A model generated the notes under the pieces. The model was given only the letters and a program-made list of their open reading frames with translations. It searched no databases and had not been told where the DNA came from. Made by a program: the position numbers and the translations under genes. A stretch of DNA of 43,962 bases, from assembly GCA_035530055.1 (NCBI GenBank), contig DATKVN010000021.1, forward strand, positions 1-43,962, read 5' to 3'. Each line of letters begins with the position of its first letter. Within the stretch, counting starts at the first letter, position 1. Positions 1 through 43,962 of the stretch are shown here, in pieces. The DNA is from a bacterium (GTDB lineage Bacteria > UBA6262 > WVXT01).

Positions 1-1821
1 CATCTTCGATAATTTCTGATTATAGGCGCTACTTCCCACGCTATCGGTATGTCCCTCAATAGAGACCTTATTGAGAGGGTACTCTTTGAGCACTCTTATC
101 GCCTGCTGTATAGCAACGTAACCATCTTCACGCAGAACAGACTTGCCTATGCCGAAAAGGACCTTTACCGAGAAAGTAATCTTTAACCCTCGCTCCTCTT
201 CTTCTACCTTTATCCCTTTCCCAAGTTTGGGTAATGGTATTTCCACGTTCAATTTTTTAGAAGAAGAGGTTCCCTTATTCCAGGCAACGTCATAGACGAC
301 TAATTTTACCCTATATTCGCCGGCAGGAATAGTTGTCTTATAGTAATCGTCTTTACCATCCCAGACAATAGATTGGGGAGGTGGTTCTTCGGCCTTAAAA
401 GTTTTCGCCAGCTTCCCCTGTTTATTGTATATCTCAACCATCCAGCTTCTTATCTCGTTGGCATCTTGTGCTTTAAGCTGGAGAGTCACTGTATCATCTA
501 TGCCATCGCCATTGGGAGAAAATGCTCCTGTAGTAATAATAATCTCAGCCTTGGGTAAAGTATTGTCAACTAAAGTCGTTGTCCATTCAGACTTTGCAGG
601 CAATCTCCCCCACTCCTCTGTCTCTATCTGACAAGTATATAGTCCATCAGGAACTATCTTGCCTTCTGTATCAGTTCCATCCCAAGCGATAGAGATGGGT
701 AAAATCTCTCCGGACTTTCTTGATATAATCGCACCGTCTTTATCTTTGATTCGAAATTTCCACTCCTCTACTTTCTCTAAATTCTCACCCGCTATTACCA
801 GTTCAGTGACATCGTCCATTCCATCATTATTGGGAGAGAAAACCCCGGGATCAGCCTGTAATATAATCTTTACCGTGGGGAGTCTTCCTGCCTTACCAAA
901 TCTGTATCCCAAAGAGACCATATGAGTTGTTCCCAGAGAAGCATACGGTGCCCACGCATAATTCGTTAGAAGTCCCCTCCAACGTAAGCCTGCGCCCACT
1001 CTCAACCCGGCTAAATTGCTCAAGCCCGTTTTTTGTAAGTCATACTTATATCCCGCTCTAACTGCAAAAGTCTCCAGCAAAACATGCTCAATCCCTAACG
1101 AGAAATTAAAATTCCCCTCTATAGGTTTATTTGCATCGAGGGCAATTGAAAGGTCGACTCTCTCCTGGGAAAATTTAATCTTACAAGCTAAACCGGCTTT
1201 GATATTTATAGGCAGCTTCTCACCCCTCATCTTTGTCCCCAGGTTCTGCCCAACCAATCCAAAGGAAAATGAACGGTTAGGGGTGGAAAGCATAATTCCC
1301 ACATCAGAGGAAAAAGCAGAAGCTTTATTTCGGTCGATTCTACTCTCTAATCCCATTAAGTTAAAGCCGAAACAGAAGGACTTTGACACGGGGAGACCAT
1401 AAGCCAAACCTCCGTAAATATCGTATACAGTAAATTTGCCCTGCGTTTCTCCTCGTATTATTTTGTCCATTTTGCCCATATGGAGATAAGAGGCGCTAAT
1501 CCCCAGAGTCCCCAAAGATATAGGGTGGATGTAACCCAAAAATTCATGGCTTATATTACCCAGCCAGAAAGTGTGCATTGTCTCTAATTCTGGATTAAAA
1601 ACGAAAGCCAATCCTGCCGGGTTCCAGTGCATTGCGCTCACATCATCGGCTAAAGCACAGAATGCTTCTCCCATTCCCATAGCCCGGGGGCTAAAGTTCA
1701 TGTTCAGGAAGTTCCCTGTGGTAGTGCCTATCCCTGATGAGGAGAAAACTGAATTTGGAAGATATGCTACGAAAAGAAGAACAATTAAGAAAATAAAACC
1801 AGACTTAGCTGGTTTGTTCAT
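1..1821 (-). CDS. PorV-like outer-membrane barrel with two FlgD-like domains and an OmpA domain (3' end cut by window)
   Basis: The reading frame starts at the ATG at 1821 behind a strong GGGAGG ribosome site and is open for 607 codons to the window edge, so the C-terminus is missing. A signal peptide (about residues 1-28) is followed by a region typical of PorV/UPF0164 barrels, with the motif SPRAMGMGEAFCALADD and then WNPAGLA, extending to about residue 320. Two Ig-like units follow, each opening with the signature FSPNxDGxDD and carrying a WDG..D..G motif, as in FlgD-type and gliding-type domains. The last visible part is an OmpA-type peptidoglycan-binding domain (IEGHTDSVGSSAYNQKLS). The inferred role is an envelope protein linking an outer-membrane barrel to peptidoglycan. 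PorV relatives act in type IX secretion, but that role is not shown here. The next gene upstream also has a FlgD-type domain. Confidence 0.85.
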   Translation of the reverse strand, partial: MNKPAKSGFIFLIVLLFVAYLPNSVFSSSGIGTTTGNFLNMNFSPRAMGMGEAFCALADDVSAMHWNPAGLAFVFNPELETMHTFWLGNISHEFLGYIHPISLGTLGISASYLHMGKMDKIIRGETQGKFTVYDIYGGLAYGLPVSKSFCFGFNLMGLESRIDRNKASAFSSDVGIMLSTPNRSFSFGLVGQNLGTKMRGEKLPINIKAGLACKIKFSQERVDLSIALDANKPIEGNFNFSLGIEHVLLETFAVRAGYKYDLQKTGLSNLAGLRVGAGLRWRGLLTNYAWAPYASLGTTHMVSLGYRFGKAGRLPTVKIILQADPGVFSPNNDGMDDVTELVIAGENLEKVEEWKFRIKDKDGAIISRKSGEILPISIAWDGTDTEGKIVPDGLYTCQIETEEWGRLPAKSEWTTTLVDNTLPKAEIIITTGAFSPNGDGIDDTVTLQLKAQDANEIRSWMVEIYNKQGKLAKTFKAEEPPPQSIVWDGKDDYYKTTIPAGEYRVKLVVYDVAWNKGTSSSKKLNVEIPLPKLGKGIKVEEEERGLKITFSVKVLFGIGKSVLREDGYVAIQQAIRVLKEYPLNKVSIEGHTDSVGSSAYNQKLSKM

Positions 1822-1830
1822 ACCACCTCC

Positions 1831-2277
1831 CTATTTTAAAACGACAACCTTTACGGTCTTTGAAGATTTACCAATTTTGAGATTGACCAGATATACTCCG
1901 CTTCCTACAACCCTGCCCTTATCGTTCCTCCCATCCCATTGTAAGGGCACGGTAGGTTCCATTTCTGTTGTGTTTTCCACTAATGTCCTTACAAGTTCTC
2001 CATTGATTGAATAGACTCTAATAGTTGCTCCTTGTTCGGTCACTTTGTAGTATATCCTGGTGTAGCGATCAGCAGAGTCTGCGGCTTCGGGATTAAAGGG
2101 GTTATTCCATTCAATTCTTAAGACAATTCCGCCGGAAGAACTAAATTGTCCCTCGGGGCGGACTTCTACTAATGCTTCTTCTACCGGTTGTGAAAGCATA
2201 TCTTCCGCCACTGAAGGAAAAGAGAAAAGACTAATTATGAATAGATTAATCAGAATAAACCCAGGCAAATTTCGCAT
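1831..2277 (-). CDS. Secreted protein with C-terminal FlgD-type Ig domain
   Basis: This 148-residue protein has a clear signal peptide (hydrophobic residues about 5-20, then SVAED). It then has a short region with NPFNPEAADS and a C-terminal module of about 70 residues: IRVYSINGELVRTLVE, WDGRNDKGRVVGSGVYLV and a final run ending VKVVVLK. That module matches the FlgD Ig-like fold, which overlaps in pattern with the C-terminal sorting domain of type IX secretion cargo. It ends 9 bases before the start of the PorV-like gene, so the two are probably co-transcribed. It has no catalytic motif. It could be a structural partner of the neighbouring barrel or a small surface protein. The family call is fairly safe but the function is unknown. 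Confidence 0.75.
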   Translation of the reverse strand: MRNLPGFILINLFIISLFSFPSVAEDMLSQPVEEALVEVRPEGQFSSSGGIVLRIEWNNPFNPEAADSADRYTRIYYKVTEQGATIRVYSINGELVRTLVENTTEMEPTVPLQWDGRNDKGRVVGSGVYLVNLKIGKSSKTVKVVVLK

Positions 2278-2304
2278 TCTTTCACCTCTCTTTCTCGAAA
2301 ATTG

Positions 2305-3687
2305 CTAGATGGATCTGAAGAAAGCAATTATCATAAAGTATGAAACTAACATACTGAGAAAACCAACGAGCAGTCCCACCTTTAACCATTGAGAGAAAGC
2401 AATTTTGACATTAAGTTTTTTCTCCAGAATACCCAATGCAACAATGTTTGCAGTCGAGCCTATCATCGTGATATTTCCTCCAAAACAGGCGCCAAACAGT
2501 ATTGCCCACCATACAGGTTTTAAATTGGAACTGAACATATGTAGGCTTTTAACTATTGGGACATAAGAGGCAACAACAACAACATTATCAAGAACACCCG
2601 ACAATAGTCCGCTAGAAAATAGAATTGAACCCAATAGAATCTTTGGATGATTTCCTATAATACCCAAAATTTTCTTTGCCAAAATATTGCCCACACCGGA
2701 TGCCTGGACAACGCCTGCCTGGGCAAATAGGAACATGAAAAATAATAGCGAATTCCATTCAACTTCGTGCTCTACGTAGTATCTTGCCTTATCATGCCGA
2801 TATATCATAACTATTCCTGCAAAAATGACCGGTAGCATTATCAGCATTGAATTCTCGCCCAGCTGAAACAGGATTTCCATTCTCCTGTGTAACGCAATAA
2901 GCAATACCATAACGCCGAAGATTAACATACTGACTTTCGTGCGAAAATCCGGAGGAATAGAAATCAGGTACAAAAAATTCTTATTTTCCTGATGCGTCTC
3001 TAGTTTCAAAGAAATCTCTTTTAAATAACTCCTGTATATTATACACAGAATAAATATGGTGAGACCAAGAGCAAGAATCGACACAGGTAGAGCAAAAGTT
3101 ATGAAGTTTTCAAAAGAGAGTTTGCTACGCGCTGCAATCAGAATCCCTATGGGGTTACCTAATACGGTGGAAGCTGAGCCTATGTTCGTTGCTAACACTG
3201 AGGAAATAACCATTGGCAGAGGGTCAACTTCCAGAAAACTACAGATTTCAAGGATGACGGCCATCATTACAATTATCGAGGAAATTTCCCCCATGAGTCC
3301 TGATAACAACGCCGAAACAAGCATCAAAAGAATAAAAAATTTTCTCCCACTGAGCTTCTTCAATCTTAAAAACATTGTTACCAGCCAATGAAAAAACCCA
3401 GCATCCTTCATCATACCCACCACTATCATCATTCCGATTAGAAAAATAATAACATCCAGGGAGGCGAACTTCATAAAATTTTCTAAGTCGATTGCGTGAA
3501 TCAGAAGAAGAAGACCACTGCCTATGAAAACGAAACTTAATCTGAAATCCCAGAAAAATAGTGTCCCCAGAATTGATACTAAAAAAATAGAGATGATGAA
3601 CGACTGTCTCAGAGAAAAACCAGCAAGGAAACTTAGAATTCCCAAAGTTAAAGAAATCAAAACCATAAATAAGATTTTCTTTGCCAT
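2305..3687 (-). CDS. ArsB/NhaD-type ion transporter (IT superfamily permease)
   Basis: The 460-residue protein is almost entirely hydrophobic with about 11-12 predicted membrane segments. It carries two related half-signatures typical of the ion-transporter superfamily: NIGSASTVLGNPIGI in the first half and GGNITMIGSTANIVALG in the second. Proteins of this group include ArsB (arsenite), NhaD (Na+/H+) and dicarboxylate or citrate carriers. Length and motifs fit ArsB/NhaD best, but the substrate cannot be read from sequence. No arsR or arsC lies nearby, which argues against a dedicated arsenic operon. The ATG lies one base after the stop codon of the 44-residue MnmE-N-like ORF, suggesting translational coupling. 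A role in sodium cycling alongside the probable Na+-ATPase in this window is an inference. Confidence 0.85.
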   Translation of the reverse strand: MAKKILFMVLISLTLGILSFLAGFSLRQSFIISIFLVSILGTLFFWDFRLSFVFIGSGLLLLIHAIDLENFMKFASLDVIIFLIGMMIVVGMMKDAGFFHWLVTMFLRLKKLSGRKFFILLMLVSALLSGLMGEISSIIVMMAVILEICSFLEVDPLPMVISSVLATNIGSASTVLGNPIGILIAARSKLSFENFITFALPVSILALGLTIFILCIIYRSYLKEISLKLETHQENKNFLYLISIPPDFRTKVSMLIFGVMVLLIALHRRMEILFQLGENSMLIMLPVIFAGIVMIYRHDKARYYVEHEVEWNSLLFFMFLFAQAGVVQASGVGNILAKKILGIIGNHPKILLGSILFSSGLLSGVLDNVVVVASYVPIVKSLHMFSSNLKPVWWAILFGACFGGNITMIGSTANIVALGILEKKLNVKIAFSQWLKVGLLVGFLSMLVSYFMIIAFFRSI

Positions 3688-3688
3688 A

Positions 3689-3823
3689 CTACTTCCCTGT
3701 GAAGCAAGCGGCGCCTTTTAAACAAAGTTTGCCTTTTCCGCTTAAGCGCACTATGCCGATGCCACTTTTCCCTATCAGTGTAGAAATTGCCACTATAGCA
3801 TCGTCATCAAAATAGTTCTTCAT
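3689..3823 (-). CDS. 44-residue ORF resembling the N-terminus of MnmE
   Basis: A short open frame between the propeller protein and the transporter encodes 44 residues, starting at the ATG at 3823 behind an AGGGGG ribosome site. Its core, DDAIVAIST then GIGIVRLSGK, matches the extreme N-terminus of the full MnmE at 34498-35979 (EDTIAAIST then FGIVRLSG). In my hand alignment 15 of 23 residues are identical. In MnmE this stretch is the first strand and loop of the N-terminal domain that binds a formyl-tetrahydrofolate cofactor. No GTPase domain follows: a stop comes one base before the transporter ATG. It could be a decayed mnmE duplicate, a coupling leader peptide, or a small functional protein. 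Similarity is clear; function is unknown. Confidence 0.6.
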   Translation of the reverse strand: MKNYFDDDAIVAISTLIGKSGIGIVRLSGKGKLCLKGAACFTGK

Positions 3824-3835
3824 CTTACCCCCTAA

Positions 3836-5986
3836 CTACGGAATAATTTTCTCTTTGGTATTGAAAATCTGAAAGGCTTCGGGAAAAGCTGTGAAATTCA
3901 GTTGAGGCATTATAATTCCCCCATAACTGTTTTGCTCGTCATAGTCGCTTTGCCCGCCCTTTAGATTAGTCGTTGTTTTAATCCATTTAACACTAACAAG
4001 ATTCCCGTTATTATCTTTCTTAAGTTTCCCTTTCCTGATATCCTCAAGCTCGAATACGACCACACCTTTAGTGGATGATTCGGCCATAGTCCGGCCGGGA
4101 TCCTGGGGGCTGGCAAATAAAAAAATCCGGCCATTCTCCTCAACCAAGCTTGAGCCACTAAAATAGTACGCTCCAAATCTTTGGGCATCCTCATTCTTCA
4201 GAAGAGTGCCCATATATCTCCAGGTTTTGCCATGGTCATAAGAAGCAATCAAGATTATCCTGGCTATATTCTGTTTATTAACAAACTTATGGCCTTGCAG
4301 GCTTAGATATAGAACTCCGTCTTTATAAATCGAGCCGGGTTCAGTATATACAAAAAGATCTTTTAAGTCCGGGTGCAACTGGCTCAAATTGATCCTTGTC
4401 TTGTGCGGTTTGAGCGGAAAGGGTCCGGCACCAAATAAAGGTATCTCTTCTGACCATTTTCCTGCGGGGTTGCTTGAATATTTGTATGCAACCCAGCCAT
4501 ACTGAAGCACTCTATTGCCTGCTCCGGCACCTGGATCGTGTTTTGCAAAATATTTATGCCAAAATAATTTCCACTCTTTACCTGGATCATCAGGGTCATG
4601 AACCAGCGTGGAAACCTCGTTCCACCAGGAGCCATCTATTACTTTATTGTTAAGCCTGACCGTGTCATCAACTGAAGAATTAATTGTCTTCACGAACGTC
4701 CATGTTTTACCGTGGTCAAGAGTTTTTGCCAGGTTAGTGCGGATATATTTCGGCGCGTCTATGCTTGAGTACGTCATCCAGCCAACAGAACCATCTTCAT
4801 TATATTCCACTGAAGGGTCATATATGCCGTTAGTGTTAACCTCACCAATAATTTTGATTTTTTCATAATGACCGCCAACTGCCGCCTCTAAATCTGGTTG
4901 CCTTCTGCCCGAAGTGTCTATCTTCCGGGCTGAAAACATAATTCTTGCATCTTTGTCTGAGCCTTCGCCCGGGAAAAAAGAAGGATGGAAATATAAGTAT
5001 TTCCTAGAAAAAGGTGCTTTCCTTCTTCTACTTCCATCGGGACGCATAGTATGGATTTCATTTAACCATTTTCCAGAGTTATAAAGAATTATACGATCAC
5101 AAATCAGTAACCTCCCGTCACTGGACCAGGAAGGCACAGCCTCCAGTGCAACTTTAGCATCTTTGGGAATATATTTTTTAGAAAGGTCCTTTAGTTGTTT
5201 TGTTTCAACATCTACAACTAAAGTATGCCAAATGCCCCTTTGTTTCATTTTACGCATAAAAGCTACTTTAGAGGCATCAGGTGAAAGCTTAGGGTCATTA
5301 TCCTGCATCTCCGCTTTCTTGGGTGTCTGGGCAAGAAGCTCAAGACCGCTGCCGTCATATCTCATTCTCCAAATGCCTCTTTTTCTGTTCTTAATATCCA
5401 TTGCCGGAAACACTACCCACTCACCTACCCAGTGAGGGTCTGTAGGGATAATGTGGTCAGGAATGGGAAGTTTTGTAATTTCTTTTACCTGTATATTATC
5501 ATCGAGAATAATATGGTTAATCTGAGGCCGGCCCTTTTCGTTAGGGCTGGAAACATAGATAATGCCTTTACCGTCAGGAGTCCAGTAGCTGTTTGCCGCC
5601 ATTCTGTCTTTCTGGTGCGGGATTAGCGTCCTCACATCAGTCCCATCTATCCGCATAATCAGGACTTCGGTTCCTAAGTACTGCTGGCCTTTCCTGTCGT
5701 AATTAGCCTCGTTCTCGGTTGCACAACCGTCCTTGCCTCTATTAGTATAGCGGGTAAAAGTAACCCAATTTTTATCCGGTGAAACTCTTGCATGGGTCAT
5801 CTGCTGCCAGGAATTTGTAATTAGCGGCTTCATATTTTTGCCGTCTAAAGTAGCAGTGTAGATACCAAATGCTTCGCTATCAGGGTTATTTTCGCAAAGA
5901 GCTTTCTTGGAATAACCACTAATTAAAGCTACCAGGGCTGTCGTCATAACTATCAGTATTATGACAAAAATATGGTTTTTCTTCAT
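3836..5986 (-). CDS. Exported two-propeller protein (TolB-like N-terminus, sialidase-type Asp-box C-terminus)
   Basis: The 716-residue protein starts with a hydrophobic signal or anchor segment (about residues 5-25). The first half (about 40-370) has repeated units of the TolB/PD40 propeller type: IYTATLDGKNMK, VSPDKNWVTF, WTPDGKGIIYVS, LSPDASKVAFM, WSSDGRLLI. The second half has two Asp-box motifs, TLDHGKTW near residue 423 and SYDHGKTW near 582, as found in sialidase/BNR-type propellers. A region near 544-560 (FVYTEPGSIYKDGVLYLS) reads like another blade. Glycan binding or hydrolysis is possible, but I could not identify the arginine triad of a true sialidase, so enzymatic activity is not claimed. 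It precedes the MnmE-N-like ORF by 12 bases and follows tRNA-Ser by about 20 bases. Confidence 0.75.
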   Translation of the reverse strand: MKKNHIFVIILIVMTTALVALISGYSKKALCENNPDSEAFGIYTATLDGKNMKPLITNSWQQMTHARVSPDKNWVTFTRYTNRGKDGCATENEANYDRKGQQYLGTEVLIMRIDGTDVRTLIPHQKDRMAANSYWTPDGKGIIYVSSPNEKGRPQINHIILDDNIQVKEITKLPIPDHIIPTDPHWVGEWVVFPAMDIKNRKRGIWRMRYDGSGLELLAQTPKKAEMQDNDPKLSPDASKVAFMRKMKQRGIWHTLVVDVETKQLKDLSKKYIPKDAKVALEAVPSWSSDGRLLICDRIILYNSGKWLNEIHTMRPDGSRRRKAPFSRKYLYFHPSFFPGEGSDKDARIMFSARKIDTSGRRQPDLEAAVGGHYEKIKIIGEVNTNGIYDPSVEYNEDGSVGWMTYSSIDAPKYIRTNLAKTLDHGKTWTFVKTINSSVDDTVRLNNKVIDGSWWNEVSTLVHDPDDPGKEWKLFWHKYFAKHDPGAGAGNRVLQYGWVAYKYSSNPAGKWSEEIPLFGAGPFPLKPHKTRINLSQLHPDLKDLFVYTEPGSIYKDGVLYLSLQGHKFVNKQNIARIILIASYDHGKTWRYMGTLLKNEDAQRFGAYYFSGSSLVEENGRIFLFASPQDPGRTMAESSTKGVVVFELEDIRKGKLKKDNNGNLVSVKWIKTTTNLKGGQSDYDEQNSYGGIIMPQLNFTAFPEAFQIFNTKEKIIP

Positions 5987-6006
5987 AAAGCGATCGATTT
6001 TCTAAT

Positions 6007-6096
6007 TGGCGGAGAGAGGAGGATTCGAACCTCCGATCCCGAAATCGGGATAGCGGTTTTCGAGACCGCCCCGTTCAACCACTCCGGCATCTCTCC
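6007..6096 (-). tRNA. tRNA-Ser (anticodon CGA), CCA encoded
   Basis: On the minus strand the gene folds as a class II tRNA. The acceptor GGAGAGA pairs with TCTCTCC, the anticodon stem GCGGT/ACCGC encloses the loop CTCGAAA (anticodon CGA, reading UCG), and a long variable arm pairs TCCCGA with TCGGGA. The T-arm is GGAGG-TTCGAAT-CCTCC. The discriminator is G, as expected for serine, and CCA is encoded. The long variable arm and G73 support the identity. Confidence 0.95.
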
Positions 6097-6102
6097 ATAA
6101 AA

Positions 6103-6549
6103 TTATCTACCTTTGAAAAATTCGAAATGACTTTTAATTTCTGGATGGGCTTCCAAATAGTAAATCTCAAATACTCTAAACGGCACAAAGAGTATAATTC
6201 CGAGCATAATCCCGATTGCCAACTTCCCTATCTCCCAGCGCGTAATCATAAGATAGATAATATAGAGAGTTGTCAGAATCATTATCGAGTGGCTTATCTG
6301 GGCAGGCATCGTCCTGGAAGACCAATCGAATAAAAAAAATCCCCCTGCTCCATAGAATAGAAGGAAAGGGATGGAAATATTCATTAATATTTTCTTCCCA
6401 AAAATCAGAGCAAATACTACAAACATCTGGATGAGAGAAGGAATATCCGTCATAACCCAGGAAATAAAATTGTATTTAAGAAAATAGAGGAATATGAATC
6501 CCGCCAATCCAACACATATCCCATTTGCAAAAATTAAAAAAAATTTCAC
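6103..6549 (-). CDS. Hypothetical integral membrane protein
   Basis: The 148-residue protein is largely hydrophobic, with about four or five predicted membrane spans (residues about 3-25, 36-50, 57-75, 87-105 and 110-128) and a short charged C-terminus (EAHPEIKSHFEFFKGR). I see no family motif. It lies between two tRNA genes and starts 22 bases from the 3' end of tRNA-Arg, so it is probably transcribed with them. I do not recognise it. Confidence 0.6.
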   Translation of the reverse strand: MKFFLIFANGICVGLAGFIFLYFLKYNFISWVMTDIPSLIQMFVVFALIFGKKILMNISIPFLLFYGAGGFFLFDWSSRTMPAQISHSIMILTTLYIIYLMITRWEIGKLAIGIMLGIILFVPFRVFEIYYLEAHPEIKSHFEFFKGR

Positions 6550-6570
6550 TCCTGATCCCTATAAATTTAA

Positions 6571-6642
6571 AGGGCTCAGAGGGAATCGAACCCTCACACC
6601 AGGGTCCGCAACCCTGTGCTCTATCCGTTGAGCTATGAGCCC
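6571..6642 (-). tRNA. tRNA-Arg (anticodon GCG), CCA not encoded
   Basis: The minus strand folds with acceptor GGGCTCA/TGAGCCC, D-stem GCTC/GAGC with a loop containing GGAT (A20, an arginine identity element), anticodon stem CAGGG/CCCTG and loop TTGCGGA, and T-arm GAGGG-TTCGATT-CCCTC. The anticodon reads GCG, specific for CGC and CGU. Bacteria normally use ACG (inosine-modified by TadA) for these codons, so GCG is unusual. The discriminator reads U and no CCA follows. Its form is otherwise normal and class I. Confidence 0.9.
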
Positions 6643-6677
6643 ATGATTTTACGCTCTGCCACTCCTGTCATTATATT

Positions 6678-6707
6678 CCTCCCTCTCGGGAGGACTCCAG
6701 ACCTCTT
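6678..6707. repeat. Dispersed hairpin repeat, CCTCCC/GGGAGG family
   Basis: The unit CCTCCCTCTCGGGAGG followed by ACTCCAGACC forms a short perfect hairpin. Near-identical units occur at 32241-32270 and, inverted, at 42522-42550. All three are intergenic. The rest of the gap 6643-6752 holds no gene; it includes a REP-like CTGCTACTCC at its right end and a TATAAT-like box (minus strand, 6670-6675) that could serve tRNA-Arg. Confidence 0.7.
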
Positions 6708-6752
6708 TATAATTGAGAAATAATGGCGCGGAACTATTGCTCTGCTACTCCT

Positions 6753-7571
6753 CTATTTATTTAACATTTCTTCTATTTTATCTAAAAGGACCTTCTTTCC
6801 GAATGGTTTGCTTATGAAATAGCTCGGGCCTTCTGGCTTTAAGGTCTCGTATAACTCTTTATCTTTAACTAAACCCGAATTAAAGATTACGGGCAGATTG
6901 AGAAATTCAGGCTTCTCCCTTAACCTTTTAACACTCTTATAGCCGCTCTGCCCGGGCATAATCACATCACAGATGATTAAGTCAGGTCTCTCTTTTTTGA
7001 CTTTTTCTATCAAATCCAGCCCATCTTTAGCCAGGATTACTCGATATTTATCTTTGAGTAAACTTTTCAATAACTCTCTCACATCTTCATCATCATCTGC
7101 TATAACAATCTTTTTCATTATGGCTGTAGCCTCACTTTTCTTTTTGATAGGAGCTACCTTTGCAGTTTGACCACCTGGAGGGGCTACTCTGGCTTCCTTC
7201 CTTTTAAGGGATATCTTTCCTAAGGCTTTCTCCACTACTGTTAAAAATTGTTCTCGAGAGAAAGGTTTGGGAAGATACCCTACAACGTTCAATTCCTTCA
7301 TCTGCAGGTCGAACCCTGCTATTGTGGCTATAATTATAGGGATATTTCTGGTAGCCTTGTCCTTCCGAATTCTCTTTATCATCTCGTAGCCGCTCAACCT
7401 GGGCAGGACATAATCCATTACAATTAAATCGGGCTTCTTTGATTGGGCAAGTTCCAGCCCCGACTCTCCATTTCTGGCTTCGATAAATTCAACATTGAAT
7501 CTTCTCAAATGCACCTTCACTAAGAACCTTGCATCAATATCACTATCTACAATAAGTACTTTCTTGGGCAT
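6753..7571 (-). CDS. Tandem two-receiver response regulator
   Basis: The 272-residue protein contains two CheY-like receiver domains and no DNA-binding or enzymatic output. Domain 1 (about 4-118) has the acidic pair at D9/D11, phosphoacceptor D53 in MDYVLP, T83 and K102 in PKPF. Domain 2 (about 153-270) has the acidic cluster IADDDED, phosphoacceptor D202 in CDVIMP, S232 and K255 in SKPF. A flexible linker rich in K, P and A joins them. All canonical phosphorylation residues are present, so both domains should be active. It is the last gene of a run with the LysM-FecR protein (8 bases upstream) and a sensor kinase, its likely phosphodonor. Output is probably by protein-protein interaction or phosphorelay. 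Confidence 0.9.
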   Translation of the reverse strand: MPKKVLIVDSDIDARFLVKVHLRRFNVEFIEARNGESGLELAQSKKPDLIVMDYVLPRLSGYEMIKRIRKDKATRNIPIIIATIAGFDLQMKELNVVGYLPKPFSREQFLTVVEKALGKISLKRKEARVAPPGGQTAKVAPIKKKSEATAIMKKIVIADDDEDVRELLKSLLKDKYRVILAKDGLDLIEKVKKERPDLIICDVIMPGQSGYKSVKRLREKPEFLNLPVIFNSGLVKDKELYETLKPEGPSYFISKPFGKKVLLDKIEEMLNK

Positions 7572-7579
7572 TTCTTAAC

Positions 7580-9007
7580 CTAAAGGACACTTATTAAAAT
7601 AACTGCCATTATACCTATGGTAATCGCAATCCCTGCCCCACCCCAGAAGCTTCTCTTCTTTGGATGGACTGCTTCTATTTCTCTCTTTACTATAGCTACA
7701 TTGCCCTTTTCATCTTGAGATTGAACAGTAATTATATTTTTTCCCAAGGTTAAATGTACTACAGTGAAAAATTTTCCTTCCTCATTAACGTATACGCGTT
7801 TATCATTCACTCTTACTATGCAACCTTCATCTGTCCTGCCCTTTACTTTAATGAACTCATCTGGGATTTTTTCTCCTTCTTGGGGAGAAGATATCTCTAA
7901 CCCGGGAGGAATAGTAACCACTGTAAAACTTCTGACTGGAGAATATTTACTCTCGAACTCGTCTTCATAAACATAAGAGACCCTCCAGAAATATTCACCA
8001 TCGGGAAGTCTCCTCCTCTGGTACTCTTCGATACTTTCCAATCTCTTATCTTCGAGGATATCCATAAATCCGGGGTCAGAAGCGACCTGAAGATGGAGAT
8101 ATTTTATCCCCAGTCTTCTCTTCTTTTCAGAGAAATCGAGGACAGTAAGAGTCTCCTCCAAATTAATCTCTTCTTCTACCACTTCCTGTTCACCTAACTC
8201 AGGAGCTGCTGGTTTCTTTGCCAGCTCTTCCTTAGCCTGGTTCAGGTCAGGCGGGGGCGGCAAGGCGATAGGTTTTTCCGGAGCGTAATCCAATTTTGCC
8301 TGAGACATAAATCCTTCATTAATTGTCACTCTCTCTCCCTGGGCTATGAGGTCCACTTTCCCCTTGTAAACAGATACCAGGGTCGTCTTGTCCTTCTTTA
8401 TCTTTGTTTTGAAATCGGGTTTGGCAAGCGTAGGTGAGATTTGGGGTTCAACTACTGCAGAAGCAGTGAGAACTCTTGCCTCTGATGCTCTCAACTCTCC
8501 GGAAAGTAACTCCACTGTCTCCTCTTTCTCTTCCGGTCTAAGAATAACCAGTGAGTTCTCCCCTAACCTGATGATCTCGCCCTTTATAAATTCTATATGA
8601 GCGAGAGAGTCAGAAAGAGTTCTGATTCCATCTTCAGAGAAGAGCCTCATACGGAGAACCGCCCTCTCCCATTCCGATTCTCCCCTTTTCCGGGTACGCA
8701 CGTTGTTCCTTATACGGATTATGTCGGCAATCTCATCTTTCAGTAAACCGATGGGAACTTTAATTTTCATTGCGGGAAGGATGATATTAGGATTTTCCAC
8801 CAGGTCTTTATTATATTTGTAAATCTCTGGCCACCGTGATGGGTCTCGTAGATATATATCAGCAAACTTGTGTAGTGTATCTCCTTTCTTTACAGTTACT
8901 TCGATAAGCTCAACCCTCTCCTCCTGAGCTTGAGATAGGGTAAAGAGAGACAGAATAGCCATAAGAGTAATAATTAGAATGGTTGCCTTCTTCCCCATCA
9001 ACCACAT
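7580..9007 (-). CDS. LysM and FecR-domain envelope protein
   Basis: The 475-residue protein starts with a signal segment (about residues 5-27). A LysM domain follows (about 35-86: VKKGDTLHKFADIYL, then NPNIILPAMKIKVP), then a FecR-like region (about 95-235, ending SVYKGKVDLIAQGERVTI). Next are a Pro/Glu-rich linker, a fibronectin-like stretch (about 290-365) and an Ig-like module of the kind that ends with LTLGKNIITVQSQDEKGN. A final hydrophobic segment (about 453-473) may anchor it. LysM implies peptidoglycan binding. The start at 9007 is favoured because AAGGAG lies seven bases upstream; it overlaps the end of the kinase gene. No sigma factor or anti-sigma partner is seen, so this is probably a structural FecR domain. 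Confidence 0.85.
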   Translation of the reverse strand: MWLMGKKATILIITLMAILSLFTLSQAQEERVELIEVTVKKGDTLHKFADIYLRDPSRWPEIYKYNKDLVENPNIILPAMKIKVPIGLLKDEIADIIRIRNNVRTRKRGESEWERAVLRMRLFSEDGIRTLSDSLAHIEFIKGEIIRLGENSLVILRPEEKEETVELLSGELRASEARVLTASAVVEPQISPTLAKPDFKTKIKKDKTTLVSVYKGKVDLIAQGERVTINEGFMSQAKLDYAPEKPIALPPPPDLNQAKEELAKKPAAPELGEQEVVEEEINLEETLTVLDFSEKKRRLGIKYLHLQVASDPGFMDILEDKRLESIEEYQRRRLPDGEYFWRVSYVYEDEFESKYSPVRSFTVVTIPPGLEISSPQEGEKIPDEFIKVKGRTDEGCIVRVNDKRVYVNEEGKFFTVVHLTLGKNIITVQSQDEKGNVAIVKREIEAVHPKKRSFWGGAGIAITIGIMAVILISVL

Positions 9008-11148
9008 ACGATTTCTCCTTTTTTATTCTTTACCAACTTTTTGGGAAGCCAGAAAGAGAACCTGCTTCCCTTTCCCATTTCTGACTCCACCCAGATTTTT
9101 CCTAAATGGGCCTCTACTCCATGTTTGGCGATAGTTAGCCCTAAACCAGACCCTCTCCTCTTCTCATCCTTACCAATTCCAGCCTGCTGAAATTTGTCAA
9201 ATACCGTGTCTAAATAGTCTGGAGGAATACCCATCCCGGTATCAGCGACTGTAATTTGAATCCTATCCGGGAAGTCTTGTCCAATTATATCCACGCTCCC
9301 TTCAGAAGGAGTAAACTTTATGGCATTGGAGACCAGATTCATAATTACCCGCTCCATCATGTCGCTATCAGCCCGAATTTTGGGAAAGGTATCGAATCCC
9401 TGACTGGATAACTTCACCTCTGATTTTACTGCCTGTGGTTCCATTATCTTGATGATCCTTTCAACGGTCTCCTTTGGGTCGAACTTTGCAAGAGTAAGTT
9501 TCATCCTACCTGTTTCTAACTTTGCCACATCTAAAATGTTATTGATCATGCCTAGAAGTTTCTTGCCGGAAGTATCTATTATTTTCAAAAATTCCCTCTG
9601 CTCTTCATTTATTTCGCCAGCCGAGCCATCAAGCAGAACCTCCGCGAACCCACGAATGGAAGTCATTGGGCTTCTGAGGTCATGAGTTATGGAATGGACA
9701 AAATCATCTTTCATCTTTTCTATCTCTTTCTCCAGAGTAATGTCGTGGAGCACTGTAACCACACCCAGATTCTTTCCTTTCTCAGTCTTTACGATATTGG
9801 TGCCTGTCTTTATGAACTTCCGGTAGAGACCCTGAGAGAGGTCGAGCTCCCTCACTACAGTCTTCTCTTTCTGTTCCATTATCTCACGAAGGCTCTGGGC
9901 AATCCTCTTGTCTCCAATGTAATCTATCAAATCTTTGCCCAGCACCTCTTCTCCGCTAACTTGAAGCATTTCCCGGGCCTGCTTGTTCATAAGCGCTATC
10001 CTGCCAGAAAAATCTGTCATCACAATTCCATCGGCAATGCTGTAGATGACTGCTTCTGTCTTGGTTTTCTCGGCAATTATTCTGTCAATCTGCAGGTCAT
10101 TATACTCTTTCAATTTCTGGGTCATTAAATTAAAGGTATCGGCTAGAGTTAAAAGTTCGTCGTGAGTCTCCACCACAACTTTATGGGTAAAATCGCCTTG
10201 GGCTACCTTTCCCGCACCCACAATTAAGTTGAGGATGGGACGGCTCAACCCCCGGGCAGTAAGAAACCCCACCAGGGCTGCTCCAAAGATGGACACAATT
10301 ATCCAGAGGATGGCGTTCTGCTTCATTTTTATTGCCGAGATATAGGCATCGTTTTTTGCCTGCTGCACAATCATCCCCCAGCCTAACCTCTTCACCGGAG
10401 CATAAGCACCAACCATCTCCACTCCCCTCTCGTCAGTGAACTCCTTGCTTCCCAGAGTCTTGCCAGAAAGGACCTCCTGGACAATAGCCAACTGAGTGGC
10501 ATCTTCAAAGTCCATGGCCCTTTTTTTCTGGGGGTGAGCTATGATTTTCCCTTCCTTATTTACCAGAAAGGCAAATCCAGTCCTTCCGATCATTGTACTG
10601 TAAATCTTATGCCAGAGTTTGTTCAGTGTGACTACAATGTAGATTACCTGCCCTTCTACCAGAGGATAAGCCACGTTCAACCTGGGATCGTCTCCTACGT
10701 AGTAGAGAGGACTGATATCATGACTGCCTCGAAGCGCTTTAAGAAATAATTTATCTTCCCTCAGGTTAAGTAGCCTTGGTTTCCTTTCCAGATTTGGGTT
10801 ATAAACTTTTATTATCTCCGTTCCCTTACTGTCCACGATAGAAATAGTAACGAAATCCTCGCTTGTCTCCAAAAGAGATTTCAGCACAACTCTCTTTTCT
10901 GACCAGGACATTTTTGCAATCTTCTGAGAAGTGATTATAAATGATAGTTTCCCTCTCAGATTATCTATGTAATCGTCAATCTTCTCCGCCAGCGACTGAG
11001 CCAGATGGGTATGGAGCTCTAAGATAGAATCCTGAAGAGCTACCCTGTTGATATTAATCATCCTCAGTCCCACAATGGAGAGCGGAAGGACAGCGAGAAC
11101 GACCATAATAAGGATAAATTTATGGAATAGTCTAATTTTTATTGCCAT
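8998..11148 (-). CDS. Membrane sensor histidine kinase (dCache-HAMP-PAS-HisKA-HATPase)
   Basis: I start this protein at the ATG at 11148 (716 residues), which begins MAIKIRLFHK and follows GGTGAA; an upstream in-frame TTG is less likely. Order: membrane segment (about 10-30), an extracytoplasmic dCache-like sensor (about 31-275), a second membrane segment (about 278-300), HAMP (about 300-352), PAS (about 362-475), HisKA with SITHDLRSPMTS (phosphoacceptor His489), and HATPase with N box NLVSNAIKFT, G1 DTGMGIPP and G2 GSGLGLTI. It is a complete kinase. Its stop overlaps the start of the LysM-FecR gene by ten bases, and a two-receiver protein lies just beyond, making an apparent sensor-envelope-receiver unit. 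The ligand is unknown. Confidence 0.93.
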   Translation of the reverse strand: MAIKIRLFHKFILIMVVLAVLPLSIVGLRMININRVALQDSILELHTHLAQSLAEKIDDYIDNLRGKLSFIITSQKIAKMSWSEKRVVLKSLLETSEDFVTISIVDSKGTEIIKVYNPNLERKPRLLNLREDKLFLKALRGSHDISPLYYVGDDPRLNVAYPLVEGQVIYIVVTLNKLWHKIYSTMIGRTGFAFLVNKEGKIIAHPQKKRAMDFEDATQLAIVQEVLSGKTLGSKEFTDERGVEMVGAYAPVKRLGWGMIVQQAKNDAYISAIKMKQNAILWIIVSIFGAALVGFLTARGLSRPILNLIVGAGKVAQGDFTHKVVVETHDELLTLADTFNLMTQKLKEYNDLQIDRIIAEKTKTEAVIYSIADGIVMTDFSGRIALMNKQAREMLQVSGEEVLGKDLIDYIGDKRIAQSLREIMEQKEKTVVRELDLSQGLYRKFIKTGTNIVKTEKGKNLGVVTVLHDITLEKEIEKMKDDFVHSITHDLRSPMTSIRGFAEVLLDGSAGEINEEQREFLKIIDTSGKKLLGMINNILDVAKLETGRMKLTLAKFDPKETVERIIKIMEPQAVKSEVKLSSQGFDTFPKIRADSDMMERVIMNLVSNAIKFTPSEGSVDIIGQDFPDRIQITVADTGMGIPPDYLDTVFDKFQQAGIGKDEKRRGSGLGLTIAKHGVEAHLGKIWVESEMGKGSRFSFWLPKKLVKNKKGEIVCG

Positions 11149-11211
11149 TTCACCAGTAATTATACCTGAAATTTCTCCGAATATCAACCCGTAATAGCAA
11201 TTTGAGTCTTC

Positions 11212-11871
11212 TCATTTATGGAGGAGAATTATTACCTCACCTTTTACTTTTCTTCCCTTAAGTAGAGTCAATACCTGGTCAATGCTTCCCCTGATGACTT
11301 CTTCAAACTTCTTGGTTAATTCCCGGGCGATAACTACATTCACCTCACCAAAATTTTCCTTGACAGCCTCCAGAGTAGCCACTATCCTGTTTGGCGATTC
11401 ATAAAAAATAACTGTCTTTTCAAAATTAAATAGTTCTTTTAGCCGTTTTGTTAATTTTCCTTTCTTACGGGGTAAAAAGCCCGTAAAGATGAATCCATCA
11501 GTGGGCAGGCCTGAGACTACCAGTGCGGATATAGCAGCGCAGGGGCCAGGAATTGACTGGATAATAATTCCCTTCTCTATTGCTTTCTTTATGAGAGGAT
11601 AACCAGGGTCAGAAATTCCGGGCGTTCCTGCTTCTGATACTATAGCAACATTCTTGCCTCTATTCAGGGTGTCAATTAGATAATCTGCTTTACTTTCTCT
11701 GCCGTAATAGCTGGTGAGGGGAGTGTGAATACCATAATGGCTTAATAATTTTCTGGTCTTTCTTGTATCTTCAGCTGCAATTAAATCGACTTCCTTGAGA
11801 ATACGCAGTGCTCTCAAGGTTACATCTTCCAGATTCCCAATGGGAGTGGCCACAACATAGAGTATACTCAT
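11212..11871 (-). CDS. rsmI: 16S rRNA (cytidine-1402-2'-O)-methyltransferase RsmI
   Basis: This 219-residue SAM-dependent tetrapyrrole-methylase-fold enzyme 2'-O-methylates C1402 in the decoding centre of 16S rRNA. Diagnostic motifs are VATPIGNLEDVTLRAL at the N-terminus, AAEDTRKTRKLL, VSEAGTPGISDPG, and IPGPCAAISALVVSGLPTDGF. The protein is shorter than the roughly 280-residue E. coli form and lacks the C-terminal extension, a variation seen in many phyla. Its ATG overlaps the nadE stop by four bases (ATGA), implying coupled translation. Confidence 0.95.
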   Translation of the reverse strand: MSILYVVATPIGNLEDVTLRALRILKEVDLIAAEDTRKTRKLLSHYGIHTPLTSYYGRESKADYLIDTLNRGKNVAIVSEAGTPGISDPGYPLIKKAIEKGIIIQSIPGPCAAISALVVSGLPTDGFIFTGFLPRKKGKLTKRLKELFNFEKTVIFYESPNRIVATLEAVKENFGEVNVVIARELTKKFEEVIRGSIDQVLTLLKGRKVKGEVIILLHK

Positions 11872-12707
11872 AATCCTTGCCTTATCCTGGCAACTGGGGG
11901 TAGCCTCCTTTTGTGCTTTGAATTCTTAACAAAATTCTTGACTTTCTCGATATTTTCTATGGAAAAGCCAAGAGTTAGTAATTTCTTAATACTATATTTT
12001 TTCTCCAACATACAATATAACATTTTATCCAGCTCATCGTAACTGATGCCCAGTTCTCCTTCATCGGTCTGCCCCGGCCATAAGCCTGCCGATGGACGCC
12101 TGTTTATAATGGGCTCAGGAACCCCGAGATATCTCGCCAGTTGCCTCACCTGGGTCTTGTAAAGGTCGCCCAGTGGTTCCAGGTCGACTCCTCCGTCGCC
12201 ATATTTGGTAAAATAGCCCATACTTAGCTCCGTCTTATTGCTTGTCCCCAGTACCAAACCCCTCAAGGATAATGCCCAGTCGTAAAGTATAGACATCCTC
12301 TCCCGCGCCATCTTGTTTCCCCTCCTCACGTATTCCAGTGTTTTAACCTGGGAAGCATCACTTCCCGGGAGAGCATGATGGGGAATCCTTTTATAAGAAA
12401 ATTTCATGAAATATTCTTCAATCATAGGGTCAATTTTAATTATCTGTGAATTTATCCCCAGCTTTCTAACAATGAGCCGGGCATCCTTTACGCTCTCCGA
12501 CTGGTAAGATCTGTAAGGTAGAATTAAAGCATACACATCGTGAGGGTCTCCCAGTGCCTCCACCGCCAGGTAAGCAACGACTGTTGAATCGATTCCACCA
12601 GAAAGGCCTAAGACCGCTCGCTGGAATTCACTATTCTCTATTCTCTTTCTAATAAATTCTACTAAAACTTTTTTTACTCGCCTGCAGTTAATTGCCGGGT
12701 TTTCCAC
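11868..12707 (-). CDS. nadE: NAD+ synthase, ammonia-dependent type
   Basis: The 279-residue enzyme makes NAD+ from deamido-NAD+, ATP and ammonia. The PP-loop SGGIDS is at residues 36-41. Other typical stretches are LGTSNKTELSMGYFTKYGDGG, DLEPLGDLYKTQVRQLARYL and RRPSAGLWPGQTDEGELG. No glutaminase domain is fused, so ammonia or a separate amidase must supply nitrogen. The start is a GTG immediately after the TAA of the HD-GYP gene, with GGAAGGG six bases upstream. The gene is translationally linked to rsmI on its other side. Confidence 0.95.
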   Translation of the reverse strand: MENPAINCRRVKKVLVEFIRKRIENSEFQRAVLGLSGGIDSTVVAYLAVEALGDPHDVYALILPYRSYQSESVKDARLIVRKLGINSQIIKIDPMIEEYFMKFSYKRIPHHALPGSDASQVKTLEYVRRGNKMARERMSILYDWALSLRGLVLGTSNKTELSMGYFTKYGDGGVDLEPLGDLYKTQVRQLARYLGVPEPIINRRPSAGLWPGQTDEGELGISYDELDKMLYCMLEKKYSIKKLLTLGFSIENIEKVKNFVKNSKHKRRLPPVARIRQGL

Positions 12708-13937
12708 TTATAGCCCTTCCTTTTCTAATTCTCCTCTGTCCAGTAGTCTCAAGAAAGCTTCAACTACCCGGGGATCGAATTTTTTTCCACTCTCTTTCTC
12801 CAATTCTTCTCTGGCCTTTTTCCTGGTCAACGCTTTGCGGTAGGGCCGGTCGGAGGTCATGGCATCGAAAGCATCAGCGACACTAATGATCCTCGCACCT
12901 AAGGGAATCGCTTCGCCTCTCAGTCCCTCCAGATAGCCCTTGCCGTCAAAACGTTCATGATGGTAAAGAATTAACGGAGCAATTCCATTTAAGAACTTAA
13001 CGGGAGTTATAATGCTTTCCCCAATTAAAGGATGCATTTTGACAATCTCGTATTCTGTCCCCGAGAGTGCACCTTTTTTCGTCAGGATTGATTCCTGAAT
13101 ACCAATCTTTCCAATGTCATGAATGAGAGCAGAATACTCAATGTTTCTAATTGCGCTCTCGGAGAGGTTCATCTCTCTGGCAATCTTCACCGCATATCTT
13201 GTCACTCTATCCGAATGGCCTTTGGTATAAGGGTCTTTGGCATCAATAGCTCGCGCCAGAGTCTGAATTGTTCCCAGATAGGTGTCTTGCATATGTTTAT
13301 AGAGCTCTGCATTCTCAATAGTCCTTGCTGATTGTTCGGCTAAAATGGTTAGTAACCTTAAGTCTTTTTCATCAAACTTCTGTTTCGACTCTTTGTTGTT
13401 TATATTTAAAACGCCAATTACCCTATTTTGAACCTTTAGGGGAACGGAAACAAAAGACTTAGAGGTATATTTTTCATTGCTCTCCTTCAAAAAACGCGTA
13501 TCGGTTTCTATATTTTCACAAAGAATCGGCTCTCCTTCCTCAACTATTTTCCCGGCAATGCCTTTTCCGATGGGAATATGGATGTTTTTCACCAATTCCT
13601 CAGGCAGACCTCTTGCTGCAACAATCTCCAGCATGTTTGTCTCCTTGTCTATTAACATTAGAGAGCCTATTTCCGTTCTCAAAAGTCGTGTTGCGTTGAT
13701 GACAATCAATTTCGCTAAGCGGTCTATTTCCACTATTCCACTGGTGGCTACACCGAATTCATGAATTCCCAACAGGAACGACACGAGGATTCCCAGGTCT
13801 TCCGTATGTTCTTCTATTTCGTCTTCTGCCTCCTGCAACATGACTCGTAACTTTCTTTCTTTGCTATATTTTGCGATTATATAGACTATGGCTGCAACTA
13901 AAACCAGAATTGTTACCAGCGTTAGGAAAAATTCCAT
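12708..13937 (-). CDS. Membrane-anchored GAF/HD-GYP signalling protein
   Basis: The 409-residue protein has one N-terminal membrane segment (about 4-22), a short charged helix, a GAF domain (about 70-212) and a C-terminal HD-GYP domain (about 215-395). HD-GYP motifs are complete: HS..V near 241, HDIGKIG with the metal-binding HD at 273-274, HHERFDGKGY at 326-335, and SVADAFDAMTSDRPYR. HD-GYP domains hydrolyse cyclic di-GMP or related cyclic dinucleotides. The GAF ligand is unknown. The GGCGGA ribosome site fits the ATG at 13937. It lies 15 bases beyond the end of the V-ATPase D gene, so expression could be linked to the ATPase operon. Confidence 0.92.
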   Translation of the reverse strand: MEFFLTLVTILVLVAAIVYIIAKYSKERKLRVMLQEAEDEIEEHTEDLGILVSFLLGIHEFGVATSGIVEIDRLAKLIVINATRLLRTEIGSLMLIDKETNMLEIVAARGLPEELVKNIHIPIGKGIAGKIVEEGEPILCENIETDTRFLKESNEKYTSKSFVSVPLKVQNRVIGVLNINNKESKQKFDEKDLRLLTILAEQSARTIENAELYKHMQDTYLGTIQTLARAIDAKDPYTKGHSDRVTRYAVKIAREMNLSESAIRNIEYSALIHDIGKIGIQESILTKKGALSGTEYEIVKMHPLIGESIITPVKFLNGIAPLILYHHERFDGKGYLEGLRGEAIPLGARIISVADAFDAMTSDRPYRKALTRKKAREELEKESGKKFDPRVVEAFLRLLDRGELEKEGL

Positions 13938-13952
13938 GCCATCCGCCTATTT

Positions 13953-14573
13953 TTAATGTCTTCTAACTATATCCTTGATCTTCATCAGTCTGGTAATATT
14001 ACTTCTTTCCAGTTCCTCCAGTTTCATGGTTATATAAGTGATAGTTTCAAGTATATTGGGAATCAATATATGCTCCAGAGCATTGACTCTCCGCCTGGTC
14101 CGTTCAATCTCATAAGAGAGCATCTCCACCCTTTTTCCTTTTTCCGCAAGTTCCACCATCCTGGGTATTAGTTCTCTGTACCTCTTTAATGCCCCGTCCA
14201 GCTCCATAGAGGTAGTGAAGAGTCCATAAGAAAAGTAGTCACCCATCATCCTGAGCTCATAACTGGGAACCCTGAGATTTAGAAGAGGAACATAAGTGAC
14301 TTCAAGATTAGTCTCCAGCTGACTGGCCATTAACGCTTCCTCCAAAAACTCTCTTCCCATAGTTGAGCGGGCAATAAGGAAAGATCCATAGGCCTCGAAG
14401 AGTCCTTTGTCAACCGCAAGGCGAAGATTCTTAATCTCCTCTATCAGCGATAAGAAATTACGCATCAGTTCATCCTGTTTATCCTTGAGCAACCTGTGTC
14501 CCCGACGGGCAAGGATTAACCTCTTCTTCAATTTTAGAAGTTCCATCCTTGTGGGATTGACAGTAAGCCTCAT
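13953..14573 (-). CDS. atpD: V/A-type ATP synthase subunit D (central stalk)
   Basis: The 206-residue coiled-coil protein forms the rotor shaft of V/A-ATPases. It has the family opening VNPTRMELLKLKKRL with a basic first helix, and the C-terminal helix RRRVNALEHILIPNI is also diagnostic. Length is typical. It starts two bases after atpB, with GGGGAG overlapping the atpB stop region, so translation is coupled. It is the last ATPase gene of the operon. Confidence 0.96.
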   Translation of the reverse strand: MRLTVNPTRMELLKLKKRLILARRGHRLLKDKQDELMRNFLSLIEEIKNLRLAVDKGLFEAYGSFLIARSTMGREFLEEALMASQLETNLEVTYVPLLNLRVPSYELRMMGDYFSYGLFTTSMELDGALKRYRELIPRMVELAEKGKRVEMLSYEIERTRRRVNALEHILIPNILETITYITMKLEELERSNITRLMKIKDIVRRH

Positions 14574-14575
14574 AC

Positions 14576-15976
14576 TTACTCCCCTTCAACTCTTTCCATA
14601 TACTTCCGTATCTGGTCTTCCTTCACCCTCTTCAGTTCTTCCCTGGGCAGCATTTTTAGAAGCTCCCAGCCAATATCCAGGGTTTTCTCTAAACTCCTCT
14701 CCTCGTATTCTCCCTGAGTAACAAACTTTTTCTCATATTCATCAGCAAACTGAGAAAATGTCCTGTCTGTTTCCGAGAGAGCAGCCTCTCCCAGGATTAT
14801 TGCCAGTTCCTTTGCTTCCTTTCCCCGGGCGTAGGCAGCAAACAGTTGAGAAGTTACGTCTCCATGGTCTTCCCTTGTTTTGCCTTCTCCAATTCCCTTC
14901 TCTTTTAACCTGGATAGGGAGGGAAGAACATCTATTGGCGGGGAAATGCCCTTTCTGTGCAGCTCTCTGGATAGGATTATCTGACCCTCGGTGATATAGC
15001 CTGTCAAATCGGGAATGGGGTGGGTCTTATCATCTTCGGGCATAGTTAAGATAGGCATTAAGGTAATTGAGCCTTTTTTGTCTTTTATTCTTCCCGCTCT
15101 CTCATAGATTGTTGCCAGGTCAGTGTACATATAACCAGGATATCCTCTACGTCCAGGAACCTCTTTTCTGGCAGCCGATACTTCTCGAAGGGCGTCGCAA
15201 TAATTGGTCATATCACTCAGGATTACCACCACATGCATGTCCTTGCGAAAAGCCAGATATTCAGCAGCAGTCAAAGCCACGCGGGGAGTAGCCAACCTCT
15301 CTATCGCCGGGTCATCGGCGAGATTGATGAATAGCACTGCTCTTTCGATTGCTCCTGTCTTCTTGAAATCTGTAATGAAAAAATTGGCTTCTTCAAAGGT
15401 AATCCCCATTGCTCCAAAGACAACAGCAAACTTCTCTTCAACATCAGTGCCTTTCTCAGTGGAAATGACCTTTGCCTGCCGGGCAATCTGTGCGGCAAGC
15501 TCATTGTGGGGAAGCCCGGAGCCGGAGAAGATTGGTAGTTTCTGACCTCTTACCAGTGTATTCATTCCGTCTATTGCACAAATACCGGTTTGAATGAATT
15601 CTGAAGGGTAGTTGCGGGCGTCGGGGTTGATTGGCCTGCCATTTATATCTTCTCTACTCTCGGCAAGTATAGCTGGCCCTCCATCAATGGGACTTCCCAA
15701 TCCATCAAAAATTCTTCCCAGTATATCCATGGAGACAGCAAGCTCCACCCTTCTCTCCAGGAACCTCACCCGGGACTCTGCAAGATTTAGACCTGTGGTA
15801 CCCTCAAAGAGCTGGATGAGAACCTTGCCCCCATCTACTTCCAGCACTCTTCCCCTTCTTACCTCTCCACTGGCAAGAGTAATCTCCGCTATCTCATCGT
15901 ATTTAACTCCCGCAGTGTCCTCCACGAGAATTAAAGGTCCGGCAATGCTGGAAACTGTAAGATACTCCCTCTGCAT
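14576..15976 (-). CDS. atpB: V/A-type ATP synthase subunit B
   Basis: The non-catalytic nucleotide-binding-fold subunit of the V1/A1 head, 466 residues from the ATG at 15976, which has AGAGAGGAA upstream. An open frame extends 27 codons further upstream, but those residues are encoded in the palindromic element and lack B-subunit similarity. Family stretches include [57 protein letters not shown] and [31 protein letters not shown]. The P-loop is replaced by GSGLPHN, as usual for B subunits. It is separated from atpA by a 230-bp inverted-repeat element rather than the usual few bases. Confidence 0.96.
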
Positions 15977-15996
15977 AAAATTCCTCTCTATACCTA

Positions 15997-16226
15997 AGAT
16001 TAAAAGATAGTTTGTGAAGAGTACTCTTGATGCGAGGGGATTTAGTGTAGCGAGCATTAGAATTTTTAGCCAAAAATCGAAGATTAGAGTTTATCCGAAA
16101 CTGACCGAAGGGAATTTCGGAAAACTCCTGAGATTTTTGGCGGTGCTCAAAGAGCAAAAAATTCTCAGCGAGCGAACCAAATCCCGAGCATATTTCCTAA
16201 GCGATGAACAAACTATCTTTTAATCT
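15997..16226. repeat. Large imperfect palindromic element, copy A (between atpA and atpB)
   Basis: The element is bounded by a perfect 19-bp inverted repeat, AGATTAAAAGATAGTTTGT at 15997-16015 with its complement at 16208-16226. Inside, the two arms stay imperfectly complementary to the centre near 16110: GGATTTAGTGTAGCGAGC and AGAATTTTTAGCC on one side face GGATTTGGTTCGCTCGC and AGAATTTTTTGC on the other. Positions 16031-16086 are 54/56 identical to 41061-41006 inverted. Positions 16156-16187 match 40946-40915 inverted at about 30 of 32. It contains no gene. Its outer end provides the last codons and stop of atpA. It looks like a MITE-type or other mobile palindrome, or a large mRNA hairpin between the A and B cistrons. 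Confidence 0.75.
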
Positions 16227-17961
16227 CCTTTTCCATCTCTTCTTCTATCAGGTCAAATTTTTCCTCTTCTTTTTCGTCAATGAATTTCATCCGGGATATT
16301 CTTTCTTTCGCCTTGAGCTTCGCCAGCTCGGAAAATTCCACGCCCTCCTCCAGTAACTTTTGGGAGAGATGGAAAAGTTTGATTATAACTTTAAGCATTC
16401 GGTACTGCTTCTTTACTCCCGTATAAGCATCCTGCGGGTCAAAAGCATGCTGATGGAGAAAATCTTCTCTTATAGACTTTGCCGTATCTAAAATTAATCT
16501 ATCTTCAGGAGAGAGCGCTTCCAATCCCACCAACCTTACCAGCTCTTCCAGAGATGATTCCTCCTGAAGGATGCGCATCGCTTCTGAGCGCAGCTGGAGA
16601 TAATCTTTAGCCACTTCTTTAGCTAAGTATTCCTCAATATTATCCAGATAGAGCGAATAACTGTTCAGCCAATTGATTGCCGGAAAGTGGCGCTGATAGG
16701 CAAGTTTATCTTCCAGACTCCAGAAGACTTTTACCATGCGCAGAGTTGCCTGAACCACCGGGTCGGAAAGGTCGCCGCCAGGGGGAGAAACAGCGCCGAT
16801 TATGGACAGGGAGCCTTCTCTCTGATGCTGCCCTTGACAGATAACTCTGCCAGAGCGTTCATAAAACCCGGCTACCCGGCTAGCCAAATAGGCAGGATAA
16901 CCTTCCTCTCCAGGCATCTCTTCAAGTCTTCCCGACATCTCCCTCATCGCCTCTGCCCAGCGGGAGGTTGAATCTGCCATAATAGCTACCTTATATCCCA
17001 TATCCCGGAAATATTCCCCGATTGTAGCCCCGGTATAAACAGATGCTTCTCGGGCAGCTACCGGCATATTGGAAGTATTGGCAATCAGGACAGTCCTCTT
17101 CATCAAAGGCTCTCCCGTGCGGGGATCTTTTAACCTGGGCATTTCCATCAAAACATCGCACATCTCATTTCCCCTCTCACCACAGCCAACATAAATAATG
17201 ATATCTGCGTCTGACCACTTAGCGAGCTGGTGGAGAACTACAGTCTTCCCGCTTCCGAAAGGACCAGGAATACAGGCAGTGCCACCTTTAGTTATGGGGA
17301 AGAAAGTATCTATTACCCTTGTTCCTGTGTAAAGAGGGGTATTGGGAGGGAGTTTCTCTTTATAGGGCCTTTCCCGTCTGACAGGCCACCTCTGAAGCAT
17401 ACTCAAAGAGACTGGAGAGCGAGAATGGGAAGGCCGAACCCGGGCAATGGTCTCTTCTACGTTAAATTCTCCCTTAAGAATCTCCACAACTTCTCCTTCA
17501 ACCTCCGGAGGCACCATTATCTTATGTACTATCAGAGTAGTCTCCTGAACTTCTCCAATTATATCACCGGAGATAACATTGTCTCCCTTCTTAACCAGGG
17601 GTTTGAACTTCCATCTCTTTTCCCGGTCAATTCCAGAGATGTGGAGTCCTCTGGCAATATAATCTCCAGCCTTCTCTCTTATTTTGTCCAGAGGCCTTTG
17701 AATTCCATCATAAATAGAAGACATTAATCCGGGAGCTAACTCCACTGATAGCGGCCCACCTGTGGATACAACAGGCTCTCCGGGCCCCAACCCGGCAGTC
17801 TCTTCGTATACCTGGATAGAGACCCTGTTCTCCTTCAACTCAATCACTTCACCAATCAACCCGGGAGTGCCCACGCGCATCACCTCATACATTTTCACTC
17901 CCGGCAGTCCTTCAGCAACCACCAGAGGACCTGATACTTTTACAATTTTACCTTTAACCAT
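16213..17961 (-). CDS. atpA: V/A-type ATP synthase subunit A (catalytic)
   Basis: The catalytic subunit, 582 residues. The P-loop GPFGSGKT is at 233-240. The A-type-specific insertion lies at about 115-190, and family motifs include [21 protein letters not shown] (in part), [20 protein letters not shown] and [22 protein letters not shown] hydrolysis or synthesis is coupled to ion movement through subunits K and I. The ATG follows GGAGACAGAAG. The final codons (IKR and stop) lie inside the terminal repeat of the palindromic element. Confidence 0.97.
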
Positions 17962-18006
17962 CTTCTGTCTCCAAAGGAGTCGTCACTCTCAACCCTCACC
18001 CTGTTG

Positions 18007-18312
18007 CTATTTAAATATATCTGCTCCCACCGCCCTAATAGCTATCTTTCTTAACTTCGCCAGACCTAACTTTTTCTCTTCAATACCAGGAATAATAGTA
18101 ATATCCACTTTTGCCATCAGTGAGACTTCGTCAATCTTCTCCAGAAGAGCTTCGGCAAAAGTCTCTGTTATGTAGACCAGTGAATAGTCTCCTTTGCTAA
18201 TCTCATCGAGCGCTCCGGCTGCCTGGGAAGTGTCGCCGACAGGAAAGGTAGAGAAACCGACTCCCTTAAAACCCCAGACGAAATCTCTCTCCCCGATTAT
18301 TGCGACTTTCAT
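18007..18312 (-). CDS. atpF: V/A-type ATP synthase subunit F
   Basis: The small central-stalk subunit, 101 residues from the ATG at 18312, preceded by AGGGAAGAG. A start seven codons further upstream is possible but would lack a good ribosome site. It begins MKVAIIGERDFVWGFKGVG, the usual start of NtpG/AtpF-type subunits, and contains DYSLVYITETFAEAL. It lies between atpC and atpA in the standard order. Confidence 0.94.
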   Translation of the reverse strand: MKVAIIGERDFVWGFKGVGFSTFPVGDTSQAAGALDEISKGDYSLVYITETFAEALLEKIDEVSLMAKVDITIIPGIEEKKLGLAKLRKIAIRAVGADIFK

Positions 18313-18335
18313 TTCTCTTCCCTCTTGCCTCAAAC

Positions 18336-19349
18336 CTAATGGCTGCGACTACCGATATAGACCTCTCTCAGTCTCCCCTTGATTGATTCCGGAGACAATT
18401 TATTAAACTTGCCTACTATGGCAGTCCTGAGATTCTTAACTTCCATCTCCTTAGCCACAAGATAGCCAATTAATGGTTCAATACCGAAGCTTATGTATTT
18501 TGCTCTTTTCACGAAGTTCAACAGGTAATCATCAAATAACTTTTCCAAAAAAGAGAAGCTTCCGCTTTTCTTCCAGTGTTCAATCCCGCTCTTCAATATT
18601 TCGTAATAATCTTTGAATCTCAGACTATCGACAAAGCTCTCCAGAGAACCCGCAAACAATTTTAAGAAGTGCTCTCTCTCTAAGACCCCTCCCGAAATCA
18701 AGCGATTCCTTAGGGCGTCTCTCCCCTTAGTCATCTCCTTCAGTCTCAAGAAAGTTCTGATATTGGCCAGGTCAATCTGAATCAAAAATAGTCTCTCCAG
18801 AAATTCACACTTTGCCCGACGCGATACCTGAAGAGAGTGAGAAAAATATATCTCGTCGAGGATAGTATTGATCAGTTGAATATTCTTTTCAGAACTATAG
18901 ATTCCCTCTATCTTCTCCAGGGCTCCTGCCAAAAGTGGAGGCAGCCTGAAAAAATTACTAGTTCTCACTGCTTCTGTAAGCTCTTCGCGATTAACTTTGG
19001 AGGGAGTCAGGTAGTATTCGTCCTCTCGGGGAGCTACGTACTTTTTTTTAAAAGCAACCTTGATATTATGGAAGTCGTTTCGTAAAATGAATAAGTCCGT
19101 TATCTCGGGATCCTGTGTCAGCTCAGAAATCAAGCCATAAACACTTTCCATCTGGCGGGAGAGATGCAAGTCGAAATCCTCCTCCCTCTTGACCAATGCC
19201 AGCCCCTCTCGATAATCTGTATCGCTCAAACCCTTGAGCGCCTCTTCAACATTTTCCGCCTCAAGAATACTTAACAGCTTATGAAGATCGAGCAGTCTTA
19301 CTTCCCTTGCCCTTATCTTTCCCACCGCATAAGCATAACGATTATCCAT
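18336..19349 (-). CDS. atpC: V/A-type ATP synthase subunit C
   Basis: The 337-residue helical subunit that links the central stalk to the membrane rotor. It starts MDNRYAYAVGKIRARE, typical of the family, and shows the internal repeat pattern around FILRNDFHNIKVAFKKKY and FLRLKEMTKGRDALRNRLISGG. GGTGGAG lies five bases before the ATG. The last five codons and stop (GSRSH) are encoded by a stretch matching the REP-like repeat at 19376 in 19 of 21 bases, so the C-terminus seems to have been rewritten by a repeat. Confidence 0.95.
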   Translation of the reverse strand: MDNRYAYAVGKIRAREVRLLDLHKLLSILEAENVEEALKGLSDTDYREGLALVKREEDFDLHLSRQMESVYGLISELTQDPEITDLFILRNDFHNIKVAFKKKYVAPREDEYYLTPSKVNREELTEAVRTSNFFRLPPLLAGALEKIEGIYSSEKNIQLINTILDEIYFSHSLQVSRRAKCEFLERLFLIQIDLANIRTFLRLKEMTKGRDALRNRLISGGVLEREHFLKLFAGSLESFVDSLRFKDYYEILKSGIEHWKKSGSFSFLEKLFDDYLLNFVKRAKYISFGIEPLIGYLVAKEMEVKNLRTAIVGKFNKLSPESIKGRLREVYIGSRSH

Positions 19350-19375
19350 ATGAACTCCACCAGTAAACGATAATT

Positions 19376-19429
19376 GGTAGTCGCAACCTTTAGGTTGCGT
19401 TAATACGCAGGCTGAAGCCTGCGACTACC
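19376..19429. repeat. REP-like double hairpin between atpE and atpC
   Basis: Flanked by GGTAGTCGCA and its complement TGCGACTACC. Two inner hairpins, CGCAACCTTTAGGTTGCG and CGCAGGCTGAAGCCTGCG, are separated by TTAATA. It fills most of the 92-base gap between the two genes. Related units occur in other gaps of the window. Confidence 0.85.
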
Positions 19430-19441
19430 TTTTGAAGAGTT

Positions 19442-20038
19442 TTATGTAAACAGGAGTTTTATGACTTCGTCTTCTGTCTTCTCCCGTAAAGACCTCAATA
19501 TGTTATCCCAGGAGTTACTTATCTCTATCTTTCCCCATTTCAGAATAAATCCATCAGCAATAGACGCTGGCTCAGAAGATAGTTTCAGTTTACCCTTTTT
19601 ACCAGCTCTTATCAATTCAGCGTTTACGCTGTTAATCAACTTCTGATCTATTTTCTTCCTATCATTTTTGCCAACAACTACCAACTCTTCACCCGTCTGG
19701 CAACTCTCCAGCATAATTCTGTTTACCAACTCTCGATAATCTCTGCCGTTCAAATTCCTTATTCTCTTCTCTACTTCCCGGTAAACCTCTGCCAAAATTC
19801 TCTGCTTCTCCCCTAGTATACGCTTGCGTGACTCTAAAGAGGCTAAGGTCACAATTCTTTCCCCACCCTTGCGGGCATTCTCTATCCCTTCCCGGGTGAG
19901 CTCACCAACCACCCTTTCTGCTTCTCGTTTGCCCTCCTCGATTATCCGGGAAGCTCGGGACTCTGCTTCGTCGATAATTTTTCTTATCTGTTCATCACTA
20001 TCGTGGATAATCTTCTCAAGAATTTTTTCAAGAGGCAT
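19442..20038 (-). CDS. atpE: V/A-type ATP synthase subunit E (peripheral stalk)
   Basis: This 198-residue protein has a charged coiled-coil N-terminal half (EKILEKIIHDSDEQIRKIID, EEGKREAERVV) and a globular C-terminal half including GFILKWGKIEISNSWDNIL, as in bacterial V-type E subunits. It forms the peripheral stalk with the small H/G subunit. GAGGAAA precedes the ATG at 20038. Confidence 0.93.
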   Translation of the reverse strand: MPLEKILEKIIHDSDEQIRKIIDEAESRASRIIEEGKREAERVVGELTREGIENARKGGERIVTLASLESRKRILGEKQRILAEVYREVEKRIRNLNGRDYRELVNRIMLESCQTGEELVVVGKNDRKKIDQKLINSVNAELIRAGKKGKLKLSSEPASIADGFILKWGKIEISNSWDNILRSLREKTEDEVIKLLFT

Positions 20039-20094
20039 AAGATTTCCTCAAAAATTACAGGAGAGCTTTTATTGTCCACCATTAATAAATGGCG

Positions 20095-20571
20095 TCAACT
20101 TCCCAGGCGAATCCCTGTAAGGAGAAAGAAAGAAGTTACCAGTCCCAAAAGTGCGTATGTTTCTACTAAAGCTGCATAAATTAATGCTCTCATTTCTGCT
20201 CCCGGCTGTTTTGCTGCTACCCCTATTCCAGCAGCACAAACCTTTCCCTGATGAATAGCCGAAATCAGCCCAGAAAAAGCAATGGGCATACAGGCGCCAA
20301 AAATTTGCAGGCCTTGAGATAAGCTAATAACCGGAACTTGCCCAACCAGAAGACCCAATTTGATAATAACCAAAAACCCGACCACGAAACCATAGAACCC
20401 TTGAGTTCCTGGAAGCGCTACCAGTAGAAACATCCTGCCGAATTTCTCCGGACTCTCGGATAGGACACCATTTGCCGCCTGACCAGCCAACCCTACGCCT
20501 ATACTGGAACCAATGCCAGCCATAAATACTGCCATCGCTCCACCAATAATAGCCACTACCAATCCTTCCAT
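20095..20571 (-). CDS. atpK: V/A-type ATP synthase subunit K (membrane rotor, double hairpin, probable Na+ type)
   Basis: The rotor-ring subunit has four membrane helices in two fused hairpins, 158 residues from the ATG at 20571 (an upstream GTG two codons earlier is less well spaced from GGGGG). The first hairpin has the loop LPGTQGFYGFVVG and the second has AALVETYALLGLV with the essential glutamate E137. L53, T56, Q57, Q108 and E137 occupy the positions of the Na+ ligands described in the E. hirae NtpK ring (L61, T64, Q65, Q110, E139). Sodium coupling is therefore predicted. The first-hairpin carboxylate is absent, as in other V-type K subunits. Confidence 0.95.
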   Translation of the reverse strand: MEGLVVAIIGGAMAVFMAGIGSSIGVGLAGQAANGVLSESPEKFGRMFLLVALPGTQGFYGFVVGFLVIIKLGLLVGQVPVISLSQGLQIFGACMPIAFSGLISAIHQGKVCAAGIGVAAKQPGAEMRALIYAALVETYALLGLVTSFFLLTGIRLGS

Positions 20572-20608
20572 CTCCACCCCCTAGTAAACAAAATATGAGC
20601 CTTTGACG

Positions 20609-20760
20609 GCACCGCTTGCGGTGCGTTAGGAGTAGCAGCACCGCTTGCGGTACGTTAGGAGTAGCAGAGCCGCTTGCGGTACGTTAGGAGTAGCAGAGCT
20701 TGCTCTGCGATAACTAATCGCGAGACAAGTCTCGCTACTCCAGCTCTGCAGCTACTAACT
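20609..20760. repeat. Tandem 29-bp units plus REP-like hairpins
   Basis: Three contiguous 29-bp units at 20609-20637, 20638-20666 and 20667-20695 each consist of a hairpin (ACCGCTTGCGGT type) and the tail ACGTTAGGAGTAGCA. They are followed by hairpins AGAGCTTGCTCT and GCGAGACAAGTCTCGC with TACTCC. There are no spacers between units, so this is not CRISPR. The run reaches into the last codons of atpI. It fills the 177-base gap between atpI and atpK. Confidence 0.85.
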
Positions 20761-22746
20761 CCTGAGAACTGTATATCTTCTCTCCTCGGCAAAAGGTCTG
20801 AAGACATCCCCTCCGCCTTGAAAAAACTTCATAAAAAATTCAAGATACTGTAACCGGGAAGTGTGAACATATGCCCCAAATGCATTCATTGCCAAATTAA
20901 ATAGATGTGCCGGAACAAAGAGAACAATTGCTAATAGAAGTCCGACGTAGGGGATTTCCGAAATGAGAGAGAAAATTTCATTAATCGCAGAAGCCAGAAG
21001 ACCCGTGGTTAAACCCAAGGCGAAGAGCCTCAGATAAGAAAGTATATCGGCTAACGAATTCCCGGTTACTACCCCGTACCAGCCAAACCAGCACCAGAAG
21101 AGTTTAAACAGCACTCCTTTGTTTGTAGTCCACTGATTATAAAATATTGCTAAGCTGCTAAGAGAAAATAGTCCCACACTGATTATCACCAGAACCGGTA
21201 TGGAAGGTAGAACCTTGAATAGGTAGATGGCTATAAGGAGGGGAAGCGAAACTTGTACCCCCAGGGCGGGCATCTCTCTAAAGAAAGCATTCTGCCAGTC
21301 CTTATCCTTTATCTCTCTCAACAATCTTATAGTCACTCCCGTCCACACCTGAATAAAGCCCAGAGCTATCGCCAATACTAAAAAAAGGAGTGAATTTTCT
21401 ATGGGGTCGAAAACAACGACTGCCCCCTTCATACTTTTCAGGAAATTGAAACTCTCCGGTAATTTATCAATCATATTCCCAAACCAGCCACCAGTCACCG
21501 TACCCCAAAAAATAGAAGCCAGACCTCCATAACCGATTAAACGGAAAAAACGCCTCCCCATCGGTCCCATCTTTAATTTCTTCAGAGCGAGCCAGGAAAA
21601 TACCGCCAGAACTATACCATATCCTGCATCAGTAATACAGAGACCGAAGAAGAGGGCAAAGAATGGTGCCATATAGGGGGTAGGATCGATACTTCCATAT
21701 ACGGGGCGACCAAAAAGGTCTGTAACAACTTCAAAGGGCTGAATTGCTCTACTATTTTCCAGAATCACAGGCACTTTCTCGCCCTTGCCGGGAGGAGAAA
21801 CTGTTATTTCTATCTCGGGATATTTCTCTTCTAAAGTTTTCTTTACCCGGCCCACCCTGCTTTCCTGAATCCAACCGGAAAGGAAAAAGGAGACCCTTGT
21901 CCGGGCTAAAAAATCTCCTGCTTTCTCCTTCTTCTGGAGATTATAATAGTGGTCGTGTACAGCCATAAGCTGGGCCTTGTAACGCAATAGAGAAGAGGCT
22001 TCCCTGTTCAGTTCTTTTTTCCTGTTTTCCGCTTCTCCTATCTCCCTTTCAATCTGGATAAGAAACTCCTCAGGCGAATGGTTCACTTGAGGCAAAAGAG
22101 TTTCGTAAAATTCGTACTTCTTTAGAAGAGGAATGATATTATCTTTCTCTTCTTTTAGAAAAATAAGCACCATATATACAGAAGTTTTGTCTCGTCTGAC
22201 TTCACACCAGTAACTCGTTGATGAACTCTTCTCCAGTTCGCTTGAGAACTTTTTATAATTTTTCACAGGAACGATTCCCGGAACCACTCGAGTCTTATCT
22301 GTATCCACAAGGTCAGACAAGTTTAACAATAAATCTCTCCAGGGAATTAAGACGGTCTTCTCCTCGCTAAGTCTTTTCTTTTCCACCTCTAATTCGCGAA
22401 ATTCTTCTTCCAGATTCTTACACTGGGAGTAAACTTCATCCAATCTGAAAGTCTCTAAAATGTTAGACAATTCAGCTCGGTCCAGAACTAACTTTTCTTG
22501 AGTTAACCCTTCCAGAAATGCGGACTTCTCCTGGAAACTGGCGAGAAACTCGAGGAGGTATTGAATTTTTCTCAATCTGTCTTCAAAAATCGACTCCTGC
22601 CTCGATTCCATAAAATAGTCCTGGGTAAGCTCTTTCCGCAGGTCATTAATCTCCATAACTCCCCATTTGTGGAGGAGTGCGAGCACGTTTTCCCGTATTG
22701 AATTATGTCCTATTATCTGAATTTTTTTAATCTTAGAAATTGCCAT
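20755..22746 (-). CDS. atpI: V/A-type ATP synthase subunit I (a-type stator)
   Basis: The 663-residue protein has a soluble N-terminal half (coiled-coil arms, about 1-345) that holds the peripheral stalks. The C-terminal half, with about seven or eight membrane helices, forms the ion half-channels. Recognisable stretches are PTPYMAPFFALFFGLCITDAGYG, SLADILSYLRLFALGLTTG (with the expected channel arginine in SYLRLFA) and FVPAHLFNLAMNAFGAYVHTSRLQYLEFF (quoted in part). The ATG comes one base after the stop of the H subunit. The C-terminal residues LRS and the stop are encoded within repeat-like sequence GGAGTTAGTAGC. Confidence 0.95.
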   Translation of the reverse strand: MAISKIKKIQIIGHNSIRENVLALLHKWGVMEINDLRKELTQDYFMESRQESIFEDRLRKIQYLLEFLASFQEKSAFLEGLTQEKLVLDRAELSNILETFRLDEVYSQCKNLEEEFRELEVEKKRLSEEKTVLIPWRDLLLNLSDLVDTDKTRVVPGIVPVKNYKKFSSELEKSSSTSYWCEVRRDKTSVYMVLIFLKEEKDNIIPLLKKYEFYETLLPQVNHSPEEFLIQIEREIGEAENRKKELNREASSLLRYKAQLMAVHDHYYNLQKKEKAGDFLARTRVSFFLSGWIQESRVGRVKKTLEEKYPEIEITVSPPGKGEKVPVILENSRAIQPFEVVTDLFGRPVYGSIDPTPYMAPFFALFFGLCITDAGYGIVLAVFSWLALKKLKMGPMGRRFFRLIGYGGLASIFWGTVTGGWFGNMIDKLPESFNFLKSMKGAVVVFDPIENSLLFLVLAIALGFIQVWTGVTIRLLREIKDKDWQNAFFREMPALGVQVSLPLLIAIYLFKVLPSIPVLVIISVGLFSLSSLAIFYNQWTTNKGVLFKLFWCWFGWYGVVTGNSLADILSYLRLFALGLTTGLLASAINEIFSLISEIPYVGLLLAIVLFVPAHLFNLAMNAFGAYVHTSRLQYLEFFMKFFQGGGDVFRPFAEERRYTVLRS

Positions 22747-22747
22747 T

Positions 22748-23068
22748 CTATTTTAGTTGAATTCCCATCTCCCGGAGTATTCGACTCAGTGACTTGTGGA
22801 AGCGGGGTTTTACTTTCTCTTTCAGTTTCTTTATCTCTTCTTTTTCTTTATCAGCAATTTTCTTGCTTTCTCTTCGAGCATCTTCCTCCGCTTGCCTAGC
22901 CAGCTCTTCCATTGTCTCCTGTGTCTCTTTCCTGGCTTGAACGATTAGTTCTATTTTTCTGTTCAACGCATCCTGAATTATAGCTTCTGTCTGAAGACGT
23001 GCCTGTTCCAGCTTCTTTTGACAATTCTTTTCCACTTCTTTTATTTTTTTAATTGCCTGAGTGACCAT
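22748..23068 (-). CDS. V/A-type ATP synthase small peripheral-stalk subunit (H/G-like)
   Basis: A 106-residue, almost fully coiled-coil protein rich in K, E, Q and R (KKIKEVEKNCQKKLEQAR, EELARQAEEDARRESKK), matching the NtpF/AhaH-type subunit that pairs with subunit E. I start it at the ATG at 23068; the open frame continues 41 codons upstream, but that part is translated from a REP-like repeat. No clear ribosome site is visible. It is the first gene of the ATPase operon, one base from atpI. Confidence 0.85.
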   Translation of the reverse strand: MVTQAIKKIKEVEKNCQKKLEQARLQTEAIIQDALNRKIELIVQARKETQETMEELARQAEEDARRESKKIADKEKEEIKKLKEKVKPRFHKSLSRILREMGIQLK

Positions 23069-23119
23069 TTTATTTGATGAAGTTAAAATTAAAAAGACCC
23101 CTTCTTCAGAGGCTGTTTT

Positions 23120-23238
23120 GGAGTAGCGAAACTTGTTTCGCGATAATAACGCAGAGCAAGCTCTGCTACTCCACGCAGGCTGTAGCCGCAACCTTTAGGG
23201 TGCGTTTATATAACGCTCCGATGAATCGGAGCTACTCC
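23120..23238. repeat. Cluster of REP-like palindromes upstream of the ATPase operon
   Basis: Several units follow one another: AGCGAAACTTGTTTCGCG, GCAGAGCAAGCTCTGC flanked by GGAGTAG and CTACTCC, GCAACCTTTAGGGTGCG, and CTCCGATGAATCGGAG with a final CTACTCC. This fills the 5' leader of the ATPase transcript. The remaining part of the 332-base gap (23239-23400) is AT-rich and holds the divergent promoters. Confidence 0.85.
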
Positions 23239-23296
23239 TCTCCAAAATAGGGAATTAATAGATTATAAAAATTGGTAAATTCTGAATATCTATAGT

Positions 23297-23326
23297 AGAA
23301 TATAATAAATTAACCTTTAAAGTCAA
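23297..23326 (-). promoter_or_regulatory. Predicted promoter of the V-ATPase operon
   Basis: On the minus strand, TTGACT (23326-23321) is followed after 18 bases by TATTCT (23302-23297); TATATT two bases earlier is an alternative -10. It points toward the ATPase genes about 230 bases away. Its -35 is one arm of a palindrome shared with the opposing ndk promoter. Confidence 0.55.
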
Positions 23327-23334
23327 GAATTTTC

Positions 23335-23364
23335 TTGACATTTTGGTTTACTTTTTAGTATAAA
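23335..23364 (+). promoter_or_regulatory. Predicted promoter of ndk
   Basis: TTGACA (23335-23340), an 18-base spacer and TATAAA (23359-23364) lie 36 bases before the ndk start. The -35 forms the second arm of the perfect palindrome GTCAAGAATTTTCTTGAC (23322-23339). Confidence 0.65.
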
Positions 23365-23400
23365 ACAGATACAATTATAGAGGAAAATGGAGAAAATGGA

Positions 23401-23907
23401 TTGATTCAGCAGACTTTAGTTCTCATAAAGCCGGATGGCTTAAAGAAGTCTTTAACCGGTAATATTCTAACCCGCCTCTCGGAAACAAAGTTGGAGATCG
23501 CTGCAGCTAAAATTGTCCATGTCAGCCGAGAGTTGGCTGAAGAACATTACTGCCACATGAAAAAGAAGCCATTCTTCGAAGAACTTATCAAATATATCCA
23601 GGGAGAACTCCACAAAAGGCGAAAAGTTCTGGCTATGGTTTATCATGGAGAAAACGCCATAAAAAAAGTTAGACAGCTTGCTGGTGCCACCAATCCTGAG
23701 GAGGCTGATCCTATCTCCATAAGGGGTGCTTACGGACGCATCACCACCAGTGGCATTTATGAAAACGTAATCCATACCTCTACGAATGAAGCAGAAGCTG
23801 AGAGGGAAATAAAGCTCTGGTTTGAACCGGACGAAATAATATACAAACTGTATCCCGTTGAGGAGGCAACTGTTAAAAACCTCAAGAAGAGAGTGTGGAA
23901 GAAGTAA
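23401..23907 (+). CDS. ndk: Nucleoside diphosphate kinase (long form)
   Basis: The 168-residue enzyme transfers phosphate between nucleoside tri- and diphosphates through a phosphohistidine. It starts MIQQTLVLIKPDGLKK and has the active-site histidine H125 in NVIHTS, replacing the commoner NxxHGSDS. Substrate-site elements RQLAGATNPEEADPISIRG are present. It is about 25 residues longer than typical bacterial Ndk, with extra length around residues 64-75 and at the C-terminus. The start is TTG with GGAG eight bases upstream; the nearby ATG is out of frame. Together with the next gene it forms the only plus-strand cluster left of the origin. Confidence 0.92.
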   Translation: MIQQTLVLIKPDGLKKSLTGNILTRLSETKLEIAAAKIVHVSRELAEEHYCHMKKKPFFEELIKYIQGELHKRRKVLAMVYHGENAIKKVRQLAGATNPEEADPISIRGAYGRITTSGIYENVIHTSTNEAEAEREIKLWFEPDEIIYKLYPVEEATVKNLKKRVWKK

Positions 23908-23974
23908 TTTGAGTTTTCAATAGAGACGCCGCCTTATTTTCAGCTCTGGCGTTTTGTCTAAGAAAGGGAAACAA

Positions 23975-25216
23975 TTGGCTAAAAATAAGATTTACATTAT
24001 TGACGTAACTAATAGAGACGGTGTGCAGACTGCCATGCTCGGTTTGGCCAAGTTAGAGAAGACGATGATCAATATCTATCTCAACGAAATGGGTATCTAT
24101 CAGAGCGAGTTTGGCTTTCCCGCAACTCGCCACGAGACCAGTTATCTCAATGCCAATCTGGAACTGGCGGAAATGGGAGTGCTCAAACCGATAATCCTTT
24201 CCGGCTGGATTAGAGCAATCAAGAAAGACGTGGAAGATGCTACTCGACTAACCAGAGTAAAACATCTGAATCTCTCCATCTCCACTTCCCATCAGATGGT
24301 GCGGGGCAAATTCGAAGGTAGGAAGGGAAGGGAAGACATCCTTAAAATGATGACTGAAGCCTGCGATAGTGCTAAAGAAAAGGGAATGGAAACATTTGGC
24401 GTCAATGCCGAGGACGCATCCCGCACTGACGAGGAATATTTAGTCAGGTTCGCCCAGTCAGCAAAGGAACACGGCGCCTGTCGCATCCGTTATTGTGACA
24501 CCTTAGGGTATGATGACCCCTTCAGTATATATGAAAAGGTCAAACTCTTAGCTGAAGAAGTCAAATTACCAGTTGAACTACACTGCCATAACGACCTGGG
24601 AATGGCAGTAGCTTGCTCAGTGGCTGGGGCCAAAGCTGCCATCGATGGTGGAGTAGATGCCTACATCAATACTACTATTAATGGAATGGGAGAAAGGTGT
24701 GGAAATGCTGACCTTATTTCTGTAATTTTAGCTATTAAGAAATCGAGTGGTCTGGAAAATAGATACATTTTAGGCCAGAGAGTAGATGTCTCTTGTGCCT
24801 GGAAGATCGCTAAATATGCCTCATATGCATTTGGTGTTCCCATTCCCATCAACCAGCCAGCAGTGGGCGCAAATGCCTTTGCTCACGAGTCAGGGATACA
24901 TGCTGATGGCGCATTAAAGGACCGCAGAAATTACGAACTTTATGACTTCGAAGAACTGGGCCGGGGAGAGCCGGAAATAATAGAGACGGGAAGACAGATC
25001 ACTGCCGGCGAGTATAGCGGGATTAAGGGATTCAGGAATGTCTACGGAAAATTAGAGGTAAAATTTAAGGACGATAAAGAAGCAAGAAAAATCCTGGAAC
25101 TTGTCCGTTACGCCAATGTGCACACCCAGAAGCCTCTCACCGCCGGGGAGCTTCGCTTTATAGCCAAATATCCGGAACAGGCGAGGAAGATATTGACAGT
25201 TGTGCCCCTGGGATAA
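23975..25216 (+). CDS. Homocitrate synthase / isopropylmalate synthase family enzyme
   Basis: An HMGL-type TIM barrel condensing acetyl-CoA with a 2-oxo acid. Diagnostic motifs are DVTNRDGVQT (metal and substrate site), HCHNDLGMAVA, INTTINGMGERCGNADL and NAFAHESGIHADG. The pattern without the long C-terminal regulatory domain of LeuA fits NifV/homocitrate-synthase-like proteins, but substrate choice (2-oxoglutarate, pyruvate, 2-oxoisovalerate) is not certain. I favour the TTG at 23975 (413 residues), five bases after GGGA; a TTG at 23954 would add seven residues. No lysine- or nitrogenase-pathway neighbours are present. It follows ndk by 67 bases and converges with pckG. Confidence 0.85.
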   Translation: MAKNKIYIIDVTNRDGVQTAMLGLAKLEKTMINIYLNEMGIYQSEFGFPATRHETSYLNANLELAEMGVLKPIILSGWIRAIKKDVEDATRLTRVKHLNLSISTSHQMVRGKFEGRKGREDILKMMTEACDSAKEKGMETFGVNAEDASRTDEEYLVRFAQSAKEHGACRIRYCDTLGYDDPFSIYEKVKLLAEEVKLPVELHCHNDLGMAVACSVAGAKAAIDGGVDAYINTTINGMGERCGNADLISVILAIKKSSGLENRYILGQRVDVSCAWKIAKYASYAFGVPIPINQPAVGANAFAHESGIHADGALKDRRNYELYDFEELGRGEPEIIETGRQITAGEYSGIKGFRNVYGKLEVKFKDDKEARKILELVRYANVHTQKPLTAGELRFIAKYPEQARKILTVVPLG

Positions 25217-25240
25217 AGATACGCTGGAGGATAAATTCTT

Positions 25241-27094
25241 CTATTTCTTATTTTTTACTTTGTTTAGCCTCTGTTTCTGTTCTTCCAGAACTTTAAATAC
25301 TATGTCCGGCGTATCAGGAACCTTCTTTTTATAAATATTAATTAACCTATCAATCTTAGCCAGGTTTTCTTTAACCCTCAAAACGAACTGTTCCCTGTAA
25401 CTTTCTTGAGAGTAATCCTTGTTAAGAATCTCCTTAAAAAGTCTTTTGAGGTCCTGATACTTTGGTATTAGACCAGTGGGAGTTTCCACGGCTTCCACTT
25501 CCTTATGGACACGTAGCTCCATCCACTTAAGCCAGACCTTCTTGTCACACTTGCTATTCAAAAAGTTTCCCTGCGCATCTTTAAGAAAATAGTTCACGGA
25601 AAAGATAGTAGGGGGATTTTTTAACCCCTTGCCAAAGTTCAGATTATCCTGTACGTACCTGGCAATAGGTATAGAAAGAAAATCTAAGTTGGCCATGGGA
25701 TTATGTATCCTGACACCTTCTTTACCTAAGGTTGCCGCGGTAGTCTCTGATTCCAGACCGGCGCCTTTGGTTATTATACCGTGTACCCAGTCGAAGGATT
25801 CTTCCACAGGGACCCACGTATCGTGGTCCCTGCCTCCGTATACAATTCCTTCTATAACTACTCCTTCCCGATTGTCTATTTGCGCATCCATATTCTTAAG
25901 AAGCTTCAACTCAACGGTAAAGCGGGCATTGGGATGTGATGGATTTATCTCACGACCTTTAGCATCTTTTTTACCCGGTCTCCATTCTCCCGAATAATTA
26001 ATCCCCCGCGGGGGAATTTCTCCATCCTTGCCAATCCAGTAAGTGTCACCTTCTTCAGTCACCAGAACATTGGAGAATATTATCTGGCCCGGACTGTTCA
26101 GTACTCCCCATAATACAGGGTCGTCTACTGAATTCACGTTCTGAATTATGCCAAAAATTCCATTTTCCACATTGACTGCGCGAACCATACCGTCTTTATT
26201 TCTGAGATAAGCTATGTCATCTCCCACTACCGTCTCATTTTCTAATAATGCGGTAGCCGTTTTCCCGCAAAGAGAAGGAAAAGCACCAGTAAAGTAAGTA
26301 ACCCTGTTATTGGGCCCGTGCACTCCCATAATAAACATATGCTCTGTCAACCAGCCTTCCTTTGACGCCAAAGTTATGCTCAGGCGCATAGCCAGCTTTT
26401 TTAATCCTATTGTATTGCCCCCATACTGGGTATTCATACTATATACGATGTCTTCTTCAGTATCAATGTATATCCTGCGTTTTTCGATATTCTTACTCAC
26501 ATTATTTTCCAGCTCTCCTTCTGAATGGACGAACTTGAAGAACCTTTCAGAAGGACCCAATCTAACGAATTCTTCATAACCTCCCCGGTAGAGCAACTGC
26601 TCACTATGGCCAACATAGGCCGAATCAGTAAGCTGGACGCAAGGTATGGAGAACTCAGAACCACAAGGACCCAGACAGAAGAAAAGCACGTATAACTTAT
26701 GCCCTTTCATAATATCTTTAAGAATCGTATTAATCTCTTTAAGTCCCTCCTGTTTATCAATTAGATTCAAATTTGGACCTAAATCGGCACCTTTAGATAA
26801 AAGGTACTTAGTGTTCTTTTTGTCTCTTGCCTGGTCATAATATCCATCAAAGTGAACGGTCTGTCCAGGCACAGCAAGCATCCTCTCTTCACCAGTTCTT
26901 ATTGCTTCCTGCTCGATATATATTCTGTCTTCCGCTGAGTCAGTGCAGATAAAAACAGTATCAGGATTGCATAGTTCTATATACTTGGCAACGAATTGCA
27001 GAAGTTTGGGATTCTCTATCCTGGCAAGTTTGCCAAAGTCTTTTTCACTTAATCTGGTTTTAAATAAGTTTGTTGTATCCTTTGTTGTATCCAT
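25241..27094 (-). CDS. pckG: Phosphoenolpyruvate carboxykinase (GTP)
   Basis: The 617-residue enzyme interconverts oxaloacetate and phosphoenolpyruvate plus CO2 using GTP/GDP. Family features are FFCLGPCGSEFSIPCVQLTDS, the P-loop AFPSLCGKTA near residues 271-280 with the reactive cysteine in CGK, VVGDDIAYLRN, and INYSGEWRPG in the GTPase-type carboxykinase. The length is usual for the GTP class and unlike the ATP class. The ATG starts 14 bases after the CsgG-like gene with no strong ribosome site. It probably serves gluconeogenesis or anaplerotic flux. Confidence 0.95.
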   Translation of the reverse strand: MDTTKDTTNLFKTRLSEKDFGKLARIENPKLLQFVAKYIELCNPDTVFICTDSAEDRIYIEQEAIRTGEERMLAVPGQTVHFDGYYDQARDKKNTKYLLSKGADLGPNLNLIDKQEGLKEINTILKDIMKGHKLYVLFFCLGPCGSEFSIPCVQLTDSAYVGHSEQLLYRGGYEEFVRLGPSERFFKFVHSEGELENNVSKNIEKRRIYIDTEEDIVYSMNTQYGGNTIGLKKLAMRLSITLASKEGWLTEHMFIMGVHGPNNRVTYFTGAFPSLCGKTATALLENETVVGDDIAYLRNKDGMVRAVNVENGIFGIIQNVNSVDDPVLWGVLNSPGQIIFSNVLVTEEGDTYWIGKDGEIPPRGINYSGEWRPGKKDAKGREINPSHPNARFTVELKLLKNMDAQIDNREGVVIEGIVYGGRDHDTWVPVEESFDWVHGIITKGAGLESETTAATLGKEGVRIHNPMANLDFLSIPIARYVQDNLNFGKGLKNPPTIFSVNYFLKDAQGNFLNSKCDKKVWLKWMELRVHKEVEAVETPTGLIPKYQDLKRLFKEILNKDYSQESYREQFVLRVKENLAKIDRLINIYKKKVPDTPDIVFKVLEEQKQRLNKVKNKK

Positions 27095-27108
27095 GGTAAT
27101 TATGACTG

Positions 27109-28041
27109 TCAGGGTATCCTCACCACGTCACCCCGCTGGAAGCCTTCTCCTTCCATAATTGTAGCGATAGCATACTTCTTATCTGCTTTTCCTATCTTTA
27201 TCTTACCTGCATAACTCTCTTCGGCGCCCAGGCTAAGTCCTGTCTCCGGGTCGATCAACTCCTCTCCGACTCTGTACACCTCAAAGACCTCTCCTTTTTT
27301 GACCCCGGCCTCTGTTCCCACATTAATATATACGTTACCGTCACTCACCTTGACTATACTGGCCTGCCAGGGAACTGTTTCCATTCTATCCACAATTGCA
27401 TTTACAATCTCATCTATACACCCGCGGGTTGCCTTGCCCAACGGAGTCTTAGTAGAGAACCCACCACCCAGGATGTTGCCAGTCCCAAGAACGCCAGCCA
27501 AGACGACACCGACAGACCTTGCCTTAGCCTCTTTGGTTGTGGCTTCTAAAATTACTCCCGTTGTTGCATCGTACATACGGATATCACAGGCAACATAAGC
27601 ACTGGTCGTGGTGAGGCCAGCTCCTGTCTTCTTTTTCAGAAGAACTCCCCCCACTCCTCCCCGGCTGACTTTTTCCTCAAACTCAGTAACCGCTCCCCTC
27701 ACCAGAACCTGAGCACCCAGTATGTCGCCAATTTTTGCTGCTGTCTCTTTTCTCACTCTTCCTGCCTCACCTAAATCCTGTTCCTTAATCATATCGCTAA
27801 TCGCCTTTCTTTCCACAACAACGAACTCTCCCGTTTCGTGTAAGGCGGTAATAAGCATCTCCGCCATCCCTGAACCAATCTTCCTGTGGGCACGCGGGAC
27901 CTTCACTTCAAAATCAATAACAGCAATTCTCTTTTTCGGACCTTTGTACTTTTCAGCATAAGGCCTCACCCCGGTTTGAGCACAGCCCATAAGGAAGACC
28001 AGTGACAGGATTATAGACTCCTTTAAAAATTTTTTTACCAT
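27109..28041 (-). CDS. CsgG-family outer-membrane lipoprotein
   Basis: A 310-residue lipoprotein from the ATG at 28041 (GGAG five bases before; a GTG two codons upstream overlaps the ribosome site). The lipobox is LMGC at about residues 18-21. The CsgG-type domain includes KRIAVIDFEVK, GSGMAEMLITALHETGEFVVVERKAISDMI (quoted in part) and GAQVLVRGAVTEFEEK, as well as VACDIRMYDATTGVI. A C-terminal portion (about 230-310: VYINVGTEAGVKKGEVFEVYRVGEE) resembles the FlgT-type C-terminal fold. It lies beside an LPP20-type lipoprotein, a pairing that recalls outer-membrane assemblies. Confidence 0.85.
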   Translation of the reverse strand: MVKKFLKESIILSLVFLMGCAQTGVRPYAEKYKGPKKRIAVIDFEVKVPRAHRKIGSGMAEMLITALHETGEFVVVERKAISDMIKEQDLGEAGRVRKETAAKIGDILGAQVLVRGAVTEFEEKVSRGGVGGVLLKKKTGAGLTTTSAYVACDIRMYDATTGVILEATTKEAKARSVGVVLAGVLGTGNILGGGFSTKTPLGKATRGCIDEIVNAIVDRMETVPWQASIVKVSDGNVYINVGTEAGVKKGEVFEVYRVGEELIDPETGLSLGAEESYAGKIKIGKADKKYAIATIMEGEGFQRGDVVRIP

Positions 28042-28082
28042 ATCCACTCCTTTTCTGTCTCTGGTTGTTTAAACTATATTAC

Positions 28083-28694
28083 CTATTGAGAAAGCTTCTT
28101 CAGAATTTGGGTAGCTATTTCTTCTACTCTTTTATTGTTTTCTGCTTTAGCCCCATCCTTGACGCTCTTCAAAGCCCCATCCCTCCACTCAATGTATTCT
28201 TCTTCGGCGATTTCAACTAACTTGTAGCAGTTATAGAAGTACTCTACTCCCTTATCGGTCGGCCTTTCCACTTTTTCGTAATAGGTTTCTTTTGGTTTTA
28301 TACCATGCATCTGATAAATATCCATCATTTTCCCCACAGTCTCGGTCAAAAGCTCGCTTAACTCAGCATCACTAATACCCAATTCACGGGCAGCATCACT
28401 GAACTCTCTCTGAACCTTGCTCTTCATACCGGTGATAATATTCTTGATTACTTCTCCCCTGGCCTTACGGAGAGCCAGAGAGAAATCGGCTTGCCCCTCC
28501 ACCCCGCCACTAAAGGAAAACATGCCCTCCTGAATAGATATTGGTGTGAATATCCACTCCGGCCTAAACTCCTGACTCCTCTCAACTATTCTTTCCTCGC
28601 GAATTATTGCGGGACGTTTCCCGGGACCAGCGCATCCTCCGGTTAAAATTGGGACCAAAAACAAAATTAAACAACAAAAGATTACTCTTCTCAT
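28083..28694 (-). CDS. LPP20-family lipoprotein
   Basis: A 203-residue lipoprotein starting at the ATG at 28694, with a near-perfect AAGGAGGAA ribosome site. The frame is open 21 codons further upstream, but that part is translated repeat sequence. The signal ends in the lipobox TGGC at about residues 18-21. The mature part shows the LPP20 pattern: RPEWIF, FSFSGGVEGQADFSLALRKA, then an Ala/Lys-rich helical region and YFYNCYKLVEI. It precedes the CsgG-like gene by 41 bases. The FlgP/LPP20 group works in envelope complexes; the function here is unknown. Confidence 0.8.
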   Translation of the reverse strand: MRRVIFCCLILFLVPILTGGCAGPGKRPAIIREERIVERSQEFRPEWIFTPISIQEGMFSFSGGVEGQADFSLALRKARGEVIKNIITGMKSKVQREFSDAARELGISDAELSELLTETVGKMMDIYQMHGIKPKETYYEKVERPTDKGVEYFYNCYKLVEIAEEEYIEWRDGALKSVKDGAKAENNKRVEEIATQILKKLSQ

Positions 28695-28734
28695 AAATTC
28701 CTCCTTAAAAATGTGGCTCTGGTAAAAGTTGTCA

Positions 28735-28791
28735 GTAGTGTAGCCCTTTATGGGCATAAAACCCCTGGGCGACCATAAAGGTCGCCCCTAC
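28735..28791. repeat. REP-like double hairpin
   Basis: GTAGTGTAGCCC...GGGC and GGGCGACCATAAAGGTCGCCC are flanked by GTAG and CTAC. It occupies the gap before the LPP20-like gene. A related unit GGGCATAAAGCCCTACAC lies at 33494-33511. Confidence 0.75.
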
Positions 28792-28800
28792 GCGACCAAT

Positions 28801-29520
28801 CTATTCGATATACGAAATAACTACATTAACCCCGCCTCTTTCGTTCTCCACCAGACTAACAGTGTAGTCTTTACCTTCCTTAGAGAAAAAGAGCTGTCCA
28901 ATATCAGCACCTGGCCAATAATCGGCCTTCACCAACCCATAGCCTTCCCCCTCCATCTCGCTTAAATAGAAGGTTACAACTCTATCCATAGAATCGGAGG
29001 TAATAAAATTGAGGGTGGACACATTGTCCTGGCTAGAGGTTCTTACTTCCTTCGCTTCTATATATACAGGAATTCCTTTCACATCTTTTCTGATTTTTCT
29101 CTTTGGAGAGGTAAATTCCTTTTCCTTTAGTGCGCCAGGAACTTTTCTCTTTATCCACACACTATCTTTTTCTTTTATAACCTTATGGGTCAGAATAGAA
29201 AAACGGTCAACAACCCAGGTCTTTAAAGGAAATCTTTTGGCCATCAGATACCAGCCAGCAAAGAATAGAACGACTAAAATAGAAAAGGTCTTTACTATAA
29301 AATTTATCTTCTTCCTTAAAGAGCTCTTGACCTTCTTGGGAATTTCAAATTCTCCTTCCCCTAGAAACTTTTCCTGGGGAGTTTCTTTCTCCTCTTCTTT
29401 CTTTTCCTCTTTCTTTTCAATCTCGGAGATTTTAGATAGAACTTCACCAACGAGAGGGTGGTATAATTTTACCTCTTTCTTTTTAGATTTGTCATCACGC
29501 TTTGGCTCTTCTTCGACCAT
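28801..29520 (-). CDS. Hypothetical single-pass membrane protein next to parB
   Basis: The 239-residue protein has a highly charged cytoplasmic N-terminus (lysine/glutamate-rich, about 1-65), one membrane helix (about 75-93: FSILVVLFFAGWYLM) and an extracytoplasmic C-terminal domain of about 145 residues. The C-terminal portion (DSMDRVVTFYLSEMEGEGYGLV, DIGQLFFSKEGKDYTVSLVE, quoted in part) resembles small alpha/beta domains found in secreted hypothetical proteins. GGGAGG precedes the ATG. It begins 21 bases after parB and is probably co-transcribed. No named family is recognised. Confidence 0.7.
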   Translation of the reverse strand: MVEEEPKRDDKSKKKEVKLYHPLVGEVLSKISEIEKKEEKKEEEKETPQEKFLGEGEFEIPKKVKSSLRKKINFIVKTFSILVVLFFAGWYLMAKRFPLKTWVVDRFSILTHKVIKEKDSVWIKRKVPGALKEKEFTSPKRKIRKDVKGIPVYIEAKEVRTSSQDNVSTLNFITSDSMDRVVTFYLSEMEGEGYGLVKADYWPGADIGQLFFSKEGKDYTVSLVENERGGVNVVISYIE

Positions 29521-29541
29521 TTACAACCTCCCAGAACACTA

Positions 29542-30420
29542 TCAGCTTTTTAATAGTTCAACTATCCTTTCCAAATCTTCCAGAGAATAGTATTCGATTT
29601 CTATCTTACCCCGAACTTTCCCTCCTTCTCCCGGAGAAAACCTGCCAGAACCAGTAGACTTAATCCTCACTTTCGTCCCCAGAATTCTCTGGAGTTCTTC
29701 CTCCAGTTCAACGACCTCGGGACTTTTCTCTTTCCGGGCAACTCTTTTTCCCGAGGGAGTCCGTTTGACTCTCAATCTTTCTACAATATCTTCTGTTTCA
29801 CGTACTGTCAACTTTTCCTTGAGTATCTTCCTGGCCAAGTCTATTCGTTTCTCCTCCTCTGCGATAGAGAGGAGCACCCGGGCATGTCCGGCAGATATAA
29901 GTTTACGGGAAACGAACTCTTTAATCTCCTCAGGCAAATTGATAAGTCTCAAAATATTGGCAACCGTTGACCTGGTCTTTCCTAAATGGTCGGCCAATTC
30001 CTGCTGGGTTAAATTGAACTCCTTCATCAACCTCTCAAAAGCTGTAGCTTCTTCTATGGAATTCAGATCCTCTCTCTGGATATTCTCAATTAGAGATATC
30101 TCGAACATCTCTCTATCAGTAACTCTCTTGACCACTGCTGGAATCTCTTTCAACTCTGCCATTTTGGCTGCCCACCAGCGCCTCTCTCCGGCTACCAGTT
30201 GGTAGTTCTCTCCTGAGGGAGAAACAATTATCGGTTGAACTACACCCTTTCTCTTTATAGAATTCGCTAACTCCTTTAACTTTCCCTGGTCGAATTGCAT
30301 CCTGGACTGGTATTTATTAGGTTTTATCTTATTAATATCAATACTTACAACTTCCACGGGAGCTACCCGGGATACCTTGGGAATTAGTGCTTCTATGCCC
30401 TTACCCAGTGCTTTACGCAT
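29542..30420 (-). CDS. parB: Chromosome partitioning protein ParB
   Basis: This 292-residue CTPase and DNA clamp binds parS and loads on chromosomal DNA near the origin. Motifs in order: N-terminal ParA-activating peptide (RKALGKGIEALIPK), ParB/Srx domain with LVAGERRWWAAKMAEL (the GERR CTP-binding motif), SLIENIQREDLNSIEEA, the HTH region LTQQELADHLGKTRSTVANIL, and a C-terminal dimer domain. It is preceded by GGGGAGG and lies 19 bases after parA. Two matching parS sites occur at 33.2-33.4 kb. Confidence 0.97.
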   Translation of the reverse strand: MRKALGKGIEALIPKVSRVAPVEVVSIDINKIKPNKYQSRMQFDQGKLKELANSIKRKGVVQPIIVSPSGENYQLVAGERRWWAAKMAELKEIPAVVKRVTDREMFEISLIENIQREDLNSIEEATAFERLMKEFNLTQQELADHLGKTRSTVANILRLINLPEEIKEFVSRKLISAGHARVLLSIAEEEKRIDLARKILKEKLTVRETEDIVERLRVKRTPSGKRVARKEKSPEVVELEEELQRILGTKVRIKSTGSGRFSPGEGGKVRGKIEIEYYSLEDLERIVELLKS

Positions 30421-30439
30421 TCCTATTACCTCCCCAAAC

Positions 30440-31231
30440 TCAACTCTCTGACTCCTCTTCTATTTCCACTCCGTTCCTCTTCAGGAACTCTCGAGTCAAT
30501 GAAAGGTACGACTGTGCACCTTTCGAATCTTTACTATATAGAATAACAGGTTTCCCAAAACCCGGAGCCTCAGCCAGCCGCACATTTCTGGGAATTTTTG
30601 TCTGATAGACCGCCTGTTTAAAGAACTTACTTACTTCCTCAACTACCTGGGAAGAGAGGTTGACTCGGCCATCAAACATAGTTAAAAGAACCCCTTCGAT
30701 CTGCAATCTGGGATTCAAATTCTCTCTTACCAGCCTCAATGTATTCATTAGTTGGCCAAGACCTTCCAGAGCATAATATTCACACTGGATGGGAATAATT
30801 ACTGAATGGGCTGCGGTCAGCGAGTTAATTGTGAGAAGCCCCAGGGAAGGTGGGCAATCGAGGAGAATATACTTGTAGAGGTTACCCAATCCATTGAGTG
30901 CTCTCTTTAGCCTTGTCTCCCGGGAGATAAGTCCCACGAGCTCCACTTCTGCTCCAATCAAATCTACATTTGCTGGGACTAAATCGAGCCAGTCAATCTC
31001 AGTGGAAACGAGGATATTTTCAATCGAGGCTTTTTCCAAAAGCACTTCATAGATAGTATGTTTAACTTTATCCTTTTCCATCCCCAGACCACTCGTAGTA
31101 TTTGACTGAGAATCCATATCGATAAGGAGTGTCTCCTGCCCATAATGTGCCAGGCAGCTAGAGAGGTTAATAGCCGTTGTGGTCTTCCCCACTCCTCCCT
31201 TCTGATTTGCAATTGCCACAATCTTTGCCAT
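30440..31231 (-). CDS. parA: Chromosome partitioning ATPase ParA (Soj)
   Basis: The 263-residue MinD/ParA-type ATPase has the deviant Walker A KGGVGKTT at 11-18, DMDSQSNTTSGLG (switch I region) and LLDCPPSLGLLTINSLTAA (Walker B/switch II). It drives segregation of ParB-parS complexes. GGAG lies six bases upstream of the ATG. A palindromic repeat precedes it. Confidence 0.97.
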   Translation of the reverse strand: MAKIVAIANQKGGVGKTTTAINLSSCLAHYGQETLLIDMDSQSNTTSGLGMEKDKVKHTIYEVLLEKASIENILVSTEIDWLDLVPANVDLIGAEVELVGLISRETRLKRALNGLGNLYKYILLDCPPSLGLLTINSLTAAHSVIIPIQCEYYALEGLGQLMNTLRLVRENLNPRLQIEGVLLTMFDGRVNLSSQVVEEVSKFFKQAVYQTKIPRNVRLAEAPGFGKPVILYSKDSKGAQSYLSLTREFLKRNGVEIEEESES

Positions 31232-31250
31232 AAGATACTCCTGCTACAAA

Positions 31251-31328
31251 TGTCATCGCGAGCGACTGAAAGGAGCGTGGCAATCTCCTTATGAACTACG
31301 AGATTGCTTCACTTCGTTCGCAATGACA
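31251..31328. repeat. TGTCATCGCGAG...CAATGACA palindromic repeat upstream of parA
   Basis: A 78-bp interrupted palindrome: TGTCATCGCGAGCG and GGCAATCTC on one side face GAGATTGCTTC and CGTTCGCAATGACA on the other. Repeats of this look are known from many bacterial genomes as dispersed intergenic palindromes. The rest of the gap (31329-31387) is A+T-rich with no visible gene. Confidence 0.8.
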
Positions 31329-31387
31329 GAAAAAGTATTGTTTTAAAAATATTAGCAAAAAAATTAAAAATATACAATACAAAAAAT

Positions 31388-32128
31388 TTATCTAATCGGC
31401 CTTTTGGCCGGCACTCCTGGCCTCCGCGGATAATCTTCCGGCGTCTTCTCCACCTTATCCATCACTACCAGATTTCTCTCTAATTCTTCTCCTCTCAATG
31501 GTAACTTATAAGGTATAACCTTATTTATTCTCCCGCCCAGAACTTCTATCGCTTTACCTGCTTTCTGGAGTTCACCCTTAATCTCTCGACCCTTTTGGGA
31601 AATGAAAATCCCTCCAACCCTAACGAAAGGGAGACAGTATTCAGCAAGGATAGCTAAATTACTAACTGCCCTGGATACCGCTAGATCATACTTCTCCCTG
31701 TACTCCCCATTCCTTCCGTATTCTTCCGCTCTTCCGTGAATTACCTCTAAACTCCTTTCAAAACCCAGTTTACCAGAGATATAACGCATGAATTCTACCT
31801 TTTTCATTGTCGCCTCAAGCAAAGTTAGCTCGAATCTTGGCTGATAAATCTTTAGCGGTATCCCGGGAAATCCTGCTCCTGAACCGATATCTATAATTTT
31901 TCTTATCTTTTGATAAATTTTAGATGGAACTCCTAACAGGCAGAAGAGAGAATCTATAAAATGTTTAACTAAAACCTCTTCCTCTCCATTTATGGCAGTG
32001 AGATTAACCTTTCTGTTCCATTCCTGGAGTTCTTGCAAAAATAGGAGGAACTTTCCTATCTGGTCCTTATTGAGCTCTATCCCTGCTTGTTTAGCTCTTT
32101 TTTGCAACGAGGTAGCTAACCCATCCAT
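31388..32128 (-). CDS. rsmG: 16S rRNA (guanine-527-N7)-methyltransferase RsmG
   Basis: The SAM-dependent enzyme methylates G527 of 16S rRNA. The motifs WNRKVNLTAI, KHFIDSLFCL and IIDIGSGAGFPGIPLKIY (SAM site) are present, with SRAVSNLAILAEYCLPFV later. I start at the ATG at 32128 (246 residues; AAGGGA six bases upstream). An ATG nine codons earlier lacks a ribosome site and lies at the edge of repeat sequence. Placement next to parA/parB is the classic origin-proximal order. Confidence 0.95.
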   Translation of the reverse strand: MDGLATSLQKRAKQAGIELNKDQIGKFLLFLQELQEWNRKVNLTAINGEEEVLVKHFIDSLFCLLGVPSKIYQKIRKIIDIGSGAGFPGIPLKIYQPRFELTLLEATMKKVEFMRYISGKLGFERSLEVIHGRAEEYGRNGEYREKYDLAVSRAVSNLAILAEYCLPFVRVGGIFISQKGREIKGELQKAGKAIEVLGGRINKVIPYKLPLRGEELERNLVVMDKVEKTPEDYPRRPGVPAKRPIR

Positions 32129-32159
32129 AAGAGTTCCCTTGGAGACATCCACCATATGA

Positions 32160-32270
32160 GGCAGAGCGAAGCTCTCTAGCTACAATATTTGAAAGATAGT
32201 AATGTGGAGTCCCCCGATGAAATCGGGAGTCGATTACATCCCTCCCTTTCGGGAGGACTCCAGACCTTTC
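32160..32270. repeat. Intergenic palindromes between patatin gene and rsmG
   Basis: Contains GCAGAGCGAAGCTCTC with TAGCTAC, the hairpin TCCCCCGATGAAATCGGGAG (GATTTCATC-type), and CCTCCCTTTCGGGAGG followed by ACTCCAGACC, the third being the repeat also at 6678 and 42522. No coding content is seen. Confidence 0.75.
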
Positions 32271-32274
32271 TACA

Positions 32275-33198
32275 TTAGCCTGGTGGTTCCCAGAGCCTCT
32301 TCCACAGGGTTCCCACTCTTCTTTTCCTCATTAATTTATAGATTTCTCTTAGTTTAGCTCTGGTAGACTCTTCCCCTTTCTTTATACAATATTCTAACTT
32401 CTTAAAATTTACCCAGTGAATATTACCCACCTCCGGCTTTATCACCAGATCCGCCCTTCTCAACCGAAGTTCATTAAGAAATAATCTAGAGATATAGCTA
32501 GTCCTGAGAATAACGTCCAACCCTGTTTTCATCTCCTGAGGATTACTACGCGGGAAAGACCCATGCACATCCACACCTACCACTAAATCGGCCCCCAATC
32601 TGAAAGCAACGTCCACGGGGACCAGGTTCACCGCACCTCCATCGACCAATCTCCTGCCCTCCCATTTCAAGGGCGGGAAGAGGCCAGGAATGGTGATGCT
32701 TGCCCGAACCGCCTCTCTCAAAGGCCCCTTAGTAAAACAGAACTCTCTATTGGAAGTTAGGTCAGTACTGACACAAGCAAAGGGAATCCTTAAATCTCCT
32801 ATATTCTTATCTGGCAGAATACTATTTATTATTGTCTTTATTCTCTTCTCACTAACCAGAGCAAGCTTTACTAAACTCAGGTTATAAATCAACTTCCACT
32901 TTGCATAAGAGACAATCTTTTTAATGGGTTTTGAGCCTTCTTCTCCTATCTCATCCTTTAAGAATTCGAGCCTGGCTCGTTTGTATTCACTGCTCTCCAA
33001 AAATTCTAAACCTTTCTTCTCAATAGAAGAAGCATTATACCCACAGGCATAGAGCGCCCCGATTAGGGCCCCTGAGCTGGTGCCGGCAATAACATCGATG
33101 GATATTCCCTCATCCTCCAGAACCTTCAACACCCCTATGTGCGCCAGCCCCCTTGCTCCTCCGCCACCCAGGGCTAAACCGAACCTCAATTTTCGCAT
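32275..33198 (-). CDS. Patatin-like phospholipase (RssA/YchK type)
   Basis: A 307-residue serine hydrolase of the patatin fold. The oxyanion motif GGGGARGLAH is at 11-20, the nucleophile Ser41 lies in GTSSG, and the catalytic Asp186 lies in DGGAVNLVP. No signal peptide or transmembrane domain is present, so it is a cytoplasmic or peripheral lipid acyl hydrolase. AAGGA lies six bases before the ATG. The start region (first seven codons and ribosome site) has been duplicated upstream together with a parS site. Confidence 0.92.
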   Translation of the reverse strand: MRKLRFGLALGGGGARGLAHIGVLKVLEDEGISIDVIAGTSSGALIGALYACGYNASSIEKKGLEFLESSEYKRARLEFLKDEIGEEGSKPIKKIVSYAKWKLIYNLSLVKLALVSEKRIKTIINSILPDKNIGDLRIPFACVSTDLTSNREFCFTKGPLREAVRASITIPGLFPPLKWEGRRLVDGGAVNLVPVDVAFRLGADLVVGVDVHGSFPRSNPQEMKTGLDVILRTSYISRLFLNELRLRRADLVIKPEVGNIHWVNFKKLEYCIKKGEESTRAKLREIYKLMRKRRVGTLWKRLWEPPG

Positions 33199-33233
33199 AT
33201 ATTTTCCTTATACAAAATGAGCGCCCCTTAAAT

Positions 33234-33249
33234 TGTTTCACGTGAAACA
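33234..33249. promoter_or_regulatory. parS site 1
   Basis: TGTTTCACGTGAAACA is an exact 16-bp palindrome matching the well-known bacterial parS consensus (TGTTNCACGTGAAACA). Flanking AAT/ATT extends the symmetry to 22 bp. It is the expected ParB-binding site for the parB gene 3 kb away. Confidence 0.95.
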
Positions 33250-33374
33250 ATTTTCCAGCAAAAAGGGGTCAAAAAGGGACCTCAAAAAAGGGCTCTGACC
33301 CCTTCTTTTTCCCCTCTTTTCCAAACCTCAATTTTCGCATATATTTTCCTTATGCGAAATAAGAGCTCCTAAAT

Positions 33375-33390
33375 TGTTTCACGTGAAACA
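33375..33390. promoter_or_regulatory. parS site 2
   Basis: A second identical TGTTTCACGTGAAACA, 141 bases from the first, in the second copy of the tandem duplication. It lies within about 6 kb of the predicted origin. Confidence 0.95.
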
Positions 33391-33400
33391 ATTTTCCAGC

Positions 33401-33435
33401 AAAAAGGGGTCAAAAAGGGACCTGACCCCTTTTTT
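33401..33435 (-). terminator. Predicted terminator of the rpmH-to-flavodoxin operon
   Basis: On the minus strand, GGGGTCA (33429-33423) pairs with TGACCCC (33412-33406) and is followed by TTTTT. A run of A precedes it, so it could act in both directions. A related hairpin with a longer loop lies at 33260-33309 in the other duplicate. Confidence 0.55.
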
Positions 33436-33450
33436 CCTACCTACATTGAC

Positions 33451-33512
33451 GCGGAGCTTTGCTCCGCTACTCCTTTCAGAAACCATTACGGGCATAAAGC
33501 CCTACACTACCA
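33451..33512. repeat. REP-like hairpins downstream of the flavodoxin gene
   Basis: GCGGAGCTTTGCTCCGC with TACTCC, then GGGCATAAAGCCC with TACACTACC. Both match families seen elsewhere in the window (20.6, 23.1 and 28.7 kb). Confidence 0.7.
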
Positions 33513-33531
33513 ATTCTTTTTGTCCTCTTTT

Positions 33532-34011
33532 CTAAGTTTTCCACAATTTTGTCAGTTCGACTCCAGCCCTGAAGAGGTATTTCTTTCCCCTGAGCCACGT
33601 CTTTACCGAACCGACTCCTACTACTTTTCCTCCTTTTGCTTCCACTTTGCCCTTTAAAATATCGATAGCCCGGTGATATCCCACTCCTCTTGAGGTAACA
33701 AATATAATTACCTTTTTATCCATAAGATTACAGGTCTGGAGAAACGCGTTAAGGGCAGGAGTGGGACTGTATGCCCAAACAGGTGTACCCAATATAATCA
33801 GTCCATATTTGCTTAGATCAAAACCTGAAGGAGCCACTTCAGTGTTTAAGCCAAGGTGGGCGTCCCGCACCCCTCTGAGGAAACCAAAAGGCCCCCTTCT
33901 CTTCTTAAGATCTCTTATCTCCACTAAGTCTCCACCCAGTTCCTGTTGAAGTTTCTCTGCTAAAAATCTTGTCTTCCCCGTCCGGGAATAGTAGAGAATC
34001 ACGCTTTTCAT
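33532..34011 (-). CDS. Flavodoxin family protein
   Basis: A 159-residue protein with the flavodoxin-like FMN-binding start VILYYSRTGKTRFLAEKL and the later stretches LIILGTPVWAYSPTPALNAFL and VIIFVTSRG. It is probably a small cytoplasmic flavoprotein for electron transfer or quinone-type reduction; the partner is unknown. It is the last gene of the run that begins with rpmH, preceded by GGGAG. Confidence 0.85.
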   Translation of the reverse strand: MKSVILYYSRTGKTRFLAEKLQQELGGDLVEIRDLKKRRGPFGFLRGVRDAHLGLNTEVAPSGFDLSKYGLIILGTPVWAYSPTPALNAFLQTCNLMDKKVIIFVTSRGVGYHRAIDILKGKVEAKGGKVVGVGSVKTWLRGKKYLFRAGVELTKLWKT

Positions 34012-34026
34012 TCTGGATTACTCCCA

Positions 34027-34479
34027 TTAGTTTATTTCGTTAGAAATCTTCTTATCCCCTATTGCTTCTCCTTCCACTACTCTCCATGTACCATCATCCT
34101 CTTTTATTAGAGAAAGCTTAAAAAATTCCCTCCCTTTAAGGTAACCAAATTCTCTATGGGAAGCTTCAATGACAATGAATAGATAGAGATCACATCTTTT
34201 ACCCTCGAACTTCTTCCTCTTTCTTAAAATATCAACCTTAAAATCACCAAACCCTTTAAGGAAATCTTCTACTTTAATCTTTAGACCATGGTAATCGTTC
34301 CCATATCTATCTTTATAATCTCTGGAAACGTAATTAAACGCCCCCTCAAACTTCTTCTCCTCTATCAGTTGCTTTGCTTCCTTAATGGATCGTTCAACCA
34401 ACCAGCGATCTTTGATGAATGAATCGTATACAATGAACAGAATAGCAAGGACAATAAGGAGGACAATGAGTCTCTTCAT
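34027..34479 (-). CDS. Hypothetical membrane-anchored protein with NTF2/DUF4878-like pattern
   Basis: A 150-residue protein with an N-terminal signal anchor (about 3-20). An extracytoplasmic domain follows: a helical start (SIKEAKQLIEEKKFEGAFNYVSRDY) then strands, ending DGTWRVVEGEAIGDK. That order resembles small NTF2-like proteins, but the assignment is weak. It sits between mnmE and the flavodoxin gene. Confidence 0.6.
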   Translation of the reverse strand: MKRLIVLLIVLAILFIVYDSFIKDRWLVERSIKEAKQLIEEKKFEGAFNYVSRDYKDRYGNDYHGLKIKVEDFLKGFGDFKVDILRKRKKFEGKRCDLYLFIVIEASHREFGYLKGREFFKLSLIKEDDGTWRVVEGEAIGDKKISNEIN

Positions 34480-34497
34480 TCCACTCTGACCCTTTTT

Positions 34498-35979
34498 TTA
34501 TTTGCCTATACAGAATTTGGAGAAGATTCTACTTAAAATATCTTCAGTGGCAGTCTCTCCCACAATTTCTCCCAGCGCCTTCAGTGCCCGGCGTAAATCG
34601 AGGGCTATAAATTCTTCCGACTCTCCCCTCCCGCAAGCTTCTATTCCCTTTTTTAAGGATTCTTCAGCTTTTACCAGAGCATCTTGATGCCTAACGTTTG
34701 TAACCAGAACAGCATCAGAGATACTCACTTCTCCCTTAATAAATAGATGGTAGATTAGCTCTTGTAAATCTTTTATTCTTGTCTTTTTGGTTGCTGATAC
34801 TTTAATTAAAGGCGGGTTTCTCAGAATAGAGGGATTGCTTAAACTGTCATGTGCGGGGTTAGCTGAATTAACCGATAATGATTCTTTTTCGGGCTCAAGT
34901 CGATTAAGGCAAGATGCCCACAGTTCTCTTATTTCTCCCTCAGATACCACCTGGGGAAGGTCACATTTATTAGCCACTAAGATTGTTTTCCTGCCCAGTA
35001 GGTTTTCTGCGATATGACAATCCTCTTCGCTCAAGGGTATCGATAAATCGATTACAAAAAGGACAAGGTCTGCAAGTGCAATAGCCCTTCTCGTCCGTTC
35101 TATCCCTGCCATTTCAATTTCATCCCGGGCACGTCTGATTCCCGCGGTATCCATAATCTTCATGGGAATGCCGAGAATATTAACCATATCTTCAACCACA
35201 TCTCTGGTCGTTCCCGGAACAGGAGTTACAATCGCCTTATCCTCTTCAAGAAGCACGTTCAACAGGGAGGACTTCCCCACATTAGGCTTGCCCACTATGG
35301 TTGTCTGCAAACCTTCTCGTAAAATTCTTCCTGATTGCGCAGACTTCAGAAGTTCTTTTAACTCCCCGGAGAGTTTCTCCATCCTTTCCGCTAATTCTCC
35401 TCGGGAAAGATGGGGAATATCCTCTTCAGAATAGTCGAGGCAAGCTTCAATGTGGGCCAGAAGGTCTACTATACAGTCACGAATCCTGTTTACAGTTATA
35501 GATAAGTGTCCTTCCATCTGGTGGAGTGCACAATTCAGGGCGGCGTCAGTTCGAGACCTGATTATATCACAGACTGCCTCGGCCTGGATAAGGTCTATTC
35601 TGCCATTTAGGAAAGCTCTCAGGGTGAACTCCCCCGGCTCTGCTAACCGGGCACCTTCCATTAAACATAATTCCAGAACCTTGCGCAGGGGAACTATCCC
35701 CCCATGGCAAGAAATCTCTGCCACATCTTCACGGGTATAAGTATAAGGCGCCCGCATCACGCTGAGGAGAACTTCGTCTACCAATTTTTCTCTATCGTAG
35801 ATGTGTCCATAATGGATGGTAAATGTGTCTACCCCGGCTAAATTCTTCTTCCTTTTGGGAATGAACAGTCTCAGCACAATGGGGATAGCCTGGCTTCCAC
35901 TTAAGCGGACAATGCCAAATCCGCCCTCCCCCATTGGAGTGGAGATGGCAGCAATTGTATCCTCTGTATCAATGTTCAA
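34498..35979 (-). CDS. mnmE: tRNA modification GTPase MnmE (TrmE)
   Basis: The 493-residue protein works with MnmG to modify the wobble uridine of certain tRNAs. It has the formyl-THF-binding N-domain (ISTPMGEGGFGIVRLSGS), a helical domain, and an inserted G domain with G1 GKPNVGKS (231-238 region), GTTRD, DTAGIR and NKCD. The C-terminal catalytic motif CIGK is intact. A low-complexity stretch of about 40 residues (NRLEPEKESLSVNSANPAHD and onward) lengthens the end of the G domain. The start is a TTG with AGAGAGG upstream. The usual partner mnmG is not in this window. Confidence 0.96.
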   Translation of the reverse strand: MNIDTEDTIAAISTPMGEGGFGIVRLSGSQAIPIVLRLFIPKRKKNLAGVDTFTIHYGHIYDREKLVDEVLLSVMRAPYTYTREDVAEISCHGGIVPLRKVLELCLMEGARLAEPGEFTLRAFLNGRIDLIQAEAVCDIIRSRTDAALNCALHQMEGHLSITVNRIRDCIVDLLAHIEACLDYSEEDIPHLSRGELAERMEKLSGELKELLKSAQSGRILREGLQTTIVGKPNVGKSSLLNVLLEEDKAIVTPVPGTTRDVVEDMVNILGIPMKIMDTAGIRRARDEIEMAGIERTRRAIALADLVLFVIDLSIPLSEEDCHIAENLLGRKTILVANKCDLPQVVSEGEIRELWASCLNRLEPEKESLSVNSANPAHDSLSNPSILRNPPLIKVSATKKTRIKDLQELIYHLFIKGEVSISDAVLVTNVRHQDALVKAEESLKKGIEACGRGESEEFIALDLRRALKALGEIVGETATEDILSRIFSKFCIGK

Positions 35980-35993
35980 ATCGAACCTCTCTC

Positions 35994-36686
35994 CTATTTC
36001 TTCTTTGGAGAGACCACCACTTTCCTGAAATTGCCTTCTCCCTGTGAGGTAGTCTCCACATCCCTATCATCCTTCAATGCAAGATGGATTACTCGGCGCT
36101 CAGCGGGATTCATTGGTTCTAACTCACGAGACCTGCCCTTACTCTTCACTTCATCAGCCACCTCCCCGGCCATCTTCACTAATGCATTCTCCCGTCGCTG
36201 ACGATAATTTTCAGTATCTACAATTACCTTTGTTCTCGTCTTTTCGTCTCTATTCACAATTAGATTCACAATTAGCTGGAGGGCATTTAGAGTCTGACCT
36301 TTCTTCCCGATTAGAATTGCCCCGTTTTCACTTTTGATGTCTGCCACTACCTTCTCCTCTTCTAAGGAGGTGGTTACTTCTGCTTCCATTCCCATTAATT
36401 TTAGGATTTCATTCAGTTCTTCCTTTACTTTTTTCTGAGCAGAAATAAGATTGCCGCCAGAAAGTTTCTCCCGAGCTGCTTTTCCTTTCTCTTCAGCTTT
36501 TAAACCTTTCAAAGGCTTAACTATCAGCTTGATTTTAGCCGGGCTTGCCCCCATGAGACCAAATAATCCTGCCTTGCCTTCATCGAGAATCTTTACTTCC
36601 ACATCGTCCCGGGAAAGGCCGAGCTCTTTTAATCCTTTCTCAATTGCTTCCTCGACATTCTTACCACTAAATTCTTTCTCTTCCAT
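35994..36686 (-). CDS. jag: Jag/KhpB RNA-binding protein (Jag_N-KH-R3H)
   Basis: A 230-residue protein with an N-terminal Jag domain (about 1-55, FSGKNVEEAIEKGLKELGLS, GLFGLMGASPAKIKL), a linker, a KH domain with the GxxG loop GKKG (about 130) and an R3H domain ending in RRVIHLALKDDRDVETTSQG. It sits between yidC and mnmE, its usual place, and binds RNA as a KhpA/KhpB-type factor in related bacteria. GGAG lies eight bases upstream of the ATG. Confidence 0.95.
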   Translation of the reverse strand: MEEKEFSGKNVEEAIEKGLKELGLSRDDVEVKILDEGKAGLFGLMGASPAKIKLIVKPLKGLKAEEKGKAAREKLSGGNLISAQKKVKEELNEILKLMGMEAEVTTSLEEEKVVADIKSENGAILIGKKGQTLNALQLIVNLIVNRDEKTRTKVIVDTENYRQRRENALVKMAGEVADEVKSKGRSRELEPMNPAERRVIHLALKDDRDVETTSQGEGNFRKVVVSPKKK

Positions 36687-36705
36687 TGGAAAATCTCCTA
36701 TAAAT

Positions 36706-38262
36706 TCAGGCTTTAACTTTCGACTTCCTCTTCATAATCAATTGCATTGTTAAGGTGAGAATATTATTCGTTAGCCAGTAAAGAACCAGACCCGAAGGGA
36801 ACTTCAGGAAGATAACCGTAAAGAAAACAGGCATAAACATCATCATTTTAGACTGCGCAGGGTCACCGGTGGCAGTCAACTTCTGTTGCAAAAACATTGT
36901 AGCTCCCATCAAAATTGGTAAAACATAGATAGGGTCTTTCATGGATAGGTCTTCTATCCAGAATATAAAAGGCGAATGGCGGAGCTCAACTGCGTTTCTA
37001 AGCATGGTGAACAGTGCCCAGAATATAGGAATCTGTAAAATCATCGGCAGACAACCACCAAAAGGGTTCATTTTCCGGGAACGATAAAGATTCATCGTTT
37101 CCACATTAAGTCTTTTGGGATCATCTTTATATTTCAACTTCAATTCCTTCATCTTCGGCTGAAGGCTTTTCATTGCCTCCATCGATTTGAAACTTTTCCT
37201 GGTCAAAGGAAAGGTGAACACCTGCAATATACAGGTTAAAATGATTATAGAGAAGCCATAGTTATAAGTTAGCCTATAAAAAAAGTTTAAAACAGATAGA
37301 AAGATTGTGCTTAAGAATCCGAAAAGTCCAAAGTCGAGAGTGCGTTCCAGACCAATATTAAAATTCTTCAAGTACCCATAGTCCTTGGGCCCCACTAATA
37401 GATCAACTTTGTAACTCTTAATCTGGTTGGGCTCTAAAATAGAAGAGGGAGCAATCAGACCAACAGCAGGAGTATGCTTATCGAAGATTTCCACTTTACC
37501 CGTAGAGAAATCCTCTTCCCCGTTAATAAATGCAGCAAGGAAGTATCGGTTGGTTACACCTATCCACTCTATCTTACCCGTATAAGTGCTGGGTTTCAAT
37601 TTTTTGATAACCATCCCCTCAATCCTTCCCTGTGCTTTCATCATCTTCATATTCTCTTTAAGTAAAGCCTCGTCTATGGATAACCCTGCCTGCCATAACA
37701 GGGTCAGATTTCCTATCTGTTGAGGGATTTTGGACTGGTTATGAATTCTCACTTCCAGACTTTGCAGATAACCTCCATAGGAGAACCGGTATATCTTGGA
37801 GAGAAGCAGTCCCTTACCCAACCGATAATTGAAAAGAACTTCTCCTTCCTTGCCCTCCTCCAATACGAGTTCTTCCTCCTCTGTTTGGAAATGGGCATGG
37901 GAAAGTCCAGGAAAGCCCTCTATCTCCAAATCGAGAGGTAGAATCCCCTGGCTACGAAAGCTCTCCAGAACGAGGTCGACTGCATTTCCTTTCTCCTTAA
38001 TAGACCATTCCAGCACTCTTGCTCCCTGGGTGGCGAGGACAATTCTGGAAGTGTCGGTGACTACTACTACTTGTTTAGCCTCTTTGTCAAGTTGCAAAGC
38101 TCGAGGAGAAACCCTCGCTTCCCTGTCAATCTCTTCCACTCTCTCCTCTCTTTCTGTAACAGGAGCAACTTTTTTCTCCACGGGAGGAGGGCGCAAAAAT
38201 CTTGACCAGACCAGAAGAATTATCATGGAAATGACTACAGCAAGTATCGTTTTTTTCTCCAT
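36706..38262 (-). CDS. yidC: Membrane protein insertase YidC
   Basis: A 518-residue Oxa1/YidC-family insertase. An N-terminal membrane segment (about 5-25) is followed by a large periplasmic beta-sandwich domain (about 60-300) and five membrane helices. The conserved part includes NYGFSIIILTCILQVFTFPL, EAMKSLQPKMKELKLKY and MNPFGGCLPMILQIPIFWAL. The periplasmic domain is the Gram-negative form. AAAGGAAA precedes the ATG. Confidence 0.96.
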   Translation of the reverse strand: MEKKTILAVVISMIILLVWSRFLRPPPVEKKVAPVTEREERVEEIDREARVSPRALQLDKEAKQVVVVTDTSRIVLATQGARVLEWSIKEKGNAVDLVLESFRSQGILPLDLEIEGFPGLSHAHFQTEEEELVLEEGKEGEVLFNYRLGKGLLLSKIYRFSYGGYLQSLEVRIHNQSKIPQQIGNLTLLWQAGLSIDEALLKENMKMMKAQGRIEGMVIKKLKPSTYTGKIEWIGVTNRYFLAAFINGEEDFSTGKVEIFDKHTPAVGLIAPSSILEPNQIKSYKVDLLVGPKDYGYLKNFNIGLERTLDFGLFGFLSTIFLSVLNFFYRLTYNYGFSIIILTCILQVFTFPLTRKSFKSMEAMKSLQPKMKELKLKYKDDPKRLNVETMNLYRSRKMNPFGGCLPMILQIPIFWALFTMLRNAVELRHSPFIFWIEDLSMKDPIYVLPILMGATMFLQQKLTATGDPAQSKMMMFMPVFFTVIFLKFPSGLVLYWLTNNILTLTMQLIMKRKSKVKA

Positions 38263-38291
38263 TGAATTTCCTTTCTAATTTAGAATAAAAT

Positions 38292-38501
38292 TTATTTTAC
38301 AGGGTCGTAACCTCCGGGGTGGAAAGGATGACATTTCAAAAGTCTTCTTATTCCTAAGAATGCCCCCTTCACTATTCCGTATCTCTTGAGGGCTTGAATT
38401 GTATACTCCGAACAGGTAGGATAGAAACGGCAAGCCCTGGGGAGAAGAAATGAAATCTTCTGATAAAATTTAATCACCATTACAATTATATTTACTGCCA
38501 T
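38292..38501 (-). CDS. yidD: Membrane protein insertion efficiency factor YidD
   Basis: A 69-residue protein with the diagnostic [18 protein letters not shown] and [13 protein letters not shown], part of the yidC neighbourhood. I start at the ATG at 38501; a TTG at 38510 overlaps the rnpA stop (TTGA) and cannot be excluded. The ORF overlaps or abuts rnpA, so translation is coupled. Confidence 0.93.
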
Positions 38502-38506
38502 TTCCC

Positions 38507-38917
38507 TCAATCCCTCACTATCCTCGCCCTTCCCCAGAGATGCAAAATTCTCTTTTCCAACTCAAAGTAATCGGCTAATTCCCTGGCAGAAGAACGGGCG
38601 ATCAAGATTATTTCCATCCTGTCTTTTAAGCGGGACTGGTGGAGGCGAAACACTTCCCGCATCCAGCGTTTAATGCGATTGCGAATTACCGCCTTACCAA
38701 TCCGCCTGCTTACAGAAAGTCCCATCCTGGGTAATCGACTCTCTCCCTCTTGAGTTACTTCTTTCGACGGGCAAGTAAGCGGATTTATCTGGGAAGACTT
38801 CTCCAGGACATACACAACTAAATACTTATCCGCATAGGATTTCCCTTTTTTCATAATTTTTTTAAATTCGGCCTCACGTTTTATCCTCTGCTGTTTTTCC
38901 AGGGCAAATTTTTTCAT
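38507..38917 (-). CDS. rnpA: Ribonuclease P protein component RnpA
   Basis: A 136-residue protein that assists the RNase P RNA in 5' tRNA processing. The RNR motif is present in [18 protein letters not shown]. About 20 extra residues ([18 protein letters not shown]) are inserted in the strand region before [15 protein letters not shown] start at the ATG at 38917; a TTG two codons upstream is less likely. It lies between rpmH and yidD in the standard order. Confidence 0.93.
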
Positions 38918-38931
38918 AACCAAAGATTCTT

Positions 38932-39066
38932 CTAAGAAGACAACCTTCTTCTCTTCTTTTTTCTCCTTGCCCGCAAAATCCTCCGGCCACCCTTTGTGGC
39001 CATTCTCTTTTTGAAGCCGTGAGTTCTCTTTTTTCTTCTAACTTTTGGTTGGTAAGTCCTTTTCAT
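38932..39066 (-). CDS. rpmH: 50S ribosomal protein L34
   Basis: A 44-residue, highly basic protein beginning [20 protein letters not shown] and continuing [17 protein letters not shown], the L34 signature. Stop TAG at 38932-38934. It is the first gene of the minus-strand operon on the left side of the origin, behind a consensus promoter at 39098-39126. Confidence 0.97.
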
Positions 39067-39097
39067 CTGTTCTCACACCAATCTAAAATTTTTTTAA

Positions 39098-39126
39098 ATT
39101 GTATCTTTTATTTCTTCTCTTGTCAA
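39098..39126 (-). promoter_or_regulatory. Consensus promoter of the rpmH operon
   Basis: On the minus strand TTGACA (39126-39121), a 17-base spacer and TACAAT (39103-39098) lie 31 bases before the rpmH start. Confidence 0.8.
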
Positions 39127-39167
39127 GGATTGGTTCGAGGTCAAAAACTTTTCCCCTAAAAAAAATG

Positions 39168-39196
39168 TTGACAGGGTTTAAGAAGAATAATATAAT
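39168..39196 (+). promoter_or_regulatory. Consensus promoter of dnaA
   Basis: TTGACA (39168-39173), a 17-base spacer and TATAAT (39191-39196) give a perfect sigma-70-type match. It fires rightward toward dnaA about 340 bases away, back-to-back with the rpmH promoter. Confidence 0.85.
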
Positions 39197-39544
39197 ATCT
39201 TCGGAAATTTTTTTCTACATTAGGCAAAGGCTATCAAAGTTCTGTCCCTTTACCCCATTACTGCCTGAGGTTTATCCCCAAACCCCTGGATTGACGACAG
39301 GCAGTTTCATTTCTCTTACCAAAAGAAATTTGATAAATTCTGAATTATAGATATCTCAAACCAAAAATCGGATTACTCTTTTCTAAGTTATGCACACCTG
39401 TTAACAACCTGTTAGTAACTTTCCGCAAATCGGTGACATGGCTCACGGTTCTTTGATGCTTGTAATTGGTAGGCATAATTGATTCTACAGCATAATGAAT
39501 TCGTGAAGGAGAACTATCTGAAATCGGTGGAGAAGGGGGCAAAA
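39197..39544 (+). promoter_or_regulatory. Long dnaA leader with DnaA-box-like sites (part of the origin region)
   Basis: The leader is about 340 bases and non-coding. It contains TTATCCCCA (39272-39280) in the loop of a hairpin with arms CTGCCTG (39261-39267) and CAGGCAG (39298-39304), and TTATGCACA (39388-39396). Both differ from TTATCCACA by one base. A GTTAAC/GTTAGTAAC repeat follows. These sites could serve initiation and dnaA autoregulation. Confidence 0.5.
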
Positions 39545-40906
39545 ATGGTGCTGTCCGCAGAGCAATTATGGGACGAAATTCTAAATAAACTCAAGGAAGA
39601 AATGCCCAAAGATAGTTACGAACTCTGGTTCAAACCCACAAGAGCCGTATCTTTTGAAGACAATATCCTAAACGTTCAGGTGCCCAATAGGTTCTTTTCC
39701 AAATATTTACAAGAGAGGCACAAGGGAAAAATCGAAGAATTATTAAGAGTAACTACTGCCTCAGAAGCGCAAATAATTTTCACCATTGACCCCCAATCCC
39801 ACATCCAGGAAAAGGAAAGAAAAGATGAAGAAATTGAACCGACATCGATTGCCGCAGACGAGACTACCTTCGCCACAATGGAATTCAATCTCAAGTACAC
39901 CTTTGAGAATTTTGTGGTTGGTCCTTCTAATCGTTTCGCTCACGCAACTGCTGAGGCGGTAGCCAATGACCCTGGAAAAGCCTACAATCCTCTATTCATA
40001 TATGGAGGAGTGGGCTTGGGGAAAACACATTTATTACAGGCTATTGGACACTATAATAAAAAACAGAACCCCAGGCTCGCTGTTCTCTATATCACATCGG
40101 AAAGATTCACCAATGAACTTATTGAATCGATCCGAAACGACAGGATGGTAGAATTCCGCAACAAATATCGCCATCTGGATGTTCTTATGATTGACGACAT
40201 CCAATTTCTGGCCGGGAAAGAAAGCACGCAAGAAGAATTTTTCCATCTTTTCAATACCCTTTATGAAGCTCACAAACAGATTGTTATTTCCTCTGATTCC
40301 ACTCCCAAGGAGATACCTACTATCGAAGAAAGGCTCCGCTCCCGATTCCAATGGGGAGTAATTGCCGATATCCAGCCGCCTGATATAGAGACCAGAATTG
40401 CCATCTTAAGAAAGAAAGCAGGGGCAGAAAACATCTTCATTCCAGACGATGTAGTTCTGTTTCTTGCCAGCCAAATAAAGTCCAACATCAGAGAGTTGGA
40501 AGGGTGTTTAATCAGAATTGTGGCATTTTCTTCATTGACCGGAAGTGAAGTTACTGTGGACCGGTCTAAAGAAATTCTAAAGGATATAATTACCAAAGAA
40601 GAGATTGCTGTTCCCATAACCATAGAACTGATTCAAAACGCAGTGAGTAAACATTTCCATCTGGATGTTAAAGAGATGAAAAGTAAAAAGAGAACAGATG
40701 CCGTTGCTTTTCCCAGGCAGGTGGCAATGTATCTGGCCAGAACCTTAACCGAATATTCTACGACAGAGATTGGGACGGACTTTGGTGGCAGAGATCATAC
40801 AACAGTAATGTATGCTTGTGAAAAGATTAAGATGAAACTTGCCGGCGACCCTTTCTTCGCCGCTCTCGTAAATAGGATAACGCAGGAAATAAAGACTGGA
40901 GTATAA
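39545..40906 (+). CDS. dnaA: Chromosomal replication initiator DnaA
   Basis: The 453-residue AAA+ initiator. Domain I starts SAEQLWDEILNKLKEEMP. Domain III has Walker A GGVGLGKTH (about 154-162), Walker B VLMIDDIQFL (about 213-222) and sensor region SRFQWGVIADIQPPDIETR. Domain IV carries the DNA-binding signature GGRDHTTV (about 414-421). I start at the ATG at 39545 (GGGGG five bases upstream); a TTG 22 codons earlier extends the frame but has no homology. It stands between the two putative origin segments. Confidence 0.97.
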   Translation: MVLSAEQLWDEILNKLKEEMPKDSYELWFKPTRAVSFEDNILNVQVPNRFFSKYLQERHKGKIEELLRVTTASEAQIIFTIDPQSHIQEKERKDEEIEPTSIAADETTFATMEFNLKYTFENFVVGPSNRFAHATAEAVANDPGKAYNPLFIYGGVGLGKTHLLQAIGHYNKKQNPRLAVLYITSERFTNELIESIRNDRMVEFRNKYRHLDVLMIDDIQFLAGKESTQEEFFHLFNTLYEAHKQIVISSDSTPKEIPTIEERLRSRFQWGVIADIQPPDIETRIAILRKKAGAENIFIPDDVVLFLASQIKSNIRELEGCLIRIVAFSSLTGSEVTVDRSKEILKDIITKEEIAVPITIELIQNAVSKHFHLDVKEMKSKKRTDAVAFPRQVAMYLARTLTEYSTTEIGTDFGGRDHTTVMYACEKIKMKLAGDPFFAALVNRITQEIKTGV

Positions 40907-40910
40907 AAGA

Positions 40911-41061
40911 GAAGTTCGGGATTTGGTTTGCTCGCTGACAATTTTTTGTAAGCATCCCGATAATAATCGGGAATAAACGGAGGCAAAGCTTGCGCTTTGC
41001 TGCTATAATCTTCGATTTTTGGCTAAAAATTCTAATGCTCGCTACACCAAATCTCCTCGCA
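40911..41061. repeat. Large palindromic element, copy B (downstream of dnaA)
   Basis: The arms match copy A at 15997-16226 in inverted order: 41006-41061 is 54/56 identical to 16031-16086, and 40915-40946 about 30/32 identical to 16156-16187. The two arms again resemble each other as inverted repeats (GGGATTTGG.. / ..CCAAATC). Its centre (40949-41005) differs and carries small hairpins TCCCGATAATAATCGGGA and GCAAAGCTTGCGCTTTGC. The 19-bp ends of copy A are not present. Confidence 0.75.
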
Positions 41062-41332
41062 TGGTGAATATATAAAATGTTGGGGATAATATGTTGATGG
41101 ATTGTGAATAAGGTGAAGATACAGTGAATAAATTTTCAAAAATTGATTTCTTGTGCATTATCTTAATATTTTATAATCTTTATTCACATCATATTCTTCT
41201 TTAAGTATTTTTCCAAAAAATAAGTTAAATCTAAATTTTTCTCGTTCTTTTAACTTTATTAACATATTAACATCCCCTACTAATACAGACTACTAATCTT
41301 AATATTTAAAAAAAAGAAGAAGGAGGAAGAAA
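41062..41332. other. Candidate oriC core (dnaA-dnaN intergenic region)
   Basis: An AT-rich gap with no gene. DnaA-box-like sites: TTATCCCCA (reverse, 41081-41089), TTATTCACA (reverse, 41103-41111), TTATTCACT (reverse, 41123-41131), TAATGCACA (reverse, 41152-41160) and TTATTCACA (forward, 41180-41188). The A+T-rich stretch around 41160-41280 could be the unwinding element. The opposite gene orientation on either side of the dnaA region supports an origin. The TATAAT at 41172-41177 may also serve dnaN. Confidence 0.6.
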
Positions 41333-42457
41333 ATGCAGATTAGTTGCAAACGAGAAGAATTGCTTAAAGGAATTCAAACAGTGCAAGCTGTGGTAGGAAC
41401 TAAGAGTACTCTCCCTGTACTGGCAAATGTTCTATTGGAAGCTAAGGGAGAAAAAATGGATATGACAGCCACAGACTTAGAAGTAGGAGTAAGATGTTCG
41501 GTAAAAGTAGAAGTTTCCGAACCGGGGGCGATAACTCTGCCAGCAAGGACTCTCTCGGAGGTGGTGCGAGAATTACCCTCTGAGGAGATTAACATCAAAG
41601 TTGACGAAAAGAGTCGGGTACAAATTAATAGTGGGCAAGCAATTTTTAATCTGTTGGGATTGCCTAAAGAAGATTATCCCGCGCTACCAAAATTCAAAAC
41701 TGACGGGGAATTCTCTATTGACCGGGAATCGTTAAGTGAAATGATTAAGAAAACCATCTTTTCTGTTTCCCAAGATGAGACTCGCTATGTTCTCTGTGGG
41801 ATATATTTTCGCGTGGAGAAAGGAAAGGTTAGAATGGTTTCCACTGATGGCCGGCGATTGTCTTATATTTCCAAAGACATAGAAATTGATAAGAAAAAGG
41901 AAGTAAAAGTAATCATTCCCACAAAGGCGGTCAATGAGCTTAATAGAATCCTAACACAAATTTCCACAAGAGAAGAAACCGAAAAAGAAGGCAAAGTAAG
42001 AATAAATATTGAGGAGAATCAAGTAGGCTTTATGATAGGTGATACTATTTTGATTTCCAGATTAATCGAGGGTCATTTCCCCAATTACGAACAGGTCATT
42101 CCCAAAAGCAGTGAGATCAAGCTTAAAATAAAGACTGAAGCACTGTTACAAGCAACCAGGAGAGTTGCCCTGTTGACTACCGAAAAGTCTAACTCGATCA
42201 GGTATTCGCTGAAGAAGAATGAACTAGTTATTAGTGCCAATACAGAAGGGCTCGGTGAGGCTCGAGACGTGGTGGGAGTCGATTATGCTGGCAAGGAGAT
42301 GGAAATTGCATATAATCCCCAATTTCTGATAAGTGTCTTGAGAAATATTGGCTGCGAGGAAGTCTGTTTAGAACTGACCAATTCCCTCAATCCATGTTTA
42401 ATAAGACCAACAACCGGGGAAGATTATATTTCTATAGTCATGCCTATGAGAATATGA
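41333..42457 (+). CDS. dnaN: DNA polymerase III beta subunit (sliding clamp)
   Basis: The 374-residue clamp has three repeated domains. Recognisable parts are LPVLANVLLEAKGEKMDMTATDLEVG (quoted in part), FSVSQDETRYVLCGIYF and the C-terminal hydrophobic pocket region ending CLIRPTTGEDYISIVMPMRI. An AAGGAGGAAG ribosome site precedes the ATG. It follows dnaA, as in most bacteria. Confidence 0.97.
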   Translation: MQISCKREELLKGIQTVQAVVGTKSTLPVLANVLLEAKGEKMDMTATDLEVGVRCSVKVEVSEPGAITLPARTLSEVVRELPSEEINIKVDEKSRVQINSGQAIFNLLGLPKEDYPALPKFKTDGEFSIDRESLSEMIKKTIFSVSQDETRYVLCGIYFRVEKGKVRMVSTDGRRLSYISKDIEIDKKKEVKVIIPTKAVNELNRILTQISTREETEKEGKVRINIEENQVGFMIGDTILISRLIEGHFPNYEQVIPKSSEIKLKIKTEALLQATRRVALLTTEKSNSIRYSLKKNELVISANTEGLGEARDVVGVDYAGKEMEIAYNPQFLISVLRNIGCEEVCLELTNSLNPCLIRPTTGEDYISIVMPMRI

Positions 42458-42521
42458 TATAATATTTAAAGTAAAATTGATTCTCAAAAAACACTAAACC
42501 GGGCGTTCTGCAAAATATCAA

Positions 42522-42632
42522 AGTCTGGAGTCCTCCCGAAAGGGAGAGGTGGAGTGTCAAGCGAAAGCTTGACTCAGTGAAACTCTCGTTTCACACTCCA
42601 GAATTTAATTACCTTGCTTTCGCAAGGACTCC
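42522..42632. repeat. Palindromic repeats between dnaN and dciA-like gene
   Basis: Begins with the inverted copy of the CCTCCC/GGGAGG repeat (GTCTGGAGTCCTCCC). Then hairpins GTCAAGCGAAAGCTTGAC, GTGAAACTCTCGTTTCAC and CCTTGCTTTCGCAAGG with ACTCC follow, flanked by GGAGTG and CACTCC. No coding content. Confidence 0.8.
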
Positions 42633-42659
42633 ATATATAAAGAGGAGAGACCGGGTATA

Positions 42660-42968
42660 GTGACATACCTGAGGGAAATAAAAGGAATAGTTAAAGAAAC
42701 TTTCCGAAAGTTTAATCTGGGCGAGGAGAGTCAGAAGTTGTTCACTATCTGGCAAGAAGAGGTGGGTGGACTGGCAAAGCATGCCCAGATTGGTAACTTT
42801 CGAGAAGGCAAATTGTTGGTAGAAGTAGATAACCCTGTGTATATGCAGGAATTGTCAGCAAAAAGGAAGTCTATAATGGATAGAGTAAATAAAAGGATGG
42901 GCAAAAGATTTATTGTGGAGGTTCGTTTTAAGCTTGGTAAAACAGATAGGAGTAGAAGTGAAGATTAA
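42660..42968 (+). CDS. DUF721/DciA-like protein
   Basis: A 102-residue protein of the DUF721 family: LFTIWQEEVGGLAKHAQIGNF, then LLVEVDNPVYMQELSAKRK, a KH-like fold. DciA in this family is the ancestral loader of the DnaB helicase in many bacteria. The start is a GTG at 42660 with no ideal ribosome site. Its position after dnaN matches the usual origin-proximal location. The stop overlaps the following kinase by 11 bases. Confidence 0.85.
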   Translation: MTYLREIKGIVKETFRKFNLGEESQKLFTIWQEEVGGLAKHAQIGNFREGKLLVEVDNPVYMQELSAKRKSIMDRVNKRMGKRFIVEVRFKLGKTDRSRSED

Positions 42969-43962
42969 GACAAAAATCGTTCTTTTTTCCGGTCTATTTT
43001 TATGCGGAATTATAGGGGGATTAATCGCCGCGGGTTTTTTCTTAGAAAGGTGGGTTTTCCTGCTTTTAGGTATAATAGGAATAGTTTTAGGAATTCTTGG
43101 AACATTGGTTATGGCCAGCCGAATATCGGGCAGGGTCGAAAAATTAACCACTGTAGCAAAATCTATTGCCAGGGGCCAATTCGCTAGGGTGATAGAACCA
43201 GAAAATGACGAGTTAAGCCATTTGGGCGCAGAATTGAATTGGATTGCTGAAAAACCCGGAGAACTGGAGCGTTTAAAGAGCACCTTTATTTCCAGTATTT
43301 CCCATCAATTCAAGTCTCCTCTCACAGCCATAGAAGGTTATATTGATTTTTTTATTGAAGGAATAGATGCTGGAATCGGGAAGGAAAAGCAGATTAAAGC
43401 ATTAAACATAATGAAACATAATGCTTCCCGCCTGGGCAAGTTGATTAACGATGTCCTTGACTTGGCTGAGATAGAAGCCAGACAGCTTGAGATTAAGAGG
43501 CAGCCTTTTAATTTAGGCGAGGTCCTTGAAGAAGAGGCAGGAGAGTTTCAATCTCTTGCCCGGAAGAGAGAGATTGAAATCGAGGTGAAAAAAGAAGAAA
43601 AAATGGGACAGGTTTTAGGGGATAGAAAAGAGCTGAAAAAGGTCATAGATAACCTTTTAAGTAATGCGCTGAAGTTCAACCACAGGCAAGGCAAGGTGGT
43701 TATAGAGGCAAAGGAGACCGGTGGTCAGGCAGGAGAAAGCAGTGGTTTCGTTGAGGTGTCCATTAGCGACACGGGATGCGGCATACCAGAAACGGAAATT
43801 TCAAAGGTATTTGATAAATTTCGCAGGTTGACTCTGGAAGATGAGACAGTGATGGAAGAATTGAAGGGGCCTGGTTTAGGGTTGGCAATCTCTAAAGGTA
43901 TAGTGGAGGCACAGGGTGGGAAGATATGGGTGGAAAGTGAATTGGGGAAAGGTAGCAAGTTC
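42958..43962 (+). CDS. Sensor histidine kinase (3' end cut by window)
   Basis: The frame starts at the GTG at 42958 (AGGAG five bases upstream) and runs 335 codons to the window edge. Two membrane helices (about 7-27 and 30-54) are followed directly by a HAMP-like region (about 55-100), a HisKA domain with His116 in SISHQFKSPLTA, and HATPase motifs IDNLLSNALKF, SDTGCGIP and GPGLGLAIS. The last visible residues are GSKF. There is almost no extracytoplasmic loop, so it may sense a membrane or cytoplasmic signal. It overlaps the DciA-like gene, so it is co-expressed with dnaN-region genes. The cognate regulator is probably beyond the edge. Confidence 0.92.
   Translation, partial: MKIKTKIVLFSGLFLCGIIGGLIAAGFFLERWVFLLLGIIGIVLGILGTLVMASRISGRVEKLTTVAKSIARGQFARVIEPENDELSHLGAELNWIAEKPGELERLKSTFISSISHQFKSPLTAIEGYIDFFIEGIDAGIGKEKQIKALNIMKHNASRLGKLINDVLDLAEIEARQLEIKRQPFNLGEVLEEEAGEFQSLARKREIEIEVKKEEKMGQVLGDRKELKKVIDNLLSNALKFNHRQGKVVIEAKETGGQAGESSGFVEVSISDTGCGIPETEISKVFDKFRRLTLEDETVMEELKGPGLGLAISKGIVEAQGGKIWVESELGKGSKF

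Follow-up and report, generated by a model that had tools for sequence, protein, structure and literature searches.

A 44-codon open frame directly upstream of an ion transporter gene is probably what is left of the 5′ end of a second, divergent mnmE gene (called X below) that stood at a variable, tRNA-linked site. The frame lies in the window, by which we mean the full stretch of 43,962 nucleotides that was analysed; this stretch makes up an entire contig (C21) of an unfinished bacterial genome (G000, 106 contigs). The initial annotation had read the frame as a mini-gene for the extreme N-terminus of MnmE with its own ribosome site, and had offered a coupling leader, a folate-sensing peptide or a pseudogene as explanations. 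The description holds, and the comparison with related genomes favours the last of these explanations.

Table 1. Features of the window that bear on the short frame
Feature	Position	Strand	Basis or remark
FlgD-like/T9SS-tail protein	1831..2277	minus	right conserved flank in 3/3 congeners
CitMHS/ArsB-type ion transporter, 460 aa	2305..3687	minus	PF03600, 8e-58
Stop-start junction, ACAGGGAAG-TAG-T-ATG	3685..3700	minus	sequence
44-codon open frame	3823->3689, stop included	minus	residues ~1-33 like the MnmE N-terminus, last ~10 codons not
SD-like site with the small frame's start	3821..3835	minus	TTAGGGGGTAAG-ATG, GGGGG site before the ATG
PD40/BNR propeller/sialidase-like protein, upstream of the small frame	3836..5986	minus	profile matches
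tRNA-Ser(CGA), left boundary of the variable stretch	6007..6096	minus	immediately upstream of the propeller gene
Complete resident mnmE, TTG start	34498..35979	minus	98-99% identical to mnmE of G001/G003

A short frame that resembles the start of MnmE

The frame translates as MKNYFDDDAIVAISTLIGKSGIGIVRLSGKGKLCLKGAACFTGK. Residues 10-33 match the Pfam model TrmE_N (PF10396) with E=3.6e-5 and 24.4 bits, a score that lies below the gathering score of 29.8 and comes from a very short match, covering only positions 2-25 of the 117 in the profile; the NCBIfam MnmE model matches with E=0.003. Set beside MnmE/TrmE (PF10396, TIGR00450), the frame starts at the same position and has the same first ~30 residues, including all of those that are invariant in this segment (I, A, T, R, S and G), and the resemblance is lost past about residue 30-35. 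The frame lacks the remainder of the folate domain as well as the helical and G domains of MnmE, so it cannot be an MnmE, and it falls short of the N-terminal folate-binding/dimerisation domain (~117 aa) too. The C-terminal FC[IV]GK of MnmE is also missing from the 44 residues, which end in ACFTGK.

Within the core of the frame (DAIVAISTLIGKSGIGIVRLSG), 15 of 22 residues are the same as in the resident MnmE, where the initial annotation had counted 15 of 23. The DNA differs at many sites, as had also been said: 22 of the 66 core bases are different, 4 of them at first, 2 at second and 16 at third codon positions. When the same number of base changes was placed randomly in the core in 5000 trials, 13 residues were altered on average, and no trial altered seven or fewer. 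The likeness to MnmE is therefore real and of the protein type, and these trials together with the TrmE_N match rule out chance resemblance. The base composition of the frame is in line with that of the window.

Where the sequence came from is a separate matter. Recent copying from the resident mnmE is ruled out, since one third of the core bases differ although the resident copies of G000, G001 and G003 are 98-99% identical. The best matches to the frame are full-length MnmEs from other lineages, led by one from G082 (MKKYLEDDIVAISTPLGHSGIGVVRLSG), which is 65% identical over 35 residues and has a similar start, MKxYxxDD; identity to the resident MnmE is 56%. The resident MnmE and all of its congeneric counterparts have a GGFG motif that the small frame lacks. 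Against every MnmE compared, the core differs at the third position in 14-17 of its 22 codons, which indicates divergence inside a functional MnmE. No clearly closer match came from a donor search in the phyla of G082 and G035, and ~30 MnmE-like residues would not support a tree. G000 holds no second copy of the small frame, as protein or as DNA, and no other piece of mnmE.

Scored in a profile of real MnmEs, the core reaches 63.9 bits, within the range of 55.0 to 79.5 bits that real MnmEs give when each is left out in turn (mean 71.4, sd 6.1). This counts against reading the frame as a stump to the extent that decay is not directly visible, but a score in the MnmE range also fits the recent truncation of a divergent mnmE and does not by itself point to selection after truncation. 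The protein-type pattern of differences shows constraint while the segment was inside an MnmE and not necessarily since it was cut. The initial annotation had suggested either old but constrained sequence or a recent truncation.

The tRNA-Ser locus in related genomes

The frame appears to be confined to one genome. The small-protein search covered 116 genomes at E<=10 and 386 genomes at E<=1e-4 and located the frame in G000 alone. At the latter threshold none of the 385 other genomes had such a short frame; every other match was to an ordinary mnmE, in a frame no shorter than 449 codons. It is missing from the three congeners (G001, G002 and G003) and from two order-level relatives (G004 and G005). 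A profile of 26 MnmE N-termini, in which the small frame is itself included so that its own score there is circular, was run against 107 genomes and gave no further clear short orphan frame; it also picked up a 155-aa frame near a contig end (G037) and one of 222 aa (G026). A recurring class of MnmE N-terminal mini-frames is thus unsupported by this search. Plasmid and phage records yielded ordinary mnmE matches or weak hits only, and the literature searched on mnmE with leader peptides and coupling held nothing relevant. It had been proposed that homologous loci lacking the frame would mark it as a decaying remnant only, and their lack of it here does favour a remnant, part of a longer gene with no counterpart at the equivalent site in relatives.

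The same site can be followed through the congeners. In G001 and G003, tRNA-Ser(CGA) is followed by ~140-155 bp of intergenic DNA and then by the FlgD/T9SS-tail orthologue, with the propeller gene, the small frame and the transporter all missing. G002 (whose contig matches WVXT01000035.1, MAG CS1-C068) has kept the propeller gene, which is followed by a ribosome-binding site and ATGA (TTAGGGGATAAATGA) and then by the backbone. Sequence shared by G000 and G002 runs past the propeller stop up to TTAGGGG[A/G]TAA(G)ATGA; beyond the ATGA, G002 switches to TGATTCACAG..., the backbone sequence found behind the tRNA in G001. Because the shared stretch ends at the ATGA, G002 retains the small frame's ribosome-binding site and ATG but not its body. 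The small frame and transporter together form a segment of ~1.5 kb that is present in G000 only and fits exactly between the conserved flanks, with no spare DNA on either side. Between G000 and G002, DNA identity is 87% in the C-terminal half of the propeller gene and 86% in the backbone (against G001 and G003, G000 shows 92-99%), and this equal divergence indicates a locus of long standing in the genus, whose members have eroded it in different ways.

The simplest history would place X behind the propeller gene, within the variable stretch beside tRNA-Ser(CGA). This old propeller-X stretch would have been lost whole in G001 and G003 and trimmed to the ATGA in G002. In G000, a rearrangement of the stretch would have cut it about 33 codons into X, removing the body of the gene, and an alien transporter gene would have been joined at that point. 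We infer a complete mnmE for X, an origin in another lineage and a recent truncation. An alternative that accommodates the same data is that the small frame and the transporter entered G000 together, the left junction falling at the ATG by coincidence. The reading as a stump of X also has to contend with several observations: no relative has a full or partly deleted second mnmE, the donor match tops out at the 65% given above, and the frame is intact and fits tightly to both neighbours, neither of which a decaying remnant needs.

Gene remnants linked to tRNA genes offer a parallel, as they too occur in one genome, in a variable stretch 3′ of a tRNA gene, and as a partial gene copy; here, in contrast, the frame is open and has a good start, and neither a recombinase nor a repeated tRNA end was found. 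None of the genes from tRNA-Ser to the FlgD-like gene is a recombinase, and no repeat of the tRNA end was found flanking the insert, so that both marks of an integrative element are absent from the tRNA-Ser locus. The mnmE gene is tied to genome plasticity in elements of the SGI1 type, and SGI1 uses the 3′ end of mnmE (trmE). The present case differs in that only the 5′ end of mnmE is involved and no recombinase is nearby; a mobile element at the start of mnmE is ruled out by the lack of a recombinase and of repeats.

Further features were noticed in related sequences. The propeller gene of G002 (L050:19-2370) joins a different N-terminal half, itself repeated, to the 87%-identical C-terminal half, which is a modular rearrangement. 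An Omnitrophota MAG (JAUWBJ010000006.1, L063:5495-7621) has a 66% homologue of the propeller N-terminal half, itself repeated and without the sialidase-like C-terminal half, and a nearby gene (L063 8551-9591) looks like a tyrosine integrase by eye. G003 has a 2.16-kb tandem repeat (L059:3906-8143), real or an assembly fault, that doubles the FlgD-like gene, a 148-aa gene and parts of their neighbours, with one porin-like copy truncated. A GC-rich element of ~100 bp, AGC[AG]ACGGGCGCGAGA..., lies behind the tRNA in G001 (L060:4470-4590) and behind the propeller gene in G002 (L050:2390-2510) and occurs also at L059:1055-1070; it is missing from the window and looks like a dispersed repeat.

The junction with the transporter and possible roles of the frame

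The small frame ends in TAG, and one T separates this stop from the transporter ATG at 3687, as the initial annotation had noted. The transporter's own SD-like site, AGGGAAG, overlaps the final codons of the frame (T-G-K-stop). The downstream gene had been called an ArsB/NhaD-type transporter, and by its profile match it is a CitMHS-type ion transporter; the ArsB and MamN models match it as well, but under their cut-offs. Its closest relatives found are 38-39% identical, it was not found in the named genomes searched, and it is missing from the equivalent place in the three congeners.

Given this arrangement, a functional coupler has to be considered, in which a strong start and the stop-start junction, by setting the translation of the transporter, are the reason why the frame persists, the peptide being irrelevant. 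An adjacent stop and start with an SD site inside the upstream frame are what a translational coupler or leader would have, as are a short frame and a ribosome-binding site of its own, and no terminator-like site was found between the genes. The two genes also make up a segment with no DNA to spare. The frame differs from known coupled upstream ORFs and leader peptides in having no conservation, no unusual RNA structure and no sign of regulation. A coupler would be expected to recur in related operons, but the frame is in no relative, and without a conserved orthologue there is no sign of selection. The RNA has no unusual structure (z=-0.8) by which the transporter start would be hidden, short spacing is common in any operon, and the transporter SD could suffice alone. 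We consider such a role unlikely. A related reading, in which the 5′ end of a second mnmE was domesticated as a small coding unit that sets transporter translation, appears improbable. The position of the frame would allow the coupling leader first proposed, but comparison with relatives lends it no support.

The remaining explanations fare worse. A single internal deletion of a full mnmE might have turned its own last codons, FCIGK-stop, into the present tail, and both tails do end in GK-stop with a Cys nearby; in register, however, only G and K agree, GGG-AAG doubles as the transporter SD and so accounts for them, and there is no further C-terminal likeness, which makes this very improbable. 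An MnmE-derived peptide that regulates or senses folate, the latter suggested by the initial annotation, could draw on the retention of every segment-invariant residue, but folate binding in MnmE is at the interface between two N-terminal domains (PMC2749940), and about one fifth of one such domain is left here in a frame that no relative has; folate sensing is unsupported, and either role is very unlikely. An assembly chimera, for which the unfinished state of the genome gives some room, is very unlikely, as both flanks are collinear with the congeners, the junctions fall at gene edges and the base composition does not stand out.

If the frame is the stump of X, as we favour, translation from its own start codon probably continues. 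Ribosomes that end at the TAG could restart at the ATG one base on, and the frame may thus passively couple the transporter to the operon, by position only; the encoded peptide probably has no activity of its own.

A short frame that is well conserved and has a good start can pass for a purposeful mini-gene and yet most likely be a leftover in a single genome, and empty sites in close relatives help to decide between the two. The tRNA-linked locus is a clear example of how a ribosome-binding site and ATG may outlast the gene that they served, as in G002.
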